Assembly (NCBI RefSeq): GCF_037975245.1
Contig: NC_092565.1
Location: forward strand, 15,343,499-15,407,498
DNA: 64,000 bases
Source: Apostichopus japonicus
Taxonomy: Eukaryota; Echinodermata; Holothuroidea; Aspidochirotida; Stichopodidae
Reading direction: 5' to 3'
In this document: positions 1-64,000 of the stretch, piece after piece
Layout of the letters: each line of letters starts with the position of its first letter
How positions within the stretch are numbered: position 1 is the stretch's first letter
Program-made: the position numbers and the translations under genes
Notes under the pieces: generated by a model
What the model saw: the letters and a program-made list of their open reading frames with translations, nothing else
Database searches by the model: none
What the model was told of the DNA's origin: nothing

Positions 1-3000
1 AATAGGAGTGTTATTTCTGAAAATATAAAAAAAAAAAAATGATTACTAGTTAGAGGATAGATTGAGGATTTTAAACTCTGAACAATTACCTGTTCATGAT
101 GTATCAGTCAAGGAAGTGAAGACTCCTAAAGAGCTGTCAGTCACAGTCACTCACTCACACCACACTCTTTGATGTGGCTGTGGTCTAGCACAGCCTCATG
201 CAAACAGTAGGAAAAATGTAGAATGAGTATAATAAGTATAACGTAAAAATAAGATAAGTCATAGAGTGATGAAATAGATGAAACAGGGAAGCAAATTGAC
301 TTACTGACACTGTATTGATTGTTTTTTACCCCTCTATCATAGCTTTAATGGCTAAAAAACAACCCATCTGTGTAATCATGAAAATTGTTCCAAAATTTGT
401 GAAAACAGTTGCAAAATCCCAAATTTACAACCTCAGCAGGTTGTAAGATAAACATATGGTACCAAATAAAGTACATGATTTCAAAGGAGGCAGGTTAGAT
501 AGCCCTGAGCAAAGTTCATCAAACATAGCCAATTGCAACTTTCATGTACATTCAGTATTTATGTATGTATGTAGGAAGTGAAATGAGTGCCACTCAGTAT
601 GCAAAATGAGGAAGCAACCTGCAGGCATTATATCCCATATATAATAAAGTAAACCCAGTATGTGTCGCAGAAAAAATACAAGAGGACTTGAGAAGGAGAA
701 GGAAATGACACACGAGGCAGTTGATAAAATGTCAGCTCAAAGTGTAAAGTTGAGGATTCAGAGCCCCTCTGCATCCATTGAAATGACTGAAAAAATCCAT
801 CCTGTCAGATTGTTGGAGCCAAAATCACAATTTGCAATGGTAATGAGACTGTTCCATCTTGTACTGTAGAGTAGCCTGCACAGATGTATACAGTAGGAAC
901 ACCTACTGTAGACACCAGTGTACAGTATCTGTACCATACTGTATGTTGGTTATAAACACCTAGACCAGTGTGGATGCACCATGAACTATATATAGTAGGA
1001 ACACCAGTTTATCTACACCATACTGTATGTTAGTTATACTGTAAGCACCTGGCCCTGTGTGTCTGCACCATAAACTACAGTACGAACACCAAGACACCAG
1101 TTTATCTGTACTATACTGTATGTTGGTTATAAACACATAGACCAGTGTGGATGCACCATGAACTATATATAGTAGGGAACACCAGTTTATCTACACCATA
1201 CTTTATATTAGTTATACTGTAAGCACCTGGCCCTGTGTGTCTGCACCTTGAACTACAGTTGGAACACCTAGGAGACACCAGTTTATCTGCACCATAAGTA
1301 TGTTGGTTACAAGCACCTGACCCTGTGTGTCTGCACCATAAACTACAGTAGGAACACCAAGATACCAGTTTATCTGCACCATACTGTATACAGTAGGATC
1401 ACTGATTACAATCACATGACCTTTAATCACAACATAGTGCATACCCATAGATGCATCCTGTCAATACAAGTTTCTTCCTTCATTATTGGCAGATCCTCTG
1501 ATCAAACAGCCTCCGCACTCTACTCTAGAGTTACATCAATTACATTTAAATGTATTTTTAAGGACTTTTCCTGGTCATCCTTTGGACCACCTGTACCTGA
1601 AATTAGGTTGTCCTAAGGTTACTCAGCACCCAGATATATTTGTATTCTGTGAATTGAAATTTGCATTGCGGCATCGTTCTTTGAACAGTCCGGTATTGTC
1701 TCTTGTTTCTATGCACACCCCTTTAGAGCTTTCATTTGACATTTATAAGATGAGTGTTTTAATGATCTCTTGACGTTACCCCTGTCAGTTGATTGTGACA
1801 CATATTATATAACTTCCTACACCTAACTTTTAATTATTGCTCTCATAGAAAATGAAAGCAAACTGAAAATTGACAAACATTATATATCATTTCCTACACT
1901 TAACTGTTTGTTATCGCTCTCATAGCATGAAAGCAAAATGAAAAGTCTGAAATATTACAGAACAGATGAACAACTATTTATTAATCTAACTATTATAACA
2001 ACTTGTAATAGCTTATCAATTTATTGGAATTAAGTCAATAAAAAAATATGAACCCAATAAACTAATATCTGTCCCTTTTTTTTCTTTCGTTCTTCACTCT
2101 TTGTACTCTTTTGTGTTCACTTCCTTCCCCATACAGTACAGTACAGTATTTATCAAATCAACAAATACCATGATCTTGTAGCCTCAAGCACTATACTGTA
2201 CATGTATCAGTAATGTAATATCACAGTAGTGATATCACTATCTGAAACTTGAAACAAGCTGTTGTGTGTCTGTGAATAGTGATTACCCGTCATGCACTAG
2301 TAGCAATGTTAGACAAAATTGTCACATTGAATTAAGGTCTGAAAAGACTTGACAAATTCAACTGAGGCGTAGCATGAACAATTTAACAGTGACTGCAGTA
2401 TTTGTATTCAATTGCAACCCAGTAACAGTATTACAGGGAGTTGTAAATATTACAAGAACTAACAGCAGCTTGAAGAGTATTACAGTATAAGCATTGCATT
2501 TTATCATTAATGAATAGCATACAGTAAGCAAGTAGCAGCATTAATAATGCTTTAATGCTATCAGTTTCATTAGAAATGGTAGTTACTGTTCAGTGTATCA
2601 TGATATCTAGCAGCAGCCGACAACATAACATTGACAACATACTGGTACAGGGATTCCTGCATTCCCTTACATATCTGGACTACTAAGTACAATCAATAGT
2701 AAAACATGGCTCTTTGATATGAAGTCCACCAATGGGACCTGTTTTTTTTTTCCAATTGGATTTTATAGTGTTAAGCAGAGCAATAGCTTTGATATAATCA
2801 CTTACCACTATGTGTCATCATTAAAAGTGCTTTTACCTACAGTATGTGGCAAATACGAAAGTTCTAATTTTTTAAAGCGTAATTTTGCGCCACTCTGTCT
2901 GGATATGTTTACTAAAAAAAAGCTGTTTCATGCCTTCTTCTGATAACTTCCTGGCTTTTTTGTAAATCACTGTATTTGTCCTATGCCCAGTAAAAACAAA

Positions 3001-4209
3001 ACATATTGCAATGATACCTAGGATCTGTGTATACTGTATTGATCCAATACTTGAGGAAGTAATTGTTCCATTGTTTGTAAATGAGCAAGCAAACTTACTT
3101 GGTAAGCCTGAGTTTGATGCAATAAGTCTGAAAGAAACCGTACCACTAAAGGTCACACAATTTTGACCATGCATGCATACTGTACATATTTAACTATGGA
3201 AAGCAATTTGCTATTTTTGTACACTCTTACTCTAGTTGTGCTGCATGAAGCAATAGGTACTTGATTCCAAAATTCCCAAACTTGCTGGTTTGGATATTGG
3301 TAAGCAAAAGATGTGTGGATCGCTTCATACGAAATACTTAACCAAACGACTGCAGGAAACATCCAGATTATCCATAAATTGTGTTGTTAATACTTTATAT
3401 AGTCAATACTCAGATTAGCCTGGTCTAGATATATAGGTATTTATGTAGCCAGAAAGGAACAGATAATTTTGCACAAAATGATTCAATGCGACAACAGCAC
3501 AATGATTCTGCAGTTTGGCATTTTGCAATTCCAAGTGTATAAAACACATGTGTACACTCTTCCTGCTATGTACATAATTTCTGTGAATTGAAATCAAGCA
3601 TTAACACCTCCAACAATAGCTGTTGAGTTTGGTCTGTATGCAGCTCTCTGCATGGTCAAGTTCACTTTGATTGAGTTGTCAGCATATAAGCCATGTACAG
3701 AGTGATACATCACACAATTTGTGCTGTTCAATAACAGTGCACTGATTTCCAGTTCATATCAACAGTGGGTAATGTGTGTTACCTGTAATGCATAGCCTAC
3801 AGTACAGGTTGCCATTACCATGAAGTACAGAATTTCCACATTCTTGATGTAATATTTGGAGAATTAACAGTGAGTTCACTCAGGGAAAGTTGGTTATTAC
3901 AGAAACCAAAGTAAGAAGCTCCAGCATACTGTACATAGAACAACAGATCCAACATACAAAACAGAGCTGTGTCAAAAACAAAAACAAAATTGATGAAAAA
4001 AAACTTCTAAGTCACCAAAACGAATATAAGATATGACAATTACGTGTAAATCACTGCAAAACTGAGACACCACTGTGGTGACGTTACAACATGTGCATGA
4101 ATGTTGTGTGTGATGTTTTCTTCATATTTGGAATGAATTATGCTTTTCAACTGACTATATCTCTCATTCTTTTGGGTTTGGTTTGGACCCTAATTGTTCC
4201 TTCACTTAC
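1..4209. other. Probable attractin intron, no exon recognised
   Basis: This lies downstream of attractin exon 2 on the minus strand, so it is probably intron. The next exon should complete the CUB domain; I searched the minus strand by eye for its Trp-Asp-His and Tyr-Val-Tyr-Asp-Gly region and did not find it. The stretch holds an AT-rich background, a minisatellite at about 880-1400 and a plus-strand open frame of 95 codons at 1486-1773 that resembles no family I know. Confidence 0.5.
880..1400. repeat. Minisatellite with two-unit higher-order period
   Basis: Degenerate tandem units of about 80-90 bp share a core running from CACCAGTTTATCTGCACCAT through TACTGTATGTTGGTTAT. Alternate units are more alike: the stretch that reads ACCAGTGTGGATGCACCATG near 961 recurs near 1140, about 178 bp later. 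This suggests two unit types amplified as a pair. It lies in a probable intron of the attractin gene. Confidence 0.8.
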
Positions 4210-4296
4210 CTTTGACTGTCAATTAACCAAGAACACTTGTGGGACGTTTTGTAATTTGCTGGAGACTCCAGGATGTGTCCTGATGTTTCCACCAGC
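4210..4296 (-). CDS. ATRN: Attractin-like exon 2 (start of CUB domain)
   Basis: On the minus strand a pyrimidine-rich stretch ending TTGCAG precedes 87 coding bases and a GTAAGT donor. The phase (1 + 28 codons + 2) joins exactly to the exon at 10538-10734. The peptide ends ANYKTSHKCSWLIDSQ, and across the joint it reads CGGRARLVETSGHI. In attractins the EGF module ends in a Cys-Gly-Gly-Arg motif and leads into a CUB domain with a similar Asn-Tyr-Lys...Lys-Cys-Thr-Trp-Leu-Ile start, so the order, Cys-Trp pair and spacing agree. The exon is too short to stand alone; identification rests on the match together with both splice sites and phase. ATRN and ATRNL1 cannot be told apart here. Confidence 0.8.
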
Positions 4297-4414
4297 CTGC
4301 AACAGGGAAGAGAGACAAGCATAAAATTAGAAAATGTAACTAAAGTAATACAAGATGCTTAAGGAATTAGCAACATGAAAGACTTTGGCCGAGACATAAA
4401 TTCTAATCACAAAG

Positions 4415-4783
4415 CAGTGGCCGACTAGGGGTATTGGTCAGGGGGGGTCGAGAATGGTCTGTAGGGGCGCTTTCCACAATATCTAAGCGGAGCGCCAACA
4501 CAGGTTGGCGCGGAGCGTACAGAAATTTCTTGAGTAAAGATACTCCCTTGATCGCAGGAAATAACCCTTTCCAGGCCTCGCTAATATGCAGATATACGAA
4601 GAATAAATAGGTGTCAATGCCAACAAAACGTGACAAATGTCAATAGGTATATGAGAGCGCAATTAAAAAGTCAATAATCGCAAATAAGTTAAAAGCTAAA
4701 AAGGGCGCCAACAGTCCATTTGAGTCCGTCAGGGGGGCATTCGCGCCCCCCCCCTGACTGTATGGACGTTCCGCCAAGTGCTG
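4415..4783 (-). mobile_element. hAT-like MITE, 384-bp family, older copy
   Basis: This is an inverted-orientation relative of the elements at 14607-14990 and 54113-54496, sharing the termini, a G-run and the AAGCGGAGCGCCA / TGGCGCGGAGCGTAC core. The ends read CAGTGGCCG and CCGCCAAGTGCTG, both decayed. The flanks TCACAAAG (4407-4414) and TCACAATG (4784-4791) match at 7 of 8 bases, as expected for an old 8-bp target duplication. It encodes no transposase. It lies in attractin intron 1. Confidence 0.85.
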
Positions 4784-4791
4784 TCACAATG

Positions 4792-7700
4792 ATTTGTAAC
4801 ATATTGGATGAGCAAGTTATTAAGTACAGACCACCACACCAGCAGAAGGGCCAGTCCTGAATAATATTGAAAATATCTGTCTTATAGGTCACAACATCCT
4901 GAAGGTCTAACAGACCTTCTGCTTCCACAACATTGATTGATTGAACTCAACATGAGCAGCATTTTGTGGAATGCAATTACGAATTCGTGAATGTTCAATG
5001 TAAACACACTGCAGTATGTCCTGATACTTGCAATGGGGTTAAGTTAAAAAAAGCAAGCCCATGTACAGGCAGCCCCCATCCCATCTGCCCGTAGTCCTCC
5101 CTCCACCTCCCTCCCTCATTCCAAACATCATTGCTGATATTCCTTCGGTACTTCAGCAGTCATAGCTGCATGAAATCTCTATTTCTATGACACAAGAAGA
5201 CAAAGATGTGAAAGAGAGCAGCAAATGTCAGAAGACAGAAGTACTGTTTGTTTCTCAAAACTCACAAGCTGCAATTGTGACTTACAGGCAGGCAGACAGA
5301 CAGACAGACAAACATTAAATTTAATTTTAAACAAGTTACACTGGTCAGAGTAAAATCCTACCCATTGCTACATGCCACAGCAGGTATTTTAACTCCAAAC
5401 CTTTCTTCATACTTATATATAAGACTACCATATCTCTCTCTCTTGCAATGTTAACTAATATGACTATGTTCTCCTGACCACTGGGTTAATAAACAGGCTT
5501 GAACTTTATCCAACATTTGATTCCATTTCTATACTTGTTCGGATTTCCCACAGGACGAACTTTCAACCATTCCTCAGAAATTGTTGGCCTTACTTCCTAA
5601 TTACAGGTTAATTCTTGAATGACTAGCCCTTATAACTTCCTGGCTCTTAAATAATCACAAACACTAGCATTACATCAAGCTAACACAGCATTAAGCTTGA
5701 ACACAAGTTATTTTTACCAAACCTTGAGCACAGTATTGCAGATCATACAAATATACACTGTTTGGTATTTTGTACACAGCAACCACATATATTCCTAACA
5801 ATAAATTGAAGTGAGATTCTTACATTAATTATATGATCCACGATACAAAGCAGTAGACGTCACAAAGTCTTTAGAGAATTTCATAATATACCTTTTTTTG
5901 TTAAATTCTACTCCATTAAGATTGGCTTCTTCTAACAAAGTGAGTGCAGTACAGTAAGGTTTCATGATAAATCATTGTAAATACATTGCTAAAGTTAATT
6001 TCTAACATGCTTAATCCTCAAAACAAGTTAACTTAAATACACGAATACCAAATTTAATAATTACTTGATAACGATATTCAATACTGCGGGAACATAACCT
6101 GCACAAGGGAAATTACACAATAACAATTGAGTAACAGCACACACTTGCTACTAAATGCAAGGTAGCTGATCAAAAAGACACATCATAACAGGATGCAAGA
6201 CTTTCAAATCCCAAACTTTGCAAAGTCTTGAGAATTAAGAGTGGTTTTTAGTAATTTAAAGAAATTAATGACAAGATCAGCATTTATTTACACAATTTTG
6301 GTTTCCATGTTTATACTCACTGGACAAACCATGATGTCTGAGAAATAATTTAATTGCTTTCATATTAAAATTAAAATATCAACATAAGAGCTAACAATCT
6401 GTTGTTTTCTACTGGTAGAACTTAATTGATGTATATCATGAGCTTTTAATCTCAATATTTGCCAAACCAGTCTAAATGATATCACAATATTTGAACTCAC
6501 AACTTGAATACAAAGCAAGAGATTTACAATTAATAAAGTCAAAGTAATATTGTATAATGAATCATGTCAGATTTTGGTGGGAACAAAATGAAACTTAGTA
6601 ATTTTATTTTACCACATTAGCAAGATGACATAATAACTTCATTTGAACTGATTGTGAAGCTTTCTAACTGAAGTGTTAATTGCTTTTAGATTTCACTTCT
6701 TATTATACATTGGTTGAATCATGGATTGTCAAAAGTAAGATGTCTGTCTCTTCTCAACACTGATGTTTTGACCTAAGCTGAAAGCATATATATACACACA
6801 TCACCATTCCATAGACTTCTTTACATTACTGAACTTTGACACAAATCATGTTTGTTTTCTTCAACCTCAGACATGTACAATAATGACAGGGTTATAGTGA
6901 TAGTTAGAACCTTTCTTATAGCACAGAAAGCTACTACCATTATACATGTCATGAACCAGTATGTCTGTGAGGAGTTGGAACTTCATATTAAGTTAGCTGT
7001 ACTTAACACAGAATGACTACCAAAACAGGTCGCATTTAACAAAAGAATGTCTGAGAGAAGTTTCTACATTTGTGATAAGATGTACTTAACCCAGAAAATC
7101 AAACAAAACCGGGTCCCATTTAATCAAGAAATTTTTGAGTTGAATTTCCACATACTAAGTTAGATGTACTTAACGCAGAATGACGCCCAAACCGGGTTAC
7201 AATTAAGCCAAATAGTTTCTTCGTGGTGTTCCTACACACTAAGTGAGATATTACTGTATAATATATAATTCTCTTTCTGTAATATAATCCAGACTAGCTT
7301 GAAAGCAGAATGTACCCATGTAAGAATCATGAAAGAATTCAGAGACCATTAATTGCAATTTAGTAAAGATCAGAGTATATATTAAGAGTGTCATCAGCTA
7401 GCCAATCATTTGTCCTTGGTAACATTTTAATATATTAGATTTAGTAAAGTGATCATTTTATGTTAGGATAGCAGTATCATTTGAAGAATTCTTTCTGTGT
7501 TAATACTAGAAGTGCACCATGTTGTATAGTGAAACTGCTAACATGTGTCAGTCTTGAGGGTGCGCCTTCTAAGTAAAGGGCAATCTATTCTTCCTGTTGG
7601 TTGTTAATTATTACATATACAACAGTACAGTACTGTGCATACAGCAGTCTCTAGCCATACATAACACACTGCATCATCCTATTTATATAAACACACATGA

Positions 7701-10033
7701 CTTCAAGATAGATATCTTCTTTCCTCCTGTACACAACTGTACTGTACACAGTCCAAAGTTCTCTTTGCACCAGAGTGCTAGGCTAAGCCTGGTACTATCA
7801 ATGTTGGCTGTCAACAAAGAATAGAGGTGGTGACTCGCTATGTTTTGCCAGCAAGAGCAGAGTTTTGTGCTCAAAGTAGCACAGCACAGACCTTGGATCA
7901 CTTTGATGACAAACCTTTACAGAAGTTGTACACGAGTTACACTGAGAAAGGATTAATATATTTAGAACATATATTAGAACTTTTTACTTTGATGGAAATA
8001 CTGTATTAGCATACCTGTACGCACATGCTACAATGTCATTTCTCCTGACAGAGAATTTAAAAACTTGACATACTTTTACAATAACATACTGCACAATACA
8101 ATACATAAGTTACAGTTTCGTTTTTCTATTTGGGAATTTCCTCATGGAAGTTCCTCATATCCCATCTACAAGATGACTTCAGCCCAATTGATCTGGCTAA
8201 AACAGCTGCATGTTGGATACAATCTTTGTACTGTACAATACTGTACCATTAGATACCAACAGACATGGCTGTGAAATTTCCCAATTTACAGGGATCAAAC
8301 CAATCCCTGAAAATGTTGAATCTTGAACATCACAGAAAAGAGAATTAAGGCAACCAGTATCTCTTAATTAAACCAAGTGCTACAAAGACTGCAATATAAG
8401 TTAAATCTACAATGCTCTTCCTTAAAAATGCCTTTATTGTGCTTAAGTCTTGTTCCAGGTCTTGATGTATACCAACATGAAAATTAAGAATCTTACAATT
8501 TCTTCTGTCAAAGTGCCATTTTGAATAAATGAGCGTAATTTATCAATTCAAATATATGCATTAGTCACAAAATAAACTGGATTCAGATATTTTATCACAG
8601 ACAGTCAGTTTTGCTGGGCAATTTTGCTGGTTTAGGATACTAACTTTGTGCAAGTATGTACTACTGCAGTTTGTGTAAGATGTGGTTCATGTCTGTAACT
8701 GTCTACATAAATTTCTGTTCAAGTTTAAAATGACAGAGCAGACTATTTACATAAAATGATCCTCACATATTCCATTCTAAATTTATGTTTATTTTCAATC
8801 CTATTTTAGCAGATTTATTGCACTGTTCTCAGATAAATGTCAACAGAATATCCTGCGTTAAATTCAAGCAATTGAACACTGTTGATGCATAAACGCACTG
8901 TCTACTGTACACCATTTACACAAAACTGGAGGGGGAAAAATGGTCATTTCCAAAGTCTAAGAACTGTGTGACTGCGACAAATTGCAGGTTTCCAAGCTTA
9001 CTCAAATTCCTGTCCAGTCTCTACATGATTACAGGCACAGACATACACTATGAGCACCAAACTATGTAGTTTTAAACATGTAATGATCCACTTCACAACT
9101 TATTATTAAAACAAAGTCACAAGGTGTATATATGTAGCACCTGTTGATTGGAAGAGTGCTCAGTAGCCACTTGCATTCATATGCCTGGTAGACCAATTAC
9201 TGAAAAATGGCTTGCTCTGCTACAAAAACATTAAATTTAATAGAGGTACTTAAAGAGGTTAAATCTGTGATAGTCATTACTCTAGTGAACTTAATGCTGC
9301 TAGTCATAGTGGTTGCGTAAAGCACCTAGACCAACATATGGTTTAATGTACAGTTATGAAAAGGAAATGTCCAGCCGCCTGCTCGCAAATGCATTTCGGA
9401 TACACTTTGAACGTGAACCATTAGTCAACAGAGGAAGGACACTGTCTTGATCTCCTTGGCAATTAGATTTTCCATTTTTTGTCTTTGTGGATGGGTTTAA
9501 ACATGGGGAAAAGAACCATGTCATAATTCTGTGCCTTATTATTAAACATTAGGTTACTCATTAGTGTGGGGGAATTGATTCACACCATTGAGATTGCTAT
9601 CGTTTTTCTCATGTTTCAAGAATGCATAATGCGATCATATTTATTCTAGGATTCTCGCAAGGAAGTTGCATATCATATTTTTGCGAAGGCTTAGCCTACA
9701 TCATGTATTCATTCTGATATTAGTTGAATTGCTTCTTTCTTCAACATGTTCAAAGATTGATCTGTGCTAAATAATATGCTTAAGAGTACTGATACTAAAT
9801 ATCATCTTCAAATTTCTTTGATGGGCTTGATATTTCCCTTGAATCTTATATTACACAATTAGCCTAGACATTGCCACCAAGCCTCATTCAGTCATTAGCC
9901 TATTTGCAATGCCTTAGTGCTTGGTACAAACATGTTATCTTCATCATTCAAGCCACTGATTTCCAATAATTAAGTTAGCCCTAACTTAAGAAAAGGTACG
10001 TCTACTAAACCCATGATTGATCACCTTATAACA
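4792..10033. other. Attractin intron 1, nothing coding seen
   Basis: About 5.2 kb of AT-rich intron lies between the two attractin exons and holds no recognisable gene. All open frames are under 80 codons and unlike known families. Short palindromic TACTGTA/TACAGTA motifs recur here and to the left. Confidence 0.6.
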
Positions 10034-10363
10034 CAGGGATTCCCTAACTGGGGTGTGTGAACCCCCAGGGGGTGTTTGAGTCTATCCCAGGGGGTTTGTG
10101 AGACATTTCTGAAGTTCAAAACTACAGTACTTTTCATTGAATGTACAAAAGTTGTACTTATCGAAAAACTCTTTTTGCGTTCCATACAATATGTTGCCAT
10201 AGTAGTACCTTACCATGCATGTGATACTTGAGTTTTTACAAAGAACTGTTATGCGTATTATGATAAAATAATGACTCAGAATGTGTCTCAAAAAGTTGGG
10301 GGTTCATGGACAACTATGACATCCACAGGGGGTTCATGGGGGGATAAAGTGAGGGAAACCCTG
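10034..10363. mobile_element. Putative hAT-type MITE
   Basis: The ends are CAGGGATTCCCTAACTGGGG on the left and AGGGAAACCCTG on the right. They are imperfect inverted repeats of a form common at hAT termini, with G-rich subterminal stretches on both sides. The flanking octamers (TTATAACA and ACCTAACA) agree at only 5 of 8 positions, so no clean target duplication is seen. No coding capacity. Confidence 0.5.
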
Positions 10364-10537
10364 ACCTAACAGTAACAGATCTTTAAGTTAGTATCTGTAT
10401 GTTACTGTGCTACTTACTAGAATATAGGAACTTATAGTACCTTGTTTGCATGGTTAGCATATTAGGTTTAGGCCTAGCATTGCCTAGGGAGCTTCAACTA
10501 AGTGACAGTTAGCCCTCATCCCAAGTGGTGGTCTTAC

Positions 10538-10734
10538 CTAGCCCTTCCCCCACAATGGTCACAATTTTCGCCTTGCCAACCATCGTAACACACACACTCT
10601 TCTGTGAGAGAGTCACAGTATCCATTCACACAGTTGAGTTCCCTACTGCAAGCAGCACAGCTCAAATCAGGTTGAAAGACTGTTAGTGTTAATATATAAA
10701 TGAAAACACAGAGGTAGGTTCGTGATGCGTTCAT
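10538..10734 (-). CDS. ATRN: Attractin-like exon 1 (signal peptide and EGF-like module)
   Basis: The first coding exon starts at the ATG complementary to 10732-10734 and ends at a GTAAGA donor. Residues 1 to about 28 (from MNASRTYL through TLTVFQPDLSCA) form a signal peptide with a hydrophobic core. It is followed by an EGF-like module with six closely spaced cysteines ending GWQGENCDHCGGRA. An upstream in-frame ATG at 10788 would put 18 more residues before the signal, so I prefer the internal start. Attractins are large membrane glycoproteins (EGF, CUB, kelch, C-type lectin and PSI/laminin-EGF modules) acting in pigmentation, myelination and receptor turnover. Only the first two exons are inside the window; intron 1 is about 6.2 kb. 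Confidence 0.8.
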
Positions 10735-11693
10735 CCTAAATTTCGATTTAGCTGACAAAAAAAGCAAGTTAAAGATATTCCAAAACATATTCAGTCTTTC
10801 GCTATTGTCAAATTTTTATAGACTGACTGATCCGTGATTGAAAATGAGGTTAATCCTATGTTTTGCCGTTCTTGACAACGTTACACTCTCGATACAGCTG
10901 CTCGACGTAGTTCCGACCTAGGCCTACCGATTCAATATGTACCGTACCGCTTCTAATTTGTGTATAACAGCCCCAATATACATGAGGTACGGAACAACAG
11001 AGAAATACGCAATTAATAGTACTATAGTCATCATGGCAGGTTGCTGTGATATAAGGTATGCAAATATATCGATATGCTGATGACGTCACCATAATAAGGT
11101 TACTTGCTGCATCATTTAGGTGGTTTCGCAAACACCTAAGTTAGGTACGTGTGAAACCACCAAAATGATGCTGCAAATTAGGCAATTAACCTAACTTTCT
11201 GGCCTCAGCAAGGCTGAGACAAACTGGGGGAAACCGAAAGTGTTAGAAATCCTTGGTCCGAGTGCTCTATTCTTTGGCAGGAGGTTATAATGTTTTTCGT
11301 TTTTTAATGGTTTTACGTTGAATATTTGGAATTTTATGGCTAAAACTTTGATTTCCCCTCGGATGCCAGATGAGAAGGAAAGGGGGAAGTGGATGCCACT
11401 GCTCAATTGGGGATCGTTGGAGGATCCTACCTCCGTCTTCTTTTGGAATATTGTATTTTAAAGACTATTTTCCCAAATATGCCGCATTGAAGTATATAGA
11501 GAGGTCACTATGCTCAAACCGCTGAGAGAACATTTGCATTCTTTCTCTTTGTAACATTATCCTAATTTTCTGATATCAATTCGTAAGGTTCGGAACTCCG
11601 GGAACGTACGTGAGTGCAAAATGTCGGCATTTTCAGCTTGCAAAAGTTTGAGGACAATAGTATATATGACCTCAACTAAAAGTTGTTTGTATT

Positions 11694-12000
11694 CAGTGGC
11701 GTATCCAGGATTTTCTAACCCGGGGGGCGCGAATTACTACCTAAGCGGAGCGCCACCATCGGTTGGCGCGCAGCGTACAAGAAAATTTCTGGTTTTGATA
11801 CCCCCCAGATCACCGGAAATGACACTTCTCGGGCTTGAAAATGACCAACCAGATGTACACTTTTGCCTGAGAACCAAGTATTTCCCAATAGTTTATTTCC
11901 CCATCCATAACCTTTTTGAAGATTGTCACCAGTCACACATCATGTTCGACCTCATCGCATCTCCTGTGGGTCATTGCTTTTTGTAGGTGATTCTACGTCG
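11694..12000 (+). mobile_element. hAT-like MITE fragment
   Basis: It starts CAGTGGCGTATCCAGG at about 11697, then has a G-run and the CTAAGCGGAGCGCCACC / GGTTGGCGCGCAGCGTAC core shared with other elements in this window. The downstream part resembles the body of the element around 15708-15890 (GGCCGGAAA and the following stretch). I could not find the right terminus or a target duplication, so the end given is approximate. Confidence 0.55.
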
Positions 12001-12354
12001 CGGCCCACAGTACCCGACAGCCCCACTTTTGAAGGTGTTAGGCCCATTTTTTTTTCAGAATTTCAAAATTCACATTTCTTGTGATTTAACTCGCTTCAAA
12101 ACATACCCATAATGTTGCAAAAAATTCATCTATGGACAGCCAATACAGAAAAACCTCTTTGAACCCCTAACAGACTAGTCAAAATTGCACGAGTACAGGG
12201 AAGTATGATGAAGAATGTTGGTCAGGAAATTTTCGAAAATTCAGACACAGTTAATTTATTGGTGTACAAATATTGAAACCTCCTATAACGGCTATTATAA
12301 AACTTCGTTGAAGGAAATGAAATACCAGATATTTCCGAAACCGAACACTACGCA

Positions 12355-12815
12355 CATAGGTCAAGGAGGCGGGGGGGGGGGGGCTTACGAAATATTTCTT
12401 TCTGAAAATTCGGGCAATATGCTGAGAATTTTTCGGCACCTATACTGAAAGAAAAATACATTGCAATGATGTAGCTAAAGGAAATGAATAGTTTAAAAAT
12501 TATCTCCTTGGTATAATTAAAATAAAAATCTAAGCTTGGCCGACTAATTCGCCATTACTAATGTAAAAGAGAGTTTTGACATAATTGGACCTCCATGTTT
12601 TTTCTCCATCTACATACTTAGGACAATTCGTTGTTTATGAGCATCCCGCGGTATACTGCGCAACTTTCAGTGACCGTACGGTACATGATGGCATGCGATG
12701 TAATAACCGACGGTTGCTTATATGTTGATCTCGCGCGGAGCGCGCAAAAATGTTGGTTATATTTTCAGGCAAGTCGTTACAGCTCCCCATATCAAATTGG
12801 GCTCCTTCGCCTTTG
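12355..12815 (+). mobile_element. hAT-like MITE, CATAGGCG family
   Basis: The left end is CATAGGTCAAGGAGGC. The right end on the other strand is CAAAGGCGAAGGAGCC. Flanking octamers ACTACGCA (12347-12354) and ACTACACA (12816-12823) match at 7 of 8 bases. Internal stretches such as GCATGCGATGTAATAACC and GGCAAGTCGTTACA are shared with the element at 46589-46979, which has a perfect duplication. The open frames in it (up to about 77 codons) are not transposase-like. Confidence 0.8.
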
Positions 12816-12913
12816 ACTACACACATAGACAGTTTTGAGGCTGTTCATCCTGGAACGCCATTTTAATGCTCACTGATATGATGTGATATCTGCTGTTTGC
12901 TTTACAAATTCGA

Positions 12914-13390
12914 ACAGGCGCGTAGCGAATAATTTGCCAAGGGAGGGGCGAAGCCAGTAGGCAAACTATCTAAGCGTAGCGCCACCACGGGCTGGCGCGA
13001 AGCGTACAAGAAAATTTTTGCCGAAAATGCCTCCCAGACCGCTGGAAATGACACTTCCCATGCCTTGTAAGTTGCATCTAAGCATTTTCTATTTCGAATT
13101 TACTAGCGATATCATAAAAACAATTTGCTCGGGGGGGGGGGGGGCGGTCGCCCATTCCCAAAATGCGTCATGTTCCCCGACGACTCGGTCGAGTTCGAGA
13201 CCAGCCACAGTTGGTTTCATAGCACAATTGTTTAAGGCGTCCATATACACACACACGCGTTATGATAGACCATATATAGTATTTATATAGATACATTAGT
13301 GAGAGAGGAAAAATGGAAACGTCAAAAATGGAGTTGTCGGTGTAAGGGATAGGGTGAGGCGCACGCCCCTTCCGAAATCCTCGATCCGTC
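12914..13390. mobile_element. Remnant hAT-like MITEs
   Basis: A left-type terminus (CAGGCGCGTAGCG, about 12916) leads into another copy of the shared core (about 12967-13016) and a run of 14 G. A right-type terminus at about 13390 reads, on the minus strand, CAGTGACGGATCGAGGATT, a common form of hAT end. I could not pair either end with a matching target duplication, so this may be two partial elements. Confidence 0.5.
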
Positions 13391-13469
13391 ACTGGCTACC
13401 CGGACATGTGTGTATTATAGGGATCATCGCTGTAATGATGTCACTGTTCCTCGTTCTCTTCCCAGTTTC

Positions 13470-13670
13470 TTGGCGTTTTTCTTCTACTCCCTCCTTTTTC
13501 TCTCCTTCTTCTTTTTCTTTTCCCTTCCTTCCTCTCCTCCTCCTCTTTTTCCCCTCTTTTTCCTTTCTTCCTCTTTTCCTTTTTTTCTTCCCTTTTTTTC
13601 TCTTCTCTTTTTCTTACCCGGGGGGAGCGCCCCCAACGCCCCCCCCCCTGGATACGCGCCTGGTATGCAA
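13470..13670. repeat. Long pyrimidine tract and MITE end
   Basis: About 140 bases of almost pure C/T (13488-13616) are followed by G and C runs and an end reading CTGGATACGCGCCTG. Open frames here give low-complexity Ser/Phe/Pro or Lys/Glu peptides on opposite strands, typical of a polypyrimidine tract rather than a gene. Confidence 0.75.
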
Positions 13671-13992
13671 CATATGGCGGTATCATATATGTAAGTACAA
13701 ACTTCAGCAAAACAGCGATACTTCCAAGAGTTTCGATGTCATTTCTCTTTCCCTTCCCCTTCCCGTTGTGGCATTAGTTTCATTTCAACCTTAAGGCTCC
13801 TCAAGTGTCTGGAAATACAACTTAAAGATGCAAAGCCACTAGGAATGTCATTTGAAACTTCTACAAATCTTAGCATTTGTGGTCAATACAGACATGACCT
13901 TTCAATTGTTTGTCAAAACGTGTAAGTTGTAATCCATAAGCCCTTGTGGATTTCTCCCACATTTATGGTCGCTTAAGCAGCGTGAAACTAAC

Positions 13993-14079
<87 letters not shown>

Positions 14080-14120
14080 CGACGACGACGACGACGACGA
14101 CGATGGTGATGATGATGAAA
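13993..14120. repeat. (GAT)n/(GAC)n trinucleotide microsatellite
   Basis: About 28 near-perfect ATG/GAT triplets are followed by about 9 GAC triplets and then GAT again. Translated, the tract gives poly-Asp, poly-Met or, on the minus strand, poly-His runs. The poly-His frame at 13902-14327 is an artefact of this repeat. Confidence 0.95.
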
Positions 14121-14233
14121 GAGATCAAAGGGCCCAATAGCATTGTCAATCTGCGTAGGGTAGGTGCATGGTATGACCAAAGTTCTGCCGTATATTTTAC
14201 TTGTTACTTTTGCCAGGATGTGGCAGCCTGTAC

Positions 14234-15308
14234 CAGTGGCGGCGGAACCGGGGGGCTTGGGGGGGGGCTCAGCCCCCCCAATGAAAAAGTTGAGGGGGCA
14301 AATGCATGATAAGCCCCCCCCCCCCAATATTTACCAAGGCTCCGAAACGTGCATCTGCCCATTTTTCAATGCATACTTGTCGATCTGTCCGATGCACACG
14401 TATACTATATAGGTGTAATAATTTTAGTAATTGCTGGGGGACCCTCGGCCCGTCCCCTGGCTATAGACCACATTGTCACCCCAACCGCGTCTTCACGCCC
14501 CGTGAAAAGTGGAAGCAGTGAGTGTGAGTACCAGTAAGCGTAACACAACTTCGTCTTAGGCCAATGACTTGCCTCATTTCAGCCAGTTCTCCAACATCCC
14601 CTTACTTAGTGGCGGAGCGTCCATATATACAGTCAGGGGGCGGATGCCCCCCCCCCCGACAGACTCAAATGGACTGCTGGCGCCCTTTTCAGCTTTTCAA
14701 TATACTTTTTACTTATTCTCTATTATTGACTATTTTATTGCGCTCTCATATACCTATTGACATTTGTCATATTCTGTTGGTGTAATTTTCCGACAAAATG
14801 GCGACGACACCTATTTATTCTCCGTTTATCTGCAAATTAGCAAGGCCCGGAAAGGGTCATTTCCTGCAATCTAGGGAGTATCTTTACTCAAAATTTTTCT
14901 GTACGCTCCGCGCCAACCTGTGGTGGCGCTCCGCTTAGATAGTGTCGAAAGCGCCCCTACAGACCATTCTTACCCCTAGCTCCGCCACTGCCCTTACTAC
15001 ACTCAAAAACGTCTTTGCGAGTACACTACGAGTATAATAGCTACTCTCTTAAAACACCATCGAATATACAAATTACAATGTTTTTACAGACATTTACGTG
15101 CAATCTGAGAAATTGCAGACTTGAGACCCATATTTTAGGGCTAGGTATTCGCAGCATAAAACACTCGGGAAGTGCCGTTTCCGGCCATCTGGGGGTTTGA
15201 AATAACCCAAAATTTTCTTGTACTCTCCGCGCCAATCGATGGTGGCGCTCCGCTTAGATAGTCTCCACACATTAGCCCCCCAATAATATTTCCGTTCCGC
15301 CGCGCCTG
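14234..15308 (-). mobile_element. hAT-like MITE, interrupted by a second MITE
   Basis: The ends are CAGTGGCGGCGGAAC on the left and GTTCCGCCGCGCCTG on the right, inverted repeats matching at 13 of 15 bases. Perfect 8-bp flanks GCCTGTAC lie at 14226-14233 and 15309-15316. The span is 1075 bp, of which 14607-14990 is a later insertion with one 8-bp duplication, leaving about 683 bp of original element. Its right half carries the shared core in reverse orientation (15208-15260). It encodes no transposase and must have been mobilised in trans. Confidence 0.9.
14607..14990 (+). mobile_element. 384-bp hAT-like MITE nested in another
   Basis: The termini are TAGTGGCGGAGC and GCTCCGCCACTG. Perfect target duplications CCCTTACT lie at 14599-14606 and 14991-14998. 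Its length of 384 bp equals that of the copy at 54113-54496, and the two are closely similar throughout, which indicates a family with defined length. It carries a C-run near the left end and the shared core in reverse orientation (14890-14940). No coding capacity. Confidence 0.93.
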
Positions 15309-15326
15309 GCCTGTACTACCCATACT

Positions 15327-15982
15327 CAAGGGCGGCGGAAGCACTTTTAATCTGGGGGGGCACCGACATCAAGGGCACTTTGCAGAAATTCGATTGGACT
15401 GATGCAGCATTATATATTTAGTACCATTTATAACTCTTATTGCATTATCTTATTTGCATATACACATCACTCCATCAACGCCCCCCCCCCTCAAAGAAAA
15501 TATGCATATAGCACTGCAATATCCAATGTGCAAATTGGGAAACAAGGAACAAGTTTTCTTTTGAGCCAAAATGAGGTGAAAACATGCTATATAGTTGCTA
15601 ATGTAGGAATCATCTGAATTAGAGTTTATTTCTATAGATAATATCTTAACAATTTTTTTCCATTCGAAATAACTTTGAGTTTGACCAACAAAAAATTCAT
15701 TAAAAGTCAGGGGCGTAGCCAGGATTTGCAAAGTTGTATGCACGACTATCTGAGCGGAGCGCCACCATCGGTCGGCGCGGAGCGTACAAGAAATTTTTTG
15801 GTTTTACAAACCCCTTAGATGGCCGGAAACGGCCCTTCCCGAGTGTTCATTCTGGTTCCCTGGCCTCTAATTGCTAACTTGAGACACCTCAATTTTTATG
15901 TAGAAAAAGGGCATATTTTTAACCTGAGGAAAAGTGGGGGGCACGTGCCCCCTGTGCCCCCCCCCCGGTTCCGCCGCCCTTG
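15327..15982 (+). mobile_element. hAT-like MITE, CAAGGGCGGCGG family
   Basis: Termini CAAGGGCGGCGGAAGC and, on the other strand, CAAGGGCGGCGGAACC are nearly perfect inverted repeats. Exact 8-bp target duplications CCCATACT lie at 15319-15326 and 15983-15990. Inside, at about 15708, is another left-type terminus (CAGGGGCGTAGCCAGGATT) followed by the shared core (15747-15800), so this copy is itself probably composite. It lies 18 bp from the element ending at 15308. Confidence 0.9.
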
Positions 15983-16761
15983 CCCATACTGATGCAGTGA
16001 TACTGTATGACCTTTAATTTTCAACAAATTTGCGTGAGGATTAAAATATAACAAAGAGGAACGTTTTATGGAGTAATTGAAATCTGTAATTGTAGACATT
16101 ATTTGGGTTGCGTTTTTGAGGTTTGCGTTTCAATTTCTAGTCTTTATGTGATACTTTATATGTTTTGTACTGCATGCGATTTATCGATTATTTTGTGATA
16201 TATTTTGTACGTTAATTGAGAATTTATATATATATTTTTGTGTAGTTGTCACGGATGCAATAGATGTAAAATATCCAGTCGAAGCCTTGATATCTTCTTG
16301 TCTCTGTCTGTACACAAACGGTTACAGGGAGAATATAACCATTATTGGTCATATTCTCCCCCGGCAAATGCAATAATCCGGCGATTGAACCATTTCCCCT
16401 GACTGACAATCGGAGGTGGACTATGTCCACCTCCCCCCCCCCCCCCCCCTGCTCACGCCACAGCTGGTACTTTAGTACAGATCAGTAGTAGCATTGTCAA
16501 TTGTTTTGGTTATCTCGCACCCTGTTTATTGTGTCATCGGTCACATTTCATACAATTGTATCCTCATCCTCTTGGCGTTCCATACCATACTGGCTTACTA
16601 CCAAGGTTCCATGCTCATGTCACATGTGGCATGGAATTTTATCGCGCAACTAGTGTGAGCATGCTTATCTAGCTATTGCAACATCTAGATCAGGTAGACG
16701 TTAGAACGGCAATTCCATTTGCATACATGAGGACATTGTTTGATTCCATTGTTACAGCAAA

Positions 16762-19700
16762 ATGACAAAGGTTTGTATTAGTTATGAATGTGAATAAGAA
16801 GTGCATAGATTATCGGAAGGTTTAGTCCTTCCCGAATTGGTACTCTCCATCGTTATCATCTGATGAGTTTCACTAGACCAAGTCAGACTTCGGAACAACC
16901 AGCCTCATGCACTTAGCAAGGCTAGGCCTATATAGCCTTACAATAGCCTATCCTAAGTCAGGCAAACGTTAGTCCAATGCCCAGTGAATGATTTATCGTT
17001 TAAATTCTGTGTAGCAGTTTGAAAGCTCTTCACTTTGTCTCATATAAAGTACTATAGTTTCTGTGTGCAAAAACTGATATGTATCTTTGCACTTGTAATT
17101 TGTAATAGCAAAATGTCCATATTGCGATGCAATACAATTACTGGTTAAATTGTTCCATGAGGCCAATGCAAAGTTACCCATGACAACAAAGATGCATCAA
17201 TATAATTGGCTTGTTAGGCCTAGTGATGGCTGACAAATAATAACACAAGTAGGCATTTTTTTGCTGAAAAAAAAGGAAGTGACATGATTTCTGGTGGAGT
17301 ATGTTTTCACCTAAGGCAACATTGGCCACGGGTAGGGCATAGGCACAGGATGTGCTCAGTCAAAGGTTGACACTCTGTTTTGGGTACCAAGTGACACTCA
17401 GTCAATGGTACAGAGTTACACTTGGTCACAGATACAGGATGACACTCATTCAAGGTTGATACCCAGTCAAATGTGCAGGATGATACCTATTACAACATAT
17501 CCTCTGTATCCTGTCATTCCAAGGGCTCAATGGGCAAATCTTTTAATATCTCATGGATCGCTTCTTGGCCTTTTGGCTAAGATCATGTGTAGTATCTGTT
17601 CCCTTTCGAGGGGAATGGTGATGCACACCTGACGATGATCACACAGTCACAGTCCCGATGCAAGGGGACTGGGGTTAGAAGTGGATCAGTCGTTCAGTAG
17701 TTTGGTTTTCATGCCCAGGTTCTTTCCTGGGCGACTTTTTCTTAAAAAGTTTCTTTTAATATCTCATAGAACATTCATTCAAAGATATCTCCCACATGGG
17801 GTTAATTTTTCTTAGCTACTTTTGCAACATTACATAAGGTTAATCTGAGATTATATTTCTGCTCCATAAATGGTATTCAGTTGTAGTCTTGACTTATTTC
17901 CAGAATTGTTCTTTCTATTGTGGCTGGGTACATACAGTATTTGGTTCACAACATGAGCTTAAAATCTTGAGAAAGCTTGTCACATTAAAAGTAGAATGAA
18001 GATAAAGATGATCCTCAAGTAGCTTTGCTGGATCAACTCACTTTCATATCAGATGTACTAGTTTACATAAAGGATTCAGGGCTGAATACAATCTGTTGTT
18101 TCAACTAACTGTTGAGACTAATATAAAATTTAAGCCTTTCCTGCAAATTCATAACATTTTACATAAAACCTTAAACTAGTATATTTTTGGGGGGCCCATG
18201 GAATATGTCTTTGAAATGTTAAGACATTTTAATGGAACATTGGAAACAAATGGCAAGTTATCTTCATTTTTCAATGTTTCCTTCAGTCATGGGCTAGCAT
18301 TTGACAAAATCAACTGTAGTTTAACTTCCTCTTGTGAAGTAACTGTTATTCACAGACTACAGTAACACATCTTTTTTTTGTGCTTGATTCTGCAATTGCA
18401 TGGATAGAGATGTTACATTGGAAACACAATCAGATGGGGGAAAATGATTGCAGTGATGAGCAAAGTGTTGAAGGGAACCTTTTGAAACTGCTTGCTTACT
18501 TTTTCTTTGACAGGGCAAGGGTGGAAGATCGTCCAAAGGGGCGAAGGGGAAGATGAGTCGTGTGAAGAAAAGCAACATCAACTCTAACAAAAACAGGAAA
18601 GCAACAAACCCTGTGCAATCTACCAACAAGAAAGATTTACCCATCAAGAAACGCACCAATTCATGGAAAGGTTCAGCAATCGGAAAGTCCAGAGGAAAAG
18701 ATTTTGGTAAAGAGAAGAAAAAAGTATGGCAGAAGAGGTAAACCAGTAGTAACCTGAAGTATTTATGACATTCACTAAGCACATGATGGCCTTAATTGCA
18801 CCTGGTCTAGCATTTATGTTAACAAAGCCTTACATCATCATGAAAATGTTTGATTGATATTCTTTTCATGAGTAACTTCCAATCGATATCATTTATTTAA
18901 TGTTCCTTGTTAAAGCAAGACTGGAAACTTCAACAACTGTAGAAATGACATCAAAGATCTACTACTGCTTGAATAATTTATGTTTGTCTTTCCTTTTTTT
19001 TTTCTTTGAGAGAGGTGGTACTTAGTTTGCTTACAGCATCCATACTGTTTTCTTTCATTATGTAGAAAAAAACTGTAAAAAAAGGATAAATAAAATGTTT
19101 TCACTTTCTTGTAGCTTAGTATGGCATCACACTTGACAAATGGTCACCGAGGGAAATTTCATAGAAACCATGATAATTGTTAAGCAGTGTAAGACTTTCC
19201 CTTTGCTTGTTGTGTATAGTTATCCACCACAATCTTCATACTGTATTAGAGTTACAAATAAAAGAAGTAATTCCTATGACATTGTGTCAAAAGTATTAAA
19301 AATATGTGTGTCTGTGACCTTTTGTGAAGATTAAATGTCCTCAGTACATATTATTTAGTGATATGATTAATGTGAAGTGTCTGATTGCATTTCATTCAAG
19401 TAGATGTCTGTTACTGAGCTGTTGTCATTTTTGCTTTCAGACCAGAAAGCAATAAAATTGAGATGCAGGAGGAGGGAGAAGAAGAGAGTGACGTAGATGA
19501 ACAATATGAAACATTACAGGAAGAAGAAATTGAGTATCTCAAAAAACTATCACAGGGGGAATTCTTGAAGGGTATTGATAAAAAGTAAGTTGTCAAAATA
19601 TTATATGATACATACAAGTTTTTGCTGTGACACCTTTTTCCAAAAATAAAAATTGTTATCTTTGTTGCAGATTCTCTCCATTGTGGAGGAATATTGCACA

Positions 19701-22700
19701 AAAAGTTCAATGTTTAAATTCTTGTATCAAGGCAAGGCCTTCTCACACAATTTTACTACATTTAACCGTTGGTGATTGGTAACTTGTTACACTCACACAC
19801 CCAACAATTCAAATAGTCCCGCTCGGGCACTGCAGTGCGACACATCAATGTGTCCCCTGGGGACTTCCTAAAGGTTGTAGCCACAAACCGGTGCTCACAA
19901 CTTTATTTGCAAGTCCCCACTTATACCTAGGTGAAGAAAGGTAGTGGAGATAAAGTGCCTCGTCCAAGGACACAACATAATGACCTGGCCAGGACTTGAA
20001 CCTGCAGTCCTTAGATTGCTTAGCCATTTGACTACAATGCCCTCCAAAAACATGGGTCATAACTTCCACAGGCAAGCTTTGCCACTTTGCAACTATTATG
20101 TTAATGTGAAAAGAGTTAAGTCTTAATAAAGATAATGATTGTGTCATAAATTAATGTTGTGACACCAGTCAGCAAATGATCCAGCCAAGATTGCTGGAAT
20201 TCCAAAATATGGTGACAAGTTTCAAATATCTTATAATCTAAATGATCTTGGCCCTCTAGCATCCTAGCCTAGAAGTCCAGTAACTATCTTCGGTGTGTTT
20301 TACCTCCTTTTTAAAGTGACCAGCTCAAATCAAAGAAATCCAGGAAGAGCAAGGCTAGAAATCAAGATAATATTCTACTTGACTTTGAGAAACTACCAAG
20401 GATGCTAGAGGAGAAACCAGAGGAAGAAAGAAAACAAATGAAGCAAATGCTTCCTATCAAAGATGCACAGGGGCTGAAGAGACAGTGGCGAGAGGCAGGA
20501 GACCCAGAGAAGGAAGAGGGTGAGGAGCAACCTGCCGAAACGGCTGGCGAGGAGGCAGGAGATGGTAAGCCCGGTTATTTACTCGAGTCTTTAGTAACCT
20601 AGGTAACAAAAGTGTAAGCAGTCAGTGGCTTTTTATGTTGTAAGTGCTGTTGTATTTTGAATAAGTCCATCTGTAAGAGATCTCGCAGGTCTCACCATTT
20701 GTGTTTCAATGTAATCTAGTACAAATTGGGATGAAGAATTAAGTCCCAAGGAAATGTTTATTTAAAGAACTCAATATCTCTCAATATCTAGCTCTGGTTG
20801 TTGAATGTTTGCTTGACAACATTTAAATTCTCTGATAATGATAGGTTGTTCCACAGATTGGTAAATTTATGATTTCAGTGGTAATTTGTAGTTGTTTTCT
20901 CTCTATTGATGACATTTTAATCTGTTGTGATGATCTTGTCTTTGTTGCCTGTGTCTGTTAAGTTTTGCATGATCAATGCTTCAATATGTCGAAACATACT
21001 TCCACAGATACTTCCACAGCTGCGAAAGAAACACAGAAAGCAGCAACGAAAAACCTACCGGAAGTCTCAACTGTTAATTTATTTGCTGCCAGACAGCAGA
21101 AACTGGCTGTGAAGAAACGAGAGATAGCTGCAATCGCCAGCTCTTTAACCGAAGATCCTGAAAAATATGTAAGTGTTCATCTTGGTTGGAGCTATAAGAC
21201 AATGTATAAACTGACTACCCTGTACTCATACAGTGATGTATGTGAGTCTGTAACCTTCATGTACTGATCCCAAATATTCAAATCAAAGAACTGCTGAAGC
21301 ATGCTAACGATGATTGAATGCTATTGGTATCATGTAGCCAAATGTGCATACTACTGGAAGCATGCACTCATGAGCAGTGTGTGCATGACATCAGGATCAT
21401 GCACTCATGTAGAGATGTGTGCATGCCACTGACATGCACTCATGAGCAGTGTGTGCATGACAACAGGTTCATGCACTCATGTAGCAATGTGTGCATGCAG
21501 TTAGAATCATGCACTCATGCAGTGATATGTGCATGCTACTGGAATCATGCACACATGAGCAGTGTGTGCATGACATCAGGATCATGTACTCGTGTAGCAA
21601 TGTGTGCATGTCGTCAGGATCATGCACTCATGAGCAGTGTGTACATGACAACAGGATCATGCACTCATGTAGCAATGTGAACATGCAATTAGAATCATGC
21701 ACTCATGTAGTGATATGTGCATGCTACTGGTTTCATGCACTCATTTAGCAATGTGTGCATGATACTGAAATGATGCACTCATGTAATGATGTGTGCATTC
21801 CATCGGAATGTTGCACTGATGTAGCAATATGTGCATACCACTGTAATCATGCACTCATGTAGTGATGTTTGCATGCCACTGAAATGATGCACACATCTAA
21901 CCATGTGTGCATTCCATCGGAGTGATGCACTCACGCAGCAATCTGTTTATGCAATTGGAATCATTGCACTTATAGAGTCTCAAGCTCTTGGCCACTTGGA
22001 AATTTAGATCTCTATTACTTCTGTGCACTATATGCAGATTGCAATTCAACCATTTTACAGGATTTAATGACTTTGGGTGGAGGATATTACCAAGGGCACT
22101 GACTTAACTCCATCTACTACTTATATTCAAAGAATGATGGAGATTGCATTGGAGGCATGGGAGGGACATTAGATGTGTGTAGTGTTTTACTTTATAACTT
22201 GTCTCATCCAGAGAACTAACATGTATATTAAACAGATTTGCAAATTACTTTATGAAATTACGGATACTATATGATGGCAACAGGTTGGAAACATTTTTTC
22301 TGTTGAATGTATTTCTTATCACACTTTCTCAAAGGTGAAGAAACTGAAGACCCTTCGACTGTTGATTGCTGTGGAGGACCCAGACATTGTGCTGACTGTC
22401 CGTAAGTTAGGAATGGTATCCATGACCGAGGTCTTCAAAGATATTATTCCAAGCTACAGAGTACGAGACTGGGCCCAAGGGGAAGAAACAGTCAAAGTAA
22501 GTCATACAAGGCATTATGTTGCTAGAATAGTATGAACAGCCTTTGCCATCCCATACATGGTTGGAGGATTTGGGGGGGGGGAGGGAGGGGAGAGGAGGAG
22601 GCAAGTAGGCAGGAGTTACAGATTTTACCAGAGTGGTACTAACACCCAGCCTCCTCCCCACTCCTCATTGGCACGACCGGTTGACACAGTTGGTATAAAG

Positions 22701-25700
22701 AAGAAATATAAATGCAGATTGTATCTTGTTACTTCCTGGAGATGCTATGAGGAACATATCTTTGATTGATGACACCTATATTAAAATATTCTTTTTCTCA
22801 CAAATTGTCTGGTTAACTCCGGTGAAGCAATTATTATACAGTCCATTCTATGCAGCCATTATACCTTACTACAGTCGATAATATGCAGTTGCATCTCTAA
22901 ATACGTTGATATAGGTCTCCAGCGATATCCCAGTTTATTTCAGAAAAACATTTTTCCAGATGAAAATGAATAAATTACAGTCTCCTACATCTCCACATTT
23001 AAGCATGGGTTGGGAAACATCAAAGTAAGACATTTTATATAGAGACAGGTTATTTAGCTCAGTTCATAGCTAAATATCAATTATTGCATTTTACTATTGT
23101 TATAGCTGAGCAAAGAGATCAAGGAGAAACGTGAATATGAAGAATCCCTACTAAGCAACTACAAACGATTCCTGGAATTTTTGGAAGAGACCGTGACAGG
23201 TAACACTAACCTTTTTATCCCCTCAACCATTCCATGGTATTCATTCATGTGTACCTGAGATGTACATCATTAATTCGTTAACCATTCCACTCTGTTCAGT
23301 CATATGTTGCCTGAGTAACACTTACATGAATGAATAGTGTGTGGTTCTACATGTATTTTAGCTGTGAGTCTAGCTTGGCTTTAAATTGATCATTTTGAAA
23401 GTAAAAAATCAGACTGGAACAACCTCACCAAATATCAATATAGCTCTAACACTTTAACAAGAGGATGAAAGAATATAGTTTGTGGAAGAAAGTGTCCTTG
23501 TTATTAAATGTATAACAGTGAAATTGATTCACGATTTAATTTGTCTTTATTTAACAGCAAGTCGACCTCCACGCAGATCTCAAAAGCCAAAAAAGCCTAA
23601 GAAGAAAGGAAAAGTGTTTGAGATGTCTCAAAGTGCCAAATCTCATTTGGCGGTGGTCGCCTGTAACTGCTTGTGTGATCTCTTGCTGAATTTGGCCCAT
23701 TTCAACTATAGAGTAAACATTATATCTCTTGTGGTTGAAATGATGTTCTACAGAAAGCAAGCAGTAAGTATATCCACCACTTTCCCATCCTTCCCCCCCC
23801 CCCCCCCCGTATGCAAATTCATTGGTATGTAGGAACTGACTCAATGGAGTTACCCTTCTGGAGTAATATTATTTTGACTTCATGGTCTGGCCATTCACCG
23901 TCACCTCTTATTGCAACACTGGACCTATGCACCTTTAAGATCTACCATAGTAAATCTATTTCATGGAAAATATAGGAACACTCTTAATGTTTTACCACAA
24001 TCATATCAAGTTCATAGATTCCCATCACAGGTCCTTCTTCTTCGGAGTATTTAAAGGAAACAAATTTGTTTTGTTTTACTTCCAAGATCAGTGATGCCAG
24101 TATCAAGTGTATGCAGAGGTTCTTTCGCCAACATAAAGTAGACGATGGGATCCCAGAAGCTGTTTCCTTTATCAGTAAGAAGATCAAAGGAAAACATTTT
24201 AAAGTACCACATAAGGTGAGTCACTATCAATCAAAGGGAGTGATGTGGTTTAAGTACAATATGTCACTGCAAGATATCCATATTGAAACTATTGTCAAAA
24301 ATATTGAAGTCATTTCTGGCGGCTAGGGCCAGGATTGAAAGAGATACCAAACTAGGTATTTAATGAAAGAGTCATAGCCGATACAAAACAGACTGGTTTT
24401 ATTCGTACCTTGTTCTTTATGATGAATCAGGTGATATTTAATGGTCCCCTGTATTTGATTCCAATCCATAGCTGTGATCTCACCAGCCCCTCAAAGATGA
24501 AATCAATAATAAATTTAGAAGAGTAGTATATATTGATGCCATCGTGGTTGTTGTTTTCTAGATTTTGGATACCTTTCTGCACCTTCGGATAAAAGAGACA
24601 AATCTTAGGAAGGATGAGAACCTAGAAGAGGCTCAGAAGAAGAAGCAAGACAGAAAAGACAAGATGAACAAAATGACAAGAACAGAAAGAAGGGTAAATA
24701 ATGCAGCGACTATCTCGGATGTTAATGATTCATGTAGAAAGATGATAAATGAAGAGATGTATTCAGTTATTATATTTGTTGCCATTTGCTTTAATTTATG
24801 TTTCCCCACAGATTTATAATCTACTGTGTATTCATAAGATACTAAATAGTGCATTACAAGGTTATCTCATAAAATATATATATATATATACTTATATTTG
24901 TATACATATATATAAATGTATACATATATATACAGGTATATATATATATATATATGTGTTTGCTTTTGTAGGAGTTAAACTCTTTACATTTTTCAAACTA
25001 TATGGGTAAAATTATGATAGTTGAACCAATCCATTACGACCTTTATTTCGGTCAAATTTGTCTCAATGTTGTGTTTGGACACAATTTGCAATTATAATCA
25101 GTTTGACTTCAGATAAATCATGTTTTTTTGAATTGAAATATTAATGCCTGCCCACATCTAGCTCTGTCATGTATTAGTTTGGATTTATGATTTCTAAAAC
25201 AAGCTTAAAAAAAAAAGCTTCAATTAAATGCAACACAAGGCTTCAAAGCAATAAATAATGGTAGTTCCATGTGTTAGATGTTAGAATGAGAGATTCTTTT
25301 AACACTGATGATTGCAACAATCTTTCAGTAGTTATTAGTTCTGCCACCAAGTCATCCTTTTAGACCTTTTTTTTAAAGTAAATTTGCTTGCATCTTCTCA
25401 TGTACTTATGAAAGTATTTACTCACCTTAACTTTTGTTTCGCATTTAGTACACAAAGCGACAGGAAGCCTTGGAGAGTGAACAACGGGAGGCTATACATG
25501 AGCAAGATGACAACAAAATAATTCAACTTGTAAGTATAGTACAACATTTCAATATTTAAAGGGTGATTCATTCAGTAGCAAAGTTAATCATGGCTCGTTG
25601 ACTGGGGGGTAGATATGAGGCGGTGGGGAGGGGAGGGGGAAGGGGAGATAGTGGTTAGACACCAGGAACTCGAAAAACTATTCTGAACTGTTCGAGAGAT

Positions 25701-28700
25701 ATTTAAAATGCACAATGCTTTACTAACTACTTAAAGTTAACTGCTATTTTGAATTTACATTAACACTCATTGTTGATCTGTTTGATTTCACAGAACACTC
25801 GAGTCATCCAATCTGTCTTTGCAACGTACTTCAGGGTTCTCAAGACTGCAACTGATTCCAGACTGATGCCTTCAGTCTTGGAAGGTTTGGCTAAATTTGC
25901 TCATCTTATCAACATTGAGTTCTTTGATGACCTTGTCAAGGTTCTCAACGAGTTGATTGGCTCAGGAGTAAGTTATTTCTTTAATGACTATTGGTTGATT
26001 GATGAAGTGATTGATTAACTTGATTAAATTTTAAAGACATCAGTTGTTCAGTGTTGCAATTGGTGGTTATATGGCAGAAAATTTTGTGTAGCTTCTGTTG
26101 GCTTCAGTCCTTTGAGGTAATATTTTTTATTCACCTAATGAATATTCAAATCGCTTTAACTTGTTACTATGAAGTTAAGTACACTTTGGCAACCAATCGC
26201 ACTCCTATTGAGTGTGTTTTGGTGTGTCTTTAGTAAGTATTCTAATAAATAAGAAACCATGCCAGTGCCAAGTATTACTGCAAATACAAGACATAATCCT
26301 GTACCTTTCGGTTCAGGAATGTATCCACCTTAGCAACTGCTGTAAATGGTTTTGAAAGCAAAAAAACATATTTCAATGAAATATTTGAAATACATTGCTA
26401 AAGCACTATCAATGTGTTGGTCTCTTGAACTGCCAAGGATCATCATTTAAACATTCCTTCCTTAGTGCATATTAGCGTTGTGCGGTAGTCGGATTTCACA
26501 CAACCGGTAGTGTTGCAACATGAATCCCGGTATCGTAACTACAACCGGTATTTTCTTCAACTTTCATCTACGGTTCAAAGCACTTAGTTACGAGACTGTT
26601 AATGTCATACATTCAATACGCATAGCCTAGGCTATGTACATACTCTTACACGCACGTTCATAAAAAAAAATAAAGAAAATAACACGCTATATTAGGGCCT
26701 TTGTTTTTTAACATACACTTCCAAAAAGAAAAGCACAAACCTTGGAAAAAAGCAACCCACACCATCCTTCATTCATACTCGACGTACGATATTAGATTAA
26801 CACGTTCGCACGTGGATTAAACTTGTAATCCGTACACAAACATAAACTGGGAGTTCCCCACTAATCCATGATATTGGAATAGGGCAACCCCTTCAAGTTC
26901 AAAAGTTCACAATGAAAAGTTTTTAACTATCAACAAGTCACCACGTGTTTGGAACTTCAGACAATAAGAATGTTACATAGGGGCTACGTAAATACGGGAT
27001 GATAAACTACATACATAAGAATAGTACAGATTTATTTATATCGTTAATCGGCTTTTGTTTACTCCAGAAAATATACTTTCAATACGTACAATATCAATCT
27101 TTCGTACAAAAGATCTTAAAAATTAAAACAGTAGCGAAAGATAAATATAAATGACATCGTGAAACCCCCCCCGCATTAATAAACGAATCCATTTCATTAC
27201 ATCATCAAATCTCAAGTACTGAACTGTTGTGTGTACCTGTACCATACCCTAGGCTATAATAACATACAGTGCCGTGCTAAGATGGATTTAAACTGGATAT
27301 ACTCCCTGCGGTTTTGGCTCAAAATTAATTAAATCGTTATAATTATTATAACAAAATGAGGTGAAATGCTTAAGAGTAAGATTTTGTACATGTGAACCTT
27401 GACAATCATCGTTTGAAGGAAGAATAAATAACGAAAATTTCAGAATAACTTTGAGGTCCCGTAACATGCTGAGCGCAAGTAACGTTCGATATTTGGTGTA
27501 GCCTAGGTGCAAATTACTACGTGAAAAGTTGATTCGTTAATACATAGGTCTAGGCCAGTACGTAAATTGGTCAGATATTATTCAAACTAAGAAACACAGA
27601 AACCAGAAAAAAATCGTGTTTTGTTTTCTTTATTTCAAATAGTAACACGTAGATATTTTTATTACGTCCGGGATTCCCGGGAATGATACCGAAACGAATG
27701 TAATAATTGGTTGGTTTCCCACTACCGGTAGTATTTACACATTGCTTTGTGATCGGGATTAGTCAATACCGGGATCGGGATACCGGGATTCACTTGACTA
27801 CCGGGATCCCGCACAACCCTAGTGCATATACACCTGCTATCTTCATTGCAGAAATATTACACATTCAAATAGCAACCCTACCCCCCTCCCCCCCTCCCAC
27901 CAAGCTTCTCCCATTGGTACTTATTTCAGTGCTAAAAAGACCAAAACAGTTCTAATGTGAAGATTTTTCATCATAAATACTTCCAGTCCATCACATAGCT
28001 TATTTTGTCCTTTGTGTGTCTTTCCTTGTGGTTGTTTTTTCAACGAGTTTTTTTTCAACGAGTGGGCAACTTTCCATGGAGACTGCTGAATGGTTTTTAG
28101 CCTGTAGGACAATAATACTATACTAAATCAGAACTGAGTAAATGATGCTTGACAAGCAAGTCTGATGAGAATAACTTTAAAGTTTTGTATTACTTTCACA
28201 GCAATAGATATCTTTCATGACTATCTTTCTTTTTCCAGGCATTGGAATACAGAGAGTCTCTACACTGCGTGCTGACTGCTTTTAAGATTCTGTCAGATCA
28301 GGGTGCTGCCCTCAATATTGATCCAACTAGGTTCTACACTCATCTATATATGAACTTATTCAGTGTACATGCAGGTAAAGAGAGATTCTTACTTCTATAT
28401 ATGAACTTATTCAGTGTATATGCAGGTAAAGAGAGATTCTTACCTCAGATATGAACTTATTCAGTGTATATGAAGGTAAAGAGATTCTTACTTCTATATA
28501 TGAACTTATTTAGTGTTTATGCAGGTAAAGAGATTCTTACTCATATTTAAACTTATTGAGTGTATATGCAGGTAAAGAGATTCTTACTTCTATATATGAA
28601 TTTATTGAGTGCACATGATGGTAAAGAGAAAATATTACCTCATATATGAACTTATTGAGTGCACTTGCAGGTTAAGAGAATATTATATCACATATGAACT

Positions 28701-31700
28701 TATTTAGTGTATATGCAGGTAAAGAGGTTCTTACTTCTATATATGAACTTATTCAGTGCACATACAGGTAAAGAGAGAATATTACCTCACATATGAACTT
28801 ATTTAGTGTATATGCAGGTAAAGAGGTTCTTACTTCTATATATGAACTTATTCAGTGCACATGCAGGTAAAGAGAGAATATTACCTCACATATGAACTTA
28901 TTTAGTGTATATGCAGGTAAAGAGGTTCTTACTTCTATATATGAACTTATTCAGTGCACATGCAGGTAAAGAGAGATTCTTACCTCACATATGAATTTAT
29001 TCAGTGTATATGCAGGTAAAGAGGTTCTTACTTCTATATATGAACTTATTCAGTGCACATGCAGGTAAAGAGAGAATATTACCTCACATATGAACTTATT
29101 TAGTGTATATGCAGGTAAAGAGGTTCTTACCTCTATATGAACTTATTGGGTGCACAAGCAGGTCAAGGAGATATTCAGATTTAGAAATCAGTACCTCATC
29201 CCTCTAATAGGTACTTGCTACATCCTCAGACAGGATAGCATAGTAAACTGGGTGCACATGAAGTATCTGCCTGATCAATTAGGTGCCTTGACATAAGACA
29301 GTGGATATTATTCTATTGTGATTTATTCTATTGTGATTTATTGACACAATACCTGCTTCCCAGTAATCTCAAGCAATTTCTACATTTGATCCATTGTAAT
29401 TTGAATTTTTTTTTACTGTAGGTGAGAGTTTTGAAGATGCTGAGATTGTCCTTAAATGTATTGATGCCATGGTGTTTAAGAGACATAAACAGATCACCAC
29501 ACAGAGGGCCCTGGCATACATCAAGAGACTGGGCACCCTCTCGCTACAATCACTACCGAATGCATGCTTGGCATTCCTGTCAGCTATGAGGTCCATGCTG
29601 AAGGTAAGACAAAGTGAAACCAAAGACAGGAATAGTAGGACTGTGTTGTAGGTAATTCACACCACCTGAACCTAAAGAAAGGAATAATAGGGCCGTGGTG
29701 TAGGTACTTCACACTAACTGATAATAAAGACTGGATCTCAATGGTAGGCACTTGATATGGACGTTAGATTTAATATCTAGCATAGTATGTACTGCACTCT
29801 TCATAGGTTTCTCTAGCCTATCATGTTAAGTCCTATTCAAAATATCCCGTAGTACCATTCAGGTAACTCTATCCTAACTTATAATCTTACTCAAACCAGA
29901 GTAAACTATATACCAAACTCTCACACAGGACCCAGATTAAACAACGAGAAGTTACCCTTCAGCTTGGTAGTCGTTCTTCATGTATCTTTATCTTGTGACT
30001 ATTATGAGATTTTAATGGTCGAAAGTAATCTAGTAGTAGCTTAAATGTTGAGGTGTTTCATCATGCCTACAAATGTATTATTTCAAGTGACAGTAAATGC
30101 ACATTTTTGTATTTCATTTACTGTTTTTATTCAATGATTGGTATCTTACCCACCAGCTTTACCCCAAGACGGATATTCTCCTCGAAACAGATACACTTGG
30201 GAGTGGCATATTCCTTCCAGAGCTGGAGGAACCAGAGCATTGCCATGCTCAGAATACTGTATTGTGGGAACTCCATCTTCTGAAGGTACCACAACATCAA
30301 GTTGTTTGAGTTTTATATTCAGGATATAATGTTTATAAGTAAGAATATATATTGAATGTAAACTAATAACAGTCAGCCTCTTAAGATTTTGGATTTAAAC
30401 CAATGATCTTATCAATTTTTAGCTCATAAAAAATCAAGCATGTGATGAGCTCCTTGATAGACGGTGATCTTTCTATCCTTCCGTCTTCAATTAAATAAAA
30501 TGCTTCTTTTCCTGCTGTTGTGATGTGACTTTCACATAATGAACTTCTTGTAGTCGGTCATTTGCAATTTTCGAGCCTCATAGTTCAATGTCCATGTCAC
30601 TGTCATTCCAAATCATTGTTTCAAAGCTTGCAAAATATTTGCATAGATGTGACGGACGTTGCTCATAATAATCATAAAGGAATTTATGAGATGGTGATGG
30701 CGTGAGTGCGTGTGTGTGTGTGTGTGTGGGTGAGGCCTTGGCTTGTAAACACAATAACTAAAAAACTAAATGGTGCGTGAACTATATATTTGGTATTTGA
30801 GTGCACCTTATAGAGTAGAAGAACCCTATTGCTTCCTGCCAAGTTCACAGATCATTTGAGGTCAAAGCCTGAAATTCTTGTAATCACGATACCTCGAGGC
30901 ATCGGATTTTGATCAAAATCCGTCAAGTGGATGAACACTACATATATATATACTTACAAAGCAAGGAATCACTAAGCCTGCTGGCTTTCTGGTTTGTTAA
31001 ATAAGAAAATCGCTCCTACTTCCACAGGGATGAATGGATAGCTACATAAGCTGCTTGTAGTTATTGTCAAAACAAAATAGTGAAAAAGAAAAGCAAACAA
31101 ATTTTGCTGTCAGTGTGCAACAATGACATAACCTTCTTGTTTCATGCTCACTGAAACTGCAACTTTCAGTTTTCCATACCCGTGAAAGGCTGAAGAGGAT
31201 ATGATTGCACTGGATTAGAGTATGTCCGTCTTTCATTACTCTATAGCAAATTCACTATTTTTTAATAATTACTTTTTTCAGAATCATTATCACCCAACAG
31301 TCAAGGTTTATGCCAACAATCTTTTAAGGAAGGCACCAATCAGAGGTGTGGGTGCTCTTGACCCAGCCCTTAGTAAAAGGTAGGTTATGCAAGTTGTTAT
31401 TTATGTGCTGTTTAAATTGATCAGTAAATTGCACTTATTAATACAAAAATTGAGCCATTCAAGAGCCATTACTTTTAAACCATATACAATGTTTAGGAGC
31501 AAGTACATAAGAGAAAGTACTGCCAACTATTATCTCCAGACTATGCATAGCTCTCATTCATTGGCTGCTAGCAAAGGATGACAATAATCTGAGCAAGAAA
31601 GAGACTTTCTAACATAACCCCTAATAGAGGCAAACCTAAACCTGACCGAGCCATATTTAGTCTCAAATCCCTTGCTACTATCAAACCTGTAATGGAACAG

Positions 31701-33408
31701 GCCATTGTTGACAGATCTGTACATAGGTTGTCTTATTACAACACAGACAAGATTGTGTACCTCACAAGCTTACACACTCTGTATTGATTAATTTGGCTTA
31801 TTGCCAAATCATTGGTAGAAATGGTATCAGCGTGAATCACCTCCATAGACCTATTAAAGGATGACTTTAGGGACAAAATTCATATCGATGTGTTGCAGAC
31901 CATGAAAGAATGCTGCTAGTATATATTCCTCTACCATTTTTAATTTTGGAAATGCCCCTTTAAACATCTGTGGCTCATGAGTTTAAAGTGATTGGACTAA
32001 TGATGGCACACAGATCTTTAGGTTCCTTAGATGCAACAGCAAAATCAATAGAAAAACAGATGACTGTTATGGCCTGAAATAACATGTTTACAATGCATTT
32101 CAATTGTCATAGACAAATGGTGTTGAACATCTTCCCAATGTGTTCTGTTGTTTTACATGAATGTTTCTGTTTAGTTCTGTGTAACATGTTGGATTCATAT
32201 AAGGTCTTAACATTAAGCCTCAAATGAGCATTGCAGAGATTTGATACATTTTACAGGTGAATATCATGAAACCTGGAATAGCCACAGAAACAATATTTGT
32301 ACTCAAATTTCTTCCCCTTGTTCTATGACATAACAAGGTCCTCCTTTAAACAGTTGTCATGATATTGCTTTTCAAGAGATGTGGATCCTGTAACTACAGG
32401 CTGGTTGGCTTTTTACCTCTGATATATAGCATTATTAAATAAACCTAGCATATTTCATGAGCTACATTATCAAGTCACTACTGTGTCTTATTTTGCCATA
32501 AGCAAACAAAGGGAATTGGGAACCTTGTTAGGCCGTGTATTGCACCTTGACAAAGACTTAGCAGATTGCAATTTTCTCTCACATTTTTATTTTTATGAAA
32601 ATGTAAATTTACCTTCAGAAAGTGTTCAGTCTGTCATGCCACTTTTGTTTCTTCACAGGAGACCGTTAGAGTTGTTTCAAGATTTTGATCCGTCTACAAT
32701 GGTATTTAATCCACCGGTTTTGACAAAACCTCTCAGCAAAGTTACAAGGTCAAAGGTAAGTTATTACACACTAATATTGATTGACATTGAGGTTAGTGAT
32801 GTAGATGTATTACAAGTATCTTTATCATATCAAGTAGCAATGGCTTATGATAACATTATGCATGATTTGTTTGACACATTGAGAAATATGATGATTTGGG
32901 GTGAAATTGACACACAAAATGTCTTTAAGCATTCAGTACTTACCTTACAATATCTAATCTATACATTACATCTTAGTTCTATTATTGAATCTTACAATGA
33001 CTATAACTAATCCCTGCATAAAATATTAATTCTTTTACTGTCTTACAATGACCATATCGAATCTCTACATAACATCTTAATCCTATTACTGTATCTTCTC
33101 TTCGCAAGGCCTACGGTAAACGTAACTTTGATGAGTTCTTGCAACCAGACTTCCAATTGCTTGCTGACGAGTATCTTAACCAGCCTATACCGGAATTAGA
33201 AATGGACACATCATCAAAGAAAGAGAGAGTTCCACGGAAGAAGGAGGAAGTGATTCACAAAAAGATGAAAGAATTGAAAGAGGTGAAAGGGACCATGGGA
33301 CAGAAGGCCGCAAAATCATCCAATCGCTACACGAAGCTAAACAGGCAAAGAAGAATGATCTCCCTTGGGAGGAGACGACGTCGTCATGTACTTAAAAAGA
33401 GCAACTAG
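16762..33408 (+). CDS. NOC3L: NOC3L, nucleolar complex protein 3 homologue
   Basis: Eighteen coding exons: 16762-16770, 18514-18737, 19441-19584, 20317-20564, 20963-21168, 22335-22496, 23106-23199, 23558-23763, 24087-24215, 24562-24693, 25449-25529, 25794-25967, 28239-28374, 29422-29603, 30157-30285, 31282-31379, 32659-32755, 33109-33408. All have GT-AG borders and compatible phases; the total is 2751 bases, about 916 residues. Noc3 pairs with Noc2 in pre-60S assembly in the nucleolus and has been linked to replication licensing. The first 250 residues are basic and acidic low complexity. Residues about 265-330 (KKLKTLRLL...[23 protein letters not shown]) match the NOC3 domain; about 560-760 ([17 protein letters not shown], then [12 protein letters not shown] and [15 protein letters not shown]) match the CBF/Noc domain. 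The C-terminus is basic. It is longer than the human protein (about 800), mostly at the N-terminus. The 9-base first exon (Met-Thr-Lys) is inferred; the 20963 acceptor has in-phase alternatives at 21007 and 21019. Confidence 0.93.
17330..17490. repeat. Short degenerate minisatellite
   Basis: About four to five degenerate units of about 34 bp carry the core GACACTCAGTCAA / CAGGATGATAC. They lie in NOC3L intron 1 just upstream of the U2-headed retroposon. Confidence 0.6.
17555..17751 (+). mobile_element. SINE-like retroposon with U2 snRNA-derived head
   Basis: From 17557 the first 45 or so bases match the U2 snRNA 5' end (ATCGCTTCTTGGCCTTTTGG, then the GTAGTATCTGTT branch-site region) with about two differences. 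After this it stops resembling U2: stem-loops IIa, III and IV and the Sm site are not recognisable. The body instead forms several hairpins: 17599-17615, 17617-17629, 17650-17671 and 17713-17732, the last followed by a T-run. Perfect 16-bp direct repeats TCTTTTAATATCTCAT flank it (17539-17554 and 17752-17767), the signature of target-primed insertion. So this is a retroposed chimera, not a working U2 gene. It lies in sense orientation in NOC3L intron 1. Confidence 0.82.
19800..20045 (-). mobile_element. tRNA-derived SINE, copy 1
   Basis: Read on the minus strand from 20045, it begins GGAGGGCATTGTAGTCAAAT. It has an A-box-like TAGTCAAATGG and a B box GGTTCAAGTCC at tRNA-like spacing, then a body shared with 37170-37416 (stretches around GGACACAACATAATG and GTAGCCACAAACCGG on the plus strand). 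The gene-like part is not a complete tRNA: it has no convincing acceptor stem. It lies in a NOC3L intron, opposite to the gene. Confidence 0.75.
21340..21965. repeat. Minisatellite, about 39-bp units
   Basis: About sixteen units contain ATCATGCACTCATG and GCAATGTGTGCATG. Units alternate between types with GAGCAGTGTGTGCATGAC and with GTAGCAATGTGTGCATGC. Overlapping open frames of 85-120 codons give His/Cys/Met-rich repetitive peptides that are by-products. The array lies in the NOC3L intron after exon 5. Confidence 0.9.
24872..24956. repeat. (TA)n-rich microsatellite
   Basis: Interrupted TATATA and TATACA runs occupy about 85 bp in a NOC3L intron. Confidence 0.9.
26473..27821. mobile_element. 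Non-autonomous hAT-like element, 1349 bp
   Basis: The left end is TAGCGTTGTGCGGTAGTC. The right end, on the other strand, is TAGGGTTGTGCGGGATCCCG. Perfect 8-bp duplications GTGCATAT lie at 26465-26472 and 27822-27829. The subterminal regions are rich in CCGGTA/ACCGGGAT motifs. No open frame exceeds 82 codons and none is transposase-like. It lies in the NOC3L intron between the exons ending at 25967 and starting at 28239. Its ends are unrelated to the CAGTGGCGG elements elsewhere. Confidence 0.88.
28340..29165 (+). repeat. Minisatellite derived from a coding exon end plus its splice donor
   Basis: About seventeen units of 48-50 bp share the pattern TATATGAACTTATTCAGTG, then CATGCAGGTAAAGAGATTCT. 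The first unit is the 3' end of the NOC3L exon ending at 28374, encoding [10 protein letters not shown], followed by the genuine donor GTAAAG. Later units repeat both the coding bases and the GCAG|GTAAAG donor, so most keep a possible 5' splice site. The second unit even reads on in frame ([10 protein letters not shown]). The homologous vertebrate stretch has the same exon peptide without a repeat, so the exon is the source. The next acceptor is at 29421. Confidence 0.92.
30704..30730. repeat. (GT)n microsatellite
   Basis: A short GT dinucleotide run lies in a NOC3L intron. Confidence 0.85.
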
Positions 33409-35817
33409 CCCAGCGGATGGTCCCCAAATGATCCAAATTATTTCTAAGCAGGTTCTACCTGCCCCCTGAAAAAGCTTTGGGCCCCCCCCCCAAAAGAAAA
33501 AAAGAAGAAAGATGTCTAGCTATACCTAGAGTCAGTTAGATAGGATCTAATGAGAACTTAGGCAGAGAACATTTGTTATTACTATTGAGTGAGATTAAAG
33601 ACCATTCATATATATAGAAGAGCAGCAGACACAACTGAATAGGGAAGTAGGATAGTAAAGAGGCCTTTCAGTTTTATTGCTAGATGTGTGCTGGTTTGTA
33701 TCCTAGAGAAACCATTGATATCTATAGAATACATACTGCAGGTAAACCATTGGCATGGTATGAGTGGGGTAGCCATTAAGCCATACTAGATAATGAAATT
33801 GTTTTGACATTTGCTACAGTGTCAGTATTTCAAAAAAGGAGTTGTGAAAGAAGCTAATAGATGTTTATTGAAAAACCTCTTGAATGTGGACAGTTTTAAT
33901 TTCTCTTAACAACTCAGCATGGGCTTCGAGAGCCAATTCAGACACATGGGATGATTCTGTCACTAGGCTATTTATTGTGAAGTTTGTCCTTAAAATTAAT
34001 TTTGAAAAAAAAAAAATGTATCACATATTTCTCTAAGTACCTTATGGGGCACTCAAAATCAAGACGGGTACAGTCGTATTGGTTCTAGTCTTCTAGACAG
34101 GCTGCATTCTTATAATAAAAAATGGAACAATATAGTATATCCACATACATCCACATACATATCCACATGCATCCAAGCTTCCCAATATGCTGTTTACAAT
34201 ATTGGGCATTGACTTTTATACTAAATGTGAAGTTCATCCAAGATTCCATTCTTTGAGATATTATGTTTACATTTGATTACCTCTAATAAATGTGAGTTCA
34301 TCCACATACGTGTGTGGTACAGCCAAGGTTTCATTCTTTAGATATCAGATTTACAACATTTTAAGACTCTGATGGCCTTTGACCTCAAAAAAACAATAAG
34401 GTTCATCCCCATACTACATAAGATTTGCTGGCCAGACTTCCCACAATTCTGTGAACTATCCTCCATCCAGCATGAGTTTTTGCTGGGCACATGTATGCAT
34501 CTCTAGCATTTCTGATTTGTACAAAAATTAAATCTAAACATGTCATATTTATGGAATATTAAAGCCAAGTTACACTACTTGTAGGTGTCCTGTGCTGGCC
34601 TCTTTTCATTCCGTACATTAGTATATAAACAAACACTTTTATTGTCGGCAAACAATAAACAATCTCAAAACAGGTAATATGTTTTTTTCTAGCTCTTTCT
34701 TTTAACTACATTTATCATTATTATAAACATCATGAATTATGTAACCTTTAATCACTGTTGCCCCCAAATATGCTGAGACAGTCATATAATGGTCACCCAT
34801 ATGCAGACTTCAACAAACAATTTAACGCCACTCAAAAAAGTACTTACCAACATTAACATCTTTTATTGTCCATTCTCACAACGGCTCAGAGTAATATGGG
34901 AAATTAGAACCCCCAGGAAATAAATTTTGAAGCAATGTTTAGGGTGCTAAAATTTGGGACAAATGGTGACGATCTTGGTTCATGTCTAGCAAGCAGGTCA
35001 TGTCATTTCATGGAGTTGTTAATACGTCAAGGTCTGCCAACGAGGGATTCAGGGGGATACAGACCAGATTTTTTGATGTCAAGTCAGTGGCCACCCTACA
35101 TAAGACTTCAAGCTTTTGAAATCATTTCAAGCATTCCCATAGAATTGACATGTTAAAGGGTGTGAAGACTTGCGCACAAAGAAATGTCCCATGCCGGTAA
35201 TCTGACCTAGTTTCGAATGAGGTGTAACAGAAGTGTTAGACACCACCATCGATCCCAGAAAATACACACACAGCTTGCTACCGTCTGTAATTAGACACTA
35301 GTGTACAGTCAATACATACAGCTAGGGTTAATACCCACAACACAGTGTTCATAGCAGCGTGGACATCTGGGATCTAGATAAAAGATAACAAGGTATCATG
35401 TTTCATTACTGTCTGCATTTTGTAGCGACAAGAAGAAAATGCCATTTGCAAGCAATGGAAAGTTAACTTTTTCAGAGCGTGGGCAAGCGGTTTGGGGCGA
35501 GTCTTCAATGCCTTTAACAAGCAAGTCATCTCACACATAACCATTCACACACACACACACACAATGATTGTAAAGGTTATGAACTAGATAGACATGAACA
35601 AAAGAAGTGACATAATGTGGCTTGGTTTTCTCTTTTTAATTTCTTTCCTTTATGACAAAGATGGAGAACATCTATTTACAATTAACACATATAAGTATGT
35701 CTTGTGAACAGAATGAGCCTGAACACCCCAAACTAGAGAAGAAAATACTTTGTAGCAGTTGTCAATCCTGAACAACTCTGTTCTTTTCCTCTGCTTCTCT
35801 CCATCCCACATCGATTT
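33409..35817. other. Convergent intergenic region
   Basis: This contains the 3' flanks of NOC3L (plus) and MRPL43 (minus), with several AATAAA-type signals (for example near 34111 and 34651), a C-run at about 33482 and a CA microsatellite at 35546-35564. No further gene is recognisable. Confidence 0.6.
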
Positions 35818-38800
35818 TCATACATTGTTCTCTGATTCTTTCCTTTTAGCCTGAGAGCTTTTTACCTTCAACTGCTTAAGTTCTTCTTGCAAGTCCTGGC
35901 TCATGTTCTGTAAGATTTCATGTCTCTGGTAGTGTGCTCTCTTTGTTGGCTTGTCATTAGGAAACGTATCAAGGTTTATTTCTTGAGGTTTATGCAAAAA
36001 CGGATGCCATATACCTTGCATACTAGGGTTGTTTGTTCTCCACGGACGTATTGTCTTGAGATCCTCTTGACCTGACTGAGTTCTTAGGAGTTCCATTGCC
36101 TTGGCAATCTCCTCTCTCTCTTGCTTGACAACGTCCACCTTTGAAATACTGCCATTTACTGTGAATGTAAAGATAATTATCATTACGGTTAACCTGTGCA
36201 GTCTATTTTAGCAAAGTAGTGTTATGCTAAACTGAACATGCAATAATTACTGATTGCTGTTCAAACTTTATCCACATGTTATCTAAAAGAAATCATCAAG
36301 GGAAAGAAACTACTAACAAACCAGAAAGGCAAAAGACTTAGTAATTACTAAGTAATTTTGTGTCGTAATTGAATGACTTTTTGCACAATACTCCTTCGTG
36401 ATATAACTCTGAACTAGCATATTGTTGTGATTCTCTTTGCTGTGGTCAGTTTCATTGAAATGTGTCCTACGCTCAGTTTTTGATATCGTCAAATGGCTCT
36501 GTTTATTCTGACAGTCTAGAAGCATTTTGAATTCTGAAATGCGATGTACGCAAGATTCCACAATATGCCTTACACATACAGTGCACTGGGTAATTGATGT
36601 GTACACTGATAACATAGGTTTGGCATTGGGCTTAATTACAATCATTCTTGTCGTGATCAGTGGAGATCTATAAAACAGTACCCATAGGACATGAAATATT
36701 ACTGTGTTAAAATGACTATTACAGGACACCCTGTGATGGATGTGACTGAACTCTTCGTTTATGAAGCTTTGGTTTGTTTGAAAGAAAGATTTCTGAATTC
36801 CTTGATAAAAAATAGAAACATGGGAAAAGGGGGAAATAAATCAGAAGTTTCTCAAAACAAATCAGATTTCTGATGAAAATCGGTAATGTGGCACATGACT
36901 TTGACCTCTGGAGAGCTTGAATTACTTTTGAACAATTACTTTTGAACTCCATAGAAAACAATATGGATTTTCTACTCAATACGGTGCATCTACATAGCAA
37001 ATATTATATTCACCCACCAAATAGTTTTGCTATTATCTTGTTTACAAACAGGCATCTCTTACACACATGCTATAAACATTGCCTGGGTAATTTGCTTTTG
37101 GCAATAAAAAAAAAAAAATGCAGCAACTTCCTCCACACATTACATTTAACCTTACACAGCATTTAGACATGTAACACTTCTATGCAATCTCTGGGGGACA
37201 TCCCATAGGATGCAGCCACAATCCGGTCCATAAAACTACATAAATCAAGAAGTTACCTAGCAGGTTCACATTTAGACACATGGGTGAAGGAAGGCAAGTG
37301 AGATTAAGTACAATACCTCGCACAAGGACACAATGTAATGATGTGACCAGGACTCGTGGCTGTACTCCTTAGATTACAAATCCATTGCATTGACCATTTG
37401 ACCATAATTGCCCTCCATATTTACTCAGTAAGAACTTACAATATTCTGCTACAATCTTTGGACTTTGGTACTTTGAGTGAGGTGTAACATAAAGTACAAT
37501 CTGAGGATTCTTCTCTGCAAACTCTACCAAATTTTCTTCGATGTAGTCTCTGGAGGGCAATAGAAAAACAACATCAATTAGCAACAGTTATACATGTAAA
37601 ATGCAAAGGATGTACTACAGAATCAAGAAAATATGCATTGTGATGACTGTTTGTTTGATTTTTTTAAATACATTTTAAATTAAGCTGGAAAGAATGATAT
37701 AAATCTAATGAAATTTAAGTCCTTACTTGTTTGCTTATTAAATGTCAGACATGGCATAGAATTGCCTGACTGTAATGTCTGACATCTGGCCATCCTACAG
37801 AAAGCTACAGTAGATGTACTTTATCATTGAACCTGCTATAGATGCTTAAGACCACATAATCACATTATCCAAAGTAAGAAACATGTAGTAGGCATATTAA
37901 AGTTCCCTTTGTGACCTGCTAGCATTTAGAGTGTGTTTGTGTTGTACAGTAGGTTAGAATAGTGACAACTGATATATGGGGTGTAGAAACCCTAATACTT
38001 ATTTTTACCAATGTTGCCTGCAAGGCTACTGTACATGAAAAAAACATCAAAAGTACCAACAGATGACTATTATTGTGGTTGGCAATTCACATTGTCCTCC
38101 ATCCAGCATGAAGTTCCGCCAGTAGCATGTATGTCTAGCATTTCTAATAAAATGATTTGAAGTAAAACTAACAATCTGCATCAAGATTTATGGAATCCAA
38201 CTGTTTACAAATGACAAATCTTTGAAAGTAGCCCTAGCCTAGGCCAAGTGTATTTGTGCCCTACTGCCTTCTGTATATGAAAATAGCCTGTTGTATTGTA
38301 CTATGACTCCCCAGCAAAAGTACTCAATAAAATAGAAAGATGCATTGAAATAGTTTCCAAAAAAGATAACTCTGTACTAACAGGCAACATAATTTTTCAG
38401 CCCCCAATATATATACACAGTGACTAAATGTAACAGTGAACATACAACCATTCTTTATTAAGAAATAATACTACAAACATACCCAGCCTAGGTAGCCAGG
38501 ACAGCTCTGAAATCAATCCCTAACCCTGCAAATGCTTTTTGTACAATTGTATAGTAAACAATCACACAATCATGATGACGTAAGTTTTTTGCAAAATTCT
38601 GGCCCATTTGCAGTGATCAAACAAATGAAAAATTGAAACCAAAAACAGTTGTTATCTTGGCAGATGCATTGCTGGTGTACTGACCTTTCCATTCATAAAA
38701 TGTAATATGACTGTACTGGGTATATATATATGCTTGGCTACATGCAAACACCATTTCATAATGATATATGTATCACTCTCTCAAGGTTCCTGCTGCAGAG

Positions 38801-40539
38801 AGAGCCATTCGAAGGGCATATTTCAAAAACAACTTTGAGTCATTAGTTGCTCTGTTGGAACTGAGTTAAGCATGTGTAGGCTCGTGCATGCATTGGATAA
38901 TGCTGTTGTTCGAAATTAACATTCTCTCGATCTCTGCGAATCGGGCAAAGATTTTGCAAAAAAGTACCTTGTCATGATTGTATAATATTTCCCACAGAAT
39001 AGGCTTCAATTTACCAAAAAACAAAAAGGGTTCTTTAGGTCGTCAAGATTCAATGCATAATGGGGCTCTATAACACTTTACCAGTCCTGTTACTTATAGT
39101 TAACTACCCAAACAACTAAACCAAAGTAAATCGGCAGTTTCTGGTGAACATACATGTTACATAGATGAAACAGCATGAATTGATAGGTTAGTGAGGGAGA
39201 GATAAGGATGGAAGGTTAGTGACAGGCCCTGCACTATGGTGTGAGTTAATTACCCTTAAATTGCAATAGTAAGGGCACTAATGTGCTTTTAATGGATAGC
39301 AATGCTGATGATTATTGCTCAGTAGTTCTAGCCTTCAACTATATGATTTCATCAATGGTTTGCCCTGATTCCACAAGAAATAACAAGAATTATACTTTTA
39401 AAGGTCAGAGTATAATTCTGCAAAAACTGGGCGTAATACAAACTTGATGTTTTGACTTAACATGTCAACTACAGTGTCTATTGGTGCAGCTACATGTATA
39501 ATAATTAATATAGTATATGTTAGGGGGATCACAAGGTTACTGGATCCCATTACCGTCATACTCTAGTATTGGTAGCGAAATGGGGTTAGGCCCAGCCTCT
39601 AGAATAGAAGTACTGTAGTAGTATAGTCAGTATTGCGAAGTTCGCCATACTGCGAAGTTCGGGCACCCTAAGAAATACACGATTTTCACCATGAAAACCT
39701 ACAGGAAGAGCCAAATTTCACCAAAAAGTACGAAGCTACAGTTATTTTCTCTCCAAAATGACCCGTGTGCAAGAAATTACTTACATATTTGTCAATAAAA
39801 TGACGAAGATCTATGAAGTCTGTTATAATTACTGAAAGAGCAACAGCGCCACCAATTTTTACCAGCGCCACACTGTGGGTTGCGTGTCCGAACTTCGCAA
39901 TACTCTAGCAAGAAATACCAGTTCCACAATCACGAAGAATCTTCTTGGAAAACAACGTGAAAACAGTTTGCAGGAAAGAAAGTTTGGCCGTGTATCGTAC
40001 TATAACAAAATTCTCCAACCATATGAAGTATATTTTCAAATGATTTATACCAGAAGATTTAGTTTTGGGGTGTTTTAAGTCTTAAGTGGCCGAACTTCGA
40101 AGTCACCATCCTACTATACTAGTAGTAGTAGTAACACTATCATAGTTAAGCCTACCGCAAATGCATTAACCACTACGCAAACAACACGTTCTCTATCGGC
40201 TTCTTATAACGCTATTAACTGTTTTTGAAATGGTTATATTCGTGTTCGTTTTACGTATTACCACAGTGAAATATTGAACCAGGAGGTTGAACCCCCACAT
40301 ACGTTAAATTAACGTTAGGTTACTGTAGCCTACAATTGGGCCTAAGTTTGTTGACTTTCATCCCTGGCCTTAGGCCTATAGGAACTGCCGGTATGAAAAA
40401 CTTACCGCATTCCTCTACTTAGTTGATGTTTCTTACAAAACTGCAGTGTTATCCTTTGGAGTTGACATACATATCGACCAACTCCATTATGCAGGACGCT
40501 GTTAAGGAACTTTGATGTGATTTCTCGTGTGCTGCCCAT
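35818..40539 (-). CDS. MRPL43: Mitochondrial large ribosomal subunit protein mL43
   Basis: Three exons on the minus strand: 40406-40539, 37440-37549 and 35818-36158, with GTAAGT donors and CAG acceptors; phases agree and give 194 residues. The N-terminus (KFLNSVLHNGVGRYVCQLQR) and the region about residues 46-82 (DYIEENLVEFAEKNPQIVLY, ending IVAEYLNGS) match the family's thioredoxin-like L51/S25/CI-B8 domain. The C-terminal part carries the typical RPWRTNNPSMQGIWHPF block. The protein is part of the mitochondrial 39S subunit. I chose the ATG giving MGSTREITSKFLNS because it aligns with the short vertebrate start; upstream in-frame ATGs reach 40680. The C-terminal tail is basic and polar, and longer than in the short mammalian forms. 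Confidence 0.93.
37170..37416 (-). mobile_element. tRNA-derived SINE, copy 2
   Basis: This is homologous to 19800-20045 and in the same orientation. Shared landmarks on the plus strand are GCAGCCACAATCCGG, CAAGGACACAATGTAATGA, CCTTAGATT and an end at CATAATTGCCCTCC. The tRNA-like head is at the right, ending about 24 bp before MRPL43 exon 2 (37440). Confidence 0.7.
39629..39904. mobile_element. Putative inverted-repeat element
   Basis: Perfect 16-bp inverted repeats AGTATTGCGAAGTTCG (39629-39644) and its complement (39889-39904) bound 276 bp. A second GCGAAGTTCGG lies just inside the left end, and CCGAACTTCGAAGT occurs at 40090-40103. Outer flanks contain GTATAGT (39621) and ACTATAC (about 40113), so the element may extend to about 40119. 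No clear target duplication. It lies in MRPL43 intron 1. Confidence 0.55.
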
Positions 40540-41344
40540 TTCTGTCCTCCTGTGAAATTGGGTCGATTCGGAGTTAGCGTGTCCACGAAAGGCTAAATTC
40601 ATATTAAAATTCACAACACTGTGTAACATGCAAGGCGACAGTACCAAAGTGCGCTCTGTATTCAGCTGATTTTTGTCCACGTTTTTTAAGTTAAATTAAA
40701 TCACAAATCTGTCACAAATGATAGACATTATTGGTAGTGTTGAAAGATTTAATAAGTTATACAATTAGTGAAATTCAAACTTGTCAGGCTATCTTTTCAC
40801 ATCAACTGTTAAAATATGAATGTAAGAGACTGACTTCGGTCAGCTTGCGGCTTTGATGAGCCAATGAGGCTTCTTTGCGAGTTCCTGCTTGCACATGGAT
40901 CTAAAATACATACATACAACTGTTGAAGTGGTTGTGGTATAAATCTAATGAAAGATATTTCTACTACTTTTTACCCAAAGATCTCTTATTGTGGTTTTGT
41001 CAAATGTAGTAAGTGTATGAAACACTTTATTTCTCATTTATAACAACAGGAAATATAAGCGGGTCTCATATGAATATATATTCACAATTTCAACCTTTCA
41101 GCAAATCCGAAAACCAGGTGAGAGCTACAGAACGCAATCCAAAATGGTTAGTGCTAGCTTCCTCCTGAGATTACAAACTGTTAAGGAATAAGGACACAAA
41201 GCAAGAAGATAATAGACTGACCAATAGATTTATTCATTCATTTTGTGACCTTGAGCTATACTTCTTGAAATATACTGCATTAGATCAAAGATAGCAATTC
41301 AAGGTCTTGAATCAAATATAAATATTACATATCACATGAATATG

Positions 41345-41930
41345 ACAAAAACAGCTCCTCTCCTACCCATGTTAACTCAGGTACAACCCGATCCAGAGGG
41401 CACTGTATCATCTAACAGTAGCACAGGCACCCCCCCCCCCCCCCGTCCAGAGGGCATCTTTCCATCCAGCCTTAGCTCTACTCAGACACCCTCACATAGA
41501 GGGCACTTTATCATCCAACCTTAGATAAACTCTGGCACAACCTATTACAGAGGGCACTGTTTCATTTAATGTTAGCTCAGGCATACCCCCACAAAGATGC
41601 ACCTTTCCATCCATCCAGCCTAAGCTTTACCCAGATACAACCTCAAATAGAGGTCACTATATCCTCTAATGTTAGCTCAGGCATAACCTCATGCAGAGGA
41701 CACTGTTTCATTCAGCCTTAGCTATGCTCAGGTTCACCCTGCCACAGATGGCAAAGTTTCATCCAACCATAGATATGGTCAAGCACACCCTCACACAGTG
41801 GGCACTGTTTCAACTAATGTTAGCTATGCAAAGGCACAGCCTCATACCGAGGGCACTGTTCCATCCAGCCTTAGCTATCTTCATTCTCAGCCTGGCTCAG
41901 AGGCACCATTTCATCCTGTCTTTGTTATGC
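41345..41930. repeat. Minisatellite, about 51-bp units, abutting THG1L 3' end
   Basis: About eleven units carry AGAGGGCACTGTTTCATCCA and a TTAGCT...CTCAGGCAC segment. Landmark spacing runs 44-54 bp, with a C-run in one unit. The array ends within 25 bp of the THG1L stop codon, so on the minus strand the repeat begins the presumed 3' UTR. Confidence 0.85.
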
Positions 41931-41953
41931 TCAGAAGTCAATGCATCTTGTCT

Positions 41954-44900
41954 TCATGTTACTGACAATATTTCAGGATGGTCATTCCAAAATGTGTCCC
42001 TTATTACATCAATATGCAAGCATTTCACTTTGCGTCTTTTTCGAATGACCTTTGACCCTTCATTTCCTTTAGCACTCTGGTCTTTATAGGATATGTCTTC
42101 TACCTGCAAGAGATAACATAGATTTAGACTTCACTCAAAGATTGCAAGAGGTGGTTCTGAATAAATCCATTAAACTATACAGTTTACAGTACAATACTTG
42201 ATTTTATTTGAACTTTAATCAGCTTTTGGTCACAGCAAGCTTGGGCAACTCATGATCCACAGTCTCAGTGTTTTAATAGAAACACACTTTTATCTTCCTT
42301 ACAATCATCACTACTTTCACAACAATCATCAGCATGCTCACCACATCATCAGTGCCATCATCACCCTCATTGTTGTCATCATCATCAAGGTTTAATAAGG
42401 TTGTGGCACAGTGCTGATATCATCCAAACGTTTTACTGAGTTATGACATCATTATACTGTAATGTTCTACCACCCTCTGTTTACTGTCAATAATCCCTTG
42501 ATTTCAGAGAAATGGTATCAAAATGACTTTTTGGCTGAAGTTTGGCTGAGAAAACACTGTTAACATTTAAGACTTTGACACGTCACTAGCATTCTTAATA
42601 CAACTGTGTATACCTGTAACTCTTTCAATACTATTGGGATGTAAATTTACAAATACAGAATACAACACTAATTGGATCCTTTCCTTCTTTGCCTCAGTAG
42701 ACAACAGGAATGTCTACATTGCACACACAGAAGATTATATTAACAGTAAATGAATACTTGGTTTTTACAATAACAATTTTACGAACCAATTCCCAAATCA
42801 GAACAGAGCCTTTCCTGTACATCTCTGATAAACTGTTGTAGTTGATCTCAAATTGAGAGAAGAGCAACTCATTCTTGTCACTAGAAAATGTTCCCTACAA
42901 ATTAAAAGACAAAGATCTTCAATAGTGATTAACAGGGGAAGGAGATGAGCAGAGGTAGCGGGTGTGAGCAGCAAGGAAATAAGAGTTATATGCAAACATA
43001 AAATACTTATGTATTTGTGTGTGTATGTGTAGGGGGACCCTACTCAGGGCTTCCTGTCCAAATGCTCCTTGTTGTTATAACATTTCTACTACACTGAATG
43101 TGAAACATAACCTAATCTGTAGCCTAACCAATCATCCAATAAATTAAAGAGAGCTGTGTTACCAAGAGAATCATGTTAAACTTGTAATTTGTCTCTATTT
43201 GTGCAACACCAGGCAAGAAGTGGTGATGACTGTATAAAATTGCAAAACTGGAGAAAAGAACCACCACATATTTCACAGACTCTCACAAACAAGCCTGCAT
43301 ATCAAGTCACATATTTCACTGATCCACCCAAACCAGCCTGCTGATCCAGTGAAATATGTCACTGATCAAACAAGTCTGCCATCCAGTCACACACTTCACT
43401 GGTCCTCCCAAACAAGCCTGCATATCCGGTCAAATATGTCACTGATCCTCTCAAACAAGCCTACCAACCTGTTAAATATTTCACAGATCTTCCCATACAA
43501 GCCTGAACATCCAGTGAAATGTTTCACCGATCCAAGACAAGCCTGCCGACCTGCCACACATTTCACAGATCCTCCAACACCCAATTGTTAGGTCACACAT
43601 TCCTCATTCACCACATAGTCTATTGTTATCATGTAGCATAAACTCACCCTGAGTTGTTCCTCTGCCTGTTTAGGAGAGCATCCTCCATCTTGAACTAGAC
43701 TCCAGAAACAGGTATTATACAGATTGTTTATGTGACCTTGAAAGAGAGAGACAGAGAAATTATCTCTTAAATTAGTACATCCTAATTTACTCTTGACGCA
43801 AGGTTTCAACAATTATTAATGTGCAAATGTGGTGACTAAAATTAAATTCTGTATAGAATAAGGTAGAAAAATCAATTAAACAACCAGTAGCAATAACAAT
43901 CTGGCACCCATACGTTTGCCCTTTTCATAAAGCTGTTGTCACATTAGGTTTCTCAACATTACCATGTAGAGGATATGGAACATAGACCTTGTCAATGTTG
44001 TCATGGAGTTCATTATGTGATTGGCTTGGAAGCCATCAAAAGAAGGAAGAAACAAACACAATTGATAAAGATGTGATACAATTTGAATGTATGGTTACAA
44101 AGTAATATCATAGCGCCAACAGGCTTATAATGATTTCTTGCCACATATAACAATACATGAGAGCATTTCCTTTATGCTCAGTACAGTTCTTACAGTACCT
44201 AATAAGTTGGCAACTAGCTGATCTACATGTTAAGTGTGAAGTTCATCCAAAATTTTAGTTTTTGAGCTCCACAGCAGAACTTTTTGAGTAACTTTGTTTG
44301 AAAGGTTTTCAGACTTTGACTTCTGCTGACATCAAATGACCTTCACAGAAAACAATATGTTTTATGCACTCAATAAAATCATACCGAGTATGCAGTGAAT
44401 CCATAACTTAGTTAAATTTTGTTGAAATGGGCACTAAATATTGTAACACTTTCCTCTGTGCGTAGCACCGGCCAGCTAATTCAGGGTTCTTGGCCTAAGA
44501 TGTTGTATTGTAAATTGTAATTGGCCAGAGAATGAAGATGTACACAAATAAATCCAGAGAGGTGATGGTATTTTTTAACAGCAATACATTGAAAAGAAAA
44601 CTTCTTACAGTAAGGTTAAGTGTCTGGTATTACATATGTGGTACAAACTTTAGGCTATGTGGCCCTGAAGCCTACCATCAAGACTTTTTCGTCCAACAGC
44701 AACCAGGGTATAGACTGTTCTGTCCCTCCCAGGTAATGCATTTTATATAAATCCCTTAACAATACGTGGAAATACCACATTTATACAAATGATGAACTTT
44801 ACCCTACAACTTAGCTTAAGACATAATACACAAATACTACAGTGCATTCCTATCATCCCCAAACAATTGTACTCCTTTACAGAGATGAATGTGATCACAT

Positions 44901-47900
44901 GAGTATCCCTAGGAAATATCACATGTGTTACATCACAATCCCAGGATAAGCCTGATACCACTTGCCGATCCATAGAAGCAGCCCCAAAAGGCATAATCTG
45001 CCAACAATTACAACTGGTTTAGGAGAGATAACCCCTATATAATTCCAAGAGGATTAAAACTACCACAATGGTTCCACACCGTCCACACAGAACTCCCATT
45101 GCTCCACAACTTTACAGTAACAGTGTTACACTATCTTTGAATGATGTATGAGAATCCTGTGTGAATATTTCCTATTACAATATATTGTATATGTTTGCTA
45201 GCAATGCATGGAATGGAATCAACAGCTGCCATGAGTAAAGTACCTCACAGGTGCCAGCATACATATTTTCAGAGTTAGAAAACTCTTGCCTGAATTTAGG
45301 ACTAAGCATTCTCATTCTGCCATATAATAGTGGATTTCCAGTCTTTTGCAATAGACCTATCTAGCTGTATGAGAACTTTGTTCAAACTTACAATCTGCTT
45401 GTCTCCAGCTTAGATAGTCACGCATGTTTTGGTCACTCGGGTACAAAACCACTCTTCCATCAAATGCTGGAGGATATAACAATGGGACATCACCAAAGAA
45501 TTCCTTCCAATGGTACACATAGGAGGATGAGAAGAGAGATACCATATTACTCATCAGCTTACTGGAGGTGAAAAAGATGAAACGAAAAAAAGATGAAAAG
45601 ATGTTTCTTAACACCTTCAGTTTGACATGTGTGATCCCCATATACTTTACAATCATGGTTTTGGTATACCATTTTACAGTTCACACAACATGTTGCGCTG
45701 TACTAAATAATGGTAATAATCATAATAAATGAGACTTATATAGCACCAAATCAGTAGACAAAAGCCACTGCTCAAGGTGCTTTACAAAGAAAACAGATTA
45801 ATAAAAGGAACAAGTAAAAAACATGGGTCTTAAGTAGGTAGACTTTTGAAAGTTTTGAATGTAGAAAGTTTCGAGCATGTTCGAATGTGATCTGGTAAAT
45901 TGTTCCAGAGATAATAAGAGCTTGAGTATTCAAAGCTTCTGTAACCATATACTGTATGTCTTCAAGCGTGGTTTAGGAACAGTACTGTTTTCATTGCAAA
46001 GAGATATCAACCACTCTCTATTTAATATGTCAAATATACTTTATCTCAGTCAACCATCAATACATCAGAAACTAAATGAGATTCTTTGAATTCACAACTG
46101 CTAACGAGGAATTATCGTACAGATTCATTAATAAAGTACAAATTTAATTAGGTCAGGCATTGTCATTGTTTGTTGAATATATGCTTTCTAGCTTTAGTCA
46201 TTGCCATTGATTGTTGAATAAGTGGGTTATTTCTAGATTCTGGGAATGAGATGCATCAAATCTGGAATTAATAAGTTATTATGTTTACAAAACTTTTCAT
46301 ATTTTGCTTCCTGTTAACATATAATTTGGTCCCTATCAAACCTTTATGGTAATTATTGGAAGACAGTTCAATACACAACATACCTGATACCTTGGAGCAA
46401 ATTAATTGAAACAGAATTTTACTTGGACAAGCAGTTTACACAGAAGCCTTCATTAGGTCATTAGTGACCCAATTTTCAATTTTGATTGCAAAGAGCCACT
46501 ATTAACGTCACAGACAAATCTTGTGAGGTATGACAGGAGGTAACAATCCAGCCAATCTGATTTCCCTTGGAGAATCATTACACATATTCATAGGCGTAAG
46601 AGGCAAGGGGGGGGGGGCTGCAGCCTCCCAACCAACACTTTTTGGTGAAAATTCGGGGAATATGGTGAGAATTTTTCGGGTACCTACTGAAAGAAAAACA
46701 TTTTGGAATGTTGTGTTTTTCAATGGTTAAACTGATATTATTATTATTATCAGTATTATTGTAACGACTTTCCCAATAATTATAACCAATATATGGAAGG
46801 GTAATAACACAGCAAATGATTGTATGTTATTGGCATGCGATGTAATAACCAATGCATGCCTATATGATATGCACAGTATATAATATCTTGAACGCAAAAT
46901 TTTGGTCATTTTTTTCGGGCAAGTCGTTACACCCCCCCCCCCCCACCCACAAAAATTAAATTGGGCTCCTAGGCCTATGCACATATTCAACTGTATGTAC
47001 CTTTACATCACTAGTTGACAGGTGAGTCATAAGCAAGTGACATATTTCAAGTAATTCAGTTACCATAACTTCAGAATATATTATTTAGTGACTTCTACAA
47101 TAATCATAAACTTTCCTACAAAGAATAAGATGATGAACTAAATTATCTCCACTATAGTCAATCTGTGTTAAAAAAATATTATCCAGTCAATAGCTGCAAT
47201 GACAGCCTGACAATCATTAAATAGTTACTTTTGTTTACATTGTGTCCTTCGTCCATATTTACAGCTTTCTACTCTTAAGCTTGTAATAACTACTATGGCT
47301 CTCCTGGTGACTTCCTATGTGAGTCTATTTTTCCTGTGACTGGAGAGGGGGATATACCAGCTTGTTACCTCCAGCAGTAGTCGTGTCAGACAAAATTTTA
47401 AAATAACACTGTTACGGAAAAGGTCATATTTTTCTAGGAATTAATTGGATAGCAACGTAGCTGTATCTTACATAATCTTAATTAAATCTCAATCATAATA
47501 GACAGAAAGTGGATCACAAGGTTATATTTATAAATTAATTCCCTTAAAAGGAAAATTGTCTTCTCAATCACGGTAGACAAGGTAATTGAATTAATTCTAG
47601 TCTTCAATGTGAGTATTTCTGCTTGACTGCTAGTACATAACCACCAATGGAGCAACAGAGTTACTGTAATTCAGGTGCTAATCGACAAGACAAGGTTATT
47701 TAATTCATTCTAGTCTTCAATGTGAGTATTTCTGCTAGTGCATAACCATCAATGGAGCAACAGACTTTATTCAGGTGCTAATCAACAATACAAGGTAATT
47801 TAATTAATTCTACTCTTTAATGTGAGTATTTCTGCTAGTACATAACCACCAATGGAGCAACAGAGTTTATTCAGGTGCTAATCCACAATGCAAGGTTAAT

Positions 47901-50900
47901 TAATTAAATCTAGTCTTTAATGTGAGTATTTCTGCTAGTGCATAACCATCAATGGACCAACAGACTTGATTCAGGTGCTTATCGACAAGACAAGGTAATT
48001 TAATTAATTCTACTCTTTAATGTGAGTATTTCTGCTAGTGCATAACCACCAATGGAGCAACAGACTTGATTCAGGTGCTTATCGACAAGACAAGGTAATT
48101 TAATTAATTCTAGTCTTTAATGTGAGTATTTCTGCTAGTGCATAACCACCAATGGAGCAACAGACTTGATTCAGGTGCTTATCGACAAGACAAGGTAATT
48201 TAATTCATTCTAGTCTTTAATGTGAGTATTTCTGCTAGTGCATAACCACCAATGGAGCAACAGAGTTTATTCAGGTGCTAATCCACAATGCAAGGTTAAT
48301 TAATTAAATCTAGTCTTTAATGTGAGTATTTCTGCTAGTGCATAACCACCAATGGAGCAACAGACTACAGAGTTTATTCGGGTGCTAAATCGCAATCAAA
48401 CACTGATCCTCAAGGCAGAGCTCTGTTAATATTTGCAACAAAAGGTCAAGATAGGGTCCGGATTTTATGCCACTTTTCAACTATACTTAAAGGCACAAAG
48501 TATGCTTTAATTGTCCCTCCCAGGTGATGCATTTTATATAAATCCCTTAACAATACGTGGAAATACCACATGTGTACAAATGATGAACTTGACCCTACAA
48601 CTTAGCTTAAGACATAATACACAAATACTACAGTGCATTCCTACCATCTCCAAGCAATTGTACTCCTTTACAGAGATGAATGTGATCACATGAGTAACCC
48701 TAGAAAATATCACATGTGTTACATCACAATCCCGGGATAAGCCTGATTCCACTTGCCAATTCATAGAAGCAGCCCCAAAAGCCATAATCTGAAAACAATT
48801 ACAACTGGTTTACTTAATGCCAGGAGAGATTACCCCTATATAATTCCAAGAGGATTTAAACTACCACAATGGTTCCACACCGTCCACACAGACCTCCCAT
48901 TGCTCCACAACTTTACAGTAACAGCGTTACAATATAATAATTCAACAGTATTACTGAATATATGAAGAATGGGATAAGTCACTTTTGGGCAAATCTCTGG
49001 TATGAAGTTTCGATATCCGTGACAAACAATGTTCAGCTCTTGTTACATTTTCAAGATTATTAATGCAGGCATAGAATTGCCATGACAACGCAATCTTGTT
49101 TCTGTTTGGTAAACTGTTAGTCTGAACTAATCTCCATACGTTTATTCCTCCAAGAATGTTTAACCTTTTCATACCTGATCGAGTGAATAAATTTTGCAGG
49201 ATTTCATAAGCTTCAGCTGAAACAGCATTTATTTCTTCAGTCTGTTTGAGCGGACTATGTTTCCTGATAATTTGATTGCATCACAAATATGCAAAGTGCA
49301 ACTTCAGTAGGGTACAACATCTTGCAGAGATTCTATTGACTAATGAATTTTTTAAACCATCCTATGGATACTGAGCAGTCATAGGTTTGTAAGTCACACA
49401 TAAACTGGCTGTATCAGGACAAAGAAGACACTGTACCTGAAATGAGAAGGTCTGCAACAATAGGCCAGTAAAGCTGAATTGCATGGCCAGTATGCCGTAG
49501 ATAACCATGTTATGTATTCCTCAAAAACTGAACTGTGCCCGTCATTATACAAACTGAGCCAGGAAGTAACTTGGATTCTTTCTTCCCTTTATTGGCCATT
49601 TTAAGCGCTTCAGACGAGCTTGAAGCAAACTTTCACACTTATTAAAGTACTGACTGTGCAGCAGTTAAAATAGTATTCCAAATTGAAGTTTATAGGAAGC
49701 CAGTATTAAGCCCATGTTGGAGTCTTTCAACCTATCATTACAGAAAGCCATGTATACAAACATACACACACACACACATACTTGCATGAATGCATGCATG
49801 CCATCAGACATAGAACAATGATGATGGTTTAAAGTTAGTTTCTACTTTAGGATATTACCAATTTTAAAGGTTACTGTATTTACTGAATGTGCTAAACAAA
49901 CACAGTTTCTACATTTTATCCCCAAATGCATATTTCAAGCTATGAAAAATATATATACTGTAGCTATGCGTGATAATTCAGTTCAATTCAAATTATTTCT
50001 CATCTTATCGTACAGAAGAAAGCTTAAACCACAGTACAGAAAATAGCACAATATGAAAACCAAGCACTAGAAAACAGAACTACTGTTAATGGGTTGATGA
50101 CCACAAATTAAAAAAAAAACAGACAAAACATAAACAAAGAAGCTTCAATTCAACAAAGGTAGTGACAGATTATGGACAAGAAAGAGACTAGAACAGAAGA
50201 AAAACTGAATATTTAAGCCCCACAAAGTCATGTATTTGCTAAGTACAGTACTATATGATCAGTAATAGATACAGCATGCAGTATTTAAGCAGCGAAGACA
50301 AAAAGATTCCATTAAGTAAACCGGCAGTATTACAGACAAGGATATTTACTAATATATAACAATTTTTTGGAATCCTTCTTCCAGGCTGTAGATGAGTCTC
50401 TTTACTTTAAAATTAGCTGCAGATAAAGTAATGGCATATATATGATAACATAAAGCTAAGTTGCCCTTTAAGGATGTTATGTCACCTACTAGGTAAATAC
50501 TGTGCTTGATGTCTATAATCAGCCTGATATGAAAATCTTTACCATTAAATATAATCCTACCTTCACCAGAAAAGCACCACGCTCTTACTTTATGCATCTT
50601 ACTATTTTGAAATATTAAGATCCAAAACATGACAATAGTGTATTGCACTTGCTTATTATAATTCTATGAACTACAGTAATCTATACTTATACAACTCAAT
50701 CTTTCAGTTTTTATCTTTACATTTATTTACATCTCCTTACCCTACTTCCATAGTTTACAAAGATTATGAAATCTCCTTACCCTAAATCCATAGTTACAAA
50801 GTTTGTGACATCTCCTTACCCTACGGTTAACAGTTAACAAAGATTGTGACATTTAAAATGTTGGATCTTATAATTTGCTGGTGAGAAAAGTTCAACAGCA

Positions 50901-53900
50901 CTTGTCAAATTCACTGCTTTAACTGTACATACAACAACAATAACCAAGATGAGCTTGCCAGTACCTGCTGCAATATTCCCTGCCTCATCTCATTTCTTGT
51001 TGTTTTTGAAAATGATCTCAACCATTGTGAAAGGCACACAATGCATGTCATCCATGTAATATATCAGTATCATGATGATATAGATATTGCACTTGCTTAT
51101 TATAATTCTATGAACTGCAGTAATCTATACAACTCAATGTCTCAGTTTTTATCTTTTAAATTTATTTACATCTCCTTACCCTATATCCATAGTTTATAAA
51201 GATTGTGACATCTCCATACCCTACATCCACAGTTATCAAAGATTATGACATTTAAATTGTTGAATCTTATTTGACATTTAAATTGTTGAATCTTATTTGC
51301 TGGTGACAAAAGTTCAACAGTGTCAAATTCACTGCTTAAACTGTGCAACAACAACACTAACCAAGATGACCTTGCCAGTACCTACTACAATATTCCCTGC
51401 CTCATCTCATTTCTTGTTTTCAAAATCTCAACCATTGTAAAAGGCACATAATGCTTTCACTTATTTGATCTAAATCCATGTAATATATATATCAGTATCT
51501 GAAGCCTGTAGGAGTACAGAAACTACAGAGAACCAGAGATGTTTACCTAGGGCCTGTCAAAACCAACCAATGGCATTTGTTTAAAGTTGCTTCCATACTG
51601 CAGTATATTTCTATTTGCAGTCACACTCATTCTTTAATATCTAAGTTAATACATGGCATGATTCCAACACCCCCCATCAACCCCCCTCCCCCCACCCCAA
51701 ACAAAACTAATAGGGCACAAAAACTCAATGTTCATGATCATTTGTTTCCTAACCATCATCTTACACTGTAAGTGATTTAGAACTGCTTAGTATAAGTCAT
51801 ACTCAGCAATGAGTCATCTCAGTTAAAACAGTTTTTCTTAATAATTCTGCTTTTCTTCTTACATAAGACCATCTCAAAGAATCTTGGGCCTAAAACCTGT
51901 AACTGGGTATAGGACCTCTGAAACTCAAGTATCACAGGACATGTTTAGCCCACATTAGTTTGCCTATCACCCATTTTTCTGCACAAAAGACAGTACATAC
52001 ATATAATATCAAGAACTATTTATTCCTTTGGATAGACGTCAGCAAGCCAGAACCTAAATGACCTTCAATAATCCTATCAAACTAGACATGTGTCCTTGTT
52101 GCCCAATCTTGAGATACTGGTAGAACTTTCAAGGTGTTCAAAGTGTGATTTTCCAGTGACTTCAAAATGACCCTCCAAATGACTAATAATACTTTCCGGG
52201 GTTTCGATGTGTTATGTAGATTACATGCACATATCACAAATTAGTAATTCCTGTTATTCCATTTTTCAATTATTGAATAATGTAAAAGTTGGATGTCATC
52301 GTCACGACGATGGAGGTGAAACTGTCACCAAAACTATAAGTAGACCCCTAGCCACCATCCCCTTCTCACAAAGGTACCCTTGTGGGTCAATAATACTGTA
52401 CCTTGCCCTTCTGCTGAACTGTGTTGTAGTTTTCTTCAACACAAAGCTAAATTCATCACTCTGCCCGTACGCAATCACAACGTCTTTGAACTCATTCATA
52501 ACACTCTCTGCACACCGTTGCATCAAAACAAGGGCCCGGTCATCATTTGGCTTCACAAATTTATGTTCATCTGAAAACCTGTATTAAAGACCAATAAAGC
52601 ACAGTATAGCTCAGTATGAATAAATTGACACCAATGCATTCTAATGAACTATTATATGACGATGTACCCAGCACTGACGTAATATCGTAGATTTTGAGTT
52701 GATGTAACTAGAGCAACGTAAGATGACTCACTGTAGCATAATCAGAATATGGGTAATGAGTTCAGAAGGTTTTAAAATTGTAGGAATTTTATGCCCAAAT
52801 TTATGACAATTTAAATGAAGACTGGTTATGACTGTCAGCTTCCAGTTACATGTAAACGGCTGAAATGTCAACGCCCAAACTCTCTAGTTATCTTATGAAC
52901 TTGTTAGTCAACAGCAATTGAATTGGATTTTTGGCTTGTGATACCAGCTGCCTCAGCATTCTTTAAGAAATAAAATGTGTAGGACTACTCACATTGTGGT
53001 ATTTGTGTATCTTTACACAACATGAAGAGTAAAGACTCCATTTAGACCATCAATTTATTCAACTATTAACAGTCATAATAAGTATAATAATTGGGGAAAG
53101 TGGGGAGGGGCAAGGAAACAGTTGGGAACTTTGGGGGAATGTTGGATAAATGCTATACAAAGGGCAAATCCCAGGAACATTTAGGGGCTAGGGAACATGT
53201 TCTTTACTGCCCCCCCCCCCTCCATTAACCCTGTACACTTCCCTGGTAACCAAATTTTTAATTCATGACAATTGTAAGTTTTGCAAGAAGGGTTGTACAT
53301 TCACCAGTTTTCAAGAATGATATTTATCGATTGCATTACATGTAACAAATAGGAATTACTCATTTCTCTGGAATGTATGTCCATCTCATGGCTCTATTGG
53401 TAGTCCGCGGGGAGGGGGGGGGGGAAGACCCTCTGAAGCTCAAGCATTTTCAAATATTCCTTGTTCCCTCATAGCAAGTTTTAAGGCACTATATAAATGT
53501 GAGAGAGAGAGAGAGAAATTCTATGGAATTTATTTCAAACCCTGGTCGGGGGATCCACCAGGCGTAATTAGTCTCCAGAAGCTGTTGGACTTTGAGATAT
53601 ATTTCATTTCACAGCTTTGAAGCACAAAAGCACATGTGGAAAGAGGAATTTAATTTCAGTTTTAATTTACCACAGTTAACTGCACTGTATGTGGGCAAGC
53701 ATCATGATTGGAAGCCAAATTTCCCCCAAGGTCCCCTCTGTCCCTCCACCCCCCCCCCTTGGTACTGGCACTGACTAGAAACATTCCACAGAGGTATGGA
53801 TCCCAAAGATCACCAAATATGCAAAATAATAACAAACCTGTGAAAGTTTTTTCCATCCAAACGAACAACAATCCAGCAATTTGGTAGACATTTATCAGCC

Positions 53901-53941
53901 ACCTCAAAGTTCCTGACATATTCATACTTGCAATTAGCCAT
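41954..53941 (-). CDS. THG1L: tRNA-His guanylyltransferase (THG1-like)
   Basis: Six coding exons on the minus strand: 53838-53941, 52402-52578, 45392-45561, 43648-43736, 42787-42894 and 41954-42103. All phases agree; the total is 798 bases, 265 residues. The enzyme adds G-1 to the 5' end of tRNA-His, the identity element for histidyl-tRNA synthetase, in the cytosol and mitochondria. Visible motifs are RLDGKNFHR (about 27-35, metal-binding Asp29), [10 protein letters not shown] (71-80, Asp76), [30 protein letters not shown] and [13 protein letters not shown] at the C-terminus. The catalytic exon 3 lies between large introns. The first exon opens at a splice acceptor, and the frame is open back to it (KWDPS before the Met), so an upstream exon may add a targeting peptide as in the human protein; I did not find it. 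The donor after exon 5 is a weak GTTCGT. Confidence 0.94.
43270..43620. repeat. Minisatellite, about 41-bp units, in THG1L intron 4
   Basis: Seven to eight units have AAACAAGCCTGC, CATCCAGT and ATTTCACTGATCC. The array stops about 28 bp before THG1L exon 4 (43648) and so occupies the exon's downstream intron flank on the minus strand. Confidence 0.85.
44721..45130. repeat. Long direct repeat, copy 1
   Basis: 410 bp starting TGTCCCTCCCAGGTAATGCA and ending near ACAGTAACAGTGTTACA is repeated in the same orientation at 48512-48931, with scattered substitutions. It lies in THG1L intron 3. Both copies contain a parallel 83-codon minus-strand frame that I consider chance. No inverted ends or 8-bp duplication were seen, so the type is unknown. 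Confidence 0.9.
45715..45800. repeat. Possible dispersed repeat fragment
   Basis: The stretch has ACTTATATAGCACCAAATC and CTCAAGGTGCTTTACAA, of a kind often seen dispersed in invertebrate genomes. Only one copy is present here, so this rests on memory of similar sequences. Confidence 0.35.
46589..46979 (+). mobile_element. hAT-like MITE, CATAGGCG family
   Basis: The termini are CATAGGCGTAAGAGGC and, on the other strand, CATAGGCCTAGGAGCC. Perfect 8-bp target duplications CACATATT lie at 46581-46588 and 46980-46987. A G-run sits near the left end and a C-run near the right. Internal similarity to 12355-12815 defines the family. It lies in THG1L intron 2. Confidence 0.92.
47575..48395. repeat. 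100-bp-period tandem array
   Basis: Eight units carry TGTGAGTATTTCTGCTAGTG. From 47721 the landmark recurs at 47821, 47921, 48021, 48121, 48221 and 48321, exactly 100 bp apart; the first unit is longer because it contains extra bases. Units also share CATAACCACCAATGGAGCAA and a TTCAGGTGCT segment. Variant blocks (for example the CAAGGTTAATTAATTAAATC type) recur four units apart, suggesting amplification of multi-unit blocks. The array lies in THG1L intron 2, about 120 bp before direct-repeat copy 2. Confidence 0.95.
48512..48931. repeat. Long direct repeat, copy 2
   Basis: Homologue of 44721-45130, 3.8 kb away in the same orientation, in THG1L intron 2. It has an extra segment of about 10 bp (ACTTAATGCC) relative to copy 1. 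THG1L exon 3 (45392-45561) lies between the two copies. Confidence 0.9.
50644..51500. repeat. Tandem duplication of about 0.44 kb
   Basis: The block beginning GCACTTGCTTATTATAATTC at about 50646 recurs at about 51088, with the same order of landmarks (ACATCTCCTTACCCTA, CACTGCTTTAACTG, ATTCCCTGCCTCATCTCATT, ATCCATGTAATATAT). Inside each copy ACATCTCCTTACCCTA repeats two to three times at about 45-bp spacing. It lies in THG1L intron 2. Confidence 0.85.
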
Positions 53942-54024
53942 TGATGGATCCCACTTGCTGTTGAAATGAATAAAGGTCTCATAAATCAATCAAAGCTAGA
54001 AGACATTGCTGATGTACATCATTT

Positions 54025-54735
54025 TTCAGACTACATTACTGAGGGTGTCACCTACACTACAATACACAATCACAACTAGAAGATGCCAGACTACATTACT
54101 GAGGGTGTCACCCAGTGGCGGAGCGTCCATATAGTCAGGGGGGCCGAATGCCCCCCCTGACGGAGTCAAATGGACTGCTGGCGCCCTTTTCAGCTTTTTA
54201 CCACTTTTTACTTATTCGCGATAATTTATACTTTTTTTATTGCGCTCTCATCTACCTATTGACATTTGTCACATTTTGTTGGCGATGACACCTATTTATT
54301 CTTCGCGTTTATCTGCAAATTAGCAAGGCCAGGAAAGGGTCATTTCCGGCAATCAAGGAAGTATCTTTACTCAAAAAATGTTTGTACGCTCTGCCCCATC
54401 CTGTGGTGGCGCTCCGCTTAGATAGTGTAGAAAGCGCCCCTACAGACCATTCTCGCCCCCCCCCCCCCTTGACCAGTACCCCTAGCTCCGCCACTGGTGT
54501 CACCTCCTCACTACAATACACAATCACAACTAGAATATATGCAGTTTCCAGCCAACATTGCATTGATGAGGGTGTCACCTCTACTACAATAAACAATCAC
54601 AACTAGAAGATGCAGTTTCCAGACTACATTACTGAGGGTGTCACTTCTACTGCAGTAAATAATCACAACTAGAATATGCAATCACAACTAGAATATGTTT
54701 CCAGATGTACATTACTGAGGGTGTCACATCCTAAA
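54025..54735. repeat. Minisatellite, about 65-bp units, split by a MITE
   Basis: Units have ACTACATTACTGAGGGTGTC and CAATACACAATCACAACTAG. Two units precede and about four follow the MITE at 54113-54496. The array lies just upstream of the first recognised THG1L exon. Confidence 0.85.
54113..54496 (+). mobile_element. 384-bp hAT-like MITE in a minisatellite
   Basis: Intact termini CAGTGGCGGAGC and GCTCCGCCACTG with 8-bp duplications GTGTCACC (54105-54112 and 54497-54504). Its length equals that of the copy at 14607-14990. The octamer is also part of the host minisatellite unit, so by itself it could be coincidence, but the boundaries match the family exactly. Confidence 0.93.
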
Positions 54736-57700
54736 TTGTCCTTTTTGGGGAGAAGACCTCCAGACCCCTGCATGGGAGTTGGCTTCAGCTACCCCAGGGC
54801 CACATTCCCGCCTAATTATAATCCTGAAATCACACTTTACTTTAGTAATTATGAGAAATAATATACATGAAGTGCAGAAGTGCTAGGCCTATGCATGATG
54901 TAATCATGTAGGCTAGTTACTATAGCTCAATTAGAAAACATCGACATTACATACTTTGATGTGAGAAACGAAATCAATGTTATTAACTATTATAATGTGT
55001 AGGTACTGCTTCCACGAAAAACACATGGAATTTCGTAATATTTATATATTTGTGTATAGGCTTACCTTAGGTTATACGCTTAGAAGATGATGTTATAAGT
55101 TACTGGCAGGTTGAATACGAAGGCGCTTACACTAGTTGATACTTTGGTAGCGTCAAATCCCTGTGCAGCTAGTTTATAGTACTAGTTGACTACTTGTAAG
55201 TTGTAACCACATTTGAAGTTGCAGTGGGCAATGGATACTGAGTCTGAGAACCTTCCAACGCAATGCATTACGTTGCAAGTTGCATTCAGTGATTAGTAGG
55301 AAGTACAGAGGGTAAATCGCATTGACAACCGATGCCGATATCAGTCAGAAAATGCGGGCATGATTGTATTCAATTCTGTTATAGTTTGATACGAATGTAT
55401 TCAATTTTCGGAAACATGATGTTACCCTTATCGAACGCAGGCCGGTTCACAAGTAGGTGGGTTATATTGGCGTGCCATGGTTCAGACGGGGATTTTTTTT
55501 AAATTCAGCCGGGGAAAATATGACCACTAGCTGCTATACCAGGGGCTTAGGGCTATAGCTAGAACTCTAGCTGTTTTAATGAGAAGGCAAGCAATGATTC
55601 TAGAGGGCAGACATGACCTATTTTCTAAATAAAGAAAGAAGCATTTTCTTACGACCCCCCACCCCACTCTCCCGTGGCTACGCCACTAATTGCTACGGGT
55701 GTATACCCCTTTCAACCTCCCCCACGCCCCCAGGAACTTTATCTCCCAACGCAACCATGGACCATCAATGTCAAACACCAACAATGTTTCTGAGAATGCA
55801 CCACCTGATGTCTAAACTGTTTAACGACCCCCGCCGCGTACCCCACTGTCACACGAACTTCATTAAATCATTGACCGCGCTGGCCCTTAAAATACAAGTC
55901 ACTTATTCCCATACCTAACTCATTCGTATGAAATAATCACTTCTTCCGCTTCCCGCGCACTTTTAAAATCATGTGCACGGCATCGGGATGGGGGGGGGGG
56001 GTGAGGCGACGGATGTGTACACTCCACTAGTTTTCAAATTCACACTTTCCTGTTTAGGGAATGTTCTTCATTCAGGGGGGATGGGTTGAATTCTTCACGG
56101 ATCCCTTTCCAAGCTAAAAGATTTCGAAAATATTTTGTTTTAAAGAAAGAACCTGGGCACGAAAAACTGAACGACTGATCCGCTATCAGCCCCTTGCATC
56201 GAGACTGTGGCTGTGTGATCATCGTCAGATGTTTATCATGGTTCACCAGGAAGGGACACATAATGCTACACATGATCTCAGCCGAAAGGCTTGGGAAGCG
56301 AGATTCCGTAAATTGTCTCCTTTCTACAAGAAAGTTAACAATTTCCTACATTATTGTAAACAAGTCAACTATTGCATCATAGCGATTCTGTGGATTTGAG
56401 AAAATAGTGAACACTGTCATCCAGTTTAACACAAGTAACACCATCTTTCAACTAAATAACAGAAAAATCCATATTTATGTAATATTCCCAGTAACGTGCA
56501 TGATTCATTGGACACAATCATATGTGAACCGACATGCATTCCCTAATGAGAATATTACCCACATTAAATTGGGTAACACCTGCTCTACGATTATGCAAAT
56601 GAAACAATATACCAAATGTATATGCAAATTGATACAAAATATTAATAAAGTGTAATTATACATTCACGCAAAGGTTAAACAAGTATATGCTTTTTATCGA
56701 TAATTTATTTCTTAATCAGGAGCGAAGGTGAAATTAATAAGTCATGCATAAATAAATCAGCTTGGGATTTTTTTTTTGTCACGGTTTATTTAGAGTGCTC
56801 AAGGCCACAGTAGTTATCGACTTCACTGTCGCCGAGATAATGCATTTCAGATTTTCAGCAAAATGCGTAGTTTGTAGGAAAGCGAATGTCAGAAGTATTG
56901 ATCATCCATCGCATTTCAGTGTAATTCATTACTTATTTTCTGTAAACTGACGGTTACAATACGGTTTCTTTCAATGACCAAAAATAAGCTGAAGTATAGT
57001 TAATCATCTTTCCTATGTTACTTTCTTTTTCAATTGACCTAAAAACGAGACCCATAAGAACGACCACAACTAAGGTCTTTTTTCGTTCTTATGCAATTAA
57101 TCAATGCTAACCCACGTAACTGGCGCCCTACATATATCTTAAGCCATGAATACCGTTCCGAACTTTCACGTTATCGTTTTTGATTAATCAGTAGTTCAGC
57201 GGTACCAAACTATTGTCTAATATTCGGGTTAATATGTTGTGAAGCAATATAAACACGTTATAATTCTTCAAATATGTTTGTTTGAAATCCACTTGAGAGT
57301 AAATCGTCTTAAGTTAACACCTACCCCCCCCCCTCCAATGACGTCACTAAACCTGGGCGGAGTAAGCTGTAATGTTACGGAAACGACATGTAAACAATTC
57401 GTATTCCGGCAGAAAGAGTTTCCAAGGGTGTTAACGCATAAAAGAAAAGATGGACGAGGTTTCGTATGGTATTTTGAATAATAATATTTCTATATTCTAC
57501 AAACAATGTGGATAATAAAGGTGAATGGTACAATCAAGTGAATAACAAAGAATAGTTAACTTCAGTCGCCAGATAGAAAGAAATAACTTATCTATTAAGA
57601 CTGGGTCTGAAGTCGATGAACTCGATGGTGTAATATGGCTGGGCCTTTGCGATGATCTGAGATAAAGAGTGCTTCATCAAAAGGCGAGGCGCGGAATTTA

Positions 57701-60573
57701 TTAATGATTAGAATTTCATCCAAGAACATTTGTACTTGTTATGACTGGATCCACTTCAATTCACTGGACGGATCTCAGATATGGTATGGAAAAGGGAAAG
57801 TCCATGCCGTAGTAAAAGTGATTATGATTAGATAATTACTAAAGACTTGAGTCAAAACTTGAACAGATGCACAGAACTTAGTAACGATAGGAATATATCA
57901 GGTAACCTAATGTTATGGCAAAACAATAAAAAACATGTTATTGGAACGGGGTGAGAGGCGATGGTTCCCCAACAACCGTGTATAAACCTCTGACTGGTAT
58001 CAGGATACTAGCGTGGACGGTTACGACGGCGATGACGTACATATGACGTCATCAGTAAATGTAGCATTGTGAATATGCAAGAGGTAAGGCATGTCCATAA
58101 CAGTAACTACAGTTGTGGTGGTAGGGAGAAGAGGGGAGTGGAGGAGAGGGGGGGTGGAGGGGGTAAGCACTCTTTCAAGGGGTTCATTGAGACTGCATAT
58201 AACTAGGTCATATGTTTAGTGTTAACAAAAACAAGGTTGATGGCAGCTCCACGTTTTACGTGGTTAATGAAACGATCAACTACTTTAAACCAAACTTGTA
58301 CCGAAAGGAATTCACGTATACATATAATGACGAAAGGAGAGAATAAAAATAGATAGAAATGCTTTCGTAAATAAGGATGTATTATTCTTTAATGATGAGG
58401 TTTAAGAACCAATATACATGGAAACATTTAGTGCGAGTTGATGTTGATGTAGCAGACCCTAGTAGCCTACTACACACCAATCTACCGAGTTCTAGACACA
58501 GCCGCCACCATCCGGACCACCTACTGTAAGTCGGGGTACCGTTATATAGTGCTAATTTATGCTTTCATAAATAATTCATATAAAGTAACATATGTCCCTT
58601 TCAATTTCATGCAATTAACATAATACTCACGGGGGACACACCCTTGACAAAATCTACAGTGCATTGTAAACACATAAAGTTTGTTTATATCTACCCATCG
58701 TTCTAACACATAAAGTTTGTATACATGCCCAGCAATATAACACATAAAGTTTGTATATAGCTACCCAGCATTGTAAACATATAAAATTTGTACATAGCTA
58801 CTCAGCATAGTAACACATAAAGTTTGTATATAGCTACCCAGCAGCGTAACACGTAAAGTTTGCATTCAGATATCCAGCATTGTAACATACAACAACATTA
58901 ACCTTTGTTTTTTCTATTGAATTTGTATTGCCGCTGACTCTTAAAGGTTAATTGTCTTTAGACACAAATTTAATTTTGATATTTGCAGACCCTCAGAAAA
59001 CACTACTATCAGTTTATGCTGTATTTCGATTGAACTTATTTATCAGTTTATTTTTATTTTTAAAAGGACCCTTTTAACATCTGAACGTCATTAATTAAAG
59101 TGGCTGAACCACTTAGTATGATCACACAAACCATTAGATCAGATTCCCAGGAGCAAAACAAAAGTCAATGGTAAAATATTAAAATTCCATAGCCTCAAAT
59201 GATGATTTACAATGCGTTACTAATTTGTCCAGGAAAAATGGTGTTGAAAGTTATCCAAGTTAATAGAACAACTTTTTGTTGAGTTTAACTTTATAAAACA
59301 ACGGATTAACATTACCATTTAGAGATATCGCATGGTCTTGAAAGGTCATGAAAACCAGAATAGCTAAAGAAATGTTACCAACTCTAAACTGTCCTTTACT
59401 CTTGGACTATGACACATCAAGATATAATTTCTGACTAAAATCATCCTTAAATAGGCTGTGTACTAGACTTAATAGTCCGGGGGGGGGGGTCCCCTGCAAG
59501 GAGGTCGGTTCAACAACCCCAGAGGCGCACCCCTCTTTTCTCAAAATCCTCCATCCGACCATGGTTATCTTCATTTGAAAACAATGACAGTACCCTATAA
59601 AGTAGATTAAAGTTTCTTCAAATTTGCAATGATAATAATATAACATTCTTCGGTATTACAAGATACAATCATTTATCAACGAATCATTGATTTAAGGCAG
59701 GCGATCGGCTATCAGCGAGACACCTATAGTACATGGATATGACTCTTCTATTTCTATCTACAATTACATGTGTCGGAATCGCTAATGTAATACGGCTAGG
59801 GGTGGGGAGGGGGGAGTGGAGAGGAAAGTAAAAGAGTTGGGGATATAACAATGTGTAAGTGTAAATCAACTTACGATATTTCTGTGGCCTGCAAACGTGG
59901 TCGTTAAGCTACGAAAGGAGGGGACTCGGTGTCTGCACCGACATATCATAGGAAAATAGTGAGAATGGCATCAAACCTAGTGCACGATAGTCTTAGGTTA
60001 AACCACAATATATGCCTTTGCCATATTTAACGATCAAATAAATAACCACCGATCTGTTTTCCGCGATCAGAAATGTTCCTGGTCAGAGTCCGTGACATGT
60101 CAACAATCATATACATTATTGTAATATTTTGAACACCAAACTAAATAGTAAGAACTTTCAAGCTTATTATCAAAATAACTCTTCGTTACTATGTCATATG
60201 TCGCTTAATTAACCACTAAAGTTTTAAAGAAATTCTGGTATTTCATCTTTCTCACCTGTCCAAAGTTTGTTAGCTGTTTGTCTTTACAACTCACTAACTG
60301 AAATAGAACAATCAAAGCGAAGAACAATAGAAGTATTTCGACAGGCCTTAGCTGTTTCCCGTGACTGATATCGAATAAGCATTACCTGATAAATTAAAGT
60401 TGGTCTCAAAATGAGTCTATCACGACATGTATATGCTACCAGGCAGCTATACTGTATGACGGTACCTATATGTAGCATCCACTATGGCGGTGTAGAATCC
60501 AATACACTCAGGTGTTTCCAATGCTTAGTGCGACTGTGTCATTCGCAATTCAGTATGGCGTAACTGTAATATG
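54736..60573. other. Intergenic region, no gene recognised
   Basis: This holds short open frames (up to 101 codons) without recognisable similarity, several G/C runs (about 55990, 57326, 59480) and possible MITE end fragments near 55672-55690 (GTGGCTACGCCACTAA) and 59550-59560. Any missing 5' exon of THG1L and the 3' flank of the GPCR would be here. Confidence 0.5.
58640..58890. repeat. Minisatellite, about 35-bp units
   Basis: Six to seven units have TAACACATAAAGTTTGTATA and TAGCTACCCAGCATTG; landmarks fall at about 58671, 58707, 58741, 58777, 58812 and 58849. Confidence 0.85.
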
Positions 60574-61638
60574 TTATTTGCAAAGTAGGTTCTTACAATC
60601 TCGGCAAAACTGCTTGTTGGTAAAGCTGTAGACAAACGGGTTAATTGCGTGGTTTAGTACAGGACAAAGACGCATGACTGACACAATAGTTACAGCAATA
60701 CCATTTGGATTCCAATAATCCGTAAAAGCTTTGAATGAAAACAGAATAATGGAAAGCAACCACGTCACTGAAAAGATCAAAGTTGTCGCCAGTAACATCC
60801 TTGTCATTCGAGATATTACATTTCTCTTTTCAGGCATATCTTGCAATTTCTTGACCTCCCTCTTAATGCTCTGTGGTTCAAGCTGATCAACAATTGGTTT
60901 CTGTTGGTTGTCGCTTGTTGTCGCCTGAGACCGCATTTCTTCATTGCATTTATCACTGCTGCAGGCCCGGTCCTCGCTACATCCTTGGTTTCCAGCACCT
61001 GGTACAGTAATCGTCCCGATAGCCGCCAAGATTTTACGGCTCTGCTTGCGAACTCTTATCCATATCTTTATATAGATCACGGAAAGTATTGGTAGGGCGA
61101 TCAATGGCGTCAGGAACCTCGGCAGTTGAAAGAGGTAGGTGTACCGGTAATCGTTGCCGTGTGGTACACACGCTGTGTAATTAAACCCAAAGTAACGTTG
61201 TACCTTTAAAGTTATAGTAGCCGAATAGACTTCGGGAAGGGCTAGAAGAACAGCAAGGACTACACAAAGGGCTGTTACATTCGCCGCTTTTCGACGAGTC
61301 CAGCGACCGGTGAGAGGTCTACAGATGGCTACGTACCGGTCTGCAGCTACGGCCAAGGTTAGGCCAACAGAAGTGTACCAGCCGACGGATTCCGCTGCAA
61401 TTGTCACCTTACACCCAATAGCGCTTGGGTAGTTCAGTTCAAGAACATAGTAATGTATCGCCAAAGGTGAAACAAAACAAACGTAGAGATCCGCTATGGC
61501 TAAAGCATTGATGAAAAATTGGGCACTTCCGAGGATCTTTCTTCTCTTGTAAACAAATAATATTAATATGTTGCCAGGAATACCGACCAAGGACACAATA
61601 GAACGATATAGCACAACCATCCACGCGTACAGATACAT
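60574..61638 (-). CDS. Rhodopsin-like (class A) G protein-coupled receptor, orphan
   Basis: A single open frame of 354 residues. TM1 carries Gly-Asn (22-23) and TM2 Asp50. Cys76 before TM3 pairs with Cys157 in extracellular loop 2. Asp-Arg-Tyr is at 100-102 and Asn-Pro-Phe-Val-Tyr at 333-337. The third intracellular loop is long (about 195-275), polar, with several Cys/Ser. The tail is short with three cysteines (CRDCKNLLCK), possible palmitoylation sites. The TM6 motif lacks the usual Pro (VTWLLS). An Asn-Tyr-Thr N-glycosylation site lies in loop 2. The extracellular N-terminus is only about 7 residues, and an in-frame stop lies a short way upstream of the ATG, so the gene is either truly short-tailed or has an unseen upstream exon. 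The ligand is unknown; the overall look is that of a peptide or amine receptor. Confidence 0.9.
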   Translation of the reverse strand: MYLYAWMVVLYRSIVSLVGIPGNILILFVYKRRKILGSAQFFINALAIADLYVCFVSPLAIHYYVLELNYPSAIGCKVTIAAESVGWYTSVGLTLAVAADRYVAICRPLTGRWTRRKAANVTALCVVLAVLLALPEVYSATITLKVQRYFGFNYTACVPHGNDYRYTYLFQLPRFLTPLIALPILSVIYIKIWIRVRKQSRKILAAIGTITVPGAGNQGCSEDRACSSDKCNEEMRSQATTSDNQQKPIVDQLEPQSIKREVKKLQDMPEKRNVISRMTRMLLATTLIFSVTWLLSIILFSFKAFTDYWNPNGIAVTIVSVMRLCPVLNHAINPFVYSFTNKQFCRDCKNLLCK

Positions 61639-64000
61639 TTTGATAACAAGATATTCAAAAACTGCTCTTAATTAGTTAAAGTTGAGAAAATGTTATAGTA
61701 CGCATCCGATTTTTAACCTATATTCTACCTTATGTAACTAATTGATCAGTCTTTGAAATGCCAAGAAATACATAACATTTTAATTCCACCGAAAGTTTGA
61801 CAATAAGTGATGCATCCGAAATCATTTCTGTCACGGATTTGTTCGAATCTTTGAAATGACATGATTCTACGACAAACCATAACGTACACTGAGAAACGAA
61901 TTCCAAGTTTCATTGAGAATAGACAAGGTTGTCGATGCTTTTTTAAAATACAGGGCAGGCTAATGTCAAAACAAGTATTTTGATTGGTCGAAAGGCAACT
62001 GATCGTGCTTATTAATAACTATCCGCAGGAAATGTTTGTGACGTTGCAGTTTGTACATCAGCCTTTGCAAGCAGATCTCTACAGAGGTCGTACTATACAT
62101 AATCGTTTCATTGGCTTACACACTAAAATTGTTACTTTCAAGGCCCGCCAAAGCAGAGAGAAGTTTTCAAACTGGCATATATTACCCACCAAAATGTCAT
62201 GATGAGCTGAGATTTTGGCCTGTCATGATTGACACTTGCAAAATTTCCATATCATGACAGTTTAGATTTTGAGCTAGAAGAGGAGCAAGTTTAGCACACT
62301 GAACCCCAACCCTTGCATCTGCTCGTTGGGAGTAATATCAACATTAAACCAAAGAATTTTTTTTAATGGTTTATATCACCTAGTTCAAACCTATCTATTT
62401 TCAAACCATCTGGAGTCGAAAACGCATGAGGATTGTCACAAAAGCACAATGGTTAGCCAACTGAGGATTTTGTTTTGAAAATCAGACACGTTTTCGCGTT
62501 TAGTTTTACTTATAATAGGTAACAAACGACAACACGGAAAAAATGGCAGAATTGTCCTTTAACTCATTTTTTTTTAAATAATTGTTCATAACTTATAGAA
62601 ATGTTTGATATTTTGTTTCGCTGCAATCAGTTTTTAAGTGTTAGATATAAAGTCTTTATGAATTTTAGATGTTATGTGAAATGAAAACTAAAACTCTTTG
62701 CAATAATTAAGTTTCCTCCCAGTTTTTGAAAATCCCTACTAACTGGAGATACCCGGTACCTTTATAATGAATATTATATGCACCTCACGCAATTACGTTT
62801 CCCGCGTTTTCGATTTACGTCTTGGGCGAAACTGGTAAGGTTTGAACATTTCTTACCACTCCTTTGTATGCGTTCACATCCTATGAAAATGTCGAAAAAG
62901 ACTGTTCTGTGTGCTCCTGACAATTAATTTGTAAGATTTAGGTTAATGTAAAGTTTGTACATCTATGCATTGTGGGTATTACAATCACTTTCCACGCACA
63001 TATTAATACACACACAAACACGTTGTAATTTGTTTTCTCAAGATTCCATCACAATTACAGCAATATAAGTTCTTTTTCTTTCTTGAAACGGTGAGTCAAG
63101 ATAAAGTCCTTGGAAACGGTTTTTTAAGCAAATGACGTCAGATGCAGACGTATGCCTTTTGTAGAAATCAATGTTTGACATTGACATGTTAAAAAGGACG
63201 TAATATGTTTTAAAAAAAAGTACCGCCTGAAAGATTTGTAACAGGTATTTGCATGTATTATCAGGCAGACCTAATCAAGAAAGTATAGCAATAAGCATAA
63301 AACATCAGCTTCATAACAACAGTTATTACTAGCTCTAATTGTAAATGAAGGTCACAGTAATGCTGAGGTTTTGTGATCAAAGTGATGGAATATTCTCCAT
63401 ATAATCAGGGGCTTGCATTTCATTAGTTATCATAGTGTTATGTCAATGGATGATTATTGCGTAAGATTATAGTACTGAAATACCGAGATAAGCATGTCAA
63501 GTTTACCTGTAATTCCTACAATTACGAACGTATATAGCGTTATTAAGGTCTCCAATCCATGTAAGAGTGAAAAAGATAAAAGCTCTGTACATAAAAGGAA
63601 GCTTGTTGGCAATATCACGAAACAGGATTGTTATAGTTGAGTGCACTTTTATTTGAAAATGCAAGTACTAATTCAGCGTACTTAAAGTTTACAGTATCAA
63701 GAACGAGTACCTCAATTATTTGAGTACTTTTGATTGAGTACTTTACCAACCTTCCACTTATAACTGCTCTTTGATGGTCGTCGCTCGCTGACATCGGTAC
63801 ACCGTATTGTTTGTGGTAATAATTAATAGGCTACTGTAAGCTGTTACTAATTGATCGGTAGGTTAGCATCATATATATCTCCCGGTTCTGACTTGCTCAG
63901 TGATGACTAATTTGTCTCTTTCAGTAATGACTACCTTGGAAGAGTCAGGGCATATGAGGTACACCATATGTATTCTTGTGAACCTCATGTTAGAGAATAT
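61639..64000. other. Upstream flank of the GPCR, no gene recognised
   Basis: AT-rich sequence with short open frames only. No recognisable exon, RNA gene or element was seen. Confidence 0.5.

Follow-up and report, generated by a model that had tools for sequence, protein, structure and literature searches.

A SINE with a U2 snRNA head in Apostichopus japonicus, with U2 genes as its candidate source loci

Introduction

How does a short element that starts as U2 snRNA, and then ceases to resemble it, come by that start, and from what promoter could it be transcribed? These questions are raised by one locus in a stretch of 64,000 nucleotides from the holothurian Apostichopus japonicus (contig NC_092565.1, positions 15,343,499 to 15,407,498; here called the window), which an earlier reading made without database searches (the sequence-only reading) had described as a retroposon with a U2-derived head. 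Since snRNA genes have external promoters, the transcription of any snRNA-headed SINE is an open problem. A precedent reportedly exists in crocodilians, where the SINEU elements of Kojima 2015 are said to carry a head from a U1 or U2 snRNA gene. SINEs with snRNA heads are named as a SINE type in one paper (PMC7245038), and in the accessible text of the open-licence literature that we searched they surfaced solely through citations of Kojima 2015.

Results

The element in the window

Table 1. Features of the window, with positions counted from its first base.
Feature	Position	Strand	Basis
SINE copy, 194 bp, bounded by 16-bp target duplications	17557..17750		
5' target-site duplication TCTTTTAATATCTCAT	17539..17554	.	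Exact direct repeat of 17752-17767
GG, two additional bases between duplication and element start	17555..17556	+	Direct reading
Head, U2 snRNA nt 1-45, with stem-loop I and 3' end ...GTAGTATCTGTTC	17557..17601	+	Rfam U2 match; 44/45 as in host U2 (one difference); family consensus 45/45 (no difference)
Body, no relation to U2	17602..17712	+	U2 is the sole Rfam match above gathering; body conserved among aligned copies
Tail hairpin 1, GCCCAGG-TTCTTT-CCTGGGC	17713..17732	+	Fold
3'-terminal hairpin, ACTTTTT-CTT-AAAAAGT, end of element	17734..17750	+	Fold; same end base (alignment end at consensus position 194) in 50/69 copies
3' target-site duplication TCTTTTAATATCTCAT	17752..17767	.	Exact repeat; T at 17751 ambiguous
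Second, older SINE copy, consensus positions 2-170	56145..56301	-	blastn with family consensus, 77.8% over 171 alignment positions
Exon-like frames, presumably reminiscent of nucleolar protein NEPRO	32423..33408	+	Pfam: no match for these frames
Open frame, rhodopsin-type GPCR	60574..61671	-	Pfam 7tm_1, E 2.3e-32; indicative of an animal genome

The 16-bp direct repeats described in the sequence-only reading are indeed perfect. The Rfam U2 model matches the element with 52.9 bits (gathering score, 46; E = 1.2e-07), in an alignment that is near-identical over the first ~45 bases only and has little support beyond, in agreement with the abrupt loss of similarity that had been noted. The closing motif of the head, GTAGTATCTGTTC, is presumably the branch-site pairing region of U2. 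For the body, Rfam returned nothing besides U2 above gathering, the next model, Arrc11, being at chance level (E = 2.2), and a derivation from a tRNA or another known RNA was therefore rejected; ARAGORN reported no tRNA in 7 of 30 SINE loci. The predicted fold of the element (-77.8 kcal/mol; z = -5.25) was equalled in stability by none of 200 shuffles and places four more hairpin units 3' of U2 stem I. Thus, the earlier claim of at least three further hairpins stands, but that of a T-run as the end of the element does not, as TTTTT lies inside the terminal hairpin and the end reads AAAAAGT. Nor is the element the only copy in the window, as had been assumed, given the older copy on the opposite strand (Table 1).

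A multicopy family with target duplications

We searched the genome (671.6 Mb, 35 contigs) with a 49-base pattern spanning the head-body junction, which hence selects copies with that junction, and obtained 776 matches with at most three mismatches (386 forward, 390 reverse), compared to none for the reversed control. A search with the element itself scored the best 44 of 2619 first-look candidates, a figure that does not represent a copy number because only the best candidates are scored. From this search, 33 copies out of 30 loci were aligned first; adding 36 copies from 35 of the 36 loci chosen among the pattern matches gave the set of 69 copies used below, which excludes two old copies (the second one in the window and L013_2) and one locus with a match below 150 bases (L073). 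The consensus comprises 194 bases. One copy, L002, is identical to it and another, L015, departs from it by two small insertions only, a closeness that probably reflects recent activity. The alignment starts at consensus position 1 in 28/69 copies and within positions 1 to 6 in 55/69, and all 45 head bases are retained in 10/69. The body comes in two types that differ at several positions, type A with the motif TTAGAAG (27/69) and type B with TTGAGAG or CTGAGAG (29/69).

Target duplications are widespread in this set, which contains nested and duplicated loci (5' flank sequence is common to 16 pairs): a duplication score of at least 10 was reached by 35/69 copies, compared to 10/1350 mispaired flank controls, and a score of at least 12 by 22/69, compared to 3/1350. 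The proposals of a SINE family and of insertion by target-primed retroposition are thereby supported: the junction between head and body is common to hundreds of copies and the target duplications differ between copies, while neither a sole copy nor a host RNA locus lacking such duplications was what the genome search revealed. The element is a SINE, that is, a non-autonomous 194-bp retroposon made of U2 nt 1-45, a body of ~110 bases and two tail hairpins, and it forms a multicopy family that has spread through insertion with target duplications. Insertion is also serial, with three copies in L004 having the same target, ACCTTTCCTAT, and neighboring SINEs at or near the tail junction in L017, L080, L116, L120, and L121.

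Several loci show SINE copies within larger repeats. In a large inverted repeat on C16 (L032, 137-6401; arms of 2590 bp, 99.7% identical) and its counterpart on C3 (L103), each arm bears one and the same SINE insertion with TATTTTGGATAACTGGCTC duplicated, and the flanks of L118 (C16, 801 bp read) are those of this repeat, within which the SINE hitch-hikes. A further inverted SINE pair lies in 1230-bp arms with 99.4% identity (L101, C7:9233600-9237050). In L102 (C5:11042100-11047000), one SINE and several SINE fragments are present in each of two repeat units 3013 bp apart, and from there on to C5:11066034 eight consecutive exact junction matches occur at spacings of 2.7 to 4.1 kb. Finally, L011 and L122 have two tandem U2 head fragments at the 5' end of the SINE, which might stem from a jump of the reverse transcriptase onto another U2-headed RNA or from an insertion that hit a U2 head.

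The head matches host U2 but decays like the body

The host U2 genes were searched in the same genome. The best 46 of 40968 first-look candidates were all full length, 42 of them in one region of C16, many at a spacing of 645 bp, and 4 on C15. All six U2 genes that were read begin with the exact consensus head of the SINE, including a T at position 30, where the Rfam U2 consensus has an A. Most other animals likewise have an A at U2 position 30.

In pattern-chosen copies, counted without the positions of the junction pattern and those that define the types, head and body have decayed to a similar extent (33/867, or 3.8%, vs 93/3099, or 3.0%). Nothing in the dispersed copies therefore seems to keep the head U2-like. 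As the consensus head is nevertheless that of host U2, active copies would, most simply, obtain their head from U2 genes. The same counts bear on whether we are dealing with a mobile element at all. A family of functional U2-variant RNA genes would suit the strong fold, but it would hardly be expected to show head and body decaying alike, a U2 alignment that is so little supported past the first ~45 bases, or duplication scores of at least 8 in 44/69 copies (48/1350 controls); we regard this possibility as very remote.

We also looked for a promoter within the element. Pol III A and B boxes scored no better in the A- and B-type sequences than in 1000 shuffles, so that no recognizable internal promoter was found and an early impression of a B-box was dropped. 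Two further candidates were rejected. Heads that appear to comprise U2 1-50 (L024, L025, L032, and L103) were considered as varied junctions, but L028 and L117 present intermediate forms, and point changes suffice to explain the extra U2-like bases. The upstream sequence of the C15 U2 type was considered as a possible cover for a hidden source gene; the 150 bp in question match four places, each immediately 5' of a U2 gene.

SINE copies inside U2 genes

In the U2 genes themselves, we found SINE bodies that split the gene at one site, such that U2 runs to nt 45 or 53, is replaced by the SINE and is resumed from nt 38. Of the U2-embedded copies, L106 holds three and L124 two, while L109, L122, and L123 have one each. 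One gene of L106 reads U2 1-53, SINE 73-194, U2 38-193, and the two others read U2 1-45, SINE 46-194, U2 38-193; L109 holds a hybrid of the latter kind (U2 1-45/SINE 46-194) with one change in the head. In L123, the end of a LINE is followed by U2 38-53, SINE 124-194, and then U2, and in L124 U2 runs to nt 40 and is followed by SINE 94-194, ATCTGTTC, SINE 46-194, and then U2. L122, on C20, is different: a U2 copy ~90% identical to the gene contains U2 9-28, an A-type SINE (90.7%) with a head of its own, and then U2. The restart of U2 is ambiguous between nt 35 and nt 38, because the SINE, as well as LINE families B and C (see below), ends in AGT, which equals U2 35-37; the target duplications in the hybrids, ATCTGTTC and ATCTGTTCTTTTCAGC, begin at nt 38. 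A pattern for the junction between SINE tail and U2 had seven matches in the genome at up to three mismatches, six of them in the C16 array, while its control had none.

The 5' side of these insertions varies. Four distinct breaks occur in the array (U2/SINE, 45/46, 53/73, 53/124, and 40/94), which means that the insertions were independent. Upstream, the five hybrids covered by the comparison (three in L106, and those in L109 and L124) match the intact unit in 350, 350, 350, 349, and 348 of 350 bases. A dispersed copy in L004 shares 99.5% identity with two of the embedded copies (h2 and h3).

Given that the SINE sits at a fixed site in the U2 genes of the array, it is more likely that its head is the own leader of the host U2 gene than a fragment that was captured once. 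The contrary account is that of a conventional SINEU-type SINE. Its U2 head would have been acquired a single time, either by template switching from U2 RNA or because an element landed once in a U2 gene; its dispersed copies would since rely on flanking or cryptic promoters, and its embedded copies would be occasional by-products of the target preference of a LINE. This account could draw on the single junction in the 776 pattern matches, although the pattern selects for that junction, and on the distribution of the body types: all array copies read are of the B type, and the A type is represented among the embedded copies only by the decayed C20 locus, a U2 copy that had received a SINE already equipped with a head. 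For the A type, to which the window copy belongs, no intact source was thus seen. Chimeras of LINE-1 with U1 to U6 snRNAs have moreover been described (PMC13174262). However, a head captured once fits poorly with A and B boxes that do not exceed chance, with a consensus head identical to host U2 in body types that have diverged at several positions, and with the intact upstream side of the five embedded copies. We therefore consider a single capture unlikely, while giving it some weight.

LINEs at the same site

The U2 site of the array is also occupied by LINEs, which, given the matching site, may be Keno-like. In L105, a LINE lies within a U2 gene and encodes zinc knuckles in ORF1 and APE, RT, and zf-RVT domains in ORF2; around this long copy, U2 breaks off at nt 30 (not 45) and continues from nt 38. 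Among nine sampled loci (L105 and L108 to L115), we distinguished family A (L105, L111, L112, L114), family B (L109, L110, L115), and family C (L113), with identities, for B and C read over their last ~330 codons only, of 30% between B and A (317 aligned positions) and 45% between C and B (296 positions). In all eight 3' junctions (L105 and L109 to L115), the LINE is followed by U2 from nt 38 onward. The ninth locus, L108, contains part of another LINE, of the kind seen in L107, and no U2. This is a different APE-type LINE of the C16 U2 array, with an ORF2 of 961 aa, and its copy in L107 lies directly upstream of a U2 start and not at the nt-38 site.

The breaks of L111, where U2 to nt 43-45 is followed by a 5'-truncated family A LINE and then by U2 from nt 38, are nearly those of the SINE hybrids. 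This bears on the idea that the hybrids are products of recombination or of gene conversion, in which U2 genes would have exchanged sequence with dispersed U2-headed SINEs, and that the LINE moving the SINE has no specificity for U2. The head does offer 45 bases of homology to U2, arrays homogenize, and three of the embedded copies (h2, h3, and h4) have one break in common. Yet an exchange through the head does not make U2 restart at nt 38 behind the SINE tail, with ATCTGTTC or ATCTGTTCTTTTCAGC duplicated, and does not yield SINEs that are truncated at their 5' end and start at U2 nt 53, as in L106 and L123; one LINE, that of L111, moreover has nearly the same breaks. We hold this origin to be improbable.

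As to the LINE that would move the SINE, a comparison of the SINE tail with those of the three LINE families observed at the U2 site gave no match in sequence and pointed to none of them as the partner. A derivation of the tail from LINE A was rejected, the blastn pieces being short and at chance level.

Targets of dispersed copies

To describe the targets of the dispersed copies, 15 old, duplicated, or nested rows were removed from 71; 41 of the remainder have a duplication score of at least 8, and 40 were kept, as one could not be placed. At these 40 sites, the first base is A in 80%, the second T in 62%, the third C in 38%, and the fourth T in 53%. Dispersed SINE copies thus favor targets starting with AT. 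When the targets of the 41 copies whose 3' end is complete are compared to the U2 word ATCTGTTC, 3.66 of 8 positions agree, against 2.22 in offset windows (SD, 0.17), and 224 of 20000 permuted words do equally well. The signal resides mainly in the first two bases, being weak at positions 3 to 8 (1.95 vs 1.59 in offset windows; SD, 0.15; maximum, 2.0). In one case (L098), a SINE with ~15 extra 5' bases was inserted into the U2 head of another SINE, exactly at the site.

Discussion

Taken together, we think it probable that the SINE is moved by the machinery of a U2-targeting LINE, that its embedded copies behind the U2 promoter act as source genes and that its head is a leader renewed in each cycle. 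In such a cycle, SINE RNA would be inserted by this machinery into a U2 gene, where it would come to lie behind an intact U2 promoter, as suggested by the identity of the upstream sequence. A transcript from there would begin at U2 nt 1, so that its 5' end would be the U2 leader. Re-insertion of this RNA could follow, in U2 genes or, off target, at sites elsewhere that start with AT, and off-target copies would land with the head but without the promoter. The snRNA head would accordingly be a host leader, which could account for transcription in spite of the lack of a recognizable internal promoter. We also lean, with a little more reserve, toward its genomic corollary, namely, that U2 genes would be the source loci of the SINE, a LINE planting it behind their promoters and off-target insertions spreading promoter-less copies.

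How does this compare to known systems? With a U1- or U2-derived head as the criterion, the U2-headed SINE described here would be of the SINEU kind, SINEU being known to us through citing papers. As far as those papers go, the two have the origin of the head from a U1 or U2 snRNA gene in common, but the host is another one and some copies of the SINE here lie within U2 genes whose upstream sequence is intact. Some features recall R2, which is co-transcribed with 28S rRNA and for which non-autonomous elements exist: both lack a promoter of their own and occupy one defined position in a multicopy RNA gene. In contrast to R2, the target gene of the SINE is U2, and most SINE copies are found elsewhere than in that gene and carry the leader of the host gene. 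Keno, a U2-targeting LINE with an apurinic-like endonuclease, resembles the array LINEs, which are putatively Keno-like, in their position at the U2 site, in the APE, RT, and zf-RVT domains of L105 and in the continuation of U2 from nt 38; the SINE differs from it in having another tail and no such ORFs. Utopia, a U2-targeting LINE with a restriction-like endonuclease, has the same target site in U2, whereas the LINE in L105 carries an APE. Utopia and Keno are stated to insert at the same U2 site: the U2 sequence that follows Utopia, which in Phytophthora begins with nucleotide 39, is identical to the one that follows Keno (PMC4640811).

The SINE and the U2-inserted LINEs use a common target site, with serial re-insertion at one site, and they may constitute a load on an array of genes for a splicing RNA. 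The embedded copies with intact U2 upstream sequence provide a concrete and testable answer to the problem of how such elements are transcribed. If the proposed cycle is true, the SINE would rent an external snRNA promoter rather than carry an internal one, and this might explain snRNA-headed SINEs in general.
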